Origin: Bacteroidales bacterium
Lineage (GTDB): Bacteria > Bacteroidota > Bacteroidia > Bacteroidales > M50B96
Reading direction: 5' to 3'
Assembly: GCA_018401015.1 (NCBI GenBank)
Contig: JAGYLP010000007.1
Span: 62,001-126,000, forward strand
Length of the DNA stretch: 64,000 bases
Below, piece after piece: positions 1 to 64,000 of the stretch (position 1 is its first letter; every line of letters begins with the position of its first letter). A program made the translations under genes and the position numbers. A model generated the notes under the pieces. The model was given only the letters and a program-made list of their open reading frames with translations, was not told the DNA's origin and searched no databases.

Positions 1-971
1 TGGCTACCCAAATCGACCAGCAATTCGAAGGTTTTTCCTACTATACCGGGATAACGAGCATTCCTGTTTATGGAGGAAGCGATGGAAAAAATTTCATCGA
101 GGAAAAGAATGCTCTGAGTCGCGGAGTAGATGTGGTTGTGTGCACTCCGGGCCGAATGATTGCTCACCTTAATCAGGGCTATGTCGATTTGTCGCGTGTC
201 GATTACCTCATCCTCGACGAAGCCGACCGAATGCTCGACATGGGCTTTATGGGCGATATCCTTCGCATCTTATCCTTCATGCCGGAGAGCCGTCAATCCT
301 TGTTGTTTTCAGCAACTATGCCTATTAAAATCAGGGAATTAGCTCGTAAGATTCTACGAAAGCCAACCGAAATTAATATTGCCGTATCGCGACCTGCTGA
401 AAAGGTGCTCCAAATGGCTTATATCGTTTACGAAGAGCAAAAAATACCTCAGATCACTCGCCTTTTACATGGTAAAACAAACTACCGAGTACTCATTTTC
501 ACGGAGACTAAATTAGCTGCCCGTAAGCTATCCGATAAATTACTTCGGCAACATCTCGATGTTGCCGAGATTCACTCCGATTTATCGCAAACGGAGCGGG
601 AACAAGTTCTCTTAGCCTTCAGAAATCGAAAAATCAATATTCTTGTAGCCACTAATATTATCTCTCGCGGAATCGATATCGAAGACATCGATTTGGTGAT
701 AAACTACAATGTTCCGAAAGAGGTTGAGGACTATATCCATCGGATTGGGAGGACTGCCCGGAGCCAGTCGGAAGGAGTTGCCATCACCTTTGTAAATCCC
801 GATGATCAGTTCGCTTTTCAGGCTATTGAGTTGTTTTTAGAAAAAGATATCTACAAAGCAAAGGTCGATCCCGAATTTGGTGAAACGCCCACTTATAATC
901 CTCAAAAGCCGAATCCCTCTAAACCGGTTTATCGCAAAAAGAAAGTATTTCGGCATCCTCGCAAAAAGTAG
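1..971 (+). CDS. DEAD-box ATP-dependent RNA helicase, 5'-truncated by window edge
   Basis: The reading frame is open from base 3, so the gene starts outside the window and its Q motif and Walker A are not visible. Visible motifs in order are GG (YGGSDG), Ib (TPGR), II (LDEAD near 213-227), III (SAT), IV (LIFTET), V (TNIISRGIDIED) and VI (YIHRIGRTAR). These span the end of RecA domain 1 and all of domain 2. The protein ends in a short basic tail rich in Lys, Arg and Pro, as in RhlE-like helicases that unwind structured RNA in the cytoplasm. Family is certain; the paralogue is not. Confidence 0.96.
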   Translation, partial: ATQIDQQFEGFSYYTGITSIPVYGGSDGKNFIEEKNALSRGVDVVVCTPGRMIAHLNQGYVDLSRVDYLILDEADRMLDMGFMGDILRILSFMPESRQSLLFSATMPIKIRELARKILRKPTEINIAVSRPAEKVLQMAYIVYEEQKIPQITRLLHGKTNYRVLIFTETKLAARKLSDKLLRQHLDVAEIHSDLSQTEREQVLLAFRNRKINILVATNIISRGIDIEDIDLVINYNVPKEVEDYIHRIGRTARSQSEGVAITFVNPDDQFAFQAIELFLEKDIYKAKVDPEFGETPTYNPQKPNPSKPVYRKKKVFRHPRKK

Positions 972-1123
972 CAATAATCGCTAGCTTTTGCTTATTTGAA
1001 CCCAAAACAAATAAGGCTCAAAGCAGCGGAGCAGCCACCTAAAAATGCCAAAGTTTGCTTATTTTTCGGCTCTAAACAGGCTAGGCCTATTCATACAATT
1101 GCAATTCATTAAAACTCATTATT

Positions 1124-2137
1124 ATGGCTAATTTAAAGACCACTTATCTCGGAATCGACTTAAAAAATCCCATTATCGTAGGTGCTAATAACATGGTTAC
1201 CGATGTTAAAGCACTCAAAAAAATGGAAAACGCTGGCGCTGCTGCTATCGTTTACAAATCCCTCTTCGAAGAACAAATTCAATTGGAAAATCTTGAGATG
1301 GGAGAGAGCATGAACGAATATGCCGACCGCAACGCTGAAATGGTTAGTCTTTTTCCAAACATCGATCATGCCGGTCCGGAAGAATATCTGATGAACCTCT
1401 ACAAAGCTCAAAAAGCAGTTGATATTCCGATTATTGCCAGTTTGAATGCTGTATATCATGAATCGTGGGTTGAATATGCCCAAAAAATAGCCGAAACCGG
1501 TGTAAAAGGATTGGAATTGAATTTTTATTCTTTTCCGAAAAGTTTTGAAACAACCGGCAAAGACATCGTCGACGAGCAACTAGAGGTAATTAAAGCTGTG
1601 CGAAAAGCCATTTCAATTCCGGTCTCAGTTAAGTTAAGCCCCTTCTATACCAACACCTTACAAGTAATTAAGAAAATGGATGAATTGGGCGTGGGTGCTT
1701 TTACCTTGTTCAATAATTTAATTCAGCCCGACATCGATATCGAGGAGGAAGCTACCTTCTATCCTTATCATTTGAGTTCGCCCACCGAACAAAAACTGAG
1801 CTTACGCTATGCTGGTTTACTCTTCGGAGAAATCAATGCTGCTATTTGCAGTAATACCGGAATCTATCAAGGATCGGATGTCATTAAAATGATCCTGGCA
1901 GGAGCCACTGCTGTCCATGTTGTTAGTACTCTCTACAAAAATAAAATCGATCATATTCAAACAATGCTTCAAGAAATGGAAGCATGGATGGATAAAAAAT
2001 CCTACGCCGATTTAGCTGCCTTCCGGGGTAAACTTTCACGTAAAAATTCGTCCGACCCATACGCTTATAAAAGAGCTCAGTATGTCGATATCTTAATGAA
2101 ATCGGAAGATATCTTTAAGAAATATCCTATGGTTTAA
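1124..2137 (+). CDS. Dihydroorotate dehydrogenase-like flavoprotein (not PyrD)
   Basis: This 337-residue protein has the FMN-binding TIM-barrel layout of class 1 dihydroorotate dehydrogenases: an N-terminal YLGIDLKNPIIVGANN segment, a PVSVKLSP strand and a C-terminal glycine-rich phosphate site with SNTGIYQGSDV and GATAVHVVSTLY. Where true enzymes have an Asn-x-Ser/Cys-x-Asn catalytic loop, this one reads ELNFYSFP, so the usual nucleophile position is changed. A genuine quinone-type PyrD lies at 51348-52379. I therefore infer a different flavin-dependent reduction. It stands alone, followed after 52 bases by ferritin. Confidence 0.85.
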   Translation: MANLKTTYLGIDLKNPIIVGANNMVTDVKALKKMENAGAAAIVYKSLFEEQIQLENLEMGESMNEYADRNAEMVSLFPNIDHAGPEEYLMNLYKAQKAVDIPIIASLNAVYHESWVEYAQKIAETGVKGLELNFYSFPKSFETTGKDIVDEQLEVIKAVRKAISIPVSVKLSPFYTNTLQVIKKMDELGVGAFTLFNNLIQPDIDIEEEATFYPYHLSSPTEQKLSLRYAGLLFGEINAAICSNTGIYQGSDVIKMILAGATAVHVVSTLYKNKIDHIQTMLQEMEAWMDKKSYADLAAFRGKLSRKNSSDPYAYKRAQYVDILMKSEDIFKKYPMV

Positions 2138-2189
2138 ACATTCTTCCACTTATTTACTTTAGGTATCAGAACCATAAAAACAAGCGAAT

Positions 2190-2681
2190 ATGTTAAACGA
2201 AAAAATCGAAAGTATCCTAAACCAACAAATCGAAAAAGAAGCTTATTCCTCTAACCTTTATTTATCGATGGCCTCTTGGGCTCAAAATAATGGTTTGGAA
2301 GGCACAGCCGAATGGTTGTTCGCTCAAGCCGAAGAAGAGAAAATGCACATGCTTAAATTCATCCAGTACATCAACGATCGGGGGGGGAAAGCAATTATTC
2401 CGGCACTTCCGCAACCGCCACATGAATTTGAAAACGTGCAAGAGCTATTCGAACAAGTCATGAAGCATGAGCAATACATTTCAGCATCTATCAACGAAAT
2501 TGTAGCAGCTACCATCGAAGTACGCGACTTTACCAGCAATAATTGGATTCAATGGTTTGTAACCGAACAAATTGAAGAAGAAGCTACGGTAAATGCTATC
2601 CTCGATCGACTCAAATTACTCGATGGTAAAAATTTCTATCTCTTCGATAGAGACTTAAAAGGAATCCGCACCGCAGAATAA
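2190..2681 (+). CDS. ftnA: Ferritin, bacterial non-haem type
   Basis: A 163-residue four-helix ferritin that oxidises Fe(II) and stores Fe(III) in a 24-mer cytoplasmic shell. The ferroxidase ligands are at the E. coli FtnA positions: E17, Y24, E50, H53, E94 and Q127, with E126, E129 and E130 around the third iron site. There is no Met haem ligand pattern of bacterioferritin. The length is normal. A strong hairpin terminator follows at 2702-2752, so the gene is probably monocistronic. Upstream there is only a weak TACTTTAG match to the Bacteroidota -7 box. Confidence 0.96.
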   Translation: MLNEKIESILNQQIEKEAYSSNLYLSMASWAQNNGLEGTAEWLFAQAEEEKMHMLKFIQYINDRGGKAIIPALPQPPHEFENVQELFEQVMKHEQYISASINEIVAATIEVRDFTSNNWIQWFVTEQIEEEATVNAILDRLKLLDGKNFYLFDRDLKGIRTAE

Positions 2682-2701
2682 TCATCTCTTTTCACGAATC
2701 G

Positions 2702-2752
2702 AAAAATCTGAATTTGTCATTTATACCGAAATGATTACATTCAGATTTTTTT
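2702..2752 (+). terminator. Rho-independent terminator after ferritin
   Basis: AAATCTGAAT pairs with ATTCAGATTT, and inside it TCATTT pairs with AAATGA around an ATACCG loop. A run of seven T follows at 2746-2752. Confidence 0.85.
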
Positions 2753-2770
2753 GTTCTTATCTCTTTCTAT

Positions 2771-4003
2771 ATGGTTCTCAATTATATATGGATTTTCTTC
2801 TTCCTAATTGGTTTCCTGGTTGCACTCATCGACTTATTCCTTACCGGAAACACCGAAGTCTTCAATGAGATGCTCACAGCCACCTTTTCGAGTTCTAAAA
2901 CAGGATTTGAAATTGCTTTGGGACTCACCGGTGTTCTGGCCCTGTGGATGGGATTGATGAAAATCGGAGAGAAAGCAGGCGTAATCCAGGTTTTCGCTCG
3001 TATCATTGGACCGTTTTTTCATCGGCTATTTCCGGAAATTCCCAAAAATCATCCGGTAAATGGTTCCATTGTCATGAACATTGCGGCAAACATGTTGGGG
3101 CTCGATAACGCTGCAACTCCCATCGGCCTGAAAGCCATGAATCAAATGCAGGAATTCAACCCCCGAAAAGATACAGCCAGTAATGCTCAAATCATGTTTC
3201 TGGTTTTAAACACCTCCGGCCTCACCGTAATCCCGGTATCGATTATGGTTTACCGGGCTGAAATGGGTGCTGCCAACCCAGCCGATATTTTTCTTCCTAT
3301 TCTAATTGCAACCTCATTTTCTACTTTAGTAGGACTGCTTGCTGTATCTGCATTTCAGCGAATTAACTTATTCAACAAAGTTGTTCTAGCTTATCTGGGA
3401 GTTTTCATTGCACTCCTCATCGGACTCATAGCTTACTTTACCTCCATTCCGAAGGAAGAAATCGGTCCCATATCCAGCTTCATCAGTAGCTTTCTGCTTT
3501 TGTCGATTATCGTTTCCTTTATCGGATTAGGATGGTATAAAAAAATAAACGCCTACGATGCCTTCATCGAAGGAGCAAGGGAGGGATTCGGAATTGCGAT
3601 TAAAATCATTCCTTATTTGGTCGCCATTTTGGTTGCCATTGCTGTTTTTCGGGCATCGGGAGCCATGGATTTTCTACAGGCGGGAATAGCATCCTTTTTC
3701 AAATTCCTGAACGTTAACACCGACTTCATCGATGCTCTCCCAACCGCATTGATGAAACCCTTGAGTGGAACCGGTGCACGAGGAATGATGATCGATGTAA
3801 TGAATACCCATGGAGCCGATTCCTTTGTCGGAAGGGTAGCCTCTACGGTGCAAGGCTCTACCGATACCACTTTTTATGTCATTGCCTTATATTTTGGCTC
3901 TGTCGGGATAAAACGAACCCGACACGCGCTGGCAGCAGGCTTAATGGCCGATTTCGCCGGCATTATTGCCGCCATTGTAATTGCCTACATTTTTTTCCAT
4001 TAA
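2771..4003 (+). CDS. Fused SpmA-SpmB / nucleoside recognition (Gate) membrane protein
   Basis: A 410-residue polytopic membrane protein. The first half resembles spore maturation protein A (GLTGVLALWMGLMKIGE and the NIAANMLGLDNAATPIG signature) and the second half SpmB (a Gate domain with DALPTALMKPLSGTGARG and GSTDTTFYVI). The two are separate genes in spore-forming Firmicutes. The family is thought to be a transporter-like membrane protein, but no substrate is established. The organism does not look spore-forming, so the spore name should not be taken as function. The WbqC gene starts 6 bases downstream. Confidence 0.88.
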   Translation: MVLNYIWIFFFLIGFLVALIDLFLTGNTEVFNEMLTATFSSSKTGFEIALGLTGVLALWMGLMKIGEKAGVIQVFARIIGPFFHRLFPEIPKNHPVNGSIVMNIAANMLGLDNAATPIGLKAMNQMQEFNPRKDTASNAQIMFLVLNTSGLTVIPVSIMVYRAEMGAANPADIFLPILIATSFSTLVGLLAVSAFQRINLFNKVVLAYLGVFIALLIGLIAYFTSIPKEEIGPISSFISSFLLLSIIVSFIGLGWYKKINAYDAFIEGAREGFGIAIKIIPYLVAILVAIAVFRASGAMDFLQAGIASFFKFLNVNTDFIDALPTALMKPLSGTGARGMMIDVMNTHGADSFVGRVASTVQGSTDTTFYVIALYFGSVGIKRTRHALAAGLMADFAGIIAAIVIAYIFFH

Positions 4004-4009
4004 TCATCC

Positions 4010-4669
4010 GTGAATAGTCTTTTTAGTACTGCCTATTTCCCTCCCATTGCCTATTGGTCTGCCTGGATCCATTCCACTGCAGCTCAAATAGAAGTACACG
4101 AAAATTATACGAAACAAAGCTACCGAAACCGTTGCGTGATTGCCGCTGCAAACGGCCCGCTTCCGCTCAATATACCGGTAAAAAAAGGGATATCCACCAA
4201 AGTTCCAATATCGGAAGTGCAAATCGATTATACCGAGAACTGGCAAAAAGTTCATTTCAAAGCGCTCGAAGCTGCCTATCGATCGGCTCCATTTTTTGAC
4301 TTTCTGATGCCCGAACTCGCAGTCTTTTTCCAGGAAAGGAATTTTCAATTCCTGTTCGATTTTAATGCAGCTATCCTACAGCAAGTGCTTGTAAGCATGG
4401 ATTGGACGGTTTGCGAACTAAGTCCAACCAAATCCTATCAAAGAGATATTCAGGAAGGCTTTGATTTTCGTGAAAAAATCCATCCTAAAAGACCGGAACA
4501 ACTCAAAGAATTATTTCAATTTAAACCCTATTACCAGGTCTTTCAGGCAAAATGGGGGTTTCTTCCCAATTTGAGTATTCTCGATTTGGTTTTCAATTTA
4601 GGTCCCGAGGCCGAAGTGTACCTGGCGGGCTGTTTTCAACAAAAACAGGTTGATAAAAACCGTGAGTAA
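4010..4669 (+). CDS. WbqC family protein
   Basis: A 219-residue protein starting with GTG at 4010, six bases after SpmAB. The opening STAYFPPIAYWSAW, the Y-x-KQSYRNRC segment and the later PISEVQIDYTENWQKVHFKALEAAY match the WbqC-like family (PF08889). This family is common in Bacteroidota and linked by name to O-antigen gene clusters. The biochemical activity is unknown to me. The C-terminal NLSILDLVFNLGPEAEVYL is typical. The tight spacing suggests cotranscription with the upstream membrane protein. Confidence 0.85.
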   Translation: MNSLFSTAYFPPIAYWSAWIHSTAAQIEVHENYTKQSYRNRCVIAAANGPLPLNIPVKKGISTKVPISEVQIDYTENWQKVHFKALEAAYRSAPFFDFLMPELAVFFQERNFQFLFDFNAAILQQVLVSMDWTVCELSPTKSYQRDIQEGFDFREKIHPKRPEQLKELFQFKPYYQVFQAKWGFLPNLSILDLVFNLGPEAEVYLAGCFQQKQVDKNRE

Positions 4670-4694
4670 ACTCCGGTTCAACCCTGATAAATCC

Positions 4695-4721
4695 TACATT
4701 TGAAGAGAATTACAGATGTAA
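4695..4721 (+). promoter_or_regulatory. -7 box and perfect TTACA-N2-TGTAA dyad before the Gfo/Idh gene
   Basis: TACATTTG at 4695-4702 matches the Bacteroidota -7 consensus TAnnTTTG. No clear -33 TTG sits at the expected distance. Just downstream, TTACAGATGTAA at 4710-4721 is a perfect dyad of the same form as those clustered at 52.9-53.7 kb. It ends 4 bases before the ATG at 4726. Confidence 0.5.
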
Positions 4722-4725
4722 GCTT

Positions 4726-5718
4726 ATGATAAAAATTGGAGTCCTCGGAGTAGGATATTTAGGTAAAATCCATGTTCAACTTTTAAAAGAAATCCCTGGT
4801 TTTGAGTTGGTTGGTTTTTACGACCCCAACACGGAACGACGGTTAGAAGCCGAATCAATGTTCGAGATTCCGTCCTTTGATTCGGAAGATGAATTGATTG
4901 AAGCTTGCGATGCACTCGATATTGTAACCAGTACCGATGCTCACTTTTCCTGCGCTGTAAAAGCAATCCGAAAATCGAAACATCTCTTCATCGAGAAACC
5001 GGTTAGCTATTCTATCGACGAAGCCCATGAACTACTCAAATTGTCGCGAGAAGCAAACATCAAAGTTCAAATAGGCCATGTGGAACGGTTTAATCCCGCT
5101 TTTACGGCTGCATTACCGCACATTATTCGTCCCATCTATATTGAAAGCCATCGGATGGGTCCTATCCTGGACCGTCACCTCGATATCCCGGTGGTGCTCG
5201 ATTTAATGATTCACGATATCGATTGGATTTTGAGTGTTGTGAAAAGTCCATTGCGGAAAGTTACCTCGAATGGTGTGGCTGTATTCAATGATACACCCGA
5301 TGTAGTGAATGCACGACTCGACTTTAGTAATGGCACAATAGCCAATTTAACGGTAAGCCGCATTGCAACGGAGAAAAAACGATCTGCCGAGATTTTCCAG
5401 CCACAATCGAACCTATCCATCGATTTTTTGAATAAAAAAGCGTCCATTTATGAGTCGGAGGAAGTCCTCGAACTTTCGGGAACTCAGCATGAATCAGCCC
5501 CCATTGGCTTACCAGGAGATTTGCGACCTAAACCACTTCTCAAGGCTTTAGCGATTCAGGAAAATAATGCCATTTACGACGAGCTAACGGGCTTTTATCA
5601 TGCCATTGTCACCGATAGCAAGCCTCCGGTCGATATCGAAGATGGTTTTGCCGCTCTCGATATTGCCTGGCTCATCCTCAAAAGGATGAATTTTAACGGA
5701 ATGCGTAGCCTATATTAA
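4726..5718 (+). CDS. Gfo/Idh/MocA family NAD(P)-dependent oxidoreductase
   Basis: A 330-residue protein with an N-terminal Rossmann fold (IGVLGVGYLGKIH, the GxGxxG nucleotide site at residues 6-11) and the family EKPVS motif that carries the conserved lysine. The C-terminal part is the GFO/IDH/MocA sheet domain. Members oxidise or reduce sugars and related alcohols, and the substrate cannot be read from sequence. A -7 box lies 23 bases before the start, so it can be transcribed separately from SpmAB-WbqC. The WbqC neighbour may hint at cell-surface sugar metabolism. Confidence 0.9.
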   Translation: MIKIGVLGVGYLGKIHVQLLKEIPGFELVGFYDPNTERRLEAESMFEIPSFDSEDELIEACDALDIVTSTDAHFSCAVKAIRKSKHLFIEKPVSYSIDEAHELLKLSREANIKVQIGHVERFNPAFTAALPHIIRPIYIESHRMGPILDRHLDIPVVLDLMIHDIDWILSVVKSPLRKVTSNGVAVFNDTPDVVNARLDFSNGTIANLTVSRIATEKKRSAEIFQPQSNLSIDFLNKKASIYESEEVLELSGTQHESAPIGLPGDLRPKPLLKALAIQENNAIYDELTGFYHAIVTDSKPPVDIEDGFAALDIAWLILKRMNFNGMRSLY

Positions 5719-5744
5719 TTCTTCGCGTAATTTTTAAAATACTA

Positions 5745-5774
5745 TTGTCTGCATATCTGCCTTTTTTAATTTTG
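5745..5774 (+). promoter_or_regulatory. Promoter of the pcm operon
   Basis: TTG at 5745-5747, a 19-base spacer and TAATTTTG at 5767-5774 match the Bacteroidota vegetative promoter. The ATG at 5787 lies 13 bases further on, so the leader is very short. The promoter excludes the in-frame TTG at 5745 as a start codon. Confidence 0.8.
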
Positions 5775-5786
5775 CCCCAACTAACT

Positions 5787-6428
5787 ATGCAGGACACACT
5801 CAGAGATAAAGGCTTAAGAAAGCGTTTGATCGATAAACTCCGTGAACGCGGAATTCAACATGAATCCGTGCTTCAGGCTATGACGGTTGTACCCCGTCAT
5901 TTCTTCATGGACAGTAGTTTTCTTTCCTACGCCTATAAAGATCAGGCATTCCCGATTTCCTCCGGTCAAACTATTTCCCAACCCTACACGGTAGCTTTCC
6001 AATCCTCCTTACTCGATATAAAGCAAGGCGAAAAAGTGCTCGAGATTGGCACCGGCTCCGGTTATCAATGTGCCATTTTGCTCGAAATGGGAGCCAGTGT
6101 TTATTCCATTGAACGACACAAAGATTTATATCTCTCGGCTGGTAAGCTCCTAACACAAATGGGTTACCGGCCGAATTTGTTTTGGGGCGATGGTTACCTC
6201 GGTTTGCCGGGATATGCTCCATTCGATAAAATCCTGCTAACAGCTGGTGCACCTAATTTACCGGATGAATTAATCAAGCAACTTAAAATAGGAGGTAAGT
6301 TGGTGGCTCCGATCGGAGCCACGAAGCTTCAAACCATGACAGTTTATCATAAAATATCTGAATCCTCTATCACCAGGGAAGAACACGGACATTTCTCCTT
6401 TGTGCCTTTTCTGCCGGGAAAAATCTAA
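5787..6428 (+). CDS. pcm: Protein-L-isoaspartate O-methyltransferase
   Basis: A 213-residue cytoplasmic enzyme that uses S-adenosylmethionine to methylate isoaspartyl residues and start repair of aged proteins. The PCMT signature GQTISQP is at about residues 60-66 and SAM motif I (VLEIGTGSGY) at about 84-93. I chose ATG 5787 because the longer frame from TTG 5745 runs back through the promoter. It leads an operon with an MBL hydrolase and a mechanosensitive channel, with gaps of 4 bases each. Confidence 0.95.
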   Translation: MQDTLRDKGLRKRLIDKLRERGIQHESVLQAMTVVPRHFFMDSSFLSYAYKDQAFPISSGQTISQPYTVAFQSSLLDIKQGEKVLEIGTGSGYQCAILLEMGASVYSIERHKDLYLSAGKLLTQMGYRPNLFWGDGYLGLPGYAPFDKILLTAGAPNLPDELIKQLKIGGKLVAPIGATKLQTMTVYHKISESSITREEHGHFSFVPFLPGKI

Positions 6429-6432
6429 AGCT

Positions 6433-7089
6433 ATGATTGAAATTAAAACATTTATTCACAACCCTTTCCATGAAAACACCTATCTACTTTGGGATGAAAC
6501 AAAAGCTGCCGTACTGATCGATCCGGGGGCCTATTCCGATGTTGAAAAAAATGAGGTGGTTCAATTTATTATGGATAATCATTTACAGCCCGAGAAAATG
6601 ATTTGTACCCATGGGCATGTGGACCACATTCTTGGGAGCAGCTATTTTGGCGATCTTTTTAGCCTTTCCCTCGAATATCATCCCGAAGAGAAGCATTTGA
6701 TCGATCATGCAGCTGACTTCGCAGCCAGCTACGGTTTCGATTTCAACCAAATGCCCTTTCTAGCTCCAATTTTGATGGATCGGGGAACCATTCGATTTGG
6801 CAAATCGAGCCTCGATGTAATCCATGTACCCGGGCATAGCGCCGGCTCTGTTGCTTTCTATTCGGAAAAAGATAAAATTTTAATTTCGGGCGATGTCCTT
6901 TTTAAACAAACCATTGGACGTACCGATTTACCCGGTGGCGATTACGATGTATTGATGCACAGCATTACTCAAAAATTGCTTAGCTTGCCGGCAGATACTA
7001 AGGTTTACCCCGGACACGGTCCCTCTACTAGTATTGCGGAAGAAATGGAACAAAATGATTTTATCTCCGATTTTTTAAACAAAGCCTAA
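6433..7089 (+). CDS. Metallo-beta-lactamase fold hydrolase (glyoxalase II-like)
   Basis: A 218-residue protein with the metal motif THGHVDH (H60, H62, D64, H65), a further metal histidine in HVPGHSAGS, the bridging aspartate in ISGDVLF and a late histidine in YPGHGPSTS. This is the binuclear metal site of the hydroxyacylglutathione hydrolase-like subgroup. It is shorter than true GloB, so the substrate is open. The start at ATG 6433 avoids overlap with pcm, which a frame from 6400 would create. It is the middle gene of the pcm operon. Confidence 0.92.
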   Translation: MIEIKTFIHNPFHENTYLLWDETKAAVLIDPGAYSDVEKNEVVQFIMDNHLQPEKMICTHGHVDHILGSSYFGDLFSLSLEYHPEEKHLIDHAADFAASYGFDFNQMPFLAPILMDRGTIRFGKSSLDVIHVPGHSAGSVAFYSEKDKILISGDVLFKQTIGRTDLPGGDYDVLMHSITQKLLSLPADTKVYPGHGPSTSIAEEMEQNDFISDFLNKA

Positions 7090-7093
7090 ATGC

Positions 7094-8335
7094 ATGATTG
7101 AGAATTTATTTGGACTAAAAGACTGGTTTCTGGAACTCGGACTGGATTTAAAATACATTCAATACTCCGAATTGCTAATCTGGTTGCTCCTCGCAGCAAT
7201 CCTTGCCTGGATATCAGACTATGTCTCCAAAAAATTTCTCGTTAATTTTATTGGGAAAATCGTTCGTAAAACAACCTCGAGTTGGGACGATATCTTACTG
7301 GAGCAAAAAGTTTTTCACAAACTGGCACATTTTGCCCCCCTCATGGTGCTGTATGTTTTTACTCCTGTTATCCTGCAAGATCTGCCGGAAAAAGGCACCC
7401 GAGTGTTCCAATCCGGTATCAATATCCTCATGATTGCCTTGCTTCTGCAAGTCTTGAGCGCTCTGCTCAATGGAGTGAAAAACATTTATCAGCAAAGCGA
7501 TTTAAGCCAATCAAGACCCATTACCGGTTACTTGCAAGTGGTTAAAATCATTGCTTACGGTGTTGGGATTATTTGGATTATTGGAATCTTAATGGGTAAA
7601 AGTCCCATTGCTCTTTTAACCGGTTTGTCGGCTATGGCGGCCATCCTCATGTTGGTTTTTAAAGATACAATTCTCGGCTTTGTTGCCAGTATTCAATTAT
7701 CGGCAAACAACATGGTTCGGGTAGGCGATTGGATCTCCATGCCCAAACACGGAGCCGATGGAACTGTGCTGGAAATAACCCTCAACACGGTTAAGGTGCA
7801 AAACTGGGATAAAACCATTTCAACCATTCCTACCTATGCATTGGTTTCGGATACCTTCAGCAATTGGCGAGGAATGGAGGAGTCGAAAAGTCGCCGAATT
7901 AAACGCTCGGTTAATATCGACATGACATCGATCCGCTTTTGCAGCCCGGAAATGATCGAAAAGTATCGGTCGGTCGAGCTAATTACCGATTACGTGAATG
8001 CCAAACAAAAAGAAATTGCCGATGCACAAAATGAGCCGAATGCTAGCTTTCATCGCTCACGAAAAATGACCAACATCGGTACTTTTAGAAAATACCTGGA
8101 GCATTATTTGAGAATTCATCCTCGTATCAATCAAGACTTGACCCTTATTGTCCGTCAGTTACAACCAACCGAGTTTGGTTTGCCTATCGAAGTGTATGCT
8201 TTCAGCAACCGAATTGAATGGGCCGAATATGAATCGATTCAATCGGATATTTTCGACCATATACTGGCTGTTATCCCTGATTTCGATTTGCAAGTATTCC
8301 AAAGACCGTCGGGAAAAGATTTTAAATCTAACTGA
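7094..8335 (+). CDS. Mechanosensitive ion channel, YbdG-like MscS family
   Basis: A 413-residue inner-membrane protein with about five predicted membrane segments (near 26-46, 74-94, 106-127, 148-168 and 171-202). The last merges into the MscS pore helix (GLSAMAAILMLVFKDTILGF). The beta domain carries GDWISMPKHGADGTVLEI and TVKVQNWDKTISTIPTYAL, which closely resemble E. coli YbdG (MscM) rather than the small MscS. It should open under membrane tension on osmotic downshift. It ends the pcm operon, and its stop at 8335 directly abuts the stop of the convergent gene. Confidence 0.9.
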   Translation: MIENLFGLKDWFLELGLDLKYIQYSELLIWLLLAAILAWISDYVSKKFLVNFIGKIVRKTTSSWDDILLEQKVFHKLAHFAPLMVLYVFTPVILQDLPEKGTRVFQSGINILMIALLLQVLSALLNGVKNIYQQSDLSQSRPITGYLQVVKIIAYGVGIIWIIGILMGKSPIALLTGLSAMAAILMLVFKDTILGFVASIQLSANNMVRVGDWISMPKHGADGTVLEITLNTVKVQNWDKTISTIPTYALVSDTFSNWRGMEESKSRRIKRSVNIDMTSIRFCSPEMIEKYRSVELITDYVNAKQKEIADAQNEPNASFHRSRKMTNIGTFRKYLEHYLRIHPRINQDLTLIVRQLQPTEFGLPIEVYAFSNRIEWAEYESIQSDIFDHILAVIPDFDLQVFQRPSGKDFKSN

Positions 8336-9310
8336 CTATCGCAGGGTTAAAACGCTTCCCGCTTGGGGTTCCTGCAGCTCTCCTAACTGATTCATTGCTC
8401 TCAATTTCGCTTGCTTAATTCCATATTGCTGCGAAATTGAATAAAGGCTTTCTCCTTCTTGAACCACATGACTGCGAAACGCGCGAGATGCTTTATTGCG
8501 TTTAGGTTGCAAATACAAAATGGAACCCGGTTCGAGCTTATCGTGCTCATTCCGCTCATTGTATTTGGGTAATTGATAAGCCATCATATCTAATTCATCG
8601 GTTAGGGACTCAAACGTATCCCCTTCGCGAACGACGATGTATTTAATATTGTTGTTGTAATCAATCTTCCGGCGTTTACTCTGCGGAACGCTTATCTCTT
8701 CGGGTGATTCTCGACGAGATTCTTGCTTTTTTCGCTCAAAAAAATCATCGATTTCGGCTTCGATATCGTCCACTTCTTCATTAGACTGTTCCGATGCCAG
8801 GAATTCCGATTCGCCACGATCGTATCGATAGAGTTGATTCTCTTCAATTACCCTAATAAGCAATTCAGCATACTTCGGATTGGTTGCGTAACCCGCTTTC
8901 TTTAAACCAAATGCCCAACCCTTGTAATCGAGCGGATCTAACTCAAATAATCCCTGATAGCGTGAGCGCTTCAAAAATTCAGAGTGATCCAGGTAACTAT
9001 CTTCGACCTTGGTATATCGTCGAAAACATTCATCGCGCTCATCGTCGTCCTGATAATACGTTTTGCCTTTCCACTCAGGCCTGCATTTAATCCCAAAATG
9101 ATTTCGCGCTTTCCGGGCCAAATCAGAATTTCCAAAATTAGATTCCAATATGGCTTGGCCTAGTTTGATACTGGCTGGAATACCCGTTCGCTTCATTTCT
9201 TTTATAGCAATCTCGCGGTAGGTTTCAATATACTCTTCCTTCGAGATTTGCCCCATTAAACTACCTGGGATAAGCGCCAACAAGAAATAAACGATAATTC
9301 TATGATGCAT
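8336..9310 (-). CDS. Secreted N-acetylglucosaminidase with two LysM domains
   Basis: A 324-residue secreted protein. Residues 1-20 form a signal peptide (IIVYFLLALIPGSLMG). Residues ~23-170 are a glucosaminidase domain (PF01832) with the catalytic Glu at about E56 in LGQAILESNFGNS and the FGIKC segment. An acidic, charged linker follows, then LysM domains at about 223-270 and 279-324 that bind peptidoglycan. It likely trims the cell wall in the periplasm, like FlgJ-type or Atl-type enzymes. A TATTTTTG -7 box lies at 9364-9371 on the minus strand. Confidence 0.93.
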   Translation of the reverse strand: MHHRIIVYFLLALIPGSLMGQISKEEYIETYREIAIKEMKRTGIPASIKLGQAILESNFGNSDLARKARNHFGIKCRPEWKGKTYYQDDDERDECFRRYTKVEDSYLDHSEFLKRSRYQGLFELDPLDYKGWAFGLKKAGYATNPKYAELLIRVIEENQLYRYDRGESEFLASEQSNEEVDDIEAEIDDFFERKKQESRRESPEEISVPQSKRRKIDYNNNIKYIVVREGDTFESLTDELDMMAYQLPKYNERNEHDKLEPGSILYLQPKRNKASRAFRSHVVQEGESLYSISQQYGIKQAKLRAMNQLGELQEPQAGSVLTLR

Positions 9311-9363
9311 TGCGTAAGTTTTAATCTTGAAACTAAATTCAAACTAAAAAAGTTGTATCGCGG

Positions 9364-9371
9364 CAAAAATA
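9364..9371 (-). promoter_or_regulatory. -7 box before the glucosaminidase gene
   Basis: CAAAAATA on the plus strand reads TATTTTTG on the minus strand, a full TAnnTTTG match 54 bases before the ATG. No TTG is found at 19 bases. Confidence 0.5.
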
Positions 9372-9490
9372 ATAGAATCATCCAGCTTCAATTTCAATAG
9401 CTCATTTTTTTATCTTGCGCCCATTCCCGCTTTTGTTTATGTTCGTCCTGACATAGTATCGAACATTCTAACCACAAAAAGTTACCACCA

Positions 9491-11164
9491 ATGGGATTGT
9501 CTTCGTTCCCGGTATTTCGAATTTTTGTCGCCTTGACCTTTGGAACTCTACTCGCATTAGCAAATCCTGTCCAAGCACAAATACAGGAATGGTCGAACGC
9601 TCAAGAGTTCATCAAGAAACAAAACTATACCCATGCGCTTCCATTGCTGGAGAGCCTCCACCGAAGCTATCCGGCCGATCCTGCAATGACGTATGCCTAT
9701 GCACTATGTCTGACCGAACTCAGCATACAACCTGAAAAAGCAATTCAACTACTCAATGGGCTCGGAGCTCATGATTTCCAACCGAATCACCTGGCCATTC
9801 TAGGCAAAGCATACTTGCTTAATTATCAGCCAAATGAAGCCTATACTCATTTAAAAAACTTTGTTGACCGTGCTTCGGCTCGTGAGTTAAAAGAAACAAA
9901 GGCTCAAGAACACTTAGCAGCCGCTACGATTTTTTTGCAAGGCACCCAAGGATTTATGCGCCCAACAGCGACATTCATTGGAGAATGGAGATTTCCCGAA
10001 CTAGGCGAAAATTTGAAAACCTACCTCCAGCAGAATCTCATTCCCTTTCATCATGCCCCCATAAATTCGGAACTTAGTTTACACTTGATCCTGAACTCCC
10101 ATTTTGACCGTGATTTAAACTTGAACGATAATCAGACTAAAATCTTCATCGAAGGATCGGAAAACGGTATTTTCGAGTGCCTGCCAAATCAGCAAATACT
10201 AAATCCAGTCTTCATGACAGAAGGGAAGATACGATTTGCATGGAATGGTCCTGAAGGTTATGGAGGATTCGACCTGTACGAAATCAGCTACGATTCATTA
10301 GCGCAAAGCTGGAGCATGCCCAGAAACCTTGGGTTTCCATTGAATACACCCTACGACGAGATCCTTGCGTTCCCGGCTCTCGACTCGGATTTCTTGTTAG
10401 TGAGCAACCGAAACCACTCGCCGGAAACTTTTTCGCTTTACCTAATAAACCAGCAAGACACTCAATTGTATCAAGTTCCAGATAGCCTGCTAAGCGATTG
10501 GGCTGCTTTTCAATACCCGGAAAAGAAACTACATACCGAGAACGACAGTGCTGCAAACACCAACAGGTTTCCCCATCAGTATGTACAACAAACCAAAGAA
10601 CAGCTGAAGCAAATCATGTTAAAGTCCACCCAAATTCGACAGCAAGTTTTACTGGAGTACCTTCATCGGAAAAAAGAAATCGCTCAAGCAGAATTGAGCT
10701 TTGGTTCTTTTCGTTCCGAGGAAGAGCGAGACAGTTTGGAAAAGAAAATAGCGCTTTTACAAGAACAGCAATTGATCGTCAAAGAAAGAAGCAACTTTCT
10801 ATCCGATTATATCGAGCAGTTGAATCGAAGGCAGGATGCTGTTATTCAACTAGAAAGCTATATCGATTCCTTGAGCGGTAACTTAGACGCATTGAATCGG
10901 GCAGTGGATGAATTTTCGTCATCCATGAACGACTTAATTCATCCAACGAAAGAAATACTGCTGTATCAAAAAAGAATCGACCTTATCGATGCAAGATTCA
11001 ATAGCCTAAAAAAACGTATTGAAGAATTGAAACCCAATGAGCTTATCCTGAAAAATGAATATTTGCAAGAATTAGCAGAACAGGAAGCAGTTCGTCAGGA
11101 ACTAAAAACCATGGTGAAGCAGCTCGAATATTTGATTACTCAGCTTACTTACCTTCAAAACTAA
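9491..11164 (+). CDS. Envelope protein with TPR, PD40-like and coiled-coil regions
   Basis: A 557-residue protein with a signal peptide (residues 1-30, ending PVQAQ). TPR-like helices follow (~32-150). A beta region (~245-330) includes EGKIRFAWNGPEGYGGFDLYEI, close to the PD40 repeats of Bacteroidota OmpA/PD40 proteins. A long charged coiled coil fills ~370-557. There is no OmpA C-terminal domain, which usually ends such proteins. I do not recognise a function; by architecture it may be a periplasmic or surface scaffold. A terminator follows at 11249. Confidence 0.75.
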   Translation: MGLSSFPVFRIFVALTFGTLLALANPVQAQIQEWSNAQEFIKKQNYTHALPLLESLHRSYPADPAMTYAYALCLTELSIQPEKAIQLLNGLGAHDFQPNHLAILGKAYLLNYQPNEAYTHLKNFVDRASARELKETKAQEHLAAATIFLQGTQGFMRPTATFIGEWRFPELGENLKTYLQQNLIPFHHAPINSELSLHLILNSHFDRDLNLNDNQTKIFIEGSENGIFECLPNQQILNPVFMTEGKIRFAWNGPEGYGGFDLYEISYDSLAQSWSMPRNLGFPLNTPYDEILAFPALDSDFLLVSNRNHSPETFSLYLINQQDTQLYQVPDSLLSDWAAFQYPEKKLHTENDSAANTNRFPHQYVQQTKEQLKQIMLKSTQIRQQVLLEYLHRKKEIAQAELSFGSFRSEEERDSLEKKIALLQEQQLIVKERSNFLSDYIEQLNRRQDAVIQLESYIDSLSGNLDALNRAVDEFSSSMNDLIHPTKEILLYQKRIDLIDARFNSLKKRIEELKPNELILKNEYLQELAEQEAVRQELKTMVKQLEYLITQLTYLQN

Positions 11165-11248
11165 GCCTGCCCAGAGCAAACGGATTATCTTTTCAAAAAT
11201 TAAAGAAAAACTCCCTCCCAATAAGGCTTATTCTATTAATTTAGCAGA

Positions 11249-11280
11249 GGCTTTAAACTAGAATTAAAGCCATCATTTTT
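11249..11280 (+). terminator. Hairpin terminator after the TPR/PD40 gene
   Basis: GGCTTTAA (11249-11256) pairs perfectly with TTAAAGCC (11264-11271) over a 7-base loop, followed by CATCATTTTT. It lies in the gap before nfeD. Confidence 0.65.
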
Positions 11281-11307
11281 CCGCTATTCAAACAAAGATA
11301 AATTGCT

Positions 11308-11772
11308 ATGGTGCTAACCATCATTCTTTTAATCGTTTTTGGAGTTTTTCTGATTCTCCTCGAATTTTTTGTTGTACCCGGCGTGACCATTGCCGGAATT
11401 GGCGGATTGCTTTTAATCATAGCGGGAATATATTTTGCTTACGAGAGTTTTCCTCCTCCCATAGGTCATTACTTTCTTACCGGAAGCATTTTTTTAATCG
11501 TTGGGTTGGTCTATTATGCGCTTCGGTCGAAAACCTGGAATCGTTTAGGCCTTAAGAATAGCATCGATAGTAAAGTCGATACTCACAACGAAGAAGATTT
11601 TAAAGTCGGTGATGCAGGGATTTGTCTTACCCGACTCGCACCAGCCGGTAAAGTGATGGTGAATGAAAAATCAATCGAAGCACAATCCATATCAGGATTC
11701 CTCGACCCCAAAGAACATATTGAGGTGGTTCAGGTTCTATCGAATAAATTAATTGTTAAACGAAAAATATAA
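11308..11772 (+). CDS. NfeD family membrane protein (short form)
   Basis: A 154-residue protein with three hydrophobic helices (about 2-20, 24-45 and 52-70) and a C-terminal OB-fold of about 65 residues (KVGDAGICLTRLAPAGKVMVNE). This is the short NfeD type without the serine protease domain. Its partner FloA starts 3 bases downstream, the conserved arrangement in which NfeD binds a flotillin-like protein in membrane microdomains. Confidence 0.9.
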   Translation: MVLTIILLIVFGVFLILLEFFVVPGVTIAGIGGLLLIIAGIYFAYESFPPPIGHYFLTGSIFLIVGLVYYALRSKTWNRLGLKNSIDSKVDTHNEEDFKVGDAGICLTRLAPAGKVMVNEKSIEAQSISGFLDPKEHIEVVQVLSNKLIVKRKI

Positions 11773-11775
11773 CTT

Positions 11776-12768
11776 ATGCTAACAGGACTTACGTTTTACG
11801 CTGTTGTTATCGTACTGATAATAATTGCTTTATGGGTACTTTTTTATTTTGTACCACTAGGCCTATGGTTTCAGGCCCTTCTTTCCGATGTGCGTGTGCC
11901 ACTCATTCAGCTAATTTTCATGCGTTGGAGAAAAGTGCCGCCTGCTGTTATTGTGAATGCCCTCATCGAAGGTAAAAAAGCCGGAATCGATTTGAATCAC
12001 AATAATTTGGAAGCCCACTACCTGGCCGGTGGGCGAGTCGAGAAGGTTGTCCATGCGCTGGTTTCCGCTTCCAAAGCCAATCTCGACCTAAGTTTTAACA
12101 TGGCTACCGCCATCGACTTGGCCGGTCGCGATGTGTTTGAAGCAGTGCAAATGTCGGTAAACCCGAAAGTAATTAATACTCCGCCGGTTACCGCCGTTGC
12201 GAAAGATGGTATTCAGCTCATTACCAAAGCACGGGTTACGGTTCGAGCCAATATCCGTCAGTTAGTGGGTGGTGCTGGCGAAGAAACCATCCTGGCAAGG
12301 GTAGGAGAGGGAATCGTTTCTTCTATCGGATCTTCGTCCTCGCACAAAGCAGTACTCGAAAATCCAGACTCTATCTCTAAATTAGTCCTCGACAAAGGAC
12401 TCGATGCCGGAACTGCTTTCGAGATTCTATCCATCGATATAGCCGATATCGATATCGGGAAAAACATTGGAGCAGTGCTTCAAATTGATCAGGCGAATGC
12501 CGATAAAAACATTGCCCAGGCTAAAGCCGAAGAGCGCAGAGCAATGGCTATTGCTTATGAACAGGAAATGAAAGCCAAAGCGCAAGAAGCTCGAGCTAAA
12601 GTTATTCTCGCCGAAGCCGAAATCCCGAAATCCATTGCGCAGGCATTCAATAATGGGAACATCGGAATAATGGATTATATGAAATACCGGAACATCGAAG
12701 CCGATACCGAAATGCGCCAATCTATAGCCGATAACCCGGAACCAGAAGATGATGAACCCATAAAATAA
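11776..12768 (+). CDS. floA: Flotillin-like protein FloA
   Basis: A 330-residue membrane scaffold. A single N-terminal membrane helix (~4-28) is followed by a short hairpin, then the SPFH-like region of the FloA/YqfA family (PF12127). Signature stretches include [33 protein letters not shown] and [21 protein letters not shown]. An Ala/Glu-rich coiled coil follows (~240-290). It likely organises membrane microdomains with the adjacent NfeD. A terminator follows. Confidence 0.94.
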
Positions 12769-12787
12769 ATTCTTCTAACGATAAGCC

Positions 12788-12817
12788 TTGAAGAAGGCAA
12801 GCTCTTTCGTACTTTTG
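12788..12817 (+). promoter_or_regulatory. Promoter of the M16 peptidase, inside a terminator loop
   Basis: TTG at 12788-12790, a 19-base spacer and TACTTTTG at 12810-12817 match the Bacteroidota promoter. The -7 box lies in the loop of the floA terminator. A transcript starting near 12824 carries only the right arm and so escapes termination. Confidence 0.8.
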
Positions 12818-12848
12818 CCCGCCAAAAAACCGAAGGCTTGCCTTTTTT
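12794..12848 (+). terminator. Terminator of nfeD-floA
   Basis: AAGGCAAGC (12794-12802) pairs with GCTTGCCTT (12836-12844), followed by T residues. The loop of 33 bases holds the -7 box of the next gene. Confidence 0.6.
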
Positions 12849-12860
12849 ATTTCCATACCT

Positions 12861-14096
12861 ATGATAAACTACGAAAAATATACCCTTGAAAACGGATTAA
12901 ACGTAATCTTGAATCACGATCCTCATACGCCGCTAGTGCACGTTAATTTGCTCTATCGGGTGGGAGCCAAACACGAAAACCCGGAAAGAACAGGATTTGC
13001 TCATCTCTTTGAACACCTCATGTTCTCAGGGTCTAAGCATGTTCCGGATTACGATAAAGTAGTGCAGGAAGTAGGAGGGGAAAACAACGCTTTTACGAAC
13101 AACGATTTTACAAATTACTATATAAGCCTTCCGGCCGAAAATATCGAAACAGCCCTATGGGTCGAGTCCGATCGAATGATGCATCTGAACATCAATCAGC
13201 AGTCGCTTAAGGTGCAGCAAGGTGTGGTAATCGAAGAATTTAAACAACGCTACCTGAATCAACCCTATGGCGATGTATGGTTGCTCTTGCGCCCCCTGGC
13301 TTATACCACCCATCCCTACCAATGGGCTACCATAGGGAAAGATATTCGACACATCGAAGACGCTCGCCTGGAAGATGTCCACGATTTTTACGACCGTTTC
13401 TATCAACCCGGAAGAGCCATTCTAAGTATCAGCGGTAATTTTCAACCCTCCCAAATCAAAGCACAGGTAGAAAAATGGTTTGCCGATATCCCCGGAAAAT
13501 CAACGGAAACTTCTTCCTATTTGCCAGAACCAATCCAAGAGGTAGAACGAATTCATACGGTACACCGAAAGGTCGATTATGATGCTATTTACATGGCATT
13601 CCACATGTGTGAAAGAAAAAATCCCCTTTTCTACCAGTTCGACCTCTTATCCGATATCCTTTCCACCGGCAAATCGTCCCGATTGTATCAGGAGCTAATT
13701 CAAAAACAGCGACTATTTTCCGAACTCAATGCTTGGATCACTGGCGATGAGGATCCGGGGCTTTTCATTATCTCGGGCATCCTCATGAAAGGTGTTTCGC
13801 CGGAAAAAGCGAAAGAGGCTATCTGGAAAGAATTAGAACGATTACACACCGCTCCTCCCACCGAAGCTGAATTAGCGAAAGTGAAAACTAAATTGGAATC
13901 AAACACCCGATTTGGTGAAACGAGCGCTCTCAACAGAGCTATGAGTCTGGGTTACTTCGAAATGCTGGGAGATATCGAACTCATCAATACAGATTTAAAT
14001 CATTATCAGTCGATTACTTCTGCCAACTTACTAGCTACCGCAAAGAGGTATTTTGTGCCGGGCAACCTCTCCACACTGTACTATCTGGCCGATTAA
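12861..14096 (+). CDS. M16 family zinc metallopeptidase
   Basis: A 411-residue protease of the pitrilysin/processing-peptidase family. The inverted zinc motif HxxEH is at H48-E51-H52 (AHLFEHLMFSGS), with the third ligand glutamate near E125 in VVIEEFKQR. The C-terminal half is the second M16 domain. The length fits a single-chain half that works as a dimer or with an inactive partner; no partner gene is adjacent. There is no signal peptide, so it may be cytoplasmic. Its stop overlaps the convergent methylase gene by 4 bases. Confidence 0.94.
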   Translation: MINYEKYTLENGLNVILNHDPHTPLVHVNLLYRVGAKHENPERTGFAHLFEHLMFSGSKHVPDYDKVVQEVGGENNAFTNNDFTNYYISLPAENIETALWVESDRMMHLNINQQSLKVQQGVVIEEFKQRYLNQPYGDVWLLLRPLAYTTHPYQWATIGKDIRHIEDARLEDVHDFYDRFYQPGRAILSISGNFQPSQIKAQVEKWFADIPGKSTETSSYLPEPIQEVERIHTVHRKVDYDAIYMAFHMCERKNPLFYQFDLLSDILSTGKSSRLYQELIQKQRLFSELNAWITGDEDPGLFIISGILMKGVSPEKAKEAIWKELERLHTAPPTEAELAKVKTKLESNTRFGETSALNRAMSLGYFEMLGDIELINTDLNHYQSITSANLLATAKRYFVPGNLSTLYYLAD

Positions 14097-14800
14097 CGAC
14101 CTAATAAAAAGATACTTGGCTGTTTGTGTAAATCGACCTTTTGTTTACGCCAGTCCGAAATGGGTTTGGTGGCAATGAATTCGTCGGGAAGGGTTATGTT
14201 TTTTGCAATACAAAGTAATAAGCCTGGTTTGCAAATGGATAGGATATCCTCCAGCAAAGGATTGTTGCGATAAGGAGCTTCGATGAATAAGTGTGTGCTA
14301 CCAGACTGTTCGATGCTGCGCTCAATTTCTCGCAAAGCACGCTGCCGTTCTCCTTTCGGAATGGGCAAATAACCATGAAAAACAAAGGATTGTCCGTTCA
14401 GGCCCGAGGCCATTAAGGCTAGAAATAAACTGCTGGGACCTACCAATGGAATAACTTGAATGGCATTCCGGTGTGCAAGCCGAACCAATTCGCTTCCCGG
14501 ATCGGCAATACCCGGGCATCCGGCCTCAGAAATAATTCCCATCGACTCACCCGTAAGAATAACCTGAATCATTTTTTCTACTTCGCGAAAAGGAGTGTGT
14601 TTATCCAACACATAAAAGTACAAGTCGTCGATAATGATTTCCGGGTTCAGCTTTTTCAGAAACCGGCGAGCTGTTCGAACATTTTCGACTGCAAAGTGCC
14701 TGCATGTCTCAACAGATGAAACGATATCGGCCGGAAGTACACTCTGCCAATTATCAGAACCTAAGGTATTGGGAATTAGAAAAATGTTTCCGCGCATCAT
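14093..14800 (-). CDS. RsmI-like SAM-dependent methyltransferase (tetrapyrrole methylase fold)
   Basis: A 235-residue protein of the COG0313 group. It has the GESMGIISEAGCPGIADPGSELV motif (split here as GISEAGCPGIADPG) and the PLVGPSSLFLALMASGLNGQSFVFHGYLP region, as in 16S rRNA 2'-O-methyltransferase RsmI. It is shorter than RsmI (about 280 residues) and lacks its C-terminal extension, so the rRNA target is an inference. Its ATG overlaps the end of rpe by 4 bases (ATGA), so translation is probably coupled. Confidence 0.85.
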   Translation of the reverse strand: MMRGNIFLIPNTLGSDNWQSVLPADIVSSVETCRHFAVENVRTARRFLKKLNPEIIIDDLYFYVLDKHTPFREVEKMIQVILTGESMGIISEAGCPGIADPGSELVRLAHRNAIQVIPLVGPSSLFLALMASGLNGQSFVFHGYLPIPKGERQRALREIERSIEQSGSTHLFIEAPYRNNPLLEDILSICKPGLLLCIAKNITLPDEFIATKPISDWRKQKVDLHKQPSIFLLGR

Positions 14801-15453
14801 GCCAACTCCTTCAGCATTTGGATTGTCGCTTCCGGATTGGGAGAGCCAAAAACATAGCTCCCTGCAACCAAAACATCCGCTCCAGCTTCCACTAATAAAG
14901 GTGCAGTTTGTTGATCGACTCCACCATCTACTTCAATAAGTGCCTTCGACCCGCTAGCGGCAATCATCTCGCGCAAAGCTTCAATCTTTTTAAGCGTATG
15001 TGGAATAAACTTTTGCCCGCCAAAACCAGGATTAACCGACATGATTAATACGAGATCCAATTCAGGAAGAATGGATTCCAGCAAATGAACCGGACTGTGA
15101 GGGTTGAGCGATACTCCCGCTTTCATCCCCAGGGATTTAATCTCCTGAATGCATCGATGTAAATGAGTAACCGCTTCGTAGTGTACGGTTAGTATATTCG
15201 ATCCAACTTGCTGGAATTCTTTCAAATAGCGTTCGGGTTGAACAATCATTAAATGCACATCGAGAGGCTTTATGGCCTTACTGGCAATGTGTTGGATAAT
15301 GGGCATCCCAAAGGAAATATTCGGAACAAACAAACCGTCCATAACATCCAAATGAAACCAATCGGCTTTACTGCGATTAATCATGTCAATTTCGCGGTCG
15401 AGCTGACCAAAATTTGCCGACAACATCGACGGTGCAATTAAATGGTTTTTCAT
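14797..15453 (-). CDS. rpe: Ribulose-phosphate 3-epimerase
   Basis: A 218-residue TIM-barrel enzyme that interconverts ribulose 5-phosphate and xylulose 5-phosphate in the pentose phosphate pathway. Motifs are APSMLSANFG, the metal-site WFHLDVMDGLFVPN, MSVNPGFGGQKF and EVDGGVD. I chose ATG 15453 because the longer frame to 15489 would begin inside a well-formed promoter. It is first in a two-gene unit with the RsmI-like methylase. Confidence 0.96.
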   Translation of the reverse strand: MKNHLIAPSMLSANFGQLDREIDMINRSKADWFHLDVMDGLFVPNISFGMPIIQHIASKAIKPLDVHLMIVQPERYLKEFQQVGSNILTVHYEAVTHLHRCIQEIKSLGMKAGVSLNPHSPVHLLESILPELDLVLIMSVNPGFGGQKFIPHTLKKIEALREMIAASGSKALIEVDGGVDQQTAPLLVEAGADVLVAGSYVFGSPNPEATIQMLKELA

Positions 15454-15470
15454 CACTTCTGAGTTTGGAG

Positions 15471-15500
15471 CAAAGGTAATCCTTCCCACTAATTCATCAA
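15471..15500 (-). promoter_or_regulatory. Promoter of rpe
   Basis: On the minus strand TTG (15500-15498), a 19-base spacer and TACCTTTG (15478-15471) form a full Bacteroidota promoter, 17 bases before the ATG at 15453. Confidence 0.82.
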
Positions 15501-15650
15501 GGGGCTAGCGAATACGCGATTTCAAATTATTCCTTCTAATCCTGCTTTAAAAGCTCATGAACAAACACTAATTTTACTGGCGTGTCTATGTCGATCCCAA
15601 ATCGGATAGACTTTCTTTTTTCACTACAATAACCAGTTGAATTTCAAAGC

Positions 15651-16583
15651 ATGAGAAGAAAAATATCCCTTTTATCAGGTCTCATTTTATCGATAATAAT
15701 GATGAGTTCATGTAATAATATGTCCGTTCAGGATGGATACATTCCGGTCGATGGAGGAAACGTTTATTATCAGGCCTTCGGTCTGGATAAAAAGAATACT
15801 CCCCTTGTTGTGGTTCATGGTGGTCCCGGTGTACCACATAACTATCTTTTGGGGCTGCAAAAATTGGCCGATGAACGCCCCGTAATCTTTTACGACCAAC
15901 TTGGATGTGGGCAATCCGATCCGATTCAGAAAGTTGAAGGAATCGACCCAAATCGCTTCATCATTGAATTGCATCAAGTGGTAACCCATTTAGAACTGGA
16001 GAAGTATTACTTGCTGGGGCAATCCTGGGGAAGTTATGTTGTTGCGAGTTACCTGCATCATTATCAACCAGAAGGAGTGCAAAAAGTGGTCTTCTCGGCT
16101 CCCTATTTTAGTACCGCATTGTGGCAAAACGATGTAGCACATTTAATTGCTCAACTCCCTCCGGAAACACAAAAAACAATTAGCGATCACGAATCAAGTG
16201 GGGTCTTCAATTCTCAGGCGTATCAGGAAGCAATGATGGTTTTTTACCAAAAACACGTCTGCAACCTCGATCCGTGGCCCGAGAACTTAATGGACAGCTT
16301 CGATCAAATTAATACCGATTTATATGAATACATGTGGGGACCAAGCGAATTTACCATTAACGGCCTGCTTCAGGATGCCGACCTTACCCCAAGTTTACGC
16401 GATCTACCTTTTGAGTCTTTAATAACCGTAGGAGAATTCGACGAAGTGAGCATTGAAACAGCAAGACACTATGAAAACCTTTTACCCAATGCCCGATTAG
16501 TCATCTTTTCAGGAAATACCCATTCTCACCATATCGAGTCGGAAGAAAAATACCTTCAAACTCTTCGTGATTTTTTAAAATAA
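15651..16583 (+). CDS. Proline iminopeptidase-like alpha/beta hydrolase, lipoprotein
   Basis: A 310-residue alpha/beta hydrolase. The N-terminus is a lipoprotein signal (IIMMSSC, lipidated Cys near residue 21). HGGPG is the oxyanion motif of the S33 family, YDQLGCGQSDP follows, and the nucleophile is S125 in LGQSWGS. The acid and base are likely the Asp in GEFDEVS and a His in GNTHSHHIE. It probably cleaves N-terminal proline or similar amides in the periplasm or at the outer membrane. DUF2750 and cinA follow with 10- and 11-base gaps, suggesting one operon. Confidence 0.92.
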   Translation: MRRKISLLSGLILSIIMMSSCNNMSVQDGYIPVDGGNVYYQAFGLDKKNTPLVVVHGGPGVPHNYLLGLQKLADERPVIFYDQLGCGQSDPIQKVEGIDPNRFIIELHQVVTHLELEKYYLLGQSWGSYVVASYLHHYQPEGVQKVVFSAPYFSTALWQNDVAHLIAQLPPETQKTISDHESSGVFNSQAYQEAMMVFYQKHVCNLDPWPENLMDSFDQINTDLYEYMWGPSEFTINGLLQDADLTPSLRDLPFESLITVGEFDEVSIETARHYENLLPNARLVIFSGNTHSHHIESEEKYLQTLRDFLK

Positions 16584-16593
16584 TATCCAAACT

Positions 16594-16968
16594 ATGAAAT
16601 CTGCCTACACGGCCGAGGACCCTATTCGTTATCAATACCTGATAGAAAAAGTGGTTGAATTCGGCGAAATTTGGCTTTTGCAAGCCCGCGAAGGACTATT
16701 TGCCATGATGGAGGATAGCACTGGTCAAGAGTATTTGCCCGTTTGGCCGGAAAAAGAATTTGCAGCGCTGTTTAGCAGCGACGACTGGGACGGTTACCAA
16801 CCGGAACCTATGCCTCTTTTCGAATTCAACTCCTGGCTCAAAGAACTAGAAGAAGATGAAATCAAAATTGCAGCCTTCCCCAATCGCCCGGAAAGCATCA
16901 TCCCTCTGCACGCTTCAGAAATAAAATTCCACCTCGAAACGGAATACAAACGTCAACACCCAAAATAG
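16594..16968 (+). CDS. DUF2750 domain protein
   Basis: A 124-residue cytoplasmic protein. The pattern RYQYLIEKVVEFGEIWLL, LPVWPEKEFAALF, WDGYQPEPMPLFEFNSWL and IKIAAFPNRPESIIPL matches DUF2750. No function is established for the family. It sits between a hydrolase lipoprotein and cinA with very short gaps and is probably cotranscribed with them. Confidence 0.82.
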   Translation: MKSAYTAEDPIRYQYLIEKVVEFGEIWLLQAREGLFAMMEDSTGQEYLPVWPEKEFAALFSSDDWDGYQPEPMPLFEFNSWLKELEEDEIKIAAFPNRPESIIPLHASEIKFHLETEYKRQHPK

Positions 16969-16979
16969 GAAGCCTTTAC

Positions 16980-18221
16980 ATGAAAGCAGAAATCGTTACC
17001 ATAGGCGATGAACTTCTAATTGGTCAGGTAGTCGATACCAATTCTACCTGGCTGGCTACCCAACTCAATCAAATTGGTATTGCTGTCAACCGAATCCACA
17101 GCATCTCCGACGATGCAGCCGAAATAAAATCCATTCTCGACGATGTGAAAAAACGAGTCAATCTGGTAATCTTCACCGGTGGATTGGGTCCGACGAAAGA
17201 TGACATCAGTAAAAAAGCAATCGCTGAGTACTTTAATCTCGAACTCTATGAGAATTTACAAGTCCTCGAACAGGTGCGCCAGTTTATTCACAATCGAGGC
17301 TTCTCCATGAACGAATTAAACCGGCAACAAGCTTTGGTCCCGGAAAATTCAAGGGTAATGATTAACCAAAAAGGGACAGCTCCCGGAATGTGGATTGAGA
17401 AAGATGGCTTTGTGTGCATCAGTTTACCAGGAGTACCCTATGAGATGAAAGATATCATGATACAAGATGGTTTACCCGCTTTGAAAAAGTACTTCGACAC
17501 ACCTTTTATCGTTCATCGAACCATTTTAGTGCACGGAATATCCGAATCGCAACTTGCTATTAGGGTGGAAGCATGGGAAGATGCCATCCCAAAAACAATC
17601 AAACTAGCTTATTTGCCTTCGCCAGGACGAATTCGTCTGCGATTCTCCAGTGTTGGAAAAGATAAGGCCGCCTTAGAAACAGCTATTCTGGAACAAATTT
17701 CAGCGCTCGAGCAGTTAATTCCCGAACATATTGTTGCTTACGAAGATACAAACATCGAAATAGTCCTAAGCCAGGTCTTACGCGAAAAAGGGCTTAAAAT
17801 GGGTACAGCCGAATCATGCACCGGCGGACGAATAGCCTCCAAACTAACCCAATTACCCGGTAGCTCCGAATGGTATGCCGGATCCATCATTGCATATCAT
17901 AATGATTTAAAAACAAAACTTTTACAGGTTCCTCCAACTCTAATTGATGAACATGGGGCTGTAAGTTCGCAGGTAGCCGAAGCCATGTTACTTGGCTTAC
18001 TCGATAAACCTCCAATAGAGGTGGGAATTGCCGTTACCGGCATTGCCGGACCCGACGGAGGCACCAACGAAAAACCAGTGGGCACGGTTTGGATAGCAGT
18101 GGGCAACAAGAAAGAACAGATGATAGAACACTTTCAACTTGGAACTCAACGAGAACAAAATATCGAACGTGCCTCGGTAATTGCTCTTACCATGCTATGG
18201 AATTTTGTAAAACAGTTCTAA
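16980..18221 (+). CDS. cinA: CinA-like protein (molybdopterin-binding fold plus NMN deamidase domain)
   Basis: A 413-residue two-domain protein. Residues 1-170 form the MoCF/COG1058 domain (EIVTIGDELLIGQVVDTNS, FTGGLGPTKDD). Residues ~255-413 form the CinA C-terminal NMN amidohydrolase domain (GTAESCTGGRIASKLTQ, YAGSIIAYHNDLK, GIAGPDGGT). The enzyme recycles pyridine nucleotides by deamidating NMN and may hydrolyse ADP-ribose. The length is normal. Confidence 0.95.
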   Translation: MKAEIVTIGDELLIGQVVDTNSTWLATQLNQIGIAVNRIHSISDDAAEIKSILDDVKKRVNLVIFTGGLGPTKDDISKKAIAEYFNLELYENLQVLEQVRQFIHNRGFSMNELNRQQALVPENSRVMINQKGTAPGMWIEKDGFVCISLPGVPYEMKDIMIQDGLPALKKYFDTPFIVHRTILVHGISESQLAIRVEAWEDAIPKTIKLAYLPSPGRIRLRFSSVGKDKAALETAILEQISALEQLIPEHIVAYEDTNIEIVLSQVLREKGLKMGTAESCTGGRIASKLTQLPGSSEWYAGSIIAYHNDLKTKLLQVPPTLIDEHGAVSSQVAEAMLLGLLDKPPIEVGIAVTGIAGPDGGTNEKPVGTVWIAVGNKKEQMIEHFQLGTQREQNIERASVIALTMLWNFVKQF

Positions 18222-18276
18222 GAATGACTTTCTTTGCGAAGGGTATTTAGTAGAATGCAAATATGGAACGTTCAAT

Positions 18277-18942
18277 ATGATTTATTTAAACCATCATTCA
18301 GCTTCTTGTAGTCATTTCCCCGACGAAATTCTCAAGATCCTGCAAACACGAACTCAAGTTACCTATTACCCCAAAGAGATTATCTGCAAGCAAGGTGCTT
18401 TTGCCAACCATGTCCTCTTACTAATCAATGGATTAGTGAGGGTTTTCATTCAAGCAGGCGAAGAAAAACAAATCAATGTTCGCTTAGCTCAAGGTGGCGA
18501 TTACCTGGCTTTTTCTTCCATTTTTGTCGATCCTGTTTATCCTTTCTCAGCTGTGGCGCTCAAAGAAACTCACGTGTGCATGATAGAGAAGGATGAAATG
18601 AAACAATTGCTGCTCGATTTTCCCGATTTTGCCCTCAACCTTATTACTGAAAGCTTCAAGCTGGAAAGCCGCTTTATCGAAATTATTTACCAGTTAAGTT
18701 CGAAACAAATGCGAGGAAAACTGGCAGCTGCTCTGCTGTACCTGTCGTCCGACGAGTTTAAAAATTCAGGAGTCTTGGAAATTTTGACCCGACAGGAATT
18801 GGCCGATTTTGCGCAGATCGGCATTGAAAGCGCCATAAAATTCCTGAAAGAACTGGAAAAAGAAAAAGTCATCACAATTCAAGGCAGAGCCATTGCCATC
18901 GAAAACCGAAACCTGCTCACCGACCTCTGCCGAAAAGGTTGA
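18277..18942 (+). CDS. Crp/Fnr family transcriptional regulator
   Basis: A 221-residue regulator. The cNMP-binding beta-barrel covers about residues 25-125 and the C-terminal winged helix about 150-215 (LTRQELADFAQIGIESAIKFLKELEKEK). I see no four-cysteine iron-sulphur set as in FNR and no clear cAMP phosphate-binding RxS pocket, so the effector is unknown. It lies alone between cinA and an OB-fold lipoprotein, which are possible but unproven targets. Confidence 0.93.
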   Translation: MIYLNHHSASCSHFPDEILKILQTRTQVTYYPKEIICKQGAFANHVLLLINGLVRVFIQAGEEKQINVRLAQGGDYLAFSSIFVDPVYPFSAVALKETHVCMIEKDEMKQLLLDFPDFALNLITESFKLESRFIEIIYQLSSKQMRGKLAAALLYLSSDEFKNSGVLEILTRQELADFAQIGIESAIKFLKELEKEKVITIQGRAIAIENRNLLTDLCRKG

Positions 18943-18985
18943 TGTTAAACACATCGGGAATCGTTTCATACCTTACGATTTTATG

Positions 18986-18993
18986 TACCTTTG
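18986..18993 (+). promoter_or_regulatory. -7 box before the OB-fold lipoprotein
   Basis: TACCTTTG is a full TAnnTTTG match. TTT at 18964-18966 stands 19 bases upstream, one base off the -33 TTG. Confidence 0.6.
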
Positions 18994-19039
18994 AATCCAC
19001 GTTAACCAAACAAGCTATTCACTTAATTGATAATTACTT

Positions 19040-19765
19040 ATGCAAAAATTAATTCCATTTCTTAGCCTTATCCTGCTAATGGGTCTGGCCGCTTGTAACT
19101 CTACCAACGAACCCAAAAAGGTCGCTGCGAAAGATGAAAATCCGAACCACGAAGTGACTGTAATGGATATTCAACAAACTAGCTCTTACTCGTATTTTCT
19201 GGTAAAAGAAAAATACGATGAGTTCTGGATTGCTACCGATAAAGCAGAAGATATTGCCATGGGCGATGTTATCTATTACCTCGATCCAATGCTTATGAAA
19301 AACTTTACCAGTAAAGAACTCGACCGTGTATTCGAAGAAATTTACTTCGTTAACAAAATCAGTAAACAACCCATCGATCCGCAAAAAGAATGGTTCGACC
19401 AGGCTCATAATTCCAAAACAGCCACCGGAAGTCCTATGGAAATTGATCTGGAACCGCTCGCTGGTGAACGAACCATCATGCAAATTTATAAGGACAAAGA
19501 GCAATTAGCAGGGCAATTGGTTAAAGTAAAAGGAGTCGTCGTGAAATTCAACGAACGAATCATGAACACCAATTGGGTGCACGTTCAAGACGGAAGCGGC
19601 GACGTACATGATAAGAACTTCGATATGACGCTGACTACCAACGATTATGTAAACCTGGGGGACACCGTAGTCTTCGAAGGAACACTTGCTGTTGATAAAG
19701 ATTTCGGAGCCGGATACTTTTACCAAGTGATTATCGAGAACAGTGCACTCATTAAAGACATCTAA
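19040..19765 (+). CDS. OB-fold lipoprotein
   Basis: A 241-residue lipoprotein with a lipobox at LAAC (lipidated C19). The middle (~45-120) has a GDVIYYLDPMLM segment. The C-terminal ~90 residues (AGQLVKVKGVVVKFN to TVVFEGTLAVDKDFG) look like an OB-fold of the nucleic-acid-binding-like type often found in periplasmic lipoproteins. The function is unknown. It has its own -7 box and a strong terminator, so it is monocistronic. Confidence 0.75.
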   Translation: MQKLIPFLSLILLMGLAACNSTNEPKKVAAKDENPNHEVTVMDIQQTSSYSYFLVKEKYDEFWIATDKAEDIAMGDVIYYLDPMLMKNFTSKELDRVFEEIYFVNKISKQPIDPQKEWFDQAHNSKTATGSPMEIDLEPLAGERTIMQIYKDKEQLAGQLVKVKGVVVKFNERIMNTNWVHVQDGSGDVHDKNFDMTLTTNDYVNLGDTVVFEGTLAVDKDFGAGYFYQVIIENSALIKDI

Positions 19766-19812
19766 TCGATACTTCGCTATAGGTAGATAAGCTTTTAGCT
19801 TACCACTATTTG

Positions 19813-19849
19813 AAAAAGGCATTCGGCAAACTCTCCGAATGCCTTTTTT
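19813..19849 (+). terminator. Terminator after the OB-fold lipoprotein
   Basis: AAAAAGGCATTCGG pairs perfectly with CCGAATGCCTTTTTT over the loop CAAACTCT. Confidence 0.92.
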
Positions 19850-20091
19850 CATATCTCTTATTTCATATAAAAGACTTTCAAGCAATTATGCAGCAATCAG
19901 CACCGCACAAACAAACAGACTCGAAACAAAACTGAATAGCAGGACAAGTTCATGCGCAAATAGGGGGCAGAAAATAGCGAATGAAAAGCTGGAATAATCC
20001 ATAAAAAAAGCTGGATTATCGGAAGGCTGTTTAATTCCTGTAATAGTCGATTCCTCTTACTTTTGCAACGTCAAACTAAAATTGAAACAAC
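19850..20091 (+). other. Gap before the thioredoxin-like gene, with -7 box
   Basis: With the terminator before it, this gap is 326 bases. I see no gene in it. It holds a small inverted repeat near 20003-20020 (ATAATCC with GGATTAT) and a clear -7 box, TACTTTTG at 20058-20065, 27 bases before the ATG of the thioredoxin-like gene. No TTG sits at 19 bases. Confidence 0.55.
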
Positions 20092-20439
20092 ATGAAAATG
20101 CTAAGAACTGCTATTCACGAAATTGAAACAGCTGCTGAATTAGAAAAACTGATACAAGAAAACGAACAAGTAATGGTATGCTGCGGTCGTATGGGTCCGA
20201 TGTGTATTCCTGTATACGAAACAATGGAAGAACTCGAAGAAGAGCGTCCCTCCATAAAGTTCTATTCCATGTCTTTCGATACTCCCGAAGCAGCTCCCAT
20301 TCGTAATGCTCCCATGTGTCGCGGATTCATGGGACTTCCCTTTACCGTTTACTATAAAAATGGACAAATGGTCGAAGCAACCACCAGCATTCAAAGCCGT
20401 GAACAAATTGAATCCATTCTCGACGCTCAATTCAATTAG
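20092..20439 (+). CDS. Atypical thioredoxin-like protein
   Basis: A 115-residue cytoplasmic thioredoxin-fold protein. The usual WCGPC is replaced by VCCGRMGPMCIPV: cysteines are at C30, C31 and C38, so the redox pair would be C31-x6-C38 or C30-x7-C38. The cis-proline loop is intact (MGLPFTVYY, P83) and a fourth cysteine, C76, lies just before it. The gene directly precedes trxB, so TrxB is a likely electron donor. I infer a dedicated redox carrier; the activity is unproven. Confidence 0.82.
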   Translation: MKMLRTAIHEIETAAELEKLIQENEQVMVCCGRMGPMCIPVYETMEELEEERPSIKFYSMSFDTPEAAPIRNAPMCRGFMGLPFTVYYKNGQMVEATTSIQSREQIESILDAQFN

Positions 20440-20501
20440 TAATAGACCCAACAGGGTTAACTAACTATTTATCAAGGCTAATAAGCACTAGCCAAAACAT
20501 T

Positions 20502-20534
20502 AAGAGGCTTTAATCCTTCCGATTGAGCCTCTTT
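20502..20534 (+). terminator. Terminator or attenuator between the thioredoxin-like gene and trxB
   Basis: AAGAGGCT pairs with AGCCTCTT, with inner AATC/GATT around the loop CTTCC, followed by T-rich CTTTTG. It would reduce but not necessarily block readthrough into trxB. Confidence 0.75.
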
Positions 20535-20557
20535 CTTTTGAACTAAACACTATCACC

Positions 20558-21484
20558 ATGGAAGAAACATTCGACGTAATTATACTAGGAGCCGGAGCTG
20601 CGGGATTGACTGCAGGCATCTATACTTCACGTGCGAAACTAAGCACCCTCATTCTGAATGAAGGAGCTATTGGTGGGCAAATGACCCTCACCAACGAAAT
20701 TGCAAATTATCCGGGAGTCCATACTACCAGTGGTTATGCCCTCGCAACCACCATGAAAGAGCAGGCAAAATCCTTTGGCTGTAAAATCAAATCGAATGTA
20801 AGCATCAATTCCTACGATTTGCAATCCGATATTAAAACCATACAGCTGGCAAATGGCCAGGTTTTTAAAGGCAAATCCATCATCATTGCAGCAGGAGGAG
20901 TGCCCAGAACCTTACCCATTCCGGGCGAAGAACAATTCCGCGGCAAAGGAATATCCTTCTGCGCAACCTGCGATGGCGAGTTCTTTACCGATAAAGAGGT
21001 TGTGGTTGTTGGAGGAGGAAACTCAGCACTGGAAGAGGCCGTGAGCTTGAGTAAACATGCCCGTAAAATTACTATCGTCCACCAATTCGACCATTTTCAA
21101 GCATTCAAACACGCCATTCAGGATGCAGAATCGAATCCAAAAATCAATTTCATCATGCAATCGGAACTCCGTGAATTCCGGGGCAACTTAAACCTGGAAT
21201 CAGTCTTGGTGGAACACCTTCCAACAGGAGAGAAGCAGGTAATCAAAACCGATGGAGTGTTTTTGTTTATAGGATATACTCCTAAAACAGAAGCTTTTAA
21301 AGAAATCCTGCCGCTCAACACACGGGGGGAAATTCCGGTCGATGCCGAAATGAAAACATCCATCGATGGGGTATTTGCCGCCGGCGATTGCATCGCAAAA
21401 CGATACCGGCAAGTAACCACCTCAGTAGCCGAAGGTACAATTGCTGCACTAAGTGTGGCTGAATATCTGAATAAAAAGAACTAA
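20558..21484 (+). CDS. trxB: Thioredoxin-disulfide reductase
   Basis: A 308-residue FAD enzyme that uses NADPH to reduce thioredoxin. The FAD site is GAGAAGLTAG near the N-terminus, the redox disulfide is CATCDGEFF, the NADPH site is VVGGGNSALEEA, and the C-terminal FAD motif is DGVFAAGDC. NADPH specificity is not certain because the usual HRR motif is HQFDHFQA here, so another donor is possible. The neighbouring thioredoxin-like protein is the likely partner. A terminator follows. Confidence 0.95.
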   Translation: MEETFDVIILGAGAAGLTAGIYTSRAKLSTLILNEGAIGGQMTLTNEIANYPGVHTTSGYALATTMKEQAKSFGCKIKSNVSINSYDLQSDIKTIQLANGQVFKGKSIIIAAGGVPRTLPIPGEEQFRGKGISFCATCDGEFFTDKEVVVVGGGNSALEEAVSLSKHARKITIVHQFDHFQAFKHAIQDAESNPKINFIMQSELREFRGNLNLESVLVEHLPTGEKQVIKTDGVFLFIGYTPKTEAFKEILPLNTRGEIPVDAEMKTSIDGVFAAGDCIAKRYRQVTTSVAEGTIAALSVAEYLNKKN

Positions 21485-21509
21485 TTTTACGCTCATATCG
21501 TTCTAATAC

Positions 21510-21550
21510 ATACCCGAAGTAGTAGCACACTTACTTCGGGTATTTTTTTT
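21510..21550 (+). terminator. Terminator after trxB
   Basis: ATACCCGAAGTA pairs with TACTTCGGGTAT over the loop GTAGCACACT, followed by eight T. Confidence 0.92.
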
Positions 21551-21568
21551 AATTCAACTCAAACGACC

Positions 21569-22732
21569 ATGAGAAATTTTATGTTGATTCTGCTCGCCAG
21601 CACAATCTTATTTGCTTGCAACACACCACAACGCTACTACAAAAAAGGAAACTACGATATGGCAGTGCGTAAATCGGTGGAAAAACTGCGAAAAAAACCG
21701 AAAGACGAAAAAACAATAGCCATCCTGGTTCAATCCTACGAAAACGCCAAACGACTCGATTACGAGAAAATTAAATACCTAAAACAGGAAAATAAGCCGG
21801 ATAGCTGGATGGAAATATTCAAGGCTTTCTCCCGATTGAAAGAAAGACAATCCCTCGTATCAACCATTACCCCGCTGCAATCGGCAAAAGGAATCGTACG
21901 ATTCGAATACGTCGATTACGACGCCGAATTAATCGAAGCTAAAGAGAATGCTTCCGAGTATTTCTACAAAAGAGGAAATAATCTCCTCAAAAAGAATAAT
22001 CGATTCGATGCTCGCCTGGCTTATGAAGATTTTGTTCAAGTGAAGAATTTTTATTCCGATTATGCCAACATCGATCAACTAATTGCTGCTGCCAGGGAAA
22101 AAGGAATGACTCATGCTCAAATTAAAGTTGGCGACTATACCATTTTCAAACTCCCCGCTGCTTTCAAAAACTTTCTAATTCCCAAAGATTTAACTCGGCT
22201 TAATACGACTTGGGTAGAATACCATGGCCCGGAAAAACGAATGAATCCGGATGTACTGGTCGAAATCAAAATTACTGGTATTAACTTATCGCCCCGACAA
22301 GAAAAAGAGAAAGCCTATACTGTAACCAAGGAAATTCAAGACGGTTGGGAATACGTGCTCGATAGCAACGGAAACGTTATGAAAGATAGCCTCGGAAACG
22401 ATATCAAAATCGATAAGTTCAAAACCGTCACTTGTCATGTGAAAGAATATTTGCAACGACGCGAAGTAAGCATTCAAGGAACCATCCTATACCGCGATCT
22501 GGAAAGGAATCAAGTTCTTCGGGAAGTGAATATCGCTTCGGGTGCTCATTACGAAAATATCTATGCCACCGCCAATGGCGATATATCCATTTTAGATAAA
22601 GTAACAAAAGCCTTACTCAACAACAAACCGGGTGCAATACCAATGGAAATCGATATGATTTTCATGGCCAAAGAAAACCTGGAAGAAACGATCCGTGGAG
22701 CGTTGTACGCAAACAGAAACTATGTAAAATAG
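21569..22732 (+). CDS. Lipoprotein with TPR-like N-terminal region, unknown function
   Basis: A 387-residue lipoprotein (lipobox LFAC, lipidated C17). Residues ~22-160 are helical and TPR-like, with repeated basic segments (YYKKGNYDMAVRKSVEKLRKKPKD). The C-terminal half is beta-rich and includes EIQDGWEYVLDSNGNVMKDSLG. I do not recognise a named family, but similar lipoproteins are widespread in Bacteroidota. It has its own terminator, shared with the convergent gene. Confidence 0.7.
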   Translation: MRNFMLILLASTILFACNTPQRYYKKGNYDMAVRKSVEKLRKKPKDEKTIAILVQSYENAKRLDYEKIKYLKQENKPDSWMEIFKAFSRLKERQSLVSTITPLQSAKGIVRFEYVDYDAELIEAKENASEYFYKRGNNLLKKNNRFDARLAYEDFVQVKNFYSDYANIDQLIAAAREKGMTHAQIKVGDYTIFKLPAAFKNFLIPKDLTRLNTTWVEYHGPEKRMNPDVLVEIKITGINLSPRQEKEKAYTVTKEIQDGWEYVLDSNGNVMKDSLGNDIKIDKFKTVTCHVKEYLQRREVSIQGTILYRDLERNQVLREVNIASGAHYENIYATANGDISILDKVTKALLNNKPGAIPMEIDMIFMAKENLEETIRGALYANRNYVK

Positions 22733-22769
22733 GTTACTTGTCGAATAAAACGTCACGGCCATAAAAAAC

Positions 22770-22801
22770 AAACAGGAACGCCTATCCAAGGGTTCCTGTT
22801 T
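22770..22801. terminator. Bidirectional terminator between convergent genes
   Basis: AAACAGGAAC pairs with GTTCCTGTTT around a 12-base loop. A-rich sequence on the left gives U-runs for the minus strand, and T-rich sequence follows on the right. Confidence 0.75.
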
Positions 22802-22838
22802 GTGCTTTTAAAATAGGTACTAAACCAACTCTAGCTTG

Positions 22839-24155
22839 CTATTGATGGCGAAATAAGAATACATCCCCCGCTCGTTCCTGTCGGTTACCGTAGCGGTCTT
22901 CGGTGTAGATTTTCCAAATATAAAAGCCCTCCGATGCAGGTTGCTGCGTGCTTTGAACGAATCCGTTCCAGTGTTCATTCGGATCTTGTGAACGAAATAC
23001 CAAACCACCGTTTCGGGAATAAATCTCGAGCAAATACTCCATTTCTTGCAAGTAATCGGCTACTGGCCCAAAAACATCGTTCTCGCCATCGCCATCGGGT
23101 GTAAAAGCATTCCCCATATAAACCGGATGAATAATCCTAACCTCAAGGGTATCGGTCGATTCACTCTTACATCCAAAAGCATTACTTACCTGTAAGCTAA
23201 CCAAGTACAAGCCATTACGAACGAGCTGCTCTTCCATCTGATAGAGCCCTTCACGCTTATCTCCATGAATAAACCAGGTAAACTGATGCGCCTCTTTTAC
23301 CTCTTGTGGGGTAAATGAATAGTAGAATTCATCGCGAAGAACAGTGAATTCTGCTGTTGGAGCAGGATAAACTTCAATTGGAGTAGATAATTCATACTCA
23401 GCAGTTAAACCTGAAATAGGATAGCTTAGAACTAACTTGATAGTGTATTCGCCAGGTTCCTGGAAATGAAACTCCGGGAGAATCTGCTTGGAAACCTGAC
23501 CATCGGAGGTCTCCCAACGATAGCGGATACTATCGGCTTGTTCTATCGGATAAACGTTCAAATAAAGCGGCGCACAACCGGAAGCAAGGCTCAGGCTAAA
23601 GCGTGCATCGGGCGGTTTGGGTGCTGTTTTTTCTATTTCTTGGTCAGCTACGGGCTCCTCGATAGGTTTAGCCTCATGCGAAGCGGAACTCAGACTTTTC
23701 TCTGCAGATGGAGATGGGGGAGTGCTCTTGTCGCCGGTGGAAGCAGCTGCCTCAGCCACACTCTCAGTTCTCGAACCCGATTCTTGACCAAGAGGTTCAT
23801 CTTGCTCCGGTGTAACAACGGGAGTTGAAACGGAATCGTCAATTGCCTTTGGCTGAATAGGGTCTTGACTGAAATCAGTGTTTTCAACAAGAGGGGTAGT
23901 AACACTTGAGTCTTCCGGTCGATCTATATAGAGAATCGTTGCAATCACACCCGCCAAGAAAACCACTGCTGCAGCCCATGGCCAAAAGGATGATTTAATA
24001 ACCGACGGTGCACTCGGAGCTTTTGGAGGTAAATCCTTCTCCAACCGCGCCCAATCATCGGGTTGATACTCGTAGTCAAGGTCGTTAACCCAATCTCGTA
24101 ATTTACTTTCAAAAGAGGAATCTTCGTGTTCTTTCATTTTTTTATCCTCATTCAT
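22839..24155 (-). CDS. Membrane protein coupled to ECF sigma factor, with PKD-like and T9SS type B-like C-terminal domains
   Basis: A 438-residue protein. Residues 1-50 are cytoplasmic and charged (SKLRDWVNDLDYEYQPDDWARLE), the usual position of an anti-sigma domain. A single membrane helix follows (~52-75, WPWAAAVVFLAGVIATILYI), then a Ser/Thr/Glu-rich linker, a PKD-like beta region (~180-335) and a C-terminal domain from about 345. This last part has NAFTPDGDGENDVFGP, LEIYSRNGGLVFRS and GFYIWKIYTEDRYGN, typical of the gliding-motility/type B sorting domain. There is no cleavable signal peptide. It overlaps the sigma gene by 8 bases, so the two are coupled. I infer a membrane regulator of the sigma factor. 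Confidence 0.85.
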   Translation of the reverse strand: MNEDKKMKEHEDSSFESKLRDWVNDLDYEYQPDDWARLEKDLPPKAPSAPSVIKSSFWPWAAAVVFLAGVIATILYIDRPEDSSVTTPLVENTDFSQDPIQPKAIDDSVSTPVVTPEQDEPLGQESGSRTESVAEAAASTGDKSTPPSPSAEKSLSSASHEAKPIEEPVADQEIEKTAPKPPDARFSLSLASGCAPLYLNVYPIEQADSIRYRWETSDGQVSKQILPEFHFQEPGEYTIKLVLSYPISGLTAEYELSTPIEVYPAPTAEFTVLRDEFYYSFTPQEVKEAHQFTWFIHGDKREGLYQMEEQLVRNGLYLVSLQVSNAFGCKSESTDTLEVRIIHPVYMGNAFTPDGDGENDVFGPVADYLQEMEYLLEIYSRNGGLVFRSQDPNEHWNGFVQSTQQPASEGFYIWKIYTEDRYGNRQERAGDVFLFRHQ

Positions 24156-24720
24156 TATTCATTCTATTTTCGTAAAATAAGGTTCGTATTTTCTGGCGTG
24201 CCCGCGAATAAGTTGACTTTGAACTCGATACCGAAATCCCTAACTCATCCGCTACCTGCTGATGAGAATAGCCTTCAAAGACGATTAAGTTGACCACCAC
24301 GCGGGCCATTCTCGGTAGCTGCTGAATAAGCTCAACAATTAGTCGGGCATCGGCCTGAATAATCTCTTCATCGCTTATTCCAAAAGGATCGTTCGGCTCT
24401 TCTTGCCCAAATACTTCCTCTATTTCAGTGGCTATAAACCGCTTGTTGTTCCGAATTGTATCCAAGGCATTATTGACCAAAATCCTTTTAACCCAACCTT
24501 CCAAAGAACCTTTAAATTTAAAGCCCGACATATTCACAAATACCTTGATGAATCCATCGTGCATCATATCTTTTGCCTCGTTCACATCCGAAGCATAACG
24601 CATACAGATACCCAATGCCAAACTATAAAAATGCTTGTAAAATGCTTGCTGTGCTTCTCGGTCGCCGTCCAAACATTGCTTGATGACTTTTTGGGCTGTT
24701 TCCTGATTCGATAGATCCAT
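24148..24720 (-). CDS. ECF-type RNA polymerase sigma factor
   Basis: A 190-residue sigma-70 family factor. Region 2 covers about residues 25-95 (FYSLALGICMRYASDVNEAKDMMHDGF, with the GWVKRILVNNALDTIR -10-binding helix). Region 4 covers about 130-185 (LPRMARVVVNLIVFEGYSHQQVADELGISVSSSKSTYSRARQKI). It probably directs a specific set of envelope genes, and the next gene encodes its likely membrane-bound regulator. Confidence 0.96.
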   Translation of the reverse strand: MDLSNQETAQKVIKQCLDGDREAQQAFYKHFYSLALGICMRYASDVNEAKDMMHDGFIKVFVNMSGFKFKGSLEGWVKRILVNNALDTIRNNKRFIATEIEEVFGQEEPNDPFGISDEEIIQADARLIVELIQQLPRMARVVVNLIVFEGYSHQQVADELGISVSSSKSTYSRARQKIRTLFYENRMNNE

Positions 24721-24793
24721 ATTTACAAGCGATTCAGCCCCTAGACGGAGGACTTTCTAAAAGGTTGCATTTTTTTTCAAAAAGACCGAAAAT

Positions 24794-25846
24794 TTATTTG
24801 TAGATCTTTCTTTTGTTCAGTGCCTGATGGTATTTCCGCGCATTGACCATGTGCTGTAAATGCGTGGTTGCGAAGTTATGGTAACCGGAAAAATCCTCAC
24901 GAGCACAAAAGTAAAGGTACTTATGCCGCTCGTAATTCAACACAGCATCTATGCTGGAAATGGATGGAATCCGAATAGGACCGGGAGGAAGCCCGGGATA
25001 CAAATAGGTATTAAAAGGCGAATCGAACTTTAAGTCCTTTTTGGTTATGCGCCGCTTTTCAAAATCTTGCAAAGCAAATTTTACGGTCGGATCGGCTTGC
25101 AAAGGCCTCCCTTTACTCAATCGATTCATGTAAACTCCGGCCACTCGGGCTTTTTCATCGTTCTTAAGCGTTTCCTCTTCTACAATCGAAGCCAGGATAA
25201 TTACCTCTTGTGGCCTTAAACCAATTTCTTCGGAAAGTTGCTTGCGCTCTTGGGTCCAAAATTGATCGTATTCATGCTCAATCCGAATGGCTAAATCCCG
25301 CTGATCGATATCCCAGTAAACCAAGTAGGTATTCGGTAGAAATCGGGCATAAAAGTTTAAGGTGTCGCTGCCTACTTTGGCGGCATATTTCGAATCGCGA
25401 AAAAGATTCAAAATACTTACCGAATCGAGCTCAATTTGACTGGCAAGCCTGCCGGCTAACTGTTCCTTAGTTCTGATATTGTTAAAGGTAAGCTTTACTG
25501 CTTCCTGTTGTCCACTGCGAAGCATATTGGCCAATCCGTTCAAACTCATGCCATCAACCAGCAAATATCTTCCGCTATGAAGGGTCTCATCTAAATTCTT
25601 TCGCTTAGCAACCCACTTAAAAAGGGCTATATCAGGAACCACTTGAAATGAATCGAGCACCTGTAAAACATCCTCCAAATTAGCCTCACTCGGAACAAGC
25701 AAATACTCATCGGGATAATGCTGAAGACTCAAGGTTGGCCCAAATATTTTCTGATACTTATGATAAATGAAAAACCCGGAGCCAATAATAAACCCCAGGA
25801 AAACTACTCCGGCCCAATGCCATAAACCCATTTTTTTCTCTTCCAT
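24794..25846 (-). CDS. mltG: Endolytic murein transglycosylase MltG
   Basis: A 350-residue inner-membrane enzyme that cuts nascent glycan strands and ends their elongation. One N-terminal membrane helix (~8-28) is followed by a LysM-like region and the YceG domain. The catalytic glutamate is E223 in ILASIVEEETLK, with NRLSKGRPLQADPTV and PFNTYLYPGLPPGPI downstream. I chose ATG 25846; a TTG 18 bases upstream lies in the promoter region. Confidence 0.95.
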   Translation of the reverse strand: MEEKKMGLWHWAGVVFLGFIIGSGFFIYHKYQKIFGPTLSLQHYPDEYLLVPSEANLEDVLQVLDSFQVVPDIALFKWVAKRKNLDETLHSGRYLLVDGMSLNGLANMLRSGQQEAVKLTFNNIRTKEQLAGRLASQIELDSVSILNLFRDSKYAAKVGSDTLNFYARFLPNTYLVYWDIDQRDLAIRIEHEYDQFWTQERKQLSEEIGLRPQEVIILASIVEEETLKNDEKARVAGVYMNRLSKGRPLQADPTVKFALQDFEKRRITKKDLKFDSPFNTYLYPGLPPGPIRIPSISSIDAVLNYERHKYLYFCAREDFSGYHNFATTHLQHMVNARKYHQALNKRKIYK

Positions 25847-25865
25847 AATCCTGCGTATAGTCAAC

Positions 25866-25895
25866 CAAAAATAAGCATTGCAAAAGAATATTCAA
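25866..25895 (-). promoter_or_regulatory. Promoter of mltG
   Basis: On the minus strand TTG (25895-25893), a 19-base spacer and TATTTTTG (25873-25866) form a full Bacteroidota promoter 19 bases before the ATG. Confidence 0.8.
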
Positions 25896-25946
25896 GCCCC
25901 ATCGTTTTAATAGCCACGAAGGGTAGAATAGACCAAGGCTTTTCCC

Positions 25947-25954
25947 TATTTTTG
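25947..25954 (+). promoter_or_regulatory. -7 box before the DUF2807 lipoprotein
   Basis: TATTTTTG is a full TAnnTTTG match 22 bases before the ATG. No -33 TTG is seen. It lies about 50 bases from the divergent mltG promoter. Confidence 0.55.
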
Positions 25955-25976
25955 AAACAACTATTATCCATACTGA

Positions 25977-26729
25977 ATGCTTTTAAGACTACTTTTTGGA
26001 GGATTCCTGTTGCTGGGACTAATGGCCTGCAAACAAAATACCTGTTTACACCCAGCAGGAGAAACTGCTTCGGAAGTAGTATCGCTGGAAGGAATCAAGC
26101 ACCTCGAAATCCACGACATATTCAATGTAATTTGGATTCCAGATACCGTTCTGTGCGAACTAGAAATCCGCGGGGGAGAACATAATCTGAGTTTTATCGA
26201 TTATACGCAGGAGGAAGGGAAAATTACCTTCAGGAATTATAATCGTTGCGGTTTTTTACGCGACGATTTTCCCGGAGTAGAACTAATTGTTCGGAGCAAT
26301 GCAATTCATGAATGGACCATTCCGGGAAGCATCAGCCTGGAAATGACAGATACCTTGCACACCGATAGTGTGAGTTTTTCGTTCAACGGCGGAATCAATG
26401 ATGTGAACCTTTTAATCAACGCTTTCAAAACATCCATCAGCCTGAATGGAGGAAGCGGGAATTATACGATTCAAGGTAAATCGGTTCTGGGCTATGCCTA
26501 TTTTTTTGGAAATGGAATATACGAAGCCCGCCGATTCGAAAACCGACAGTTATATCTAAACCACCAAACTACAGGAAATTTACATATCCAACCAACGGAT
26601 CTCTTATCGCTTAAGCTCGGAGGAAGAGGGAATGTTTATTATTACGAACCAATTCACCAAATCAATGTCCAAACAACGGCTGATTATGCAGGAGAGTTAA
26701 TTGGCCCTATCGAAGAAAACGACTTCTAG
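25977..26729 (+). CDS. DUF2807-like (head GIN) lipoprotein
   Basis: A 250-residue lipoprotein (lipobox LMAC, lipidated C18). The rest is a repetitive beta-helix-like domain: LEIHDIFNVIWIPD, ELEIRGGEHNL, SISLNGGSGNYTIQGKS and LSLKLGGRGNVYYYEP. This fits the DUF2807 family of putative surface adhesins found widely in Bacteroidota. The function is unproven. The 3' end overlaps the convergent beta-barrel gene by 23 bases. Confidence 0.8.
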   Translation: MLLRLLFGGFLLLGLMACKQNTCLHPAGETASEVVSLEGIKHLEIHDIFNVIWIPDTVLCELEIRGGEHNLSFIDYTQEEGKITFRNYNRCGFLRDDFPGVELIVRSNAIHEWTIPGSISLEMTDTLHTDSVSFSFNGGINDVNLLINAFKTSISLNGGSGNYTIQGKSVLGYAYFFGNGIYEARRFENRQLYLNHQTTGNLHIQPTDLLSLKLGGRGNVYYYEPIHQINVQTTADYAGELIGPIEENDF

Positions 26730-27417
26730 CCTTACGATTCGAAATGATTTGATAACGATTCTTGCGAGTTACCAAGTGCCAGCGAACACCAGTGGTTAAC
26801 GAAAGATAATTGGTCGTGCTTACGGCTAAACCATAATCCTTGTACGGATCGGTTGGAATGGCAAAACGAAACTCTGCAAAAAGGGATTTATTCCGAAGAG
26901 GAAGCTTCCCTCCAATTCCAAAATCAAACGTTATTTGACCGGTTGTACTTTGCGCCTTATCGATAAATTCATCGGAATAGTATTTCATCCGATCGAATGA
27001 ACTTAAATTGTTCTTTTGCGTGTACACAAAATAACTTGTACCAATAAAACCATAAAACCCTCGGCCTCCAATGGGTTGACCGTAGATGAAATAATTGAAT
27101 TGCAGACTGGTCTCGAAAGAATTACCATCGACCGAGTTAATGATAGGAATACTTTGCCGGAAAAGTGCAGTTGGATTAATCTCGTAGGCAACTGTATTAA
27201 CCTTGGAAATTACCGGTAAGTAATAGGAAAAGCCAAGATCGATTTGAAAGCGATCGTAATCGAGTCCGCCTCGAATATTAAATCCGAGATGAACATTGTT
27301 GTCGTTGCTGCCCAGAAAATAATAAGAGGTTGGGGAAGTTCCTAAAGTTAACTGAGCAGGTAACACATAAGCGGAACTTACGAACAGAAGAAAAAACAAG
27401 ATTCGTTTAAACTGCAT
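26707..27417 (-). CDS. Outer-membrane beta-barrel-like hypothetical protein
   Basis: A 236-residue protein from the chosen ATG 27417, which puts a good signal peptide (RILFFLLFVSSAYVLPAQ) at the N-terminus. Earlier in-frame starts at 27438 and 27471 would bury it. The mature part has alternating aromatic beta strands (RGLDYDRFQIDLGFSYYLP, NYFIYGQPIGGRGFYGFIG), typical of small outer-membrane barrels. I do not recognise a family. Confidence 0.65.
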   Translation of the reverse strand: MQFKRILFFLLFVSSAYVLPAQLTLGTSPTSYYFLGSNDNNVHLGFNIRGGLDYDRFQIDLGFSYYLPVISKVNTVAYEINPTALFRQSIPIINSVDGNSFETSLQFNYFIYGQPIGGRGFYGFIGTSYFVYTQKNNLSSFDRMKYYSDEFIDKAQSTTGQITFDFGIGGKLPLRNKSLFAEFRFAIPTDPYKDYGLAVSTTNYLSLTTGVRWHLVTRKNRYQIISNRKARSRFLR

Positions 27418-27673
27418 AATCAATCTATTTTTGAGCATTATCTGGCATTCAAATTTCCGTTGCTTAAGCAAACCGGTAAACTCACCTTTTTCCGTATATC
27501 ATGCCGATGGCTTTGACATAATACAAAGGCGTGAGCTTTTTTCCGATGGGCTAATGTAGTAATTTCTGAAATGCAAATCCTGATTGAATCCGACTAAACT
27601 TTTTCCATCCTTTAGGCTTTGTTCTATCTTTACAGAATCGAATTTATAGAGCTGATTTTTCAGCTGAAATCAA

Positions 27674-28420
27674 ATGCCTATGTGCCATCAACTTGGATTT
27701 TTACGAAGGTTTATGTTCTTAGCGTTTCTGCTAGGGAGTGGCACCCTTTGCGCTCAATCCGACGATGCTTTGAACCCAAAATTTCCTGCCGATTGGCTAA
27801 ATCATCCCCAACTTTACATTAAAGAGCTAGAAGCTGTGTTTGAAGTGGCTCAGGTGGGTCAATACTACGAACAAAACGATGAGTCCGCGCAGTTTCTTCA
27901 CACTCAATATGCCAACTTTAAGCTGGAGATTCCCACCAATTTCAACGAGATCCTACGCAATAAACAAATTCTTCGAATCGATCTGGTTTTTACCGCTTAT
28001 CCGGTCCGAAAAGAAGATTGGATTACGAATTATAACGACTTGCTGGCAAATCGATTAAAATCTTTATTCGAATTGGCTCCGCATTGGAACTACAACGAGA
28101 TTATCTTCCGAATCGTCCTTCAAACAAATTGCAAAACAGAAGCGGAAGCCAAGGCGCTACCGCATGGTTTTCAAGTTGTTTACCAAAGTAACAAGGTGTC
28201 GGGGCAGGAACTCATCCGGGAAAAGGAAATGATTGCAGAAACAAAAGCAACCATCAAATCATCGGAGAGCGAAGAGCCAATTTGGAATAAAGAGTTTACG
28301 CCCATTCAAGAAAAAAGGACGGAGTATCCGCAACCCGAATTCTACCCAAGAAAACCGTTAGAACCCAGGAAGCTCGACTGTCCGGATTTCAGGCAAAAAA
28401 GACGCTGGTTCAGCCGATGA
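27674..28420 (+). CDS. Secreted hypothetical protein
   Basis: A 248-residue protein with an N-terminal signal peptide (RRFMFLAFLLGSGTLCAQ; the second Met at residue 14 could also start it). The mature region begins ALNPKFPADWLNHPQ and is followed by helical and beta segments (LRIDLVFTAYPVRKEDWITNYNDLLANRL, EIIFRIVLQTNCKTEAEA). The last third is charged and Pro-rich, ending in RQKRRWFSR. No family is recognised. Its stop at 28420 directly abuts the convergent stop at 28421. Confidence 0.6.
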   Translation: MPMCHQLGFLRRFMFLAFLLGSGTLCAQSDDALNPKFPADWLNHPQLYIKELEAVFEVAQVGQYYEQNDESAQFLHTQYANFKLEIPTNFNEILRNKQILRIDLVFTAYPVRKEDWITNYNDLLANRLKSLFELAPHWNYNEIIFRIVLQTNCKTEAEAKALPHGFQVVYQSNKVSGQELIREKEMIAETKATIKSSESEEPIWNKEFTPIQEKRTEYPQPEFYPRKPLEPRKLDCPDFRQKRRWFSR

Positions 28421-29260
28421 TTAGATCGACATTACAAAGCCAAAACGGATGGTAAGCTGCTGAGAACGAATATTGTTCTCTTCGAAACGGGGGTCAATTT
28501 CTTCGGGCTCGAAACCAATCAATAACTCTACATCGTTGAGCTCTTCGGCTTCCCGACCCACATACAAGTTTCGAAAACCCTGTCCATAGCGCACATTGGC
28601 ATAGATGCTGGTAGTTGGCCCCCAAACTCCTTTACTAAGCGGGACAATAATACCCCATCCAACGGCAAAACCATAATCATGGGTGTACTCAGCGCTACGT
28701 GAAAACTCAAAGTCTTCGTTTCGTGTTTCAATCGAGCTGGAAACAGGGGAAATGCCTTGAATTTTAAGAGCTCCTTGCTCAGTCGCCTTATTTAGGTAGG
28801 AGAAGTAGGGACCCGCTTCAAAATAAGTCATTACGACCCTTCCCACATGATATTTTGCCATAAAAGGAACTGTCCAATAATCCAAGCGCAATTGATTGTT
28901 AATTTGAGTATTCAATTGCATACCATTAACCGGATAATAAAGCACATCGGTATAAGACATCCCTTTTGTTTCGCGATTTAATTCGAGCTGAAAACTCCAC
29001 TTATCAGTATGCTGATAAATCCCGGCTAAACCAAAATGAGGTAAAAAAGTGAAATCGGTTGTTGCTAAATAGCTATCGGAAATAAAATATTTACCGGAAA
29101 GCACGACATTAGAGTAATTAGGTCCAGCAAAAATTCCAAGATGAAACTTCGATCCACCGAGAGTTCGGTTGGGGATGAAACCCGGGGTAGGAGGGTTAAG
29201 GGCATAACCCGATTGAAATAAAAGACTTAGGATGGCAATAACCCAAAATTTCTTGCTCAT
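28421..29260 (-). CDS. Outer-membrane beta-barrel protein (PorT/porin family-like)
   Basis: A 279-residue protein with a signal peptide (SKKFWVIAILSLLFQSGYA). The mature part has the strand pattern of the Bacteroidota outer-membrane beta-barrel family (PF13568 type): KFHLGIFAGPNYSNVVLSGK, WSFQLELNRETKGMSY, LRLDYWTVPFMAKYHVG and a closing strand QLTIRFGFVMSI. It probably sits in the outer membrane; the cargo is unknown. A one-mismatch -7 box (TATTCTTG) lies upstream. Confidence 0.75.
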   Translation of the reverse strand: MSKKFWVIAILSLLFQSGYALNPPTPGFIPNRTLGGSKFHLGIFAGPNYSNVVLSGKYFISDSYLATTDFTFLPHFGLAGIYQHTDKWSFQLELNRETKGMSYTDVLYYPVNGMQLNTQINNQLRLDYWTVPFMAKYHVGRVVMTYFEAGPYFSYLNKATEQGALKIQGISPVSSSIETRNEDFEFSRSAEYTHDYGFAVGWGIIVPLSKGVWGPTTSIYANVRYGQGFRNLYVGREAEELNDVELLIGFEPEEIDPRFEENNIRSQQLTIRFGFVMSI

Positions 29261-29341
29261 GACGATATTTTTTGCAAGAATAATTAATTCTCTGCACAGA
29301 TAGGGTGATTAAGCTTAAAAAAATGATGGAAAGGGGAGGTA

Positions 29342-29707
29342 CTAATAATCGTCGTCGTCTTCCTCCTCGTCATCGTCGTCTATTCCACTATCGTAAGCAG
29401 GTTCTTCTTCCTCTTCGTCCTCATCGTCGAATTCGGCTTTCAGCACTTCCTTCGAAGGAGTTGGAATATCGATGTCAAAAACATTGTCGGAATCGGAATC
29501 ATCGGAATCACCGTCAATCAGTACATCAACCTTAATAAGGTAGGAAGCATCATCTGTTTCGAAGGGAAAAGCATAAAAATGCTCCATGGCGTTTTTAGGA
29601 AATTTTTTGATAAGATGTTCAAAGCCTTCAGGATAAGCTTCAGCAATAGTATCCAGGAGCTCCTGGCTTAACTTTTTGTACGATACAATGAGCTTTTTCT
29701 TACTCAT
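29342..29707 (-). CDS. Small protein with a highly acidic C-terminal tail
   Basis: A 121-residue cytoplasmic protein. Residues 1-65 form a small ordered domain (KKLIVSYKKLSQELLDTIAEAYPEG). From about residue 66 the chain is rich in Asp and Glu, and residues ~91-121 are almost entirely acidic. Homologues occur across Bacteroidota and I recall some being labelled DNA primase, which nothing here supports. The acidic tail could bind basic proteins or compete with nucleic acid; that is inference. Confidence 0.7.
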   Translation of the reverse strand: MSKKKLIVSYKKLSQELLDTIAEAYPEGFEHLIKKFPKNAMEHFYAFPFETDDASYLIKVDVLIDGDSDDSDSDNVFDIDIPTPSKEVLKAEFDDEDEEEEEPAYDSGIDDDDEEEDDDDY

Positions 29708-29750
29708 AACAGTGCGAAAGGGTGTATGGAATAGTTTGTTTAAATCGTGC

Positions 29751-29778
29751 CAAAAGTAAAAATATTTTCATTTCACAA
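29751..29778 (-). promoter_or_regulatory. Promoter of the acidic-tail protein
   Basis: On the minus strand TACTTTTG (29758-29751) is a full -7 box, and TTG (29778-29776) lies 17 bases upstream, within the usual range. Confidence 0.65.
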
Positions 29779-29955
29779 ACAGCAGGTTTAAAAAAATAAA
29801 AACCACACCTAAGAAACTACTAATAAGAACTTTACAAAAATAAAAGTGTGAAAATTTGCTTCGTCAATCCAACTTTCCTTTTCCATCGAGCCTTGTTTGA
29901 AACGCAACTGGGCTGGGAGTTTGAAGCTCGAGCAAGCTAAACAAGCGCAGCCAAT

Positions 29956-32900
29956 CTATCGCGAAGAACCTACATCAGGATTGAAGTAGCGCTGTATCTC
30001 CTCTAATTGTTGGCGCGTGTAGCTGTCGGAAGGTTTATACTCCAACGCTTTCTTATAGAAGAATCGGGCCGAGTTAAAATCTTCATGTAAATAATGCTCG
30101 TCGGCCTTCTCCAAAGCCAACTTAAACTGATGATTTAATTCATCTTGCTTCAATCCTTCCTTAATCGATTCAATTTCGGATAACCGCTCTTGTGGGTCAA
30201 CCTGATTCCCTTTTACCCGACTGGCTTTATCGAGGTAAAACTCAGCAACGGCATATTCTTGTTCCAATATTGCAGCTTCGGCACGGACCATTAGGCGTTC
30301 ATATTCAGCAAAACGCTCATCCATCTTCCGCAATCGCAAGGCATCTTCAATATCGGATAAACGAACCTTCGGATACTTCGCTTCTGGCTTAATACCCAGT
30401 GCTTTTCGAAAATAAAAGCGCGAAGCCGGATACTCTGCCTCCCGAAAACGTTCATCGCCTAACTGTATGCTCTGCCGATAATCTTGCTCTAGCTTGGCCA
30501 AATGCCGATTCTTCCAGCGCGAATCAATTAGCTCCAACTGATCGGCTGGATAAGACTCCAAAGGTCGCTCGGCCAGTGCCTTGCGATAGTAAAAACGAGC
30601 CACACTAAATTCACCTTCGTAAAATGCTTCATCGGCCTTTTGTATGGCTTCAAAATAAGGATCATTTGCATCATCCGGAGCCCGACTGGCAATATCCTTC
30701 TCGCGAAGCAACCAATCAATTTCCTTCATTCTTTCCTTAGGGTAAACCTCCTCGGGCAAAATAGTCGAGGCTTGCTCATAATGTGAACGGGACTCATAAT
30801 AACGAGCTGTATTGAATAAGGAATCTGCCCAATAAATAAGCTCTTCGTATCGCGAATTCGCCTCGTTGGTGGCTAGTTTTAATTCTCGCTCCTTTTGCTG
30901 AAAATCTAAAATCTTTTGAATCATTTCCTTCGGATACGCTTCGGCTGGCTTTAATTCAGAAGCTGTCCTGTAATGATGCAAGGCATCGGCCAATGCCTCT
31001 TTTTCGTACGACTTGTCGGCCTTTAATAAGCTAACTCGATATGCTTCATCGAGCTCCCTGTTAGCTGCCATCTCCCGATCGTGCGCAATGGCTGCCTCGA
31101 TGTCTTTCAAACGTTGAGCAGGGTAGGGCTCATCGGGAAAAATACTCAGGGCCTCTTTAAATTTCCGTTTGCTCAATTCATAATCGCGAATCTCAAAGGC
31201 TTGATCTCCACCAAAAACAAGATCGTCGAATCGATTTTTTAGCCGCAATTGTTCAGCATTAGCAGCCGCCTGCCTGGCTAAAAGTTCTTCCAACTTTTCT
31301 ATCTGCTGCAAAGGATATCGTTCCTTCGGTTTATAACTTAAGGCTTCCTGATAGGCAGTTATCGCTTCCGAATACAAATCTCTTGAAAAGAAGTCGTCGC
31401 CCTTCGCAACCGCCGAAGCATAAGCCGCATCAATCCTTTTCAACTCATTTTCAGCTGCTTGCTGTTTAGCCAACAAAGATTCAATTGCAGCAATCTGTTC
31501 TTTCGGATAATTTTCGTTTGGCTTGATGGCGGATGCCTTCCGGTACAACGTTAAGGCCTCTGCATACCCTTTTTCCCGATACTTAATGTCTGCTTCAGCA
31601 ATGGCTTGAGCATATTGTTCCTCGCGCAATCGAGCATTTTCTTTTTCTTCGGCGAGCGATCGAAGAAGATCCTCTATTTGCTGAATACGCTCCTTGGGAT
31701 AAACTTTATCGGGCTTTATTTCCAAGGCTTTCTGATAATTTATTTTCGCTTCAGAATAACGGGTCGCATCAAAATCTTGGTCGGCCAGGGTAATCCATCC
31801 CTGGTATTCCTGATCAATAGCTTTCTCACGATTGGATAAAAACTGTTCAATCTCAGCGAGGTGTTTGGGTGGCTCAGGTCGTTGAGGAAGTAACTCCTGC
31901 GCTTGCTTGAAAAGTCGGATAGCAGCATCCCACTCCTCTTGCTTTTTTTGAGCTATTGCCTCGGTAAGCACTCTCTCAAACTCTTTTTCGGTAGCTTCTC
32001 GAGCAGCCAATGCATCTTGCTGCTGAAGCAATAACCGGTCAATCTCCTTGATGCGTTCTGCAGGATACGGTTTTTCAGGTTTAATTTTCAAAGCATCCTC
32101 GTAGTATTGTTTGGCAATTGGATAGTCTTTAACGGAAAATTTTGCATCGGCCAATCCGACTAACTCTTGATACTGCCTGCTCAATTCCTGCATCGCGAGC
32201 TGTTCTGATAAAAAGGTCTCGATTTTATCCAATTGTGATGTAGGATAAGGCTCATTGGGTTTCAACGAAAGGGCCGATTGGTAGGTACTTTGGGCCATTT
32301 TCCATGATTTAGCCTGAAATTCCTGATCTGCCTGGCTAATCAGTTTTCGATAATTCTCCTCCAATAATTGAGCTTGTTTAGCAGCCTCTTGCTCATTTTC
32401 CAATAGCTGGTCGATGGCAGCTATGCGTTCGGTCGGATAGCTCTCACCCGGCTTAATTTCCAATGCCGCCTGATAGGATTTTCGAGCCAACAAGTATGCT
32501 TGTTGAGCAAACTGATTATCGGCCTGCTTGAGAGCCGACAAGTAAGCCGCCTCCTTTTCCTGATTAACCGATTCTGCCGCAGCTTGCTCTTCCAGAAGCT
32601 GCTTTATCTTAGCGATTTGCGAAGGGGGATACACTTCTTCTGGAAATAATCCGGCAGCCTCTTCGTAATCCTTTTGAGCTTCCCGATAGTGTTCATTGCT
32701 GAAAAAAGCATCGGCCGAAGTAATTAATGCCTGATAACGCTCTTTGTTGATTCGGGCTAAAGCCGCTTCTTTGCTGGCATTGTTTAATAAGTCATCGATA
32801 GCAGCTAGTTGCTTTCTGGGATAAGCCTCCTCGGGCTTAATATTGGAGGCACTGAGGTAATTAGGACGTGCTTCTTCGAATTTTCCATCCTGAAACTGCT

Positions 32901-34011
32901 GATCTGCTGCTTGTAAATAATCATTATACGCTTTATCAATCTTTGCCTGATGCTTCTGAAGTTGTTCTTCGCGCTTCAATAAATCCTCAATTTCAGCTAG
33001 TTTTCGTGGTGGATATTTTTCGTCGGGTTTCAGCTGATTAGCACCTGAAAAAGCTGTTTTAGCTTCACTGTATTGCTTTTGTTCAAAATATTTATCCCCT
33101 TCGTTAACCAAGCGTAAATAATCATCGTCCTTTTGCTTTAGTTCTTTAACGGCTTGAATATCTTCTAATTTGTATAGGACATATTCGTCGTTCGGTTTTA
33201 ATTCTTTTGCTTTGGCATACAAGCTTCGAGCTTCATCGAATCGATCGCGCTTGTATAATTTATCGGCCTCATCGATTAAATCTTGATATTCTTCCTCGCG
33301 TTTAGCCTGCTCTTGAGCTAATTTGTGCTGTTGTATGAACAACTGATCGATAGCCACAATTTGTTTTTTTGGATAGGCTTCAGCCGGGAGGAAATAGAGA
33401 GCCTGCTGATAAAACTTCTTTGCCTCTTTCAAATCCTCCTGCTTAAAGAGGATATCCGCTTGTTTAATCGCTTCATCATAAGCTTTCCGCTTGTCCATGG
33501 CAGGTTCCGGTTCGGCAGATACCAGTTCATCTACCTTTTTCGTGTACTTCTCGACCAATTCCTCATAGGCCTTATAATTAGCATCGAAGTTATCGATGGT
33601 GGCATTATACTGAATAAACACAATGGGGTGGTCGAGCGCAGAATAATCAACTCCATTTTTACGGGGGAAAAGCTCTATATCAAAAGAGAAAGCAGGAAAA
33701 TCAGTATTATCTTGAATATCAGCAGATAATCGGGTATCCACATCAACGAGTTGGGTAACCATTCCATCGTGCAGAAACTTTACCTGATAAACAACTCCGA
33801 AATCGAAAGCTAATTTATATTTCCGTGCACTTCCCAAATCGAAGCGCTCAATTCGTTGTTGCCCTTCATAAACTTCGATAATCAAACTTTCCGGCTTGCC
33901 ATCGTAAACCGAAAACTTACCCTCAATCTCAAGAAAACCATCGCCTTGTGCAAAGCCATTGTTTGCAGTAAACAGAAAAAAAAAGGTTATGATGAAGTAA
34001 AGAATTTTCAA
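29956..34011 (-). CDS. Large secreted protein with 19 TPR-like repeats
   Basis: A 1351-residue protein with a signal peptide (LYFIITFFFLFTANNGFAQ). Residues ~25-150 form a beta-rich domain (FLEIEGKFSVYDGKPESL, VYQVKFLHDGMVTQLVDVD). From ~175 to ~1345 I count 19 repeats of about 62 residues. Each has the core Y-x4-A-D-x2-F-x5-Y-x2-A-x3-Y-x2-A-L-x-I-K-P-x-E-x-Y-P, followed by a helix ending I-x-x-I-x-x-L-L. Unit 2 lacks the final YP and unit 9 has EPP instead. This is a TPR-like pair plus a third helix. It likely acts as a long periplasmic scaffold; the partners are unknown. Confidence 0.85.
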   Translation of the reverse strand: MKILYFIITFFFLFTANNGFAQGDGFLEIEGKFSVYDGKPESLIIEVYEGQQRIERFDLGSARKYKLAFDFGVVYQVKFLHDGMVTQLVDVDTRLSADIQDNTDFPAFSFDIELFPRKNGVDYSALDHPIVFIQYNATIDNFDANYKAYEELVEKYTKKVDELVSAEPEPAMDKRKAYDEAIKQADILFKQEDLKEAKKFYQQALYFLPAEAYPKKQIVAIDQLFIQQHKLAQEQAKREEEYQDLIDEADKLYKRDRFDEARSLYAKAKELKPNDEYVLYKLEDIQAVKELKQKDDDYLRLVNEGDKYFEQKQYSEAKTAFSGANQLKPDEKYPPRKLAEIEDLLKREEQLQKHQAKIDKAYNDYLQAADQQFQDGKFEEARPNYLSASNIKPEEAYPRKQLAAIDDLLNNASKEAALARINKERYQALITSADAFFSNEHYREAQKDYEEAAGLFPEEVYPPSQIAKIKQLLEEQAAAESVNQEKEAAYLSALKQADNQFAQQAYLLARKSYQAALEIKPGESYPTERIAAIDQLLENEQEAAKQAQLLEENYRKLISQADQEFQAKSWKMAQSTYQSALSLKPNEPYPTSQLDKIETFLSEQLAMQELSRQYQELVGLADAKFSVKDYPIAKQYYEDALKIKPEKPYPAERIKEIDRLLLQQQDALAAREATEKEFERVLTEAIAQKKQEEWDAAIRLFKQAQELLPQRPEPPKHLAEIEQFLSNREKAIDQEYQGWITLADQDFDATRYSEAKINYQKALEIKPDKVYPKERIQQIEDLLRSLAEEKENARLREEQYAQAIAEADIKYREKGYAEALTLYRKASAIKPNENYPKEQIAAIESLLAKQQAAENELKRIDAAYASAVAKGDDFFSRDLYSEAITAYQEALSYKPKERYPLQQIEKLEELLARQAAANAEQLRLKNRFDDLVFGGDQAFEIRDYELSKRKFKEALSIFPDEPYPAQRLKDIEAAIAHDREMAANRELDEAYRVSLLKADKSYEKEALADALHHYRTASELKPAEAYPKEMIQKILDFQQKERELKLATNEANSRYEELIYWADSLFNTARYYESRSHYEQASTILPEEVYPKERMKEIDWLLREKDIASRAPDDANDPYFEAIQKADEAFYEGEFSVARFYYRKALAERPLESYPADQLELIDSRWKNRHLAKLEQDYRQSIQLGDERFREAEYPASRFYFRKALGIKPEAKYPKVRLSDIEDALRLRKMDERFAEYERLMVRAEAAILEQEYAVAEFYLDKASRVKGNQVDPQERLSEIESIKEGLKQDELNHQFKLALEKADEHYLHEDFNSARFFYKKALEYKPSDSYTRQQLEEIQRYFNPDVGSSR

Positions 34012-34101
34012 ACTGGTTCAATTTGCTAAGCATGGCAAAAACGCTGCAAAAATTCAATTATTTTCCCTAAGTTCAAACTACTAAAAAACCTATTAAAAAG
34101 C

Positions 34102-35058
34102 ATGCAGTCAAGTATCACTAAGTTGTTCAATATCAAGTATCCCATTGTTCAGGGAGGAATGATATGGTGTAGCGGTTATAAATTAGCAACAGCAGTTAGT
34201 AATGCCGGAGGCCTCGGGCTCATCGGTTCCGGATCGATGTATCCCGATGTGTTGCGCCGTCACATTCAAAAAGCAAAGGAGCAAACTCAAAAACCTTTTG
34301 GTGTCAACGTTCCGCTTATATACCCCAACATCGAAGAAATTATCCAAATCATTATTGAGGAAGGAGTCAAAATCGTTTTTACGTCGGCCGGGAATCCGAA
34401 AATCTGGACCCGCCATCTGCAAGATCATGGTATTCAGGTAGCTCATGTCATTGCCAATTCAAAATTGGTGTCTAAATGCGAGGAGGCGGGTGTAGATGCC
34501 ATCGTTGCTGAAGGATTTGAAGCCGGAGGCCATAATGGGAAAGAGGAGACAACCAGTTTAGTGCTCTTGCAAAGTCTTCGTCATAAAAGTTCCGTGCCAA
34601 TCATCGCCGCGGGTGGATTTGGTTCCGGCGAAGCAATCCTGGCTGCCATGCAATTGGGCGCAGCCGGCGTGCAAATGGGAAGCGTATTTGCCGCTGCACA
34701 AGAATCATCGGCGCATGAGGCATTTAAAAATGAAATTTTAAAAGCGGTAGAAGGAAGCACCCATTTAAGTTTGAAGCAACTAATTCCTGTTCGACTCATT
34801 AAAAATACCTTCTTCGAACGAATCGATCAGGCTGAGAAAAGAGGAGCCGACAAGGATGAACTAAGCGAACTGCTTGGTCGTGGTAGGGCAAAAAAGGGAA
34901 TGTTCGAAGGCGATACAGACGAAGGGGAACTGGAAATAGGTCAAATCGCGGCTATAATAAACGAAGAGGAATCGGTTCATAGCATCATGAAACGGCTGGT
35001 AAGAGAATTCAACCAAGCTTTGAAAAAAACTAAGAACTGGTCAGAATTAGAAGAATAA
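34102..35058 (+). CDS. Nitronate monooxygenase / FabK-like flavoprotein
   Basis: A 318-residue FMN TIM-barrel protein. It opens with LFNIKYPIVQGGMIWCSG and carries NAGGLGLIGSGSMYPD, the AEGFEAGGHNGKEE motif shared by class II nitronate monooxygenases and FabK enoyl-ACP reductases, and the phosphate site AAGGFGSGEAI. The sequence does not separate the two activities. I favour nitronate monooxygenase because no fatty acid genes are near. Confidence 0.88.
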   Translation: MQSSITKLFNIKYPIVQGGMIWCSGYKLATAVSNAGGLGLIGSGSMYPDVLRRHIQKAKEQTQKPFGVNVPLIYPNIEEIIQIIIEEGVKIVFTSAGNPKIWTRHLQDHGIQVAHVIANSKLVSKCEEAGVDAIVAEGFEAGGHNGKEETTSLVLLQSLRHKSSVPIIAAGGFGSGEAILAAMQLGAAGVQMGSVFAAAQESSAHEAFKNEILKAVEGSTHLSLKQLIPVRLIKNTFFERIDQAEKRGADKDELSELLGRGRAKKGMFEGDTDEGELEIGQIAAIINEEESVHSIMKRLVREFNQALKKTKNWSELEE

Positions 35059-35119
35059 AGCACTGATATTCTGGCATTTTTACCACCAAACTGATAGACA
35101 GATTCTTACTGAATTTTGG

Positions 35120-36406
35120 CTAGAAAAAATAATAACTACCCAATAAGAAGCGCCACACACCAACCTGATAGGAATCGCTTATTCGGCCGTATGCGTCGCG
35201 GTTTAATAAGTTATCCTCTTGGCTCGTAGCGTAGGCTGCAACGGTATATTCCACTTCGACCGCTAACCGAATCTTTCCGCTATTCCAGCTTACCCTAGGT
35301 GCCATTCGATAGAGGTAATCGACATTCGCTCCCCGCGAAAATGCTCCTAAGAATTCAGGATTTTCCAGTAGCTCGAAACTACCCATGTTCTTGCTGTAAG
35401 CTAGGAATAACCCACTTGATCCCCATCTATAGGTATGCTCCCATTCCCCCCAAATTGAAAAAGTATTAATCGGAACATACGAACGTATCTCTCGTTCCAT
35501 ATCCACCATACTCGCTACGGTATAACCGCCCAGCATGAGCCCGTCGTAGGCATTCTGAGCCCATAGTGCCTGAACTTTAAATAAACTCTTGCTGTGACGA
35601 TAACGAGCAAAACTATTCAGGTTAAAAGCACCAAAACTCTCATTGGTTTTATAATTATTGAGGCTCACCAGGCGAGGTAAAGTGCGCTTATATCCAAAAG
35701 TGGAAGCCAATAAGAGCTGTTCAGAAACCTTCCATTGAGCTTGGAAATGTAAGTCGGGTAGGAGGGAGTTGCTTAATCCCTGATACCCTCCCGGACCGGG
35801 AAAATCGCGCTGCGATGCGGCAGCTGCAATGAGCTGAAAGGAATTTTGCTGGTAGCTTACCCTAATTTGTGGATTTCTTGAAAAAAATTGAAATGGAATA
35901 CCGGTATTGAACGAAATCGTTCCTGGGAAAACCTCTGGCACAAATAATAAATGCCAAAACTGACCCATTAACAAACTCCACTTGCCCCAATCCAACTCCA
36001 AATAGGCATGCCGCAACCTGAATCCATTCACATCACTTTCGGTATGCCCAAAATAAGCTCCTTCCAACAAACCACTTACCTCTGCTCCGAAGGCTTTGGG
36101 ACCAATTAGTTTTGTCCCAAACCTGGACTGAATCGATAAAAAGTTGAATTGCCCGCGAGTGTGGATATCATTCCCCTCCGCATCTAGCTGTGCTTCTTTC
36201 GGATACAACATGAGATGACCCTCGCGAGCTGAATAGGATTGACGCGTATCGTAGAAGAAATCATTCTTCACATAGCCAAACCAAATTGCACGAAAATCAC
36301 TATCATCTTCATTTTCTGATAACTGAGCACTTGAAACCAGAGGCAAACCAATGCCGAAAGTCAATAAAAAAACCAACCTGAGAGAGACGAGAAAGCGAAC
36401 ATTCAT
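35120..36406 (-). CDS. Outer-membrane porin-like beta-barrel protein
   Basis: A 428-residue protein with a signal peptide (RLVFLLTFGIGLPLVSSAQ) from the chosen ATG 36406; the frame is open to 36466 but that extension would spoil the signal. The mature part is a large beta-barrel with segments such as GKWSLLMGQFWHLLFVPEV, NPQIRVSYQQNSFQLIAAA and a final aromatic strand ending in FLLGSYYFF. It resembles DcaP-like porins of Bacteroidota. The substrate is unknown. cydA starts divergently 200 bases away. Confidence 0.75.
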   Translation of the reverse strand: MNVRFLVSLRLVFLLTFGIGLPLVSSAQLSENEDDSDFRAIWFGYVKNDFFYDTRQSYSAREGHLMLYPKEAQLDAEGNDIHTRGQFNFLSIQSRFGTKLIGPKAFGAEVSGLLEGAYFGHTESDVNGFRLRHAYLELDWGKWSLLMGQFWHLLFVPEVFPGTISFNTGIPFQFFSRNPQIRVSYQQNSFQLIAAAASQRDFPGPGGYQGLSNSLLPDLHFQAQWKVSEQLLLASTFGYKRTLPRLVSLNNYKTNESFGAFNLNSFARYRHSKSLFKVQALWAQNAYDGLMLGGYTVASMVDMEREIRSYVPINTFSIWGEWEHTYRWGSSGLFLAYSKNMGSFELLENPEFLGAFSRGANVDYLYRMAPRVSWNSGKIRLAVEVEYTVAAYATSQEDNLLNRDAYGRISDSYQVGVWRFLLGSYYFF

Positions 36407-36556
36407 GATTTGCTGTTTTAGTCTGCAAAACAAAAAACAATCCGGCAGAAGTTCTATGCTAAACATCGTCCTCGATCCTATTCTTCAACACATGTACCTG
36501 GTTTAGAAAGTACAATAATTTAACGTAAATAAATGGGGCGATTTCTCGATAAAGCC

Positions 36557-36564
36557 TAATTTTG
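36557..36564 (+). promoter_or_regulatory. -7 box before cydAB
   Basis: TAATTTTG fully matches TAnnTTTG, 42 bases before the cydA ATG. The -33 position at 19 bases reads GGG, so the promoter may need an activator. Confidence 0.6.
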
Positions 36565-36605
36565 CAAACGTTATTTGGTCTTATTTTTATTTAATCTATA
36601 TTCCA

Positions 36606-37991
36606 ATGGATGTCGAAATACTCTCGCGAATACAATTCGCATTTACCGTTTCATTTCACTATATCTATCCTCCACTGAGCATTGGCCTTGGCCTACTTAT
36701 GGTGCTCATGGAAGGAATGTACCTACGAACCGGTAATAAACTGTACGAGGAGCTAACTCGCTTCTGGACAAAAATTTTTGCAGTTACTTTCGGACTCGGA
36801 GTGGCCACAGGAATTGTTATGGAGTTTGAATTTGGAACAAATTGGGCTACTTATTCGCGATACGTAGGCGATGTGTTTGGCTCTGCGCTTGCTGCCGAAG
36901 GAATCTTTGCCTTCGCCCTGGAAAGTGGTTTTCTGGGAGTGCTTCTTTTTGGATGGAACCGTGTAAAACCCATTGTTCACTTTATTGCTACGCTCGGCGT
37001 ATGGATCGGCTCCATGTTCTCGGCCGTTTGGATCGTTGTGGCTAATAGCTGGCAACAAACGCCCGCAGGCTTCCAAATCGTAGGAGAGGGGATGAACGCC
37101 CGCGCCGAGATCACCGACTTTTGGGCGATGGTTTTCAATCCATCCAGCGTCGATCGAATTTTACATGTTTGGATCGGAGCTCTCATTGCCGGAGCCTTCC
37201 TCGTGCTAAGCGTACATGCATATTACTTGCTTAAAGGCCGGTATATCGAACATTCTCAAAGAGCATTTAAAATAGCACTTTCAGTAGTCATTTTCACGTC
37301 CTTACTGCAACTGGTAACCGGCCATAGTTCTGCAGAAGGGGTAGCAGAAAATCAACCCGCTAAACTGGCTGCTTTCGAGGGTCATTACAATCAAACAGAC
37401 CAAGCGCACCTGTACCTTTTTGGTTGGGTCGATCAAGATAATCAAAAAGTGTATGGACCCTACATACCTGGTGGACTGAGCTTTTTACTATACGGAAACT
37501 TCGACACACCCGTTAAAGGGCTCAACGATTTTCCAGCCGATGAAATTCCGACCGCCGTCAATGCCGTTTTTCAATTCTATCACCTAATGGTCGCATTTGG
37601 ACTCTTTTTCATTGGATTGAGCCTCTTCAGTGCCTTTCTCTGGTGGCGCGGTAAATTATTCCAATACCGTTGGTTGCTTTGGGTGTTTGTAGTCTCCGTA
37701 ATTTTACCTCAGTTGGCAAATCAGTTCGGCTGGTTTGCAGCGGAAATGGGACGGCAACCATGGGTCGTTTACGGGTTACTACGAACTTCCGATGCACTCT
37801 CAGTAACCGTTACTGCCAATCAAGTGCTCTTTTCACTGATCATGTTCACGGCAATTTATGCCTTGCTTTTCGCCTTATTCCTTTACCTGCTGAACAAAAA
37901 AATTCAGGCAGGACCATTCGATGAATCCGGCACAGAACAGCGTCCCCTTCAAGAAAGTATTGCAGATGTTATTAACCCTAAAACCAATTAA
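36606..37991 (+). CDS. cydA: Cytochrome bd ubiquinol oxidase subunit I
   Basis: A 461-residue inner-membrane subunit that oxidises quinol and passes electrons to the haem b/d site, reducing O2. H18 in [13 protein letters not shown] is the haem b595 ligand, a second histidine in [12 protein letters not shown] is the haem b558 ligand, and GRQPW is present. The Q-loop motif [15 protein letters not shown] is intact, but the protein is about 60 residues shorter than E. coli CydA, as in the short Q-loop type. CydB follows after 2 bases. The pair gives high-affinity respiration or oxygen scavenging. Confidence 0.97.
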
Positions 37992-37993
37992 TT

Positions 37994-39028
37994 ATGGCAA
38001 CTTTTTTAGGAATCGATTACCCAACCTGGTGGTTCTTAGTCGTTGGAGCATTGTTCTCGGGATATGCCATTCTCGATGGATTCGATTTAGGTGCAGGCGC
38101 ACTGCACTTATTCTTTAAAGAAGAAGAGGATCGAAGAATTGCACTCAACGCAGTTGGTCCTGTATGGGACGGAAACGAAGTATGGTTGGTTATTGGTGGG
38201 GGAGCATTGTTTGCCGGTTTTCCTGTACTATACGCTTCCATATTTTCGGCCATGTATATTCCCTTCATGCTCTTTCTGGCATTCTTGATTTTTAGAGCAG
38301 TTTCAATCGAATTCCGGAGCAAAGAACCCATGAAATGGTGGCGAAATATGTGGGATATTAGTTACAGCGTATCCAGCATTGCAATGGCTTTGCTGCTCGG
38401 AGTCGTGGTTGGAAATATTCTCTGGGGAATCAAGCTGGGTCCCAACTATGAATTTCAAGGTAGCTGGCTCGAATTCCTCAATCCCTATTCGCTTTTAGTA
38501 GGCGTTACTGCTGTTGCTCTCTTTACCATGCATGGAGCTATATACCTGGCTATGAAAACGGAAGGTAAACTCTTCGCAAAAGTGAAGAACCTCCTCAAGC
38601 AATCAATGATATTATTTATCGTAACATACAGCTTAGTAACGCTTTACACCTTAATTTATCTTCCACATTTAACCGACAGGCTCCACGAAAATGTAGCCTT
38701 ATTTGTGGTACCGCTCTTAGCCTTTCTCAGTATCGCCAATATTCCTCGCCTTGTCAGTAAATCGAAATTCGTCATGGCCTTTATTTTCTCGGCACTCACG
38801 ATGAGCTTTTTACTGATCCTGGTAGCAGTAGAATTATATCCAACCATCATCATGTCGACCATCGACCCGATGTACGATATAACCGTTTATAATGCCGCTT
38901 CATCGGAAAAATCCTTACGATTTATGCTACAGATTACCGCCATCGGCGGACCTTTGGTACTCTTATACACGGTATTTGTTTATCGAACTTTCTGGGGAAA
39001 AGTAAAACTCGACGAAACAAGTTATTAG
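37994..39028 (+). CDS. cydB: Cytochrome bd ubiquinol oxidase subunit II
   Basis: A 344-residue membrane subunit with about eight or nine helices. The opening YPTWWFLVVGALFSGYAILDGFDLGAGAL and VWDGNEVWLVIGGGALFAGFP are the CydB signature. It stabilises CydA and the oxidase haem site. No cydX-like or cydCD gene is next to it. The heptamer-phased repeats begin at the base after its stop codon. Confidence 0.97.
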   Translation: MATFLGIDYPTWWFLVVGALFSGYAILDGFDLGAGALHLFFKEEEDRRIALNAVGPVWDGNEVWLVIGGGALFAGFPVLYASIFSAMYIPFMLFLAFLIFRAVSIEFRSKEPMKWWRNMWDISYSVSSIAMALLLGVVVGNILWGIKLGPNYEFQGSWLEFLNPYSLLVGVTAVALFTMHGAIYLAMKTEGKLFAKVKNLLKQSMILFIVTYSLVTLYTLIYLPHLTDRLHENVALFVVPLLAFLSIANIPRLVSKSKFVMAFIFSALTMSFLLILVAVELYPTIIMSTIDPMYDITVYNAASSEKSLRFMLQITAIGGPLVLLYTVFVYRTFWGKVKLDETSY

Positions 39029-39321
39029 AAATTTAAAATTTAAAATTCAAGATTTAAGATTCAAGATTTAAGATTCAAGATTAGGAGATTAGGAAATTCA
39101 TGGTAGCTGCTGATCAATTTCGAATACAAATTTACGATTAGAACCCTTGATCTTAGTGGCCAATTAGTTTTGAATTTTGAATCTGAAATTTTGAATCTAA
39201 ATTCATGGTAGCTGCTGATCAATGTTGAATTCAAATTTACGATTAGAACCCTTGATCTTAGTGGCCAATTAATTTTGAATATTGAATCTGAAATTTTGAA
39301 TTTTGAATTTTGAATCTGATT
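39029..39321. repeat. Heptamer-phased repeats with a 105-base direct repeat
   Basis: Immediately after the cydB stop, eight consecutive 7-base units of the type AAATTTA, AGATTCA and AGATTTA run from 39029 to 39084. Two copies of a 105-base unit follow (39094-39198 and 39199-39303), each with a shared core (GGTAGCTGCTGATCAA to TTAGTGGCCAATTA) and a tail of TTTTGAA/TCTGAAA heptamers. The tails are roughly complementary to the left heptamers, so the region could fold into a large imperfect hairpin. No coding potential is seen. Confidence 0.85.
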
Positions 39322-39456
39322 TTTCTCATAATTAATATTATGTTAAGTAGGGTGTTTAATACACACCCCACAATCTCCTTCTATCAAGAATTATAGCCAG
39401 AAAATGCCTTTCAACAAATAGGCTTATTTATCTTTGACCATCTAAACTTGAAAACC
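39322..39456 (+). promoter_or_regulatory. Gap and -7 box before the zinc-ribbon gene
   Basis: AT-rich spacer without genes. TATCTTTG at 39429-39436 is a full -7 box. An in-frame TTG at 39448 would lie almost at the transcription start, so the ATG at 39457 is the better start. Confidence 0.55.
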
Positions 39457-39675
39457 ATGAGAACAAAATCCAACCTAAACTATGTATGCCCTAAATGTGG
39501 AAACAGAACGTACGAAGTAGATGAAATTCGCACTGTTGGTGGCATTTGGTCGAAGATATTTGATGTTCAGAATAAAAAATTCAGCGTTGTTTCGTGTAAA
39601 CAGTGCCATTATGCAGAACTCTATAAAAGCCCAAGCAGCATGCTGGGCAATGTGTTCGACTTTTTTACCCAATAA
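39457..39675 (+). CDS. Small zinc-ribbon protein
   Basis: A 72-residue protein with CPKCGN near the N-terminus and CKQCHY about 30 residues later: two CxxC knuckles that should bind one zinc. It fits the nucleic-acid-binding zinc ribbon of the DUF2082-like group (PF09855). The C-terminus is SMLGNVFDFFTQ. The role is unknown. The start at ATG 39457 is preferred over TTG 39448. Confidence 0.78.
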   Translation: MRTKSNLNYVCPKCGNRTYEVDEIRTVGGIWSKIFDVQNKKFSVVSCKQCHYAELYKSPSSMLGNVFDFFTQ

Positions 39676-39703
39676 AATTTATTTCTTCTACCCTAGTATC
39701 AAA

Positions 39704-39735
39704 AAAAAGGCTACCCAAAATTGGATAGCCTTTTT
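39704..39735. terminator. Bidirectional terminator between zinc ribbon and TPR genes
   Basis: AAAAAGGCTA pairs with TAGCCTTTTT over a 12-base loop, flanked by A-runs and T-runs on both sides. Confidence 0.88.
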
Positions 39736-39755
39736 CCAAGGAGCAAACAATTAAA

Positions 39756-41054
39756 CTATTGTCCCTCTTTGGCTTTCGCTTCGTAAGCTTCTATTAAAGC
39801 CTTCATTTCATTCGACTTATCGTAATTTCCCAGGGTGTAATAAATCCCTTTCAAAGAAATCACCGTGTTAATGTCTTCCGGATTCATTTCATACGCTTTT
39901 TCCATATAAGGAAGAGCTTTTTCCAGAATGGCCTTTCCTTCATCCATCATCTTGTCGTATTGCTTTTGCTTTTCAATGGGTAAATCACGCGCTTGCGTAA
40001 ATACTTCAACCGCCTGGTTGTTATAGAGAACCCCAAGGTTATAAATAGCGTCGTAAAAATCTGCTTTAATTTCTAAAGCTTTCTGGTAAGCAATTGCTGC
40101 TGAGTCGTATTCACTGGATTCGTCATGAAGCGTACCAATGGCAAAGTAATAGGTCTCATTTGTTGGATTGCTTTTAATCGCATTATTCAGGTAAATGAGA
40201 GCCTCAGCTTTCATATCATTCCCTAAATAATGATTAATCAACATATCCATTAATACAGAGCTGGTTGATGAGTATTTTTCGGCACCATCTTGCAATACTT
40301 GAATGTACTGAGCTGTATCGCCCTGATTTAGGTTTGCCAATGCAAGACTTCTGTAATTTAGCAACTTAGCTTGATCGTCGGCACCATAATCCATTTCAAT
40401 AAGACGTGTATAGCGTTTACTTGCTTCGTCCCAAATTTCAGCTTTTTCAGCGGCTAGAGCTGAATAAAAATACCCCAGGGTATCAAAACGCATCATGCTG
40501 GAGAGTCGAATACTGATATCGAAAGATTCCAAACTCTTTGCATTCTCTTCCTTACTCTCGCTATTTAACTGATTAACAGCGTGATTAAAGTATGCGATGG
40601 ACATCGAATTCATTCTAGCAAAAGCAATATCGTAGGTAATATCCCAATTATCGATATTGTTTTTGTCTTGAATAAGACGAGCAAAAACCTGAAAATCCGC
40701 GTCATTTCGCAAGATGTCGAGCGAGTTCCATTTTGGATCTTTCCAGTTCAGGTTAATCGCTTTCATGAAAGAGTTCAAGGCAGTTTCCATCGCATTGGGA
40801 GCTAACTCACAATACTCCGGCAGCTCTTTATCCTGACACTGCGACAAGATTATCTGGTACGTTTGTCCGTGGTACCACCAAGCTTTGGCATCGTCGGCGG
40901 TTTTTTTGTGGACTACTGCTGCATCGATTGCAGTTTTGGCTTTTTTGTAATTCTCTACCTTCAAATAATTGATGCACGACTGCACTTTCGAGCTTTGTGC
41001 CTGGACAGCCCCGAAGGCCAGAACTACCATTAATACTAAGGCTAAACGCTTCAT
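39756..41054 (-). CDS. Periplasmic TPR protein linked to gyrA
   Basis: A 432-residue protein with a signal peptide (KRLALVLMVVLAFGAVQAQ). The rest is TPR repeats. Clear units near the C-terminus are TYYFAIGTLHDESSEYDSAAIAYQKALEIK, FYDAIYNLGVLYNNQAVEVFTQA and ALPYMEKAYEMNPEDINTVISLKGIYYTLGNYDKS. It starts 36 bases after gyrA and is probably cotranscribed with it, an order I believe is common in Bacteroidia. The function is unknown. Confidence 0.82.
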   Translation of the reverse strand: MKRLALVLMVVLAFGAVQAQSSKVQSCINYLKVENYKKAKTAIDAAVVHKKTADDAKAWWYHGQTYQIILSQCQDKELPEYCELAPNAMETALNSFMKAINLNWKDPKWNSLDILRNDADFQVFARLIQDKNNIDNWDITYDIAFARMNSMSIAYFNHAVNQLNSESKEENAKSLESFDISIRLSSMMRFDTLGYFYSALAAEKAEIWDEASKRYTRLIEMDYGADDQAKLLNYRSLALANLNQGDTAQYIQVLQDGAEKYSSTSSVLMDMLINHYLGNDMKAEALIYLNNAIKSNPTNETYYFAIGTLHDESSEYDSAAIAYQKALEIKADFYDAIYNLGVLYNNQAVEVFTQARDLPIEKQKQYDKMMDEGKAILEKALPYMEKAYEMNPEDINTVISLKGIYYTLGNYDKSNEMKALIEAYEAKAKEGQ

Positions 41055-41090
41055 ACAATTCTTATTAGATTATTATTTTTAGTGGTTGTT

Positions 41091-43610
41091 TTATTCATTG
41101 AACTCTATTTCATTCAAATTAGTATGCTCATCCATTCCATCTGATTGTTCTATAACTTCATTCTCATCGCGCTGAATGGAAGCAACTGCTGCAATCGAAT
41201 CTTGTTCACTTAAATTAATCAATCGAACTCCTTGAGTAGCCCTACCCATTACTCTAAGTGAGTTTACGCTCAATCGAATAGCAATACCCGATTTGTTAAT
41301 AATCATGATATCGTCGGTATCAATTACCGACTTAATAGCTATTAACGACCCGGTCTTTTCCGTAATATTGATGGTCTTTACTCCCTTCCCTCCCCGATTA
41401 GTAATTCGATAATCTTCACGGCGTGAGCGCTTTCCATATCCTTTTTCAGATACAACCAACAAATCTTCTTTCCCTTCAACATCGGCAATCACCATACCTA
41501 CTACTTCGTCGTCCATGTGCTCCGACAAACGTACTCCTCTCACTCCTGCCGCATTACGTCCAACATTGCGGACCAATTCCTCGTGGAAGCGAATAGCATT
41601 ACCCGACTTAACAGCCAGGATAACTTCCTGATTTCCATTGGTCATCTTTGCTTCTAACAATTGGTCGCCTTCACGCACATTTATCGCGATAATTCCAGAT
41701 TGCCGTGGACGCGAATAAGCTTCCAGTTGAGTCTTCTTGACAATTCCTTTTTTCGTGCACAGAATAATGTTGTTCTGATTGATGTATGCTTCGTCCTTTA
41801 GGTTTTTAACATTAATATAGGCCTTCACCTTATCGTTTGGATCGATGCTCAATACATTTTGTATCGCCCTACCCTTCGAGGTTTTACTTCCCTCTGGAAT
41901 CTCATAAACTTTCAACCAATAACAACGTCCTTTCTCGGTAAAGAAAAGCATGGTATTATGCATGGTAGCAATAAACAAATGCTCCACGAAATCCTCATCG
42001 CGGGTCGACGATCCTTTAGCTCCTTTTCCTCCACGGTTCTGAATACGATATTCTGTTAATGGAGTTCGCTTGATATATCCCAAATGAGAAATCGTAATGG
42101 CCATCTCATCGTCGGCATAAAAATCTTCCGGATTCATCTCTTCCGATGAATAAATTATTTCTGTCCGTCGCTGATCGCCATATTTTGTATCTAGTTCAAG
42201 TAGCTCATCTTTGATGATTTGCATTCTTAACTCGCGACTTTCTAAAATCTCTTTTAAGTGAGCAATAAGCTGAATTAATTCATCGTATTCTTGCTTGATT
42301 TTATCGCGCTCAAGACCGGTCAGTTTCTGTAAACGTAAATCGAGAATGGCACGTGCTTGTATTTCGCTTAGCTGAAACTCTTCCATCAGGCCGTTTCTGG
42401 CATCCTCTACCGTTTTAGAAGCACGGATAAGGGCAATCACGGCATCTAAATGATCCAACGCAATCAATAATCCTTCTAGAACATGGGCCTTTTTCTCAGC
42501 TTGATCGAGCTCATACTGGGTACGCCGAACAACCACTTCGTGCCGATGATCCACAAAATGACGAATCATATCCTTTAAATTCAAGGTTTTCGGACGACCA
42601 TCGACAAGAGCAATATTATTAACTGAGAATGAGGTCTGTAAGGAGGAGAACTTAAACAATTTGGTGAGAACAACCGATGAATTAGCATCTCTCTTGAGTG
42701 TGATAACGATCCGCATGCCGGAACGATCCGATTCATCGTTGATGTTGGAAATACCTTCAATCTTCTTTTCGTTAACTAAATCGGCTATCTTTTTAATCAG
42801 TTCTGCCTTGTTAACCATGTAAGGGATCTCAGTAACTACAATACTTTCGCGCCCTGAAGAATCAACTTCTATTTCGGATTTACTTCTAATTACAATGCGT
42901 CCCCTACCCGTTTCATAGGCTTCTTTAACTCCCTCGTAACCATAAATAATTCCTCCGGTAGGAAAATCCGGTGCAAGGATCAGTTGGGTTAAGGTAGGTA
43001 TATCAATTTCTGCATCATCAATGTAAGCTGTAATGGCCTTGATGGTATCGTGAATATTGTGCGGCGGCATATTGGTAGCCATGCCGACGGCAATACCCGA
43101 AGCTCCGTTAAGCAGTAGTACGGGCAAACGAGTTGGAAGTACCGTTGGCTCTTCCAGGGAATCATCGAAATTGAGCTGAAAATCGACGGTATTTTTATCC
43201 AAATCGGCCAAGGTTTCTTCAGCAATTCTTTTGAGGCGTGCTTCAGTATAACGCATTGCCGCTGGACTATCACCATCGATCGAACCAAAGTTTCCTTGAC
43301 CATCGACTAGCGGGTATCGTAACGACCAATCCTGAGCCATCCGAACCATAGCTTCGTAAACCGATGAATCACCATGTGGATGATATTTACCCAAGACCTC
43401 TCCAACAATTCTGGCAGATTTTTTATACGATTTCCCGGCACCTACTCCCAGTTCATTCATTCCAAACAAAACTCGCCGATGAACCGGTTTCAACCCATCC
43501 CGCACATCCGGTAAGGCTCGGGAAACAATCACTGACATCGAATAATCGATGTAGGAAGATTTCATCTCTTCCTCTATGTTAATTTTAAGAATTCTTTCGT
43601 CTCTTATCAT
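41091..43610 (-). CDS. gyrA: DNA gyrase subunit A
   Basis: An 839-residue type II topoisomerase subunit that cuts and rejoins DNA for negative supercoiling. The catalytic tyrosine is Y121 in [10 protein letters not shown]. The quinolone-determining region reads [13 protein letters not shown], with Ser at S82 (E. coli S83) and Glu at E86 (E. coli D87). The GyrA-box core RGGKG is present in the C-terminal beta-pinwheel ([10 protein letters not shown]), supporting GyrA over ParC. It ends with an acidic tail. A TPR gene follows. Confidence 0.96.
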
Positions 43611-43848
43611 GTAATTTCAAGTTCTATAAATCTATTTTAAATAGCTGAAAAACAGATGGCTATAAATACTTCTCCCCATTTTTTTAAAGCACTCGAATGT
43701 AGATAAAATCGCTAAAAACCGCAATTAAAAAAAGCTAATTCTGGTTCAAATAATTATCAACAACGAAACAAAGCAACTCGTTTCGAGTTTATTGGAAAAT
43801 ACTCATGCAAGCCAGGCCCTTAAGAATAGACAAATTGTCAGCATTCAT

Positions 43849-43856
43849 TACCTTTG
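43849..43856 (+). promoter_or_regulatory. -7 box before clpC
   Basis: TACCTTTG is a full TAnnTTTG match 39 bases before the ATG. I see no CIRCE or CtsR-like operator and no TTG at 19 bases. Confidence 0.6.
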
Positions 43857-43895
43857 CAAAGTATTTGATAGGTTCAAATCAAACCACTTAACATT

Positions 43896-46412
43896 ATGGA
43901 TTCAAAATTTTCGCAACAAATAAAGGATGTTCTCTCTTTCAGCCGGGAAGAAGCTATCCGCTTAGGCAATGAACAAATTGGAACAGAACATCTTTTTCTG
44001 GGAATATTGCGCGATGGCAAAGGTATGGCCATCGATGTCCTGGAAGATCTTGAAATCAATTTGAAAGACTTCCGGAAACACATTGAAGACCAGATCAGGA
44101 AAGAGGCACCTGTCAACCAAACAGATGCAGCCAATATCCAGCTACTTAAGCCTGCTGAAAGAGTACTTAAATTGGTCTATCTGGAGGCCAGAGCTTTCAA
44201 GGACGCCGAAATAAATACCGGGCACCTCCTTCTTGCTATCCTTAAAGATCAAAACAGTCTGGTTACCATGTATTTGGAAGACAACCACATTACCTACGAT
44301 ATCGTTAAGTCGCAATTGGAAGGTTATGTGCCAAAATCGCAGGCCGACCTTCCTCGTGAGGAAGACGAAACAAGTGATCTACCTCCCTTCGGAGGCAAAC
44401 AAAACCCCAAGCAATCAGGGAAATCGACCTCGGATACACCAGTATTGGACAACTTCGGAATCGATATCACCAAAGCGGCTTCAGAAAAAAAACTCGACCC
44501 AATCGTTGGTCGCGAAGTTGAAATTGAACGACTGGCACAAATCCTAAGCCGTCGGAAGAAAAACAATCCCATTCTCATCGGTGAACCCGGTGTTGGAAAA
44601 TCGGCCATTGTGGAAGGTTTAGCACTCCGAATTATCGAAAAAAAGGTAAGTCGAGTACTATTCGATAAACGAGTTGTTTCGCTCGACTTAGCGAGTATTG
44701 TAGCTGGAACAAAGTATCGGGGGCAGTTCGAAGAGCGAATGAAAGCTATTTTAAATGAACTAGCGAAAACCGACAACGTCATTCTTTTCATCGACGAAAT
44801 CCATACGATTGTTGGTGCTGGCGGCGCTACCGGTTCGCTCGATGCAGCAAACATGCTCAAGCCAGCTCTTGCTCGAGGCGAAATTCAATGCATCGGTGCA
44901 ACTACCCTGAATGAATATCGCCAATACATTGAAAAAGATGGTGCGCTCGAACGCCGCTTCCAAAAAGTACTTGTCGAGCCTACTTCGCCCGAAGAAACCA
45001 TTGAAATACTGCACAATATCAAAGAACGATACGAAGAACATCACCACGTTAACTATACCGACGAGGCTATTCAAGCCTGTGTGCAATTAACACAACGTTA
45101 CATCTCCGATCGTCACCTTCCCGATAAGGCAATCGACGCACTCGATGAAAGCGGCTCAAGAGTGCATATTAGTAATATAAAAGTTCCTGCTCGTATCGAA
45201 GAAATTGAAAAATTACTCGAACAAACTCAACAAGACAAAGTAAAAGCGGTAAAAAGTCAAGATTTTGAAAAAGCAGCAAGTTTCCGCGATAAAGAGAAAA
45301 AACTCCTAACCGAATTGGAAACTGCTCATAATCAATGGGAACAAGATCTAAAAACTCACCGGGAAACGGTTAATGAACACAAAGTGGCCGAGGTTATTGC
45401 CATGATGACCGGTGTGCCGGTTCAACGAATCGCTCAGGCCGAAGGATCTCGTTTAATCGAAATGAGAGGCGAAATCGAACGGAAAGTCATTGGTCAGAAT
45501 GAAGCAATTCAAAAAATTGTGAAGTCCATCCAACGGAATCGTGCCGGACTCAAAGACCCCAACCGTCCCATTGGTTCCTTTGTTTTCCTGGGCCCAACGG
45601 GTGTGGGTAAAACACAATTAGCCAAAATCCTGGCCGAACAACTCTTCGATTCGAAAGATGCACTTATTCGCGTGGATATGAGCGAATACATGGAAAAATT
45701 CAGTGTCTCCCGCCTGGTTGGAGCCCCTCCCGGATACGTTGGATACGAAGAAGGTGGTCAGTTAACCGAAAAAGTACGACGCAAGCCCTACTCTATCGTG
45801 CTGCTCGACGAAATTGAAAAAGCGCACCCCGATGTATTTCACTTACTTCTTCAGGTGCTCGACGAAGGGCAACTGACTGATAGCCTTGGACGAAAAGTCG
45901 ATTTCAAAAATACCATCATCATCATGACCTCGAACATAGGGACTCGGCAACTCAAAGAATTCGGAAAAGGGATTGGTTTCTCGGCCAAACCACAAGATGA
46001 AATCGACGACGAATATGCCAAATCCATCATTCATAAAGCTCTTAAAAAAGCGTTTGCCCCTGAATTCCTGAACCGAATCGACGATGTAATCACATTCAAT
46101 TCCTTGTCGAAAGAGCATATTCATCAGATTATCGATATTGAATTGGTCGGATTGTATCATCGGGTAAACGAACTTGGCTACGAATTAAAGTTGTCGGATA
46201 AGGCAAAGGATTTCATCGCTGAAAAAGGATACGATGTTCAATATGGTGCAAGACCACTCAAACGGGCCATACAGAAATACTTAGAGGATGAAATGGCCGA
46301 AATTATTATTCGTTCCGACTTGAACGAAGGCGATATTATCGACATCGACTTAAATGAAAAAGGAGAAATTAGTATTCAAATTCACCCGGTTAAGTCAGAG
46401 ATTCACGAATAA
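43896..46412 (+). CDS. clpC: ATP-dependent Clp protease ATPase subunit ClpC
   Basis: An 838-residue Hsp100 unfoldase that feeds proteins to ClpP in the cytoplasm. The N-terminal double Clp-N repeat covers about 1-145. AAA+ domain 1 has Walker A GEPGVGKS near residue 229 and DEIHTIVGAGG. The middle domain holds a UVR-like segment (KSQDFEKAASFRDKEKKLL) near 454. AAA+ domain 2 has Walker A GPTGVGKT near 566. The UVR region separates ClpC from ClpA and ClpB. No clpP or mcsAB is near. A strong shared terminator follows. Confidence 0.96.
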   Translation: MDSKFSQQIKDVLSFSREEAIRLGNEQIGTEHLFLGILRDGKGMAIDVLEDLEINLKDFRKHIEDQIRKEAPVNQTDAANIQLLKPAERVLKLVYLEARAFKDAEINTGHLLLAILKDQNSLVTMYLEDNHITYDIVKSQLEGYVPKSQADLPREEDETSDLPPFGGKQNPKQSGKSTSDTPVLDNFGIDITKAASEKKLDPIVGREVEIERLAQILSRRKKNNPILIGEPGVGKSAIVEGLALRIIEKKVSRVLFDKRVVSLDLASIVAGTKYRGQFEERMKAILNELAKTDNVILFIDEIHTIVGAGGATGSLDAANMLKPALARGEIQCIGATTLNEYRQYIEKDGALERRFQKVLVEPTSPEETIEILHNIKERYEEHHHVNYTDEAIQACVQLTQRYISDRHLPDKAIDALDESGSRVHISNIKVPARIEEIEKLLEQTQQDKVKAVKSQDFEKAASFRDKEKKLLTELETAHNQWEQDLKTHRETVNEHKVAEVIAMMTGVPVQRIAQAEGSRLIEMRGEIERKVIGQNEAIQKIVKSIQRNRAGLKDPNRPIGSFVFLGPTGVGKTQLAKILAEQLFDSKDALIRVDMSEYMEKFSVSRLVGAPPGYVGYEEGGQLTEKVRRKPYSIVLLDEIEKAHPDVFHLLLQVLDEGQLTDSLGRKVDFKNTIIIMTSNIGTRQLKEFGKGIGFSAKPQDEIDDEYAKSIIHKALKKAFAPEFLNRIDDVITFNSLSKEHIHQIIDIELVGLYHRVNELGYELKLSDKAKDFIAEKGYDVQYGARPLKRAIQKYLEDEMAEIIIRSDLNEGDIIDIDLNEKGEISIQIHPVKSEIHE

Positions 46413-46420
46413 ATGCCGAT

Positions 46421-46459
46421 AAAAAAAGCCGCTTCCTGAAAAGAAAGCGGCTTTTTTTT
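46421..46459. terminator. Bidirectional terminator between clpC and rimO
   Basis: AAAAAAAGCCGCTT pairs with AAGCGGCTTTTTTT over a 10-base loop. The U-run is strong in both directions. Confidence 0.93.
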
Positions 46460-46463
46460 GATG

Positions 46464-47768
46464 CTAAGCTTCCCTGAGCCAATGGGCATAAGCATCGAAA
46501 GCTTCAGCGGAGGTAACTTGAACCCATTGAAAACTGCCAATGGTTAGCTCCTTGTTCGCCGAAACTAACAGTTCATTATCTACTTCGGGGGAGTCAAATT
46601 CCGAGCGGGCTATGTAATATTCCCCTTCCTTGCGATCAATAATAACCTTGAGAATCCTCCCTTCCAAATTCGTATTCTTCTGAAAAGCAATTTCCTGCTG
46701 TAAGGTCATAATTTCGTCGGCACGCGCATTCTTAACATCTTCTGGAATACTGTCCTCAAAAGCGCTTGCTCCATAGGTTCCTTCCTCTTCGGAATAGGTA
46801 AATACTCCTAACCGGTCGAACCGAACTTCCCTTACAAAATCTTTTAAGGCCTCAAATGCTTCCTCTGTTTCACCCGGATGCCCCACCATTAAAGTAGTTC
46901 GCAAGGCAATATCGGGTACACGATTTCTAATTTCTCGGATCAAATCGTAGGTTTGCTCGCTGGTGACATTCCTACGCATATTTTTCAGTACCGTGTTGTG
47001 AATATGCTGAAAAGGAATATCGAGGTATTTGCAAATTTTGGGCTCACTGGCCATCAAATCAATTACTTCGATTGGGAACTTATGCGGATAAGCATAATGC
47101 AAACGAATCCATTCAATTCCCGGTACGGCAGTCAAAGCTTTCAGTAAATCAGCTAAGCGAGATTTTTTATATAGATCGTAACCATAGTAACTTAAATCCT
47201 GAGCAATAAGGAGCAACTCTTTCACGCCTTGCGAGGCTAAATACTGAGCTTCGGCAACTAATTTTTCTAATGGAACCGACACATGTTTCCCTCTAATTGA
47301 AGGAATTGCGCAGAAGGAACAATTCCTATCACATCCTTCGGATAGTTTCATGTAGGCATAATGTGCGGCCGTGGTCAGTTTTCGGTCGTAAAAACGTTCT
47401 GCATCGAAAACTCCTTTCAAGGAAGCAACAATAGAAGGAATATCATTAACACCAAAGACTCCATCTAATTCGGGGATTTCAAGCGTTAACTCCTCCCGAT
47501 ACCGTTCCGACAAGCATCCCATCACATAGACTTTTCCTACCCGACCTTCATTTTTAGCGGCAACCTGATTGAAAATAACTTCGATGGATTCTTCCTTGGC
47601 ATCGTGAATAAAACCACAAGTGTTGATAATGACTGCATCGGCCTGATTGTTCAAATTTTCAGGTTCAAATTGAATCTGAAAGTGATTGCGACTTAATTGA
47701 GACATTAAACGCTCGGTATCAATAAGATTTTTAGAGCATCCGAGGCTTATCAAATTAATCTTTTTCAT
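46464..47768 (-). CDS. rimO: Ribosomal protein S12 methylthiotransferase
   Basis: A 434-residue radical-SAM enzyme that adds a methylthio group to an aspartate of ribosomal protein S12. The N-terminal UPF0004 domain holds C11, C51 and C85 for one 4Fe-4S cluster. The radical-SAM cluster is C146-x3-C150-x2-C153 (GCDRNCSFC). A TRAM domain closes the protein. It ends the rpmB cluster, which fits its ribosomal target. Confidence 0.96.
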   Translation of the reverse strand: MKKINLISLGCSKNLIDTERLMSQLSRNHFQIQFEPENLNNQADAVIINTCGFIHDAKEESIEVIFNQVAAKNEGRVGKVYVMGCLSERYREELTLEIPELDGVFGVNDIPSIVASLKGVFDAERFYDRKLTTAAHYAYMKLSEGCDRNCSFCAIPSIRGKHVSVPLEKLVAEAQYLASQGVKELLLIAQDLSYYGYDLYKKSRLADLLKALTAVPGIEWIRLHYAYPHKFPIEVIDLMASEPKICKYLDIPFQHIHNTVLKNMRRNVTSEQTYDLIREIRNRVPDIALRTTLMVGHPGETEEAFEALKDFVREVRFDRLGVFTYSEEEGTYGASAFEDSIPEDVKNARADEIMTLQQEIAFQKNTNLEGRILKVIIDRKEGEYYIARSEFDSPEVDNELLVSANKELTIGSFQWVQVTSAEAFDAYAHWLREA

Positions 47769-47789
47769 GAGGGCAGGCAGCTAAACGCG

Positions 47790-48746
47790 TTAATCTTTAG
47801 CAAATAGTGAATCGACAAATTCAGCTTTTCGGAATAATTGTAAATCTTCCATTTTCTCCCCAATTCCGATATACTTCACCGGGATTTTAAACTGGTCGGA
47901 AATGCCGAGGACTACACCTCCTTTGGCTGTTCCGTCTAATTTGGTAAGCGCCATGGCTGTCACTTCGGTTGCCAGGGTAAACTGTTTGGCTTGTTCAAAA
48001 GCGTTTTGACCGGTAGAGCCATCTAACACGAGTAAAACTTCGTGTGGAGCTTCCGGGATAAGCTTTTGCATGACCCTTTTTATTTTAGTTAACTCGTTCA
48101 TCAGGTTGACCTTATTGTGGAGTCGGCCTGCTGTGTCGATGATGACTACATCGGCATCGGTTTTAAGTGCTGATTGAAGGGTATCGAATGCCACGGAAGC
48201 CGGATCGGAGCCCATTTGCTGTTTAACGATAGGAACATCGACCCTTTTAGACCAAATTTCAAGCTGATCGATTGCGGCAGCTCTAAACGTATCGGCTGCT
48301 CCCATAATGACCTTTTTACCTTGATTCTTGAATTGCCAAGCTAACTTTCCAATAGTAGTTGTTTTACCCACCCCATTTACGCCAACCACCATCATTACAT
48401 AAGGCTTGGGCGCTTTATCGAGCGAAAAATCACTCACATCGCTCGAATTATTTTCATCGAGAAGCGCAGCAATTTCTTCCTTTAAAATAGAGTTGAGCTC
48501 ATTTGTTCCCAAATACTTATCCGACTTAGCGCGCTTTTCGATTCGTTCAATAATTTTGAGAGTGGTTTCAACACCTACGTCGGAAGTGATTAAAATTTCT
48601 TCTAATTCATCGAGAACCTCATCGTCGACCTTAGTCTTCCCAGCAATGACGCGCGAAATTTTCTTGAAGACACTTTCGCGTGTTTTTGCAAGCCCTTGAT
48701 TTAAACTTTCTTTTTTCTCGCGGGAGAATAAGCCAAAAAAAGCCAT
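47790..48746 (-). CDS. ftsY: Signal recognition particle receptor FtsY
   Basis: A 318-residue SRP GTPase that docks ribosome-SRP complexes at the membrane for cotranslational insertion. It has a helical N domain, then the G domain with G1 VVGVNGVGKTTTIGK, DTFRAAA, DTAGRL (G3), TKLDGTAKGG (G4) and a C-terminal GIGEKMEDLQLF. The acidic A domain of E. coli is absent, as in most Bacteroidota. It lies 22 bases before rimO and after a possible internal terminator. Confidence 0.97.
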   Translation of the reverse strand: MAFFGLFSREKKESLNQGLAKTRESVFKKISRVIAGKTKVDDEVLDELEEILITSDVGVETTLKIIERIEKRAKSDKYLGTNELNSILKEEIAALLDENNSSDVSDFSLDKAPKPYVMMVVGVNGVGKTTTIGKLAWQFKNQGKKVIMGAADTFRAAAIDQLEIWSKRVDVPIVKQQMGSDPASVAFDTLQSALKTDADVVIIDTAGRLHNKVNLMNELTKIKRVMQKLIPEAPHEVLLVLDGSTGQNAFEQAKQFTLATEVTAMALTKLDGTAKGGVVLGISDQFKIPVKYIGIGEKMEDLQLFRKAEFVDSLFAKD

Positions 48747-48772
48747 GATTACATGATTAACTGATTATAAAC

Positions 48773-48806
48773 AAAAAAAGCTTTCTACGTAGAATGGTAG
48801 AAAGCT
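48773..48806 (-). terminator. Internal terminator between DUF4295 gene and ftsY
   Basis: On the minus strand AGCTTTCTAC pairs with GTAGAAAGCT over an 8-base loop and is followed by seven T (plus-strand A-run at 48773-48779). It probably sets ribosomal protein output above ftsY-rimO. Confidence 0.82.
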
Positions 48807-48830
48807 CCATAAAAGAGGAAGAATGTTTTC

Positions 48831-48989
48831 CTATTTTTTATTATCGATAAAATCTTTAACGTGAGTGGAATTCACTATTTCTTCTTTGAAAAAATAGGCT
48901 CCTGATTTAGGAGATTTTTCCATTTTAATCACTTTCACGTATTGATTACCTGCTCCGGTTTTAAGCGTTGCTACTACTTTCTTTGCCAT
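48831..48989 (-). CDS. DUF4295 small protein
   Basis: A 52-residue protein beginning MAKKVVATLKTGAGNQYVKV and ending STHVKDFIDNKK. It matches the DUF4295 family, found in Bacteroidota between rpmG and ftsY. It is basic and lies 7 bases after rpmG, so it is probably a ribosome-associated small protein; the function is not established. It is short enough to be missed by length-limited gene callers. Confidence 0.9.
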   Translation of the reverse strand: MAKKVVATLKTGAGNQYVKVIKMEKSPKSGAYFFKEEIVNSTHVKDFIDNKK

Positions 48990-48996
48990 GACTCAA

Positions 48997-49185
48997 TTAT
49001 TTAATTTCTTTATGTACAGTAACTTTGCGCAAGATAGGATTATATTTTTTCAATTCAAGACGCTCAGTTGTATTCTTACGGTTTTTGGTACTAATGTATC
49101 GTGATGTACCGGGCATTCCGCTTTCCTTATGTTCGGTACACTCTAAGATTACTTGTACTCGATTACCTTTAGCTTTCTTTGCCAT
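48997..49185 (-). CDS. rpmG: 50S ribosomal protein L33
   Basis: A 62-residue bL33 ([44 protein letters not shown]). It has only one cysteine in this stretch, so it is the zinc-free (C-) form. It lies 12 bases after rpmB in the ribosomal operon. Confidence 0.97.
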
Positions 49186-49197
49186 CGCTTTATTCTA

Positions 49198-49440
49198 TTA
49201 ATAGTTCGTAATGAATCCTTTCATTTTGGCTTCTTCAAGCGCACTCTTTAATCCCTTCTTGTCGATAATCCGAATACCGGCTGCCGATACTTTTAAGTCA
49301 ACCCATCTGTTCTCTTCCGTTAAGAAGAAGCGCTTCTTAAATAAATTGGGATAAAATTTACGTTTTGTCTTTCTGTTGGAATGTGAAACATGATTTCCAA
49401 CCATCACTTTCTTACCTGTTATTTCGCAAACTTTTGACAT
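49198..49440 (-). CDS. rpmB: 50S ribosomal protein L28
   Basis: An 80-residue bL28 (MSKVCEITGKKVMVGNHVSH, NRKTKRKFYPNL, LKVSAAGIRIIDKKGL). It has no zinc-binding CxxC set beyond the single N-terminal cysteine. It is the first gene of rpmB-rpmG-DUF4295-ftsY-rimO. I found no clear -7 box upstream. Confidence 0.97.
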   Translation of the reverse strand: MSKVCEITGKKVMVGNHVSHSNRKTKRKFYPNLFKKRFFLTEENRWVDLKVSAAGIRIIDKKGLKSALEEAKMKGFITNY

Positions 49441-49611
49441 CGTTTGATTCTTTAAGCTATTCTGTTAGACAATTCTTTAGCGCTATATCGGCAACTAAAT
49501 TTAAGGGTGCAAATAACGATATAATTCTTTTAATTCACAAGATACCCTATAAAAAAACCGGAAAGATTTATTAACAAGGAGCTGTAAATAACTTGATTAG
49601 TATCTGGGATG

Positions 49612-50526
49612 CTAATCATTTAAACTCTTAAATCCATTTCCTAATACCTGATGTGTATCAATTACCGTCACAAAAGCCTGTGAATCAATTGATTTTATGT
49701 ATGCTTTCAGAATCTCCATTTCCCTCCTGTTTACAATCGTATAAATCAATTGCTTTTCCTCTAGGGAATACAATCCTTTCCCATCTAATACCGTTCCTCC
49801 TCGTTTTAAGTCGTTGATAATCTTTTGTCGAATCAACTCCGATTTCTCTGAAACAATAATTAATGCCTTGTCATAGGTAATACCATTTATAGTGATATCG
49901 ATCACCTTCCCGGTTATGAAGATGACAATCCAACTGTATAATGGAATCTTCCAATCCTGAAATACAACTAATCCAACCAAAACAATAATGGAATCAATAA
50001 CAATCATTAACTGACCCAATGGCAAACCGGTCCGCTTCGAAACTATCATGGCGATAATATCGGAACCTCCCGAGGTTGCCTTCGATTTGAAGATTAATCC
50101 CAGTCCAAAACCAATGAGTACGCCCCCAAAAATACTAGCCAATAAAACCTGATCGGCCAATTTCAACGGATCGTCCTGGCCAATCAAGTAGGTTAAGCTA
50201 TCCATAAAAGTAGCCGTCAGAAAAAAGCCTAGAACCGTTTTAATCCCGAATCGAGGACCCAAAATTTTAATACCGATAATGGTTAATGGAATATCCATGC
50301 TCAAGCCTAATAAACCAATGGGTATTCCATCGGGCCAAAACGAAAACAAACCCTGAGTAGAATAATGAATAACGATACCGATTCCATAAACCCCACCGGG
50401 AACGATTTGGTAGGGATTAATAAAAAGCACAAAGCCTGAAGCTAAAATGAATGCTCCAACAACTATGAGACTATAAACCCTAAACCACTCCTTGGTCAAA
50501 AAGGCTTCTTTAGTTACAAATGACAT
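49612..50526 (-). CDS. YitT family membrane protein (DUF161 + DUF2179)
   Basis: A 304-residue inner-membrane protein with about six helices in the first 200 residues (GAFILASGFVLFINPYQIVPGGVYGIGIV, FGGVLIGFGLGLIFKSKATSGGSDIIA). A soluble C-terminal DUF2179 domain follows (KGLYSLEEKQLIYTIVNRREMEILKAYIKSIDSQAFV). The family is conserved but its transport role is unproven. A TATCTTTG -7 box lies at 50551-50558 on the minus strand. Confidence 0.9.
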   Translation of the reverse strand: MSFVTKEAFLTKEWFRVYSLIVVGAFILASGFVLFINPYQIVPGGVYGIGIVIHYSTQGLFSFWPDGIPIGLLGLSMDIPLTIIGIKILGPRFGIKTVLGFFLTATFMDSLTYLIGQDDPLKLADQVLLASIFGGVLIGFGLGLIFKSKATSGGSDIIAMIVSKRTGLPLGQLMIVIDSIIVLVGLVVFQDWKIPLYSWIVIFITGKVIDITINGITYDKALIIVSEKSELIRQKIINDLKRGGTVLDGKGLYSLEEKQLIYTIVNRREMEILKAYIKSIDSQAFVTVIDTHQVLGNGFKSLND

Positions 50527-50550
50527 CTTGTTAAATTATTAGATTTTGGG

Positions 50551-50558
50551 CAAAGATA
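50551..50558 (-). promoter_or_regulatory. -7 box before the YitT gene
   Basis: CAAAGATA on the plus strand reads TATCTTTG on the minus strand, 24 bases before the ATG. TTC stands 19 bases upstream (one base off TTG). Confidence 0.55.
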
Positions 50559-50638
50559 TGTGAAATAGTTGCGATTTGAATAGCTCTATGTTATAAAGCT
50601 ATTAATGTTTGCAATCACCCGGTACTTAAAAAAAACGG

Positions 50639-51346
50639 CTATAAAATATGTGTAATTGCCTCAAGATTAGAAACCTCATAACTTGGTTCGAAATGGACCT
50701 TACGACCATTATGATTGAGAAATATCTGGTCCAAACCGACTTCCGCAGCTCCACGAATATCAGCTTCGATGTCGTCGCCAATCATAATACTCTCCTCTGC
50801 CCTGGCCCCAGCGTGAGCCAACGCATAGTGAAAGATGGCCGGATTTGGCTTTTGTACGCCTAATTTTTCCGAAGTGAAGACATGGGTAAAGTAACTATCA
50901 AGCTGGCAATTAGCAATTTTAGCATGCTGAACCTCTTCAAACCCATTCGTAATAATATACAAGCGGTATTTTCGCTTTAAGTAGCTTAATAATTCATGGG
51001 TGTAAGGATATAAATGGGTTTTGGTCTTGCTTCGTTCTACGTAGAAGTCTCCCATTTGTTTCGCTAAAAATTCGTTCTCGATGCCAACTTGTTGTAATGT
51101 AGTGTAAAAGCGATACCACCACAATTTATCCTTTGAAATCAGCTTGTCTCTATACCGTTGCCATAATCGTTCATTATTCCGTTCGTATAAATCGAAGAAA
51201 TTGGTGAAATTGACAAAGCGTTGTTCGGATAAAAAATGAGCGAATAAATCCTGCATCACTTCGAAGGAATTGCTTGGGAAATCCCATAGAGTGCGATCCA
51301 GGTCGATAAAAACGTGACGATATTTAGTCTCTTTGTTAACTGGCAT
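50639..51346 (-). CDS. HAD family nucleotidase, YjjG-like
   Basis: A 235-residue HAD hydrolase. Motif I is FIDLDRTLWDF (nucleophile and acid Asp), motif II is IITNGFEEVQ, the motif III lysine lies in SEKLGVQKPNPAIF, and motif IV is MIGDDIEADIRGA. The pattern fits YjjG/YfnB-type pyrimidine 5'-nucleotidases that clean up abnormal nucleotides. It starts one base before the end of pyrD's reading region and is probably cotranscribed with pyrD, a pyrimidine gene. Confidence 0.9.
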   Translation of the reverse strand: MPVNKETKYRHVFIDLDRTLWDFPSNSFEVMQDLFAHFLSEQRFVNFTNFFDLYERNNERLWQRYRDKLISKDKLWWYRFYTTLQQVGIENEFLAKQMGDFYVERSKTKTHLYPYTHELLSYLKRKYRLYIITNGFEEVQHAKIANCQLDSYFTHVFTSEKLGVQKPNPAIFHYALAHAGARAEESIMIGDDIEADIRGAAEVGLDQIFLNHNGRKVHFEPSYEVSNLEAITHIL

Positions 51347-51347
51347 G

Positions 51348-52379
51348 CTATGCTTTGAGAAGTGCTTGATTGATTGCTTTGATTAGGTTGGGTCCTTCGT
51401 AAACAAAACCGGTGTATAGCTGAACTAAACTCGCTCCTGCGTTCAGTTTTTCAATGGCATCCTGAGGTGTAAAAATACCTCCTACAGCTATGATAGGAAT
51501 TGAATCGCCCGATTGCTTGCGCAAATATCGAATTACCTCTGTAGAACGCCTGCTTAAAACTTTTCCACTTAAGCCCCCTGCTCCAAATGCTTTTATCTCT
51601 TGAGCTGAGTAGGATAAACCATCGCGACTTATTGTTGTATTGGTGGCAACTATTCCATCGATAGCTGTTTCATGCACAATCTCAACAATGTCATTCAGCT
51701 GGTCATTGCTTAAATCAGGGGCAATTTTCAAGAGTATCGGTTTAGTTTTAGGAAAGGTGGCATTTGCTTCTTTGAGAGCAGAAAGTAGCTTTTTAAGTGG
51801 TTCTTTGTCCTGCAAAGCGCGAAGATCGGGTGTATTCGGTGAACTCACATTGACTACAAAATAATCGACATAAGCGTGCAACTTATGAAATGAAGTCAGG
51901 TAATCGTTAACTGCCTCGGAATTAGGGGTAATTTTATTTTTACCAATATTCCCCCCAATGATTACGTTTGTTCTTTTGCGCTTAAGTCGCTCTACCGATG
52001 CATCGACTCCAGCATTGTTAAATCCCATCCGATTGATTAATGCCGAATCGCGTCGGAGCCTGAAAACACGGGGCTTAGGATTACCAGGTTGTGGTTTCGG
52101 AGTTATTGTTCCAATCTCCACAAAACCAAAGCCCATATTACCCAATACATCAAATGCCTCGGCATCTTTGTCCATGCCGGCAGCAAGCCCAACAGGATTT
52201 GGAAAACGAATACCAAAGACTTCTTTTTCCAACCGAGGATCTCGAATCTGATAAACGCGTCGAATGATGGACTGCATGAATGGAATCCACTTGGACGCAC
52301 GCAGGCAAGTAAAAACAAAGTGATGAATTGTTTCAGGTTGAAACAAAAACAAGATTGGCCGAATAACTACTCGATACAT
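51348..52379 (-). CDS. pyrD: Dihydroorotate dehydrogenase (quinone)
   Basis: A 343-residue class 2 enzyme that oxidises dihydroorotate to orotate in pyrimidine synthesis and passes electrons to quinone. The N-terminal helices ([20 protein letters not shown]) attach it to the membrane. [25 protein letters not shown] and [16 protein letters not shown], with the catalytic serine, are diagnostic. ATG 52379 is chosen; the frame upstream to 52469 overlaps the -7 box. Confidence 0.96.
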
Positions 52380-52397
52380 CGTCTGGTAAATTTTCGG

Positions 52398-52405
52398 CAA
52401 AGATA
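52398..52405 (-). promoter_or_regulatory. -7 box before pyrD
   Basis: CAAAGATA reads TATCTTTG on the minus strand, 18 bases before the ATG at 52379. It supports the short start of pyrD. No good -33 element is seen. Confidence 0.6.
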
Positions 52406-52425
52406 AAAAGCCAATTGGAAGTGAG

Positions 52426-52884
52426 CTATGGATAAAGCTCAACAAAAGTGTGGTCGGAATAAAAAACAACTACTTTATTGATCCGCTTTTCATCGTGAAA
52501 GGAGGAAGTCGAAGGCGTTGGTGAGGGTGGCGCAATTTTTTCCTCTGCACTAAACTTACTGGTTCGTAGGTCATTTCGGCTTTTGGAGGGATTTTCTGCA
52601 GGCTCATCGGCATGCATGACTGACTGGTCACTACCCTTAATTAGATTATCAAAAAGATTGCCGGAAGGCTTTCCGCTTAACATGGAACCTTTGCCTAAAA
52701 TAAGCCAATCGAGCTGAACCTCAGGGAATTTCTGAGTTAGTTTCACAATGGTATCGGTACTTAAGTAATTCCTATTTCCATTCAAAATATGCGATAAACC
52801 CGATGGGCTAACGCCGATAATTTTAGCGAACTCGGCAGCAGTAAGTTGATAGTACTGCAAAATTTCCTGAATGCGATTTTTCAT
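52426..52884 (-). CDS. XRE family transcriptional regulator
   Basis: A 152-residue regulator. Residues ~1-65 form an XRE helix-turn-helix ([39 protein letters not shown]). The rest is a Ser/Pro/Glu-rich, probably flexible stretch, then a short [15 protein letters not shown] end that looks like a dimer or partner strand. I chose ATG 52884 over 52905. Four TTACA-N2-TGTAA dyads lie at 52913-53003, just upstream; autoregulation there is my inference. Confidence 0.87.
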
Positions 52885-52905
52885 GACCGTAGAATTGAGT
52901 AACAT

Positions 52906-53805
52906 TTATCAATCACAAATGTAATGCATTTTTAATACAAATGTAACTCATCTAACATTACTTTTGTAACTTACCTTATAGTCAAGTTTGTTTACATTTG
53001 TAATCCCTTGTGTTAAGCTTCTTTCATAAAATACGAAACCTGAGCTATAACTAATAGTCCTCCATTTATGGTTCTCAATTAAGTTCGGTAAGCAATCCTC
53101 TTCATTCATCCTGCGAATATCGATTATATTGCTAAAATAATTGGCCATTCGCATATTTTTAGTGCTCATTATCAGAATCTTATATTTCAATTGTTACTAG
53201 AGTTTGAAAGGTAGATTCCGGGCATAAGGGCATCCAGAATGACACATATTATAAACCTGATAATCAATAAATTATACAAATTAGGTCGAATTGTGAAATG
53301 GATGAAATTATGTCCATTGGAAGAATTCCTTAGTTATCAAAACGCTAGTATTCTGTTACTTATGACTTATTAGATTCATCTGTTGACTGAAGCTTGAGAT
53401 AAATCGTCTAATTAACTGATATACAGTATTAAAATGACATCTATAATTTCATTGAATCTAATAGTTAGCTAGCGAGAGGCTATTTTAACAATCAATTACT
53501 TGATATATATATTCTAAATATACTGGTAAATAAATAATTAGGTATTTATTTTTAATGAAAATATATGCAGAAATCCTGTTGTCGATTATACCGACTACTA
53601 GTTCTATGTATTTACTATTGTAACCTTGTTGCACTTCGATTATTTACCTTTCATTTAGGTTTAGCAATCATTAGGTTACACCTGTAACTAATTGTGAGCA
53701 TAAAAAACCCCCTACTCCATGAGTAGAGGGTTACATTTGTATTGTCAAAGATTTTCCTGGGACCTTATACCAAAAGCAGTCTTAGCACATGGAAAAATCA
53801 ACTCA
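52906..53805. other. AT-rich gene-poor region with seven TTACA-N2-TGTAA dyads
   Basis: About 900 bases without a convincing gene. Dyads of the form TTACA-N2-TGTAA lie at 52913 (TCACA), 52935 (ATACA), 52958 (TTACT), 52992 (perfect), 53612 (TTACT), 53675-53688 (GTTACA-CC-TGTAAC, perfect, six-base arms) and 53731 (right arm TGTAT). All except the two perfect ones have one mismatch. The first three are 22 and 23 bases apart, two helical turns. Several also contain TAnnTTTG. A further AAATAAATA/TATTTATTT hairpin stands at 53528-53551. A short in-frame stretch around 53265-53370 may be a gene remnant. Confidence 0.6.
53702..53732 (-). terminator. Terminator downstream of iorB
   Basis: On the minus strand AACCCTCTACTC pairs with GAGTAGGGGGTT with one mismatch around a 3-base loop, then T's (plus-strand A-run at 53702-53707). 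One TTACA dyad overlaps its edge. Confidence 0.8.
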
Positions 53806-54381
53806 TTAAGAATGGGCTAGCTCTCTTCCTTTATAAAAAGCAGTAATATTTTGATCAATTACTTTACTCCCCTTCTTCTCGAAAAGCTTAATGATAGCAT
53901 TTTCCAAGACGGCTAATTCAAAGCCCAGGTGTTCCGATGCAGCACCCAGTATAATAACATTGGTACTACGACGGGCATTCAGATCTTTCGCTATTGTATC
54001 GGCATCTACGAGGATATGATTAGGAATCTTTCTCACTTCGCTAATAATCCCATCAATGTCAGGATAATTTTCGATGTTGTTGAAAGGAATAGTGTTCGTA
54101 ATGATCCATCCTTCCATCGATAAGCGAGGTAGATGCCTCAGTGCTTCGAGCGGTTCAATGGAAATAATCATATCGGCTTTGCCTTCCGGGATCAAATCGG
54201 AAGCAATCGGTTTATCGGAATAACGCAAATTAGAAAGTACATCACCTCCTCGCTGGCTCATTCCATGCACTTCGGATTGCTTTAAATTCAGACCGGATTC
54301 CAAGGCTGCAGTGCCAATAATAGCTGCCATGGAAACAATTCCTTGTCCTCCTACTCCCGAAATAATAATATCTTTTTTCAT
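53806..54381 (-). CDS. iorB: Indolepyruvate oxidoreductase subunit beta
   Basis: A 192-residue gamma-type subunit of 2-oxoacid:ferredoxin oxidoreductases (IISGVGGQGIVSMAAIIG, SEVHGMSQRGGDVLSNLRYS). With IorA it oxidises aryl pyruvates from aromatic amino acid transamination to acyl-CoA, reducing ferredoxin. I chose ATG 54381; the frame is open 14 codons further up but that part lies by the structured gap. An unusually long 192-base gap separates it from iorA. Confidence 0.95.
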   Translation of the reverse strand: MKKDIIISGVGGQGIVSMAAIIGTAALESGLNLKQSEVHGMSQRGGDVLSNLRYSDKPIASDLIPEGKADMIISIEPLEALRHLPRLSMEGWIITNTIPFNNIENYPDIDGIISEVRKIPNHILVDADTIAKDLNARRSTNVIILGAASEHLGFELAVLENAIIKLFEKKGSKVIDQNITAFYKGRELAHS

Positions 54382-54414
54382 CTGTATATAATTTGTTTTT
54401 TCAAGGTCAGATGG

Positions 54415-54468
54415 AATACCCATACCAGATTCATCGCGGTTAATGAGATTAATAATCTCATGGGTATT
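54415..54468. other. Nested inverted repeats in the iorA-iorB gap
   Basis: ATGAGATT-AAT-AATCTCAT (54443-54461) is a perfect hairpin. It lies inside a wider pairing of AATACCCAT (54415-54423) with ATGGGTATT (54460-54468). They overlap by two bases, so two folds could compete. There is no T-run, so it is not a plain terminator; it may stabilise or differentially process the mRNA. Confidence 0.55.
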
Positions 54469-54573
54469 TCGTTCTTTTATTATTTGACAATTACCTTAGG
54501 TATCTCAATTAAAATTTTTAAGGAGATGTATTCAACTAATTACAATATTAATTTTACTCCCCTTTCATCCGTA

Positions 54574-56193
54574 TTACTGCGTTTTATCTTTAAATTTTCG
54601 ACGCATTCTCTGATCCAGCACAACAATACACTCACGTCGAGGGATGATTACCGAAACTCCCGGGTAGTTTAATTCTTCTTCGATGACTTGAATATTCTCT
54701 TCGTGGAATTTTTTAAGAGGTCGGATTACGCGTATATGCTCTTCGGCAACGCCAACTCCTCTAACAATATCTTCCAAACGATTTCCGACAGCTGCCGAAT
54801 TTTGACCACCAGTCATTGCAGTTGTATCGTTGTCTAGGATAAACACCGTTACATTCGATCCATCGTTTACAGCATCGATGAGTCCGGTGATACCCGAATG
54901 GGTAAAAGTGGAATCTCCAATCACTGCAATAGCAGGAACTAGTCCGGCGTCGGCGGCTCCTTTAGCCATGGTGATACTGGCGCCCATATCCACACAGGTG
55001 TTGATAGCGCTGTAAGGAGGGAGTGCACCCAAAGTATAACACCCGATATCGGCAAAAACACGACCTTTCGAATAGTGCTTAGCAATAACCTCATTAATAG
55101 CTTTATAAGAATCGATATGCGGGCAACCGGCACAGAGAGCTGGTGGTCTTGGCACTACAATATCCGGAAGCGGACGTTTCTCTGGTTCAGGAAAACCGAG
55201 TGCTTTGCCAACTTTCACCGGATTGAGTTCACCGTCGAATGCTAGCGTACCATCCATTCTACCTTTAATATTTTTACCAATATTTAAAGAGCCGCGAAGT
55301 GCTTCTTCGATAAGGGGGTAGCCCTCTTCAAAAACGATTAGTTCATCGCATTCGTCGTAGATTTCCTGAAGCATTTCGTTTGGAACCGGATACTGACCAA
55401 TTTTTAGTACCGGGTATGGAATTTCCTGATTAGGATAATTTTCCTGCAGGTAATTATACGCGATTCCGGTGGCTATGATACCCAACGACTTATCATTCCC
55501 TTTCAGGTAACTGTTGTAGCCTGACTCCAACGCTGCCTTTTTAAAGTGTTCCTGATTGTGAATCAAGGTTTTATAATTTTCCCTGGCAATCGATGGCAGT
55601 AATACGAATTGTGTTAATTTTTCGGGTAGTCTGAGCTCGTTTTGTTCCCGGGTAATCAACCGTGGTGCAACTCCGGCTCGTGAATGCGCAAGTCGGGTTG
55701 TTATCCTTAACAGCACAGGAGTTTTTAGTACCTCGGATAGGTCGAATGCATAATGAACCATATCGTAAGCTTCTTGCTGATGATGTGGTTCGAGGACAGG
55801 AATCATTGCAAATTTGCCAAAGAATCGTGAATCTTGCTCGTTTTGAGATGAATGCATCGACGGGTCATCGGCTACTACCACAACTAAGCCTCCATTTGCT
55901 CCGGTTATAGCAGAATTTACAAATGCATCGGCGGCCACATTTAAACCGACATGTTTCATGCAGACCATGCTTCGTTTGCCGGCATACGACATTCCCAAAG
56001 CGCCTTCCATGGCGGTTTTTTCGTTGGTAGCCCATGAAGAACGAATATTCTTCTCTTTTGCTTCTTCCGATTTTTGAATGTATTCGGTGATTTCGGTAGA
56101 GGGAGTTCCCGGATAAGCATATACGCCCGAGATACCTGCGTCGATGGCTGCCTGGGCAATGGCTTCATCGCCCATTAAAAGGTGTTTTTCCAT
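54574..56193 (-). CDS. iorA: Indolepyruvate oxidoreductase subunit alpha
   Basis: A 539-residue thiamine diphosphate enzyme subunit. It has the N-terminal pyrimidine-binding part (GISGVYAYPGTPSTEITEYIQ), the CAGCPHIDSY segment, and the TPP site GDSTFTHSGITGLIDAVNDGSNVTVFILDNDTTAMTGGQ. The chain stops at PRRECIVVLDQRM without the C-terminal 2x[4Fe-4S] ferredoxin domain that many archaeal and proteobacterial IorA have. I see no CxxCxxC downstream in any frame. This may be normal for Bacteroidota. A -7 box lies at 56227-56234. Confidence 0.93.
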   Translation of the reverse strand: MEKHLLMGDEAIAQAAIDAGISGVYAYPGTPSTEITEYIQKSEEAKEKNIRSSWATNEKTAMEGALGMSYAGKRSMVCMKHVGLNVAADAFVNSAITGANGGLVVVVADDPSMHSSQNEQDSRFFGKFAMIPVLEPHHQQEAYDMVHYAFDLSEVLKTPVLLRITTRLAHSRAGVAPRLITREQNELRLPEKLTQFVLLPSIARENYKTLIHNQEHFKKAALESGYNSYLKGNDKSLGIIATGIAYNYLQENYPNQEIPYPVLKIGQYPVPNEMLQEIYDECDELIVFEEGYPLIEEALRGSLNIGKNIKGRMDGTLAFDGELNPVKVGKALGFPEPEKRPLPDIVVPRPPALCAGCPHIDSYKAINEVIAKHYSKGRVFADIGCYTLGALPPYSAINTCVDMGASITMAKGAADAGLVPAIAVIGDSTFTHSGITGLIDAVNDGSNVTVFILDNDTTAMTGGQNSAAVGNRLEDIVRGVGVAEEHIRVIRPLKKFHEENIQVIEEELNYPGVSVIIPRRECIVVLDQRMRRKFKDKTQ

Positions 56194-56226
56194 CTTATTT
56201 TGTTTATTAATTATCAATGTTTCATG

Positions 56227-56234
56227 CAAAAATA
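56227..56234 (-). promoter_or_regulatory. -7 box before iorA
   Basis: CAAAAATA reads TATTTTTG on the minus strand, 33 bases before the ATG. The best TTG is only 14 bases upstream. Confidence 0.5.
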
Positions 56235-56451
56235 GGTATAAATAACAGCAAGGAAAATGTATTATACGACATGAAAAAGTCAGTCGAAATACTCATAAAA
56301 TCAGGGGTTAGGAGTATAGGGAGGTGGTCCTATTCACTATTATGCAACCCGCTACCCAACTATTGGATTGGATGCTAAGCAAGTTTAATCAAAAGGGGAA
56401 AAGCTTCTAAAACGAACGAGGGAATCTAAAGAGAAAGAGGGACGTAAGGAT

Positions 56452-56480
56452 AAAAAAAAAGGAGGTAACACCCTCCTTTT
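56452..56480 (-). terminator. Terminator of the DUF2795 gene
   Basis: On the minus strand AAAAGGAGG pairs with CCTCCTTTT over a 6-base loop, followed by a run of T (plus-strand A-run at 56452-56460). Confidence 0.85.
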
Positions 56481-56700
56481 AATATTCATCTTCGTTGAAG
56501 AAAAAATCGTCCTTGCTTGGATAATCCGGCCAAATATCTTCAATACTTTCGTAAATATCGCCTTCATCTTCAATCTCTTGAAGATTCTCGATGACTTCCA
56601 ATGGAGCACCGGAACGGATAGCGAAATCGATTAATTCTTCTTTGGTAGCCGGCCAGGGGGCATCTTCCAGTTTTGAGGCTAATTCGAGTGTCCAGTACAT
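56479..56700 (-). CDS. DUF2795 small acidic protein
   Basis: A 73-residue protein: WTLELASKLEDAPWPATKEELIDFAIRSGAPLEVIENLQEIEDEGDIYESIEDIWPDYP. It matches the DUF2795 pattern, a short helical domain with an acidic end. The function is not known. It has its own -7 box (TATATTTG, 56752-56745 minus) and a terminator, so it is a single-gene unit. The terminator overlaps its last two bases. Confidence 0.85.
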   Translation of the reverse strand: MYWTLELASKLEDAPWPATKEELIDFAIRSGAPLEVIENLQEIEDEGDIYESIEDIWPDYPSKDDFFFNEDEY

Positions 56701-56744
56701 AATCGAAAATTTATGATAGTCTATGATTCATTCTTAAAATCGCG

Positions 56745-56752
56745 CAAATATA
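56745..56752 (-). promoter_or_regulatory. -7 box before DUF2795
   Basis: CAAATATA reads TATATTTG on the minus strand, a full TAnnTTTG match 44 bases before the ATG. Confidence 0.5.
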
Positions 56753-56858
56753 AAAATTATTTTGTCGCTCCGACACGGTGTTAATAAGCTTATTGAAAAT
56801 GTTAATCATTTTCTGCGCGGCTTCCAGAGATGCGACTTAAAAGCTTAATTATCATTAA

Positions 56859-57404
56859 TTAAGATGATTTCCACGGTAATTCAGGCACATCCAGTTCACG
56901 ATGAAGATGGCGCGAAAAAACGAAGAAGAAGTCGGACAGTCGATTTAGATACTTTAAAACCAAATCGTTTATCGGAACCTCATCCATTAATCGGATTAAT
57001 TCTCTCTCAACCCGCCGGCATACAGTTCTGACCACATGAGTAAGGGAAATGGTAGGATGTCCACCTGGTAAAACAAAACTCCGCAAAGGAATTAAGTCGG
57101 CATCCATTTGATCGATTTCTTTTTCTAAGGAGACGATATCTTCTTCGTGAATATGCGGAAGTTGTTTTAGAAACGATTCATCCTCACAAGCAAGAATGGA
57201 AGAAATTACCATTAAACGATCTTCCATTCCGAGCAATAAAGCCTTGTAGTGGGAATTTTCGAGCGTATCGCGCAGGTAGGCAATAAATGCTATGAGTTCA
57301 TCAACCGAACCATACGCTTCTATTCGTTTGTGACTTTTCTTAACACGCTGACCTCCAACCAAGCTGGTGCTTCCTTTATCGCCCGTTTTAGTATAAATTT
57401 TCAT
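56859..57404 (-). CDS. Cob(I)yrinic acid a,c-diamide adenosyltransferase (PduO type)
   Basis: A 181-residue trimeric ATP:corrinoid adenosyltransferase that makes adenosylcobalamin. The ATP loop KIYTKTGDKGSTSLVGGQRVKKSH is followed by EAYGSVDELIAF, and the C-terminal SFVLPGGHPTISLTHVVRTVCRRVERELIRL holds the active-site arginine. This type often serves methylmalonyl-CoA mutase, consistent with succinate-propionate metabolism, but no mutase is in the window. Confidence 0.95.
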   Translation of the reverse strand: MKIYTKTGDKGSTSLVGGQRVKKSHKRIEAYGSVDELIAFIAYLRDTLENSHYKALLLGMEDRLMVISSILACEDESFLKQLPHIHEEDIVSLEKEIDQMDADLIPLRSFVLPGGHPTISLTHVVRTVCRRVERELIRLMDEVPINDLVLKYLNRLSDFFFVFSRHLHRELDVPELPWKSS

Positions 57405-57677
57405 GGATTGATAATCTTGTTTTTACTTTTTAGTATTCATATTATGAGGGTTCCTTTTTATACCTAAAGAGACTCTCCTTTCAAACGCATGTTTGATGGT
57501 CGCTAATTTTCTTATAATGAACCAAACAGACCTATTTCATTTACAACTCATGCTTTGCATATCGGGAAAACTCCTCGATTTGGAACCTAAGTAATAATGG
57601 TTTTTATAGTGATGCCCCTTTTAAAGCAATTAACCGGAAAGAAGTTTAGCAAAACCTGAAAAAAAATAAAAAAAATA

Positions 57678-58418
57678 TCAACCTTCCTTTGCAATGATTG
57701 GTGTGTTAACGATTGGCTCTGCATTTCGTGCGTCCGATGAAACCATTCCGTCCATCAAGCGAATAATTCGATGGGCATGTCTGGCGATGTCTTCTTCGTG
57801 AGTAACCAAAATAATTGTATTCCCTTTTGCGTGAATTTCCTGAAAAAGATTCATGATATCGACCGATGTTTTCGAATCAAGATTTCCCGTTGGCTCGTCG
57901 GCCAGAATGATACTCGGATTATTTACCAAGGCCCTTGCGACGGCAACTCGCTGGCGTTGTCCTCCGGATAATTCATTGGGTTTATGATGCTTTCGGCTAC
58001 CTAGACCAACACTATCGAGGACCTCTTCCGATTTTTTCACTCGCTCTTTTTTGGGATAACCGGCATAAATAAGCGGTAATTCGACGTTTTCCAGTGCATT
58101 GTAGCGAGGCAAAAGATTGAACGTTTGAAAGACGAACCCAATTTCTTTATTTCGAATTTCAGCGAGTCTGTCGTCTAGTTGAATGCTCACATCCTTGTTG
58201 TTCAATACGTAGGTGCCAGATGTGGGAGTATCCAGACATCCAATTACATTCATTAGGGTTGATTTTCCAGAACCGCTTGGGCCCATGATAGCTACATAGT
58301 CGCCACGAGCAATGCTTAGGCTCACGCCCCGCAGAGCTTCGATTGTTTCGCTGCCAACATGATAGTGCTTTACAATATCCTTCAGCTCAATTACCATTGT
58401 TTGTTGTTCTTCGATCAT
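57678..58418 (-). CDS. ABC transporter ATP-binding protein, MacB/LolD-like
   Basis: A 246-residue ATPase. Walker A is GPSGSGKST, the signature is [15 protein letters not shown], Walker B is [12 protein letters not shown], and the switch histidine is in [24 protein letters not shown]-type spacing and [13 protein letters not shown] place it with MacB and LolD. The permease is not adjacent. ATG 58418 overlaps the tilS stop in an ATGA arrangement, so the genes are translationally coupled. Confidence 0.93.
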
Positions 58419-59740
58419 AAGCATGTAAATTTCACAAATTCCTTGGTACTTTCATTTATTCGAAAACGATTATCAATTCGATAACCGATTACCCAAACGA
58501 TATCGTCTCCTGATAATAACAACCAAATCTTCTTTTTCTTGTATTTGGGAACTTTTTGGTCGATAAAAAAATCGGAAATCAACTTTGAATGATTCATTCC
58601 GAAGGGAAAAAAGCGATCTCCTTCCCTCCAGTGGCGTATTTTGAGTGGAAGCTGCAATTTGGCTGCATCCACATAAGCCACTTCTGCTACAAAAGACAAA
58701 TCTTCAAGAGAATGAAAGGGCAATCTTTCCATTTTAATCCTGACTGGATTGGATATCATGAACTTGTCTTCTGCCCAAAGATACTCTTTTTGAAAATCCT
58801 GATTCTTGGTAATCTCGAAGCGAAGGAATTCCTTTTCAAGGTAAAACCAACCACTGCCCGATTCAAATTCTTGTCCATATCTGCCTGCGACAAAGTGATC
58901 TAGCAGCTGGGCAGCGGACGATACCGATAATTGCCGCCGCAGCAAATATTCGGTAAGGAGGTGTTCAGCGTACTTCTCCTTGATCAAATCTTGTCGGAAA
59001 ATGGTTTCCCCATCTTCATCTTCCCTAATAAGTTGGAAAAGATGAGATTCAATAAAATCTTCGTGAATTTCTGCTGCTTTCGATAAATGGTTTAAGGATC
59101 GATGCATCGATTCACTTGCATTTGGACGAAGCTCTCTCAATTTCGGAAGCAGTTGATGCCGAATCCGATTTCTTAGGTATGTATCACTTGCATTACTTCG
59201 ATCCTCTCGATAAAAAACAGAATGATTTGCAGCATATTCTTCCAAAGAGTGGCGAGTAAATGCAAGAAGCGGTCGGAGTAGATATTGATTCTTCAAAGGG
59301 ATTCCCTTAAGTCCTCGTATCCCCGACCCTCTCAGCAAGTTAATGAAAAAAGTTTCCATTGAATCGTCGGCGTGGTGTCCCAAGAGAATGGCTTCAGCCA
59401 TTAATTCTGACCGTAGTTTCTCAAACCAGGTATAGCGAAGAATTCGCGCTGCTTCTTGAATACTCAGCTGGTTTTCGGTTGCGTAAGTTTCCGTTTGAAA
59501 GGATTTAACAAAACAAGGAATTCCTCTTTGTTGACAGTATTGGATCACAAATTCCTGATCGGCATCAGACTCGAAGTCTCTCAACTGAAAATTACAATGC
59601 GCAACAAAGATGGGATGATGTGTTTGCTCCAATAGATGTAAAAGTACCATCGAATCTAATCCTCCACTTACAGCCACCAGAACCCGACTTTCGGTTGAGG
59701 TCAGGTTCGTTCGCAATACATTTTGAAGATAAGGCATCAT
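58415..59740 (-). CDS. tilS: tRNA(Ile)-lysidine synthase
   Basis: A 441-residue enzyme that converts C34 of tRNA-Ile(CAU) to lysidine, using ATP and lysine. The N-type PP-loop is [16 protein letters not shown], followed by [20 protein letters not shown] and [12 protein letters not shown]. The C-terminal [32 protein letters not shown] is the TilS C-domain. It is coupled to the ABC ATPase downstream. Confidence 0.96.
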
Positions 59741-59753
59741 TTCACGTATACTT

Positions 59754-59793
59754 TTTAAAAAAAATCCTAAGCTAATGATAAGCTTAGGATTTT
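59754..59793. terminator. Bidirectional terminator between sucC and tilS
   Basis: AAATCCTAAGCT pairs with AGCTTAGGATTT over the 7-base loop AATGATA. On the minus strand it follows sucC and is followed by T's from the A-run at 59757-59764. Confidence 0.88.
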
Positions 59794-59841
59794 GGGATGT
59801 TATGAGGCAGCTAGCCTACCTTTTGAGAAAAAAATCGAAAA

Positions 59842-61029
59842 TTACACGACTTGTTTTACCAAATCGGCAGCTTCTTTCAAGGTGATTGCTGAATAAACTT
59901 TAAGCCCGGAAGCATCAATCAGTTCTTTCCCTTCCTGAGCATTTGTTCCTTGTAAGCGGACGATTACCGGGACTTCGATGTTTCCAATTTTGTTGTAAGC
60001 ATCGACTACCCCTTGTGCAACTCGATCGCAACGAACAATTCCGCCAAAGATGTTAATTAGAATAGCTTTCACGGCTGGATCTTTGAGAATAATACGGAAG
60101 CCTGCTTCAACGGTTTCAGCATTGGCTGTACCTCCCACATCGAGAAAATTAGCAGGATCGCCACCGCTCAGCTTGATAATATCCATGGTGGCCATTGCGA
60201 GACCGGCCCCGTTGACCATACAACCAACATTTCCATCTAGTTTGACGAAATTGAGGTTATATTTTCCAGCTTCTACTTCGGTTGGATCTTCTTCGGTGAT
60301 ATCGCGCATTTCTGCATATTCCGGATGACGATAAAGGGCATTATCGTCGAGGTTTACTTTACAATCGGCGGCCAGAATGAGATCGTCGGATGTTTTAAAA
60401 ACCGGGTTGATTTCAAACATACTAGCATCCGTTTCTACGTATGCTTTATAGAGCGAAGCAACAAATTTTGTCATTTGTTTGAAAGCTTTACCACTCAAGC
60501 CTAAGTTGAAAGCTACGCGGCGAGCTTGAAAAGGCATGAGCCCAACTTTCGGGTCCACTTCTTCTTTAAAAATCAAGTGAGGAGTTTCAGCAGCTACAGT
60601 TTCGATATCCATTCCCCCTTCGGTCGAATACATGATGATATTTCTTCCGGTTGCACGGTTGAGCAGAACGCTCATGTAAAATTCTTGAATCTCACTTTCG
60701 CCCGGATAATAAATGCTTTGTTCAACAAGTACCTTGTGAACAGTTTTTCCTTCCGGCCCGGTTTGATGCGTAACGAGGTTCATCCCTAAAATTTGTTCAG
60801 CATAAGGAGTTACTTCTTCGATGGATTTGGCAATTTTCACTCCTCCTCCTTTACCTCGACCACCGGCATGGATTTGAGCTTTTACGGCAAAACTATCGCA
60901 ACCTGCAACTGATTTAACCTGTTTGGCAGCTTCGTAGGCTTTGGATGGGTGATCGATTACAACTCCTTCGGGAACGGCTACGCCGAACTGGCGCAAAATG
61001 TACTTACCCTGATATTCGTGTAGATTCAT
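59842..61029 (-). CDS. sucC: Succinyl-CoA synthetase beta subunit
   Basis: A 395-residue ATP-grasp subunit that with SucD makes succinate and ATP from succinyl-CoA in the TCA or fermentative branch. It opens [22 protein letters not shown], has [13 protein letters not shown] and ends with the CoA-ligase domain ([31 protein letters not shown]). No sucD is adjacent; separation of the two genes occurs in Bacteroidota. Confidence 0.97.
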
Positions 61030-61159
61030 AATGGTGTTTGTTTATGGATAATTGGCTTGTTTAATCGACTAAGTAAAAGGCTTGGGAGTGAGCAAGGGAG
61101 CTTCGTCCTTAAGCGTGACGAAGATAAATTTTTCCATGGTTTGAGCAAAGCAATTTTCC

Positions 61160-61167
61160 TACTTTTG
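61160..61167 (+). promoter_or_regulatory. -7 box before the SpoU methyltransferase gene
   Basis: TACTTTTG fully matches TAnnTTTG 25 bases before the ATG; TTTG stands 16 bases upstream, slightly closer than usual. Confidence 0.6.
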
Positions 61168-61192
61168 TCGGCCTGTAAACAGGAGGAAACCT

Positions 61193-61723
61193 ATGCGCAA
61201 AAGGAAAAACAGTGAATTAGGCCGATTAAGCATCGAGGCATTCAAAGAGACTCCCAAAATACCCGTTGTCGTAGTATTAGATAACATACGAAGTTTGCAT
61301 AATGTAGGTTCGGTTTTTCGAACATCTGATGCTTTATTGATTGAATCGGTCTATTTGTGCGGTTTTACAGCCCAACCGCCTCATCCTGAGATTCACAAAA
61401 CTGCGCTCGGAGCCACCGAATCGGTTCAGTGGGAATATTTTGATTCCGGACTAGCTGCACTTGAAGCATTGAAGAAAGAATCCTATACGCTTATCGCAAT
61501 CGAACAGGTAGAAGGGAGCATTCCTTTGAACCATTTTTTACCGAATGCAAATGAAAAATACGCGCTCTTTTTTGGGAATGAGGTAAGGGGTGTTCAGCAA
61601 GAAATCGTCGACGCCTGCCATCATGCTATCGAGATACCACAATACGGAACCAAGCATAGTTTTAACATCAGCGTAAGTGTAGGGATTGTGTTATGGGATT
61701 TCTTTTCCAAAATACGTTTATAA
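61193..61723 (+). CDS. TrmH/SpoU family RNA 2'-O-methyltransferase
   Basis: A 176-residue SPOUT enzyme. Motif 1 is LDNIRSLHNVGSVFRTSDAL, motif 2 is LFFGNEVRGVQQEIVD and motif 3 is IEIPQYGTKHSFNISVSVGIVLWD. Together they form the trefoil knot that binds S-adenosylmethionine. It lacks the RNA-binding N-terminal domain of RlmB, so the target, probably tRNA or rRNA, is uncertain. Confidence 0.94.
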   Translation: MRKRKNSELGRLSIEAFKETPKIPVVVVLDNIRSLHNVGSVFRTSDALLIESVYLCGFTAQPPHPEIHKTALGATESVQWEYFDSGLAALEALKKESYTLIAIEQVEGSIPLNHFLPNANEKYALFFGNEVRGVQQEIVDACHHAIEIPQYGTKHSFNISVSVGIVLWDFFSKIRL

Positions 61724-61754
61724 AAAAAGCTGCCTCGACGAGACAGCTTTTTTT
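61722..61754. terminator. Bidirectional terminator after the SpoU gene
   Basis: AAAAAAAGCTG pairs with CAGCTTTTTTT, with an inner CTC-GAC-GAG hairpin. It serves both the plus-strand methyltransferase and the minus-strand lipoprotein gene. Confidence 0.9.
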
Positions 61755-61779
61755 ATGTATTGAAGATTATTCCGAAACC

Positions 61780-63525
61780 TTATTTAACCAATCCTGTAAA
61801 TTCGGGAGTTTCAAAAAACTTATAGAATTCCAGATCGGTCTTAGCTTTACCGGCCAAGCTCGACTCCTTGCTAATAGCCGTTTTCAAATTCGAAATTAAT
61901 AACTCGTTGTTCGAGGTACGAGCACCAATAACTGCTTTCAGGTAATAATCCATAGCCGATTTGCTTGGAATGGCATCGATGATAGCTAACGCGTCGTTGG
62001 TAGAACCATTCATTAAGGCAGCCAGAGCAGCATTAAAATCTTTGGTATTACCAATATTTTTAACTGCATCGGCATAATCGCCTTCTTTGATTTGAATCAT
62101 ACCTAAATTATAGGCTACCTTCGGATCGGCGCCTAAAGCACCCATGAAATAGTTGCGAGCAGCTTCCACATTGCCACTGAGCAATTCACATGCGCCCAGG
62201 TTGTTCATTACATAGCTATTATTTTCAAGCGATTTGGCCTTTTCAAATGCAGCTTTAGCAGCCGAGAGGTCATTTTTCATGAAGTGAATATAACCTTCGT
62301 TATTGGGTCCTCTCCAATCGGAAGGATAAGTAGAAGAGAATGCCTGATACAGCTTCAGCTTTTCGTCTTGGTTTTCGGCTAATTCAGCGGCATAAAGCAA
62401 TTCGGCAGGATTTAAAGAATCGGGGCTATTGGCAGCGATGGCAGCAATTTCTTCGTCGGATTTTCCAATGCGAGTTGCATTTACTAGATACTTCGAGCGA
62501 CGCAGTTGAGGCAAAACATTTTCGGCTAACTCGACATAAGCAGCAGAGATGTTTTTAATTTCTTTCTCACGAACTTCGACATCTTTGTACATACTCAAAA
62601 CGCGAAGGATTACTTCTTTATCCTGGATATTCGAAGCTCTTACTAATTGTTCGAATCCTTCCCAGTCTTCCGCAGTGGTGCTGGCTTTTACATCGGCATC
62701 AGCAAGTTTTTTTCTTTTAAGTTCTCGTTTAATGTAATTTTCAGCAGTCGAACCACGACGATCAGAAAGTTTTGTATTCAGGTCTAAAGCACCATCTGGA
62801 GAAGCATAAGAAGAGATAGCAACGTTTTCTAATTTCAAACGCTCATCGGATTTGATTTCGTCGAGGAATTCTCTCATTTTAACCAGGTCTTCTTTCTTCA
62901 ATTCAGAGTTACGCAACTGAGCTTGTTGAATTAAATAGAGAATATCAGCATTTACTGTTTCCGGAACTTCACGTTGAAAAACGCTTGCATTAGGATCGTA
63001 AACGGACGGATTTTGATTGATTTTAAGGGTGGTACCTTTTAGAACTTGAGGTGTAAACTGAACCAGGTTTGGGGTAGCAATTACACCATCGGCTAATTTT
63101 ACTTCGGGAAGAGAAACCGATTTGGAGCCTTTAGCAGCGGTAATTTTAAGTTTCAGTTCAGATTTACGCATCGATTCTTCGAACGCAAACTTTTCGGTGT
63201 AGGCAAAATCGCCCCCATTGTCATAACTGATAACCTTATTGTTGGCTTGAACTTTTTCTCCTTGCAGTTTAATTGGCTTCAATTCTTTGATAACCTTTTC
63301 ACCATCAACGATCATGGGAGTTAGAGTCAGTTCGGCCGACTTAACGAAAAACTTTGGTGGGAATTCGCCATTGATTTTCACCTCAACTTCTCCACCATGG
63401 AGTTCTAGGATTTCTGGTTGAACCGAATAGTTTACCAATTCGGCATTCTTAACCATCTTATTGATACCACTACAACCTGCCAGTAAGATAGCAGCGACCA
63501 GTACCGGAAAAATTTTCATTTTCAT
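61780..63525 (-). CDS. Lipoprotein with OmpA-like and TPR domains
   Basis: A 581-residue lipoprotein with lipobox LAGC (lipidated C18) from the chosen ATG 63525. A beta-rich N-terminal part (~35-200, HGGEVEVKINGEFPPKFF) is followed by a stretch at ~215-300 that resembles an OmpA-like peptidoglycan-binding domain (NVAISSYASPDGALDLNTKLSDRRGSTAENYI). TPR-like helices run from ~400 (NNEGYIHFMKNDLSAAKAAFEKAKSLENNSYVMNNLGACELLSGNVEAARNYF). It probably anchors the outer membrane to the cell wall. A dyad lies in its leader. Confidence 0.85.
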   Translation of the reverse strand: MKMKIFPVLVAAILLAGCSGINKMVKNAELVNYSVQPEILELHGGEVEVKINGEFPPKFFVKSAELTLTPMIVDGEKVIKELKPIKLQGEKVQANNKVISYDNGGDFAYTEKFAFEESMRKSELKLKITAAKGSKSVSLPEVKLADGVIATPNLVQFTPQVLKGTTLKINQNPSVYDPNASVFQREVPETVNADILYLIQQAQLRNSELKKEDLVKMREFLDEIKSDERLKLENVAISSYASPDGALDLNTKLSDRRGSTAENYIKRELKRKKLADADVKASTTAEDWEGFEQLVRASNIQDKEVILRVLSMYKDVEVREKEIKNISAAYVELAENVLPQLRRSKYLVNATRIGKSDEEIAAIAANSPDSLNPAELLYAAELAENQDEKLKLYQAFSSTYPSDWRGPNNEGYIHFMKNDLSAAKAAFEKAKSLENNSYVMNNLGACELLSGNVEAARNYFMGALGADPKVAYNLGMIQIKEGDYADAVKNIGNTKDFNAALAALMNGSTNDALAIIDAIPSKSAMDYYLKAVIGARTSNNELLISNLKTAISKESSLAGKAKTDLEFYKFFETPEFTGLVK

Positions 63526-63626
63526 ACTTGTTTTATCTTTTATGAATAAACTATTAAAATTCAAGCATTTAGCGTACTGCTTTTCATTGAAATCACTAAA
63601 AAACGACTTTTAAAAAGCAATTTACT

Positions 63627-63654
63627 CCTGTTCATTGAACAGGTCGCAAATGTA
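63627..63654 (-). promoter_or_regulatory. -7 box and leader dyad of the OmpA/TPR lipoprotein gene
   Basis: On the minus strand TACATTTG (63654-63647) is a -7 box. The dyad CCTGTTC-ATT-GAACAGG (63627-63643) lies where transcription should begin. It could be an operator or a 5'-end stem-loop on a leader of about 115 bases. Confidence 0.55.
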
Positions 63655-63747
63655 AAGAATGTTTTCAAGAAATAAAAGGTGATTGAAGCCATGGACTGAC
63701 TGACTAATAGGGCTTTTCTTATGTTTATTAGCAGTAAACAAAGCTGG

Positions 63748-64000
63748 CTAGAGAAACAGACGTGAAATTCCTTCGGGGTAATCCTGGAGCATTATTTTTT
63801 CCTTAAGTAATTCGTAATCGGCTGGGTTTTTAACATAATCGAGCTCTCCTAAATCAATGATTAGGATCTTGAGATGAGTTTGTTGTTTAAAAAAGTCAAA
63901 ATAGGCTTGTTGAATACTTTGAAGATAAGTCGATGGGATTTGTTGCTCGTATGCTCGACCGCGTTTCTGGATGTTGAGTTGTAATCGTTCTACGGGAACA
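63748..64000 (-). CDS. Deoxynucleoside kinase family protein, 5' part beyond the window
   Basis: The minus-strand frame is open from the window edge to a TAG at 63748, giving 83 visible residues. It begins VPVERLQLNIQKRGRAYEQQ and continues IPSTYLQSIQQAYFDFFKQ, KILIIDLGELDYVKNPADYELL. The RLxxNIxKRGRxYEQ lid region and the spacing match the deoxyadenosine/deoxyguanosine kinase family, which phosphorylates salvaged deoxynucleosides. The Walker A and DRS regions lie outside the window. Confidence 0.85.
   Translation of the reverse strand, partial: VPVERLQLNIQKRGRAYEQQIPSTYLQSIQQAYFDFFKQQTHLKILIIDLGELDYVKNPADYELLKEKIMLQDYPEGISRLFL

Follow-up and report, generated by a model that had tools for sequence, protein, structure and literature searches.

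Several systems are known in which an ECF sigma factor is tied to the envelope or to secretion. Dma of B. thetaiotaomicron has, in order from the N-terminus, an anti-sigma domain, a transmembrane (TM) helix, a long disordered tether and, at the C-terminus, a beta-barrel; an ECF21 sigma factor adjoins it (PMC13088901). For the PorA-PorXY-SigP system of Porphyromonas gingivalis, feedback has been proposed from the function of the type IX secretion system (T9SS) to an ECF sigma factor via a protein with a C-terminal domain (CTD) (PMC7712824). In Flavobacterium psychrophilum, the SM6 promoters are reported to be an ECF promoter class that contains T9SS machinery genes together with its own ECF/anti-sigma pair (PMC9723704). 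Only 6% of the ECF sigma factors of Bacteroidetes have a class I anti-sigma factor nearby, and the class II anti-sigma factor CnrY works with a pair of helices (PMC7406223). In both P. gingivalis and F. johnsoniae, PorP-like proteins are binding partners of type B CTD proteins (PMC9143113).

The window analysed here is a stretch of 64,000 nt from a Bacteroidales bacterium (GCA_018401015.1, contig JAGYLP010000007.1, positions 62,001-126,000 of the forward strand). The gene at 24148..24720 on the minus strand encodes a 190-aa ECF sigma factor, with regions 2 (residues 27-94) and 4 (residues 126-178) only. Pfam Sigma70_r2 and Sigma70_r4_2 are both above their curated cut-offs in a profile search, and NCBIfam TIGR02937 scores 83.9 bits against a cut-off of 42.9. 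The second gene (22839..24155, minus strand) encodes a 438-aa protein, a putative trans-envelope anti-sigma factor with a T9SS type B CTD. The two reading frames overlap by 8 bp (24148..24155), exactly where the first-pass annotation had put them, and translational coupling of the two genes across this overlap is likely.

Hydropathy analysis of the 438-aa protein gave one strong hydrophobic segment (residues 59-77) and found no N-terminal signal peptide. An AlphaFold2 model built on 18 aligned sequences has helices at residues 15-25 and 32-41, a TM helix at 59-76, disorder from 78 to 176 and a chain of beta domains from 184 to 436 with a pLDDT of about 95. We place a two-helix cytoplasmic domain, putatively sigma-binding, at residues 15-41 (24033..24113). 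This is followed by the single TM helix at residues 59-76 (23928..23981) and by a disordered tether rich in Pro, Glu and Ser at residues 78-176 (23628..23924, pLDDT about 32). The cytoplasmic type of N-terminus, the one membrane helix and the lack of a cleavable signal peptide, all proposed in the first-pass annotation, are thus upheld by hydropathy and by the model. With a TM helix at 59-77 and no Sec signal peptide, the protein is not an ordinary cargo protein, and we infer that it is anchored in the inner membrane.

The PKD-like part that had been proposed is present, not as a single region but as two beta domains, at about residues 184-265 (23361..23606) and 266-343 (23127..23360); the matches to Pfam PKD_4 and PKD both exceed their cut-offs. 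They precede a CHU_C, or T9SS type B sorting, domain at about residues 347-436 (22848..23117). This bears out the type B-like C-terminus claimed earlier: Pfam CHU_C scores 41.6 bits (cut-off 27), and the stricter type B model, NCBIfam TIGR04131, scores 33.1 bits, slightly below its cut-off of 35. Among solved folds, fragments of the Aureispira grappling hook protein GhpA ranked highest against the model; by sequence, the match between the C-terminus of GhpA and the window CTD is weak (E 0.46).

An HMM search for an anti-sigma domain in the N-terminus had been suggested as a check, and its outcome was negative: no curated anti-sigma model in Pfam or NCBIfam matches, and a sequence comparison with the PDB gave chance matches only. 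Nor does the domain have the features of a class I anti-sigma domain (ASDI), as it belongs to no curated family and is modelled with two helices, not four. The putative assignment of the N-terminus as a sigma-binding anti-sigma domain comes instead from its constant adjacency to sigma genes, the two helices ahead of the TM segment and the Dma-like layout.

The adjacency was examined at two levels. From an order-level sample of 198 genomes we examined 18 full-length relatives besides the window protein, mostly at 23-31% identity, and a sigma gene lies immediately upstream in 16 of them, usually overlapping; it is missing at the other two (L014 and L034). Trp35 of the N-terminal domain is invariant among the relatives compared. 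At class level, a profile of the first 49 residues has matches in 116 of 198 genomes. In the 30 best loci for this profile, of which the window is one, the sigma gene is always directly upstream (30/30), overlapping its partner by up to 29 bp or ending no more than 75 bp ahead of the partner's start. The C-termini at these loci comprise 25 CHU_C domains, four short proteins (240-275 aa) and one protein (L330) that is possibly barrel-ended, its OMP match being weak only; a single-sequence structure model of L330 had a pLDDT of 36 and was kept out of the analysis. The survey of sigma/CTD pairs that had been proposed as a further check therefore came out in favour of a pair conserved through the class, with the CTD retained at 25 of 30 loci despite low sequence identity. 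A sigma-based search of named genomes gave five distant loci, and our search detected a directly coupled CHU_C protein at none of them (0/5).

The N-terminal domain accompanies sigma genes whatever C-terminus follows, and this is our main reason for labelling it as sigma-binding. It also bears on the suggestion that the second gene encodes an effector, either membrane-bound or exported, that is simply co-expressed with the sigma factor. The missing match to any known anti-sigma domain would agree with an effector, but the protein has no signal peptide, its cytoplasmic two-helix N-terminus carries an invariant Trp, and the adjacency is constant whether the C-terminus is a beta-barrel, a CTD or neither; we consider an effector very improbable.

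Two loci of this family deserve separate mention. At L012 (G049:C694) the anti-sigma frame is broken by a TAA into 286 + 150 aa, which may reflect a sequencing error, readthrough or a pseudogene. At L151 (G148:C5:99900-108400) there is a second anti-sigma-like gene ending in CHU_C; it is led by a motif promoter of its own, and the gene directly ahead of it is not a sigma gene.

Upstream of the window sigma gene there is an ECF-type promoter sequence, GCAACC-N15-CGTCTA (24742..24768, minus strand), which ends 21 bp ahead of the start codon and is conserved before orthologous sigma genes. In paired loci the element GCAACY-N15-CGTC, at 24744-24768 in the window, is located between -31 and -49 relative to the sigma start. 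Besides the window, the order contributes 16 paired loci, and 14 of these have the promoter with exactly this spacer length: 12 in the CGTC form (L009-L013, L015, L016 and L018-L022) and two in the CGTT form (L017 and L024). At L025 the spacer is shorter by one base, and at L023 the promoter is missing. In genomes G148 and G035 a separate copy of the promoter stands before each of three genes: the sigma gene, the anti-sigma gene and the gene that follows.

We scanned genomes for the strict pattern RGCAACYN15CGTCW, using the reversed pattern as a control. The 15 related genomes with a full-length relative contain 98 sites against 28 control sites, whereas 16 genomes of the order without a full-length relative contain 32 against 83 (Fisher p 6e-15 for 98/28 vs 32/83; base composition is unequal between the two sets, each of which has its internal control). 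The excess is clear in about six of 16 further genomes of the class. Distinct motif sites are intergenic in 78 of 89 cases, compared with 3 of 28 control sites (p 7e-14), the latter being mostly in coding DNA and so controlling for composition, not for intergenic position. The next gene downstream encodes a signal peptide, by a simple hydropathy rule, at 56/89 motif sites and at 4/28 control sites.

These results also address the possibility that the genes behind GCAACY-N15-CGTC are mainly under another ECF sigma factor of the genome, with the pair as just one more of them. ECF promoters within one group are often alike, and a similar sequence, GCAACC-N15-TGTC, is found upstream of the related sigma genes at L039 and L040. 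The motif excess, however, tracks the presence of the pair, and in the window's genome, where 14 sigma-family genes were checked, a site scoring 12/13 occurs only at the window sigma gene. Control mainly by another sigma factor is therefore improbable.

The genes behind the motif are rich in sorting domains. Among 60 complete proteins encoded by the first two genes behind motif sites, 22 end in CHU_C (type B) and 16 in Por_Secre_tail (type A), so that 38/60 have T9SS sorting domains; four others are IspD. With our home-made models, a sorting domain was recognised in 43 of 92 genes of motif-led operons and in 16 of 149 neighbouring genes (p 5e-10). The regulon predicted from these counts is thus T9SS cargo. 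Comparative genomics strongly supports a promoter-reading role of this kind, and the window sigma factor very probably controls T9SS cargo genes. The predicted regulon also gives real content to the idea, put forward in the first-pass annotation, that the pair senses type IX secretion. The idea that the sigma factor controls the T9SS machinery itself found no support, as we recognised neither SprA nor PorV nor any Gld gene in the set of targets examined.

Units of two genes recur behind the motif (L136, L138, L139, L152, L155, L158, L163, L168, L169, L188 and L189): the product of the first gene is small (about 130-210 aa) and usually secreted, and it may serve as a dedicated partner for that of the second, a CHU_C protein with a length of about 700-1570 aa.

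In the window's own genome the strict pattern gave one site against four control sites, with no overall excess, and the regulon prediction consequently rests on the relatives. A further scan covered 1.63 Mb (about 57%) of this genome, so that the list of its targets is incomplete. In the scanned part, two giant CHU_C genes that encode signal peptides (L193 and L283) are preceded, at 27 and 32 bp, by one-mismatch sites of correct spacing, and of 38 genes with good sites 4 are CHU_C genes, compared with 16 of 1312 genes overall. There is an exact site before ispD, a target that recurs in four relatives. In the five genomes, including that of the window, in which ispD lies behind the motif (L074, L164, L175, L179 and L185), the next gene encodes a product of about 140 aa, which is secreted in the window's genome. 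Within the window, a one-mismatch site (20377-20401) before a thioredoxin-reductase-like gene was considered to be due to chance.

An exact copy of the ECF promoter (the motif found in L078/L092) also precedes a gene on G000:C78 (L186:6439-8286, minus strand) that encodes a secreted 615-aa protein. The gene has an in-frame TGA in FFFNS-U-PTCQ, in a thioredoxin-like context, with a stem-loop right after the TGA and a tRNA-Sec gene adjoining, and the protein has a type-A-like T9SS tail. From these sequence features, the product looks like a T9SS-exported selenoprotein.

The window's genome also encodes further single-TM proteins coupled to sigma genes. One of them (L224:3505-5169, plus strand, C12; 554 aa) ends in CHU_C, with TIGR04131 over its cut-off, and another (L278:1444-2904, minus strand, C18) ends in a Pfam OMP_b-brl_2 barrel. 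Barrel-ended and CTD-ended versions thus coexist in one genome. Two more (L265:2661-4373, minus strand, C46; L287:18040-19653, minus strand, C23) have barrel-like ends with no Pfam match. Judged by their predicted architecture, the four proteins are a small family of trans-envelope regulators. The SprA gene and six genes of the PorP/SprF family are present as well, which indicates that a T9SS exists in this organism and could supply receptors for type B domains.

In order to compare the CTDs of the anti-sigma-like proteins with those of cargo, we built a tree from the last 100 residues of 42 anti-sigma and 39 cargo CTDs. All 42 anti-sigma CTDs lie on one side of a branch (96/74) that separates them from the 39 cargo CTDs; many other forks are weak. 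An FGP motif is frequent after the DGDG-ND box in the anti-sigma CTDs. The tree fits one origin and a specialised role for the anti-sigma CTDs. Such separation is also what would be expected if the CHU_C fold had been co-opted as an ordinary periplasmic sensor, of peptidoglycan, outer-membrane or ligand state, with the same pair and the same cargo regulon but with no engagement of the T9SS. The FGP motif, the TIGR04131 score just below its cut-off and the five of 30 N-terminal-profile relatives that have no CTD all agree with a sensor of this type. Conversely, the predicted regulon consists of cargo bearing the same domain, and the CTD has been kept across the class in spite of low identity. 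We regard a purely periplasmic sensor as rather unlikely, and infer that the CTD tail reports the state of the T9SS to the sigma factor.

Taken together, the data suggest the following model for such T9SS reporting. It is highly probable, on the comparative evidence, that the ECF sigma factor reads GCAACY-N15-CGTC and drives its own operon and T9SS cargo genes. With equally high confidence, the two-helix N-terminus would hold the sigma factor at the inner membrane, as the conserved linkage and the layout suggest. The disordered tether would span the periplasm and, somewhat more probably than otherwise, the PKD-PKD-CHU_C tail, which is built like the C-terminus of cargo, would dock on outer-membrane parts of the T9SS. 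Its dock would most plausibly be either the SprA pore or a receptor of the PorP/SprF type that recognises type B domains. On balance, we lean towards the combined reading that the pair makes transcription of T9SS cargo genes follow the state of the T9SS.

How the signal might be passed on is speculative. We tentatively propose that when a receptor is free the tail engages it and the anti-sigma factor is inactivated, by pulling or by regulated proteolysis, which frees the sigma factor for the production of cargo. The tails of this cargo might then compete for the receptor, turning the circuit off and returning the sigma factor to the membrane. We prefer this licensing sign of control because the targets are cargo and not machinery, and expressing cargo is sensible at times of free export capacity; control of the opposite sign is possible. 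A more specific version, possible but less than probable, is that the anti-sigma factor is a stalled or conditional T9SS substrate, with its CTD threaded through or docked at SprA/PorP-type machinery while the N-terminus holds the sigma factor. If this were true, a single polypeptide would join the transcription machinery to the type IX export gate, and free export capacity would license cargo transcription.

The pair resembles PorA-PorXY-SigP in that a CTD-bearing, T9SS-related protein is tied to an ECF sigma factor. In P. gingivalis, however, the CTD protein is on the surface and acts via a two-component system, and SigP controls T9SS component genes (PMC7712824), whereas in our pair the putative anti-sigma factor itself carries the CTD and the predicted regulon is cargo. 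With SM6 the pair shares a promoter class in which T9SS-related genes and an ECF/anti-sigma operon both have an ECF-type -10 box that contains CGT; in contrast, the F. psychrophilum targets include machinery (GldN and PorU) (PMC9723704). In the text consulted, neither report describes a CTD on an anti-sigma factor, and the second gives no architecture for its anti-sigma factor (PMC7712824; PMC9723704). In open-access full text, subscription papers aside, we found no published description of such a sigma/CTD-anti-sigma pair. The short two-helix cytoplasmic domain recalls that of CnrY, a resemblance of secondary structure only, as no sequence match was found.

In the flagellar FlgM/FliA checkpoint, an anti-sigma factor that is recognised by the export machine makes transcription of the late secreted parts follow export competence. 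The regulatory logic that we propose for the window pair is alike, but there is no homology, and FlgM is soluble and fully exported whereas the window protein is predicted to be membrane-anchored. With a conserved sigma factor that has a predicted T9SS-cargo regulon, and a putative anti-sigma factor that has a cargo-type sorting domain, the cell may match cargo output to export capacity. The pair makes this coupling directly testable.

Finally, the window protein shares with Dma an N-terminal domain, a single TM helix, a long disordered tether and an ECF sigma factor next door. It differs in ending in PKD-PKD-CHU_C and not in a beta-barrel, and in a predicted regulon of T9SS cargo where that of Dma consists of vesiculation genes or polysaccharide utilization loci. 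As the barrel is absent, we have not filed the protein as Dma. By analogy, it is probably a Dma variant in which the beta-barrel has been replaced by a T9SS domain, and it probably works like Dma. This suggests a general design in the phylum, in which one anti-sigma chassis of helices, TM segment and tether carries swappable sensors directed to the outer membrane, with a beta-barrel for Dma and a T9SS CTD for the window protein.
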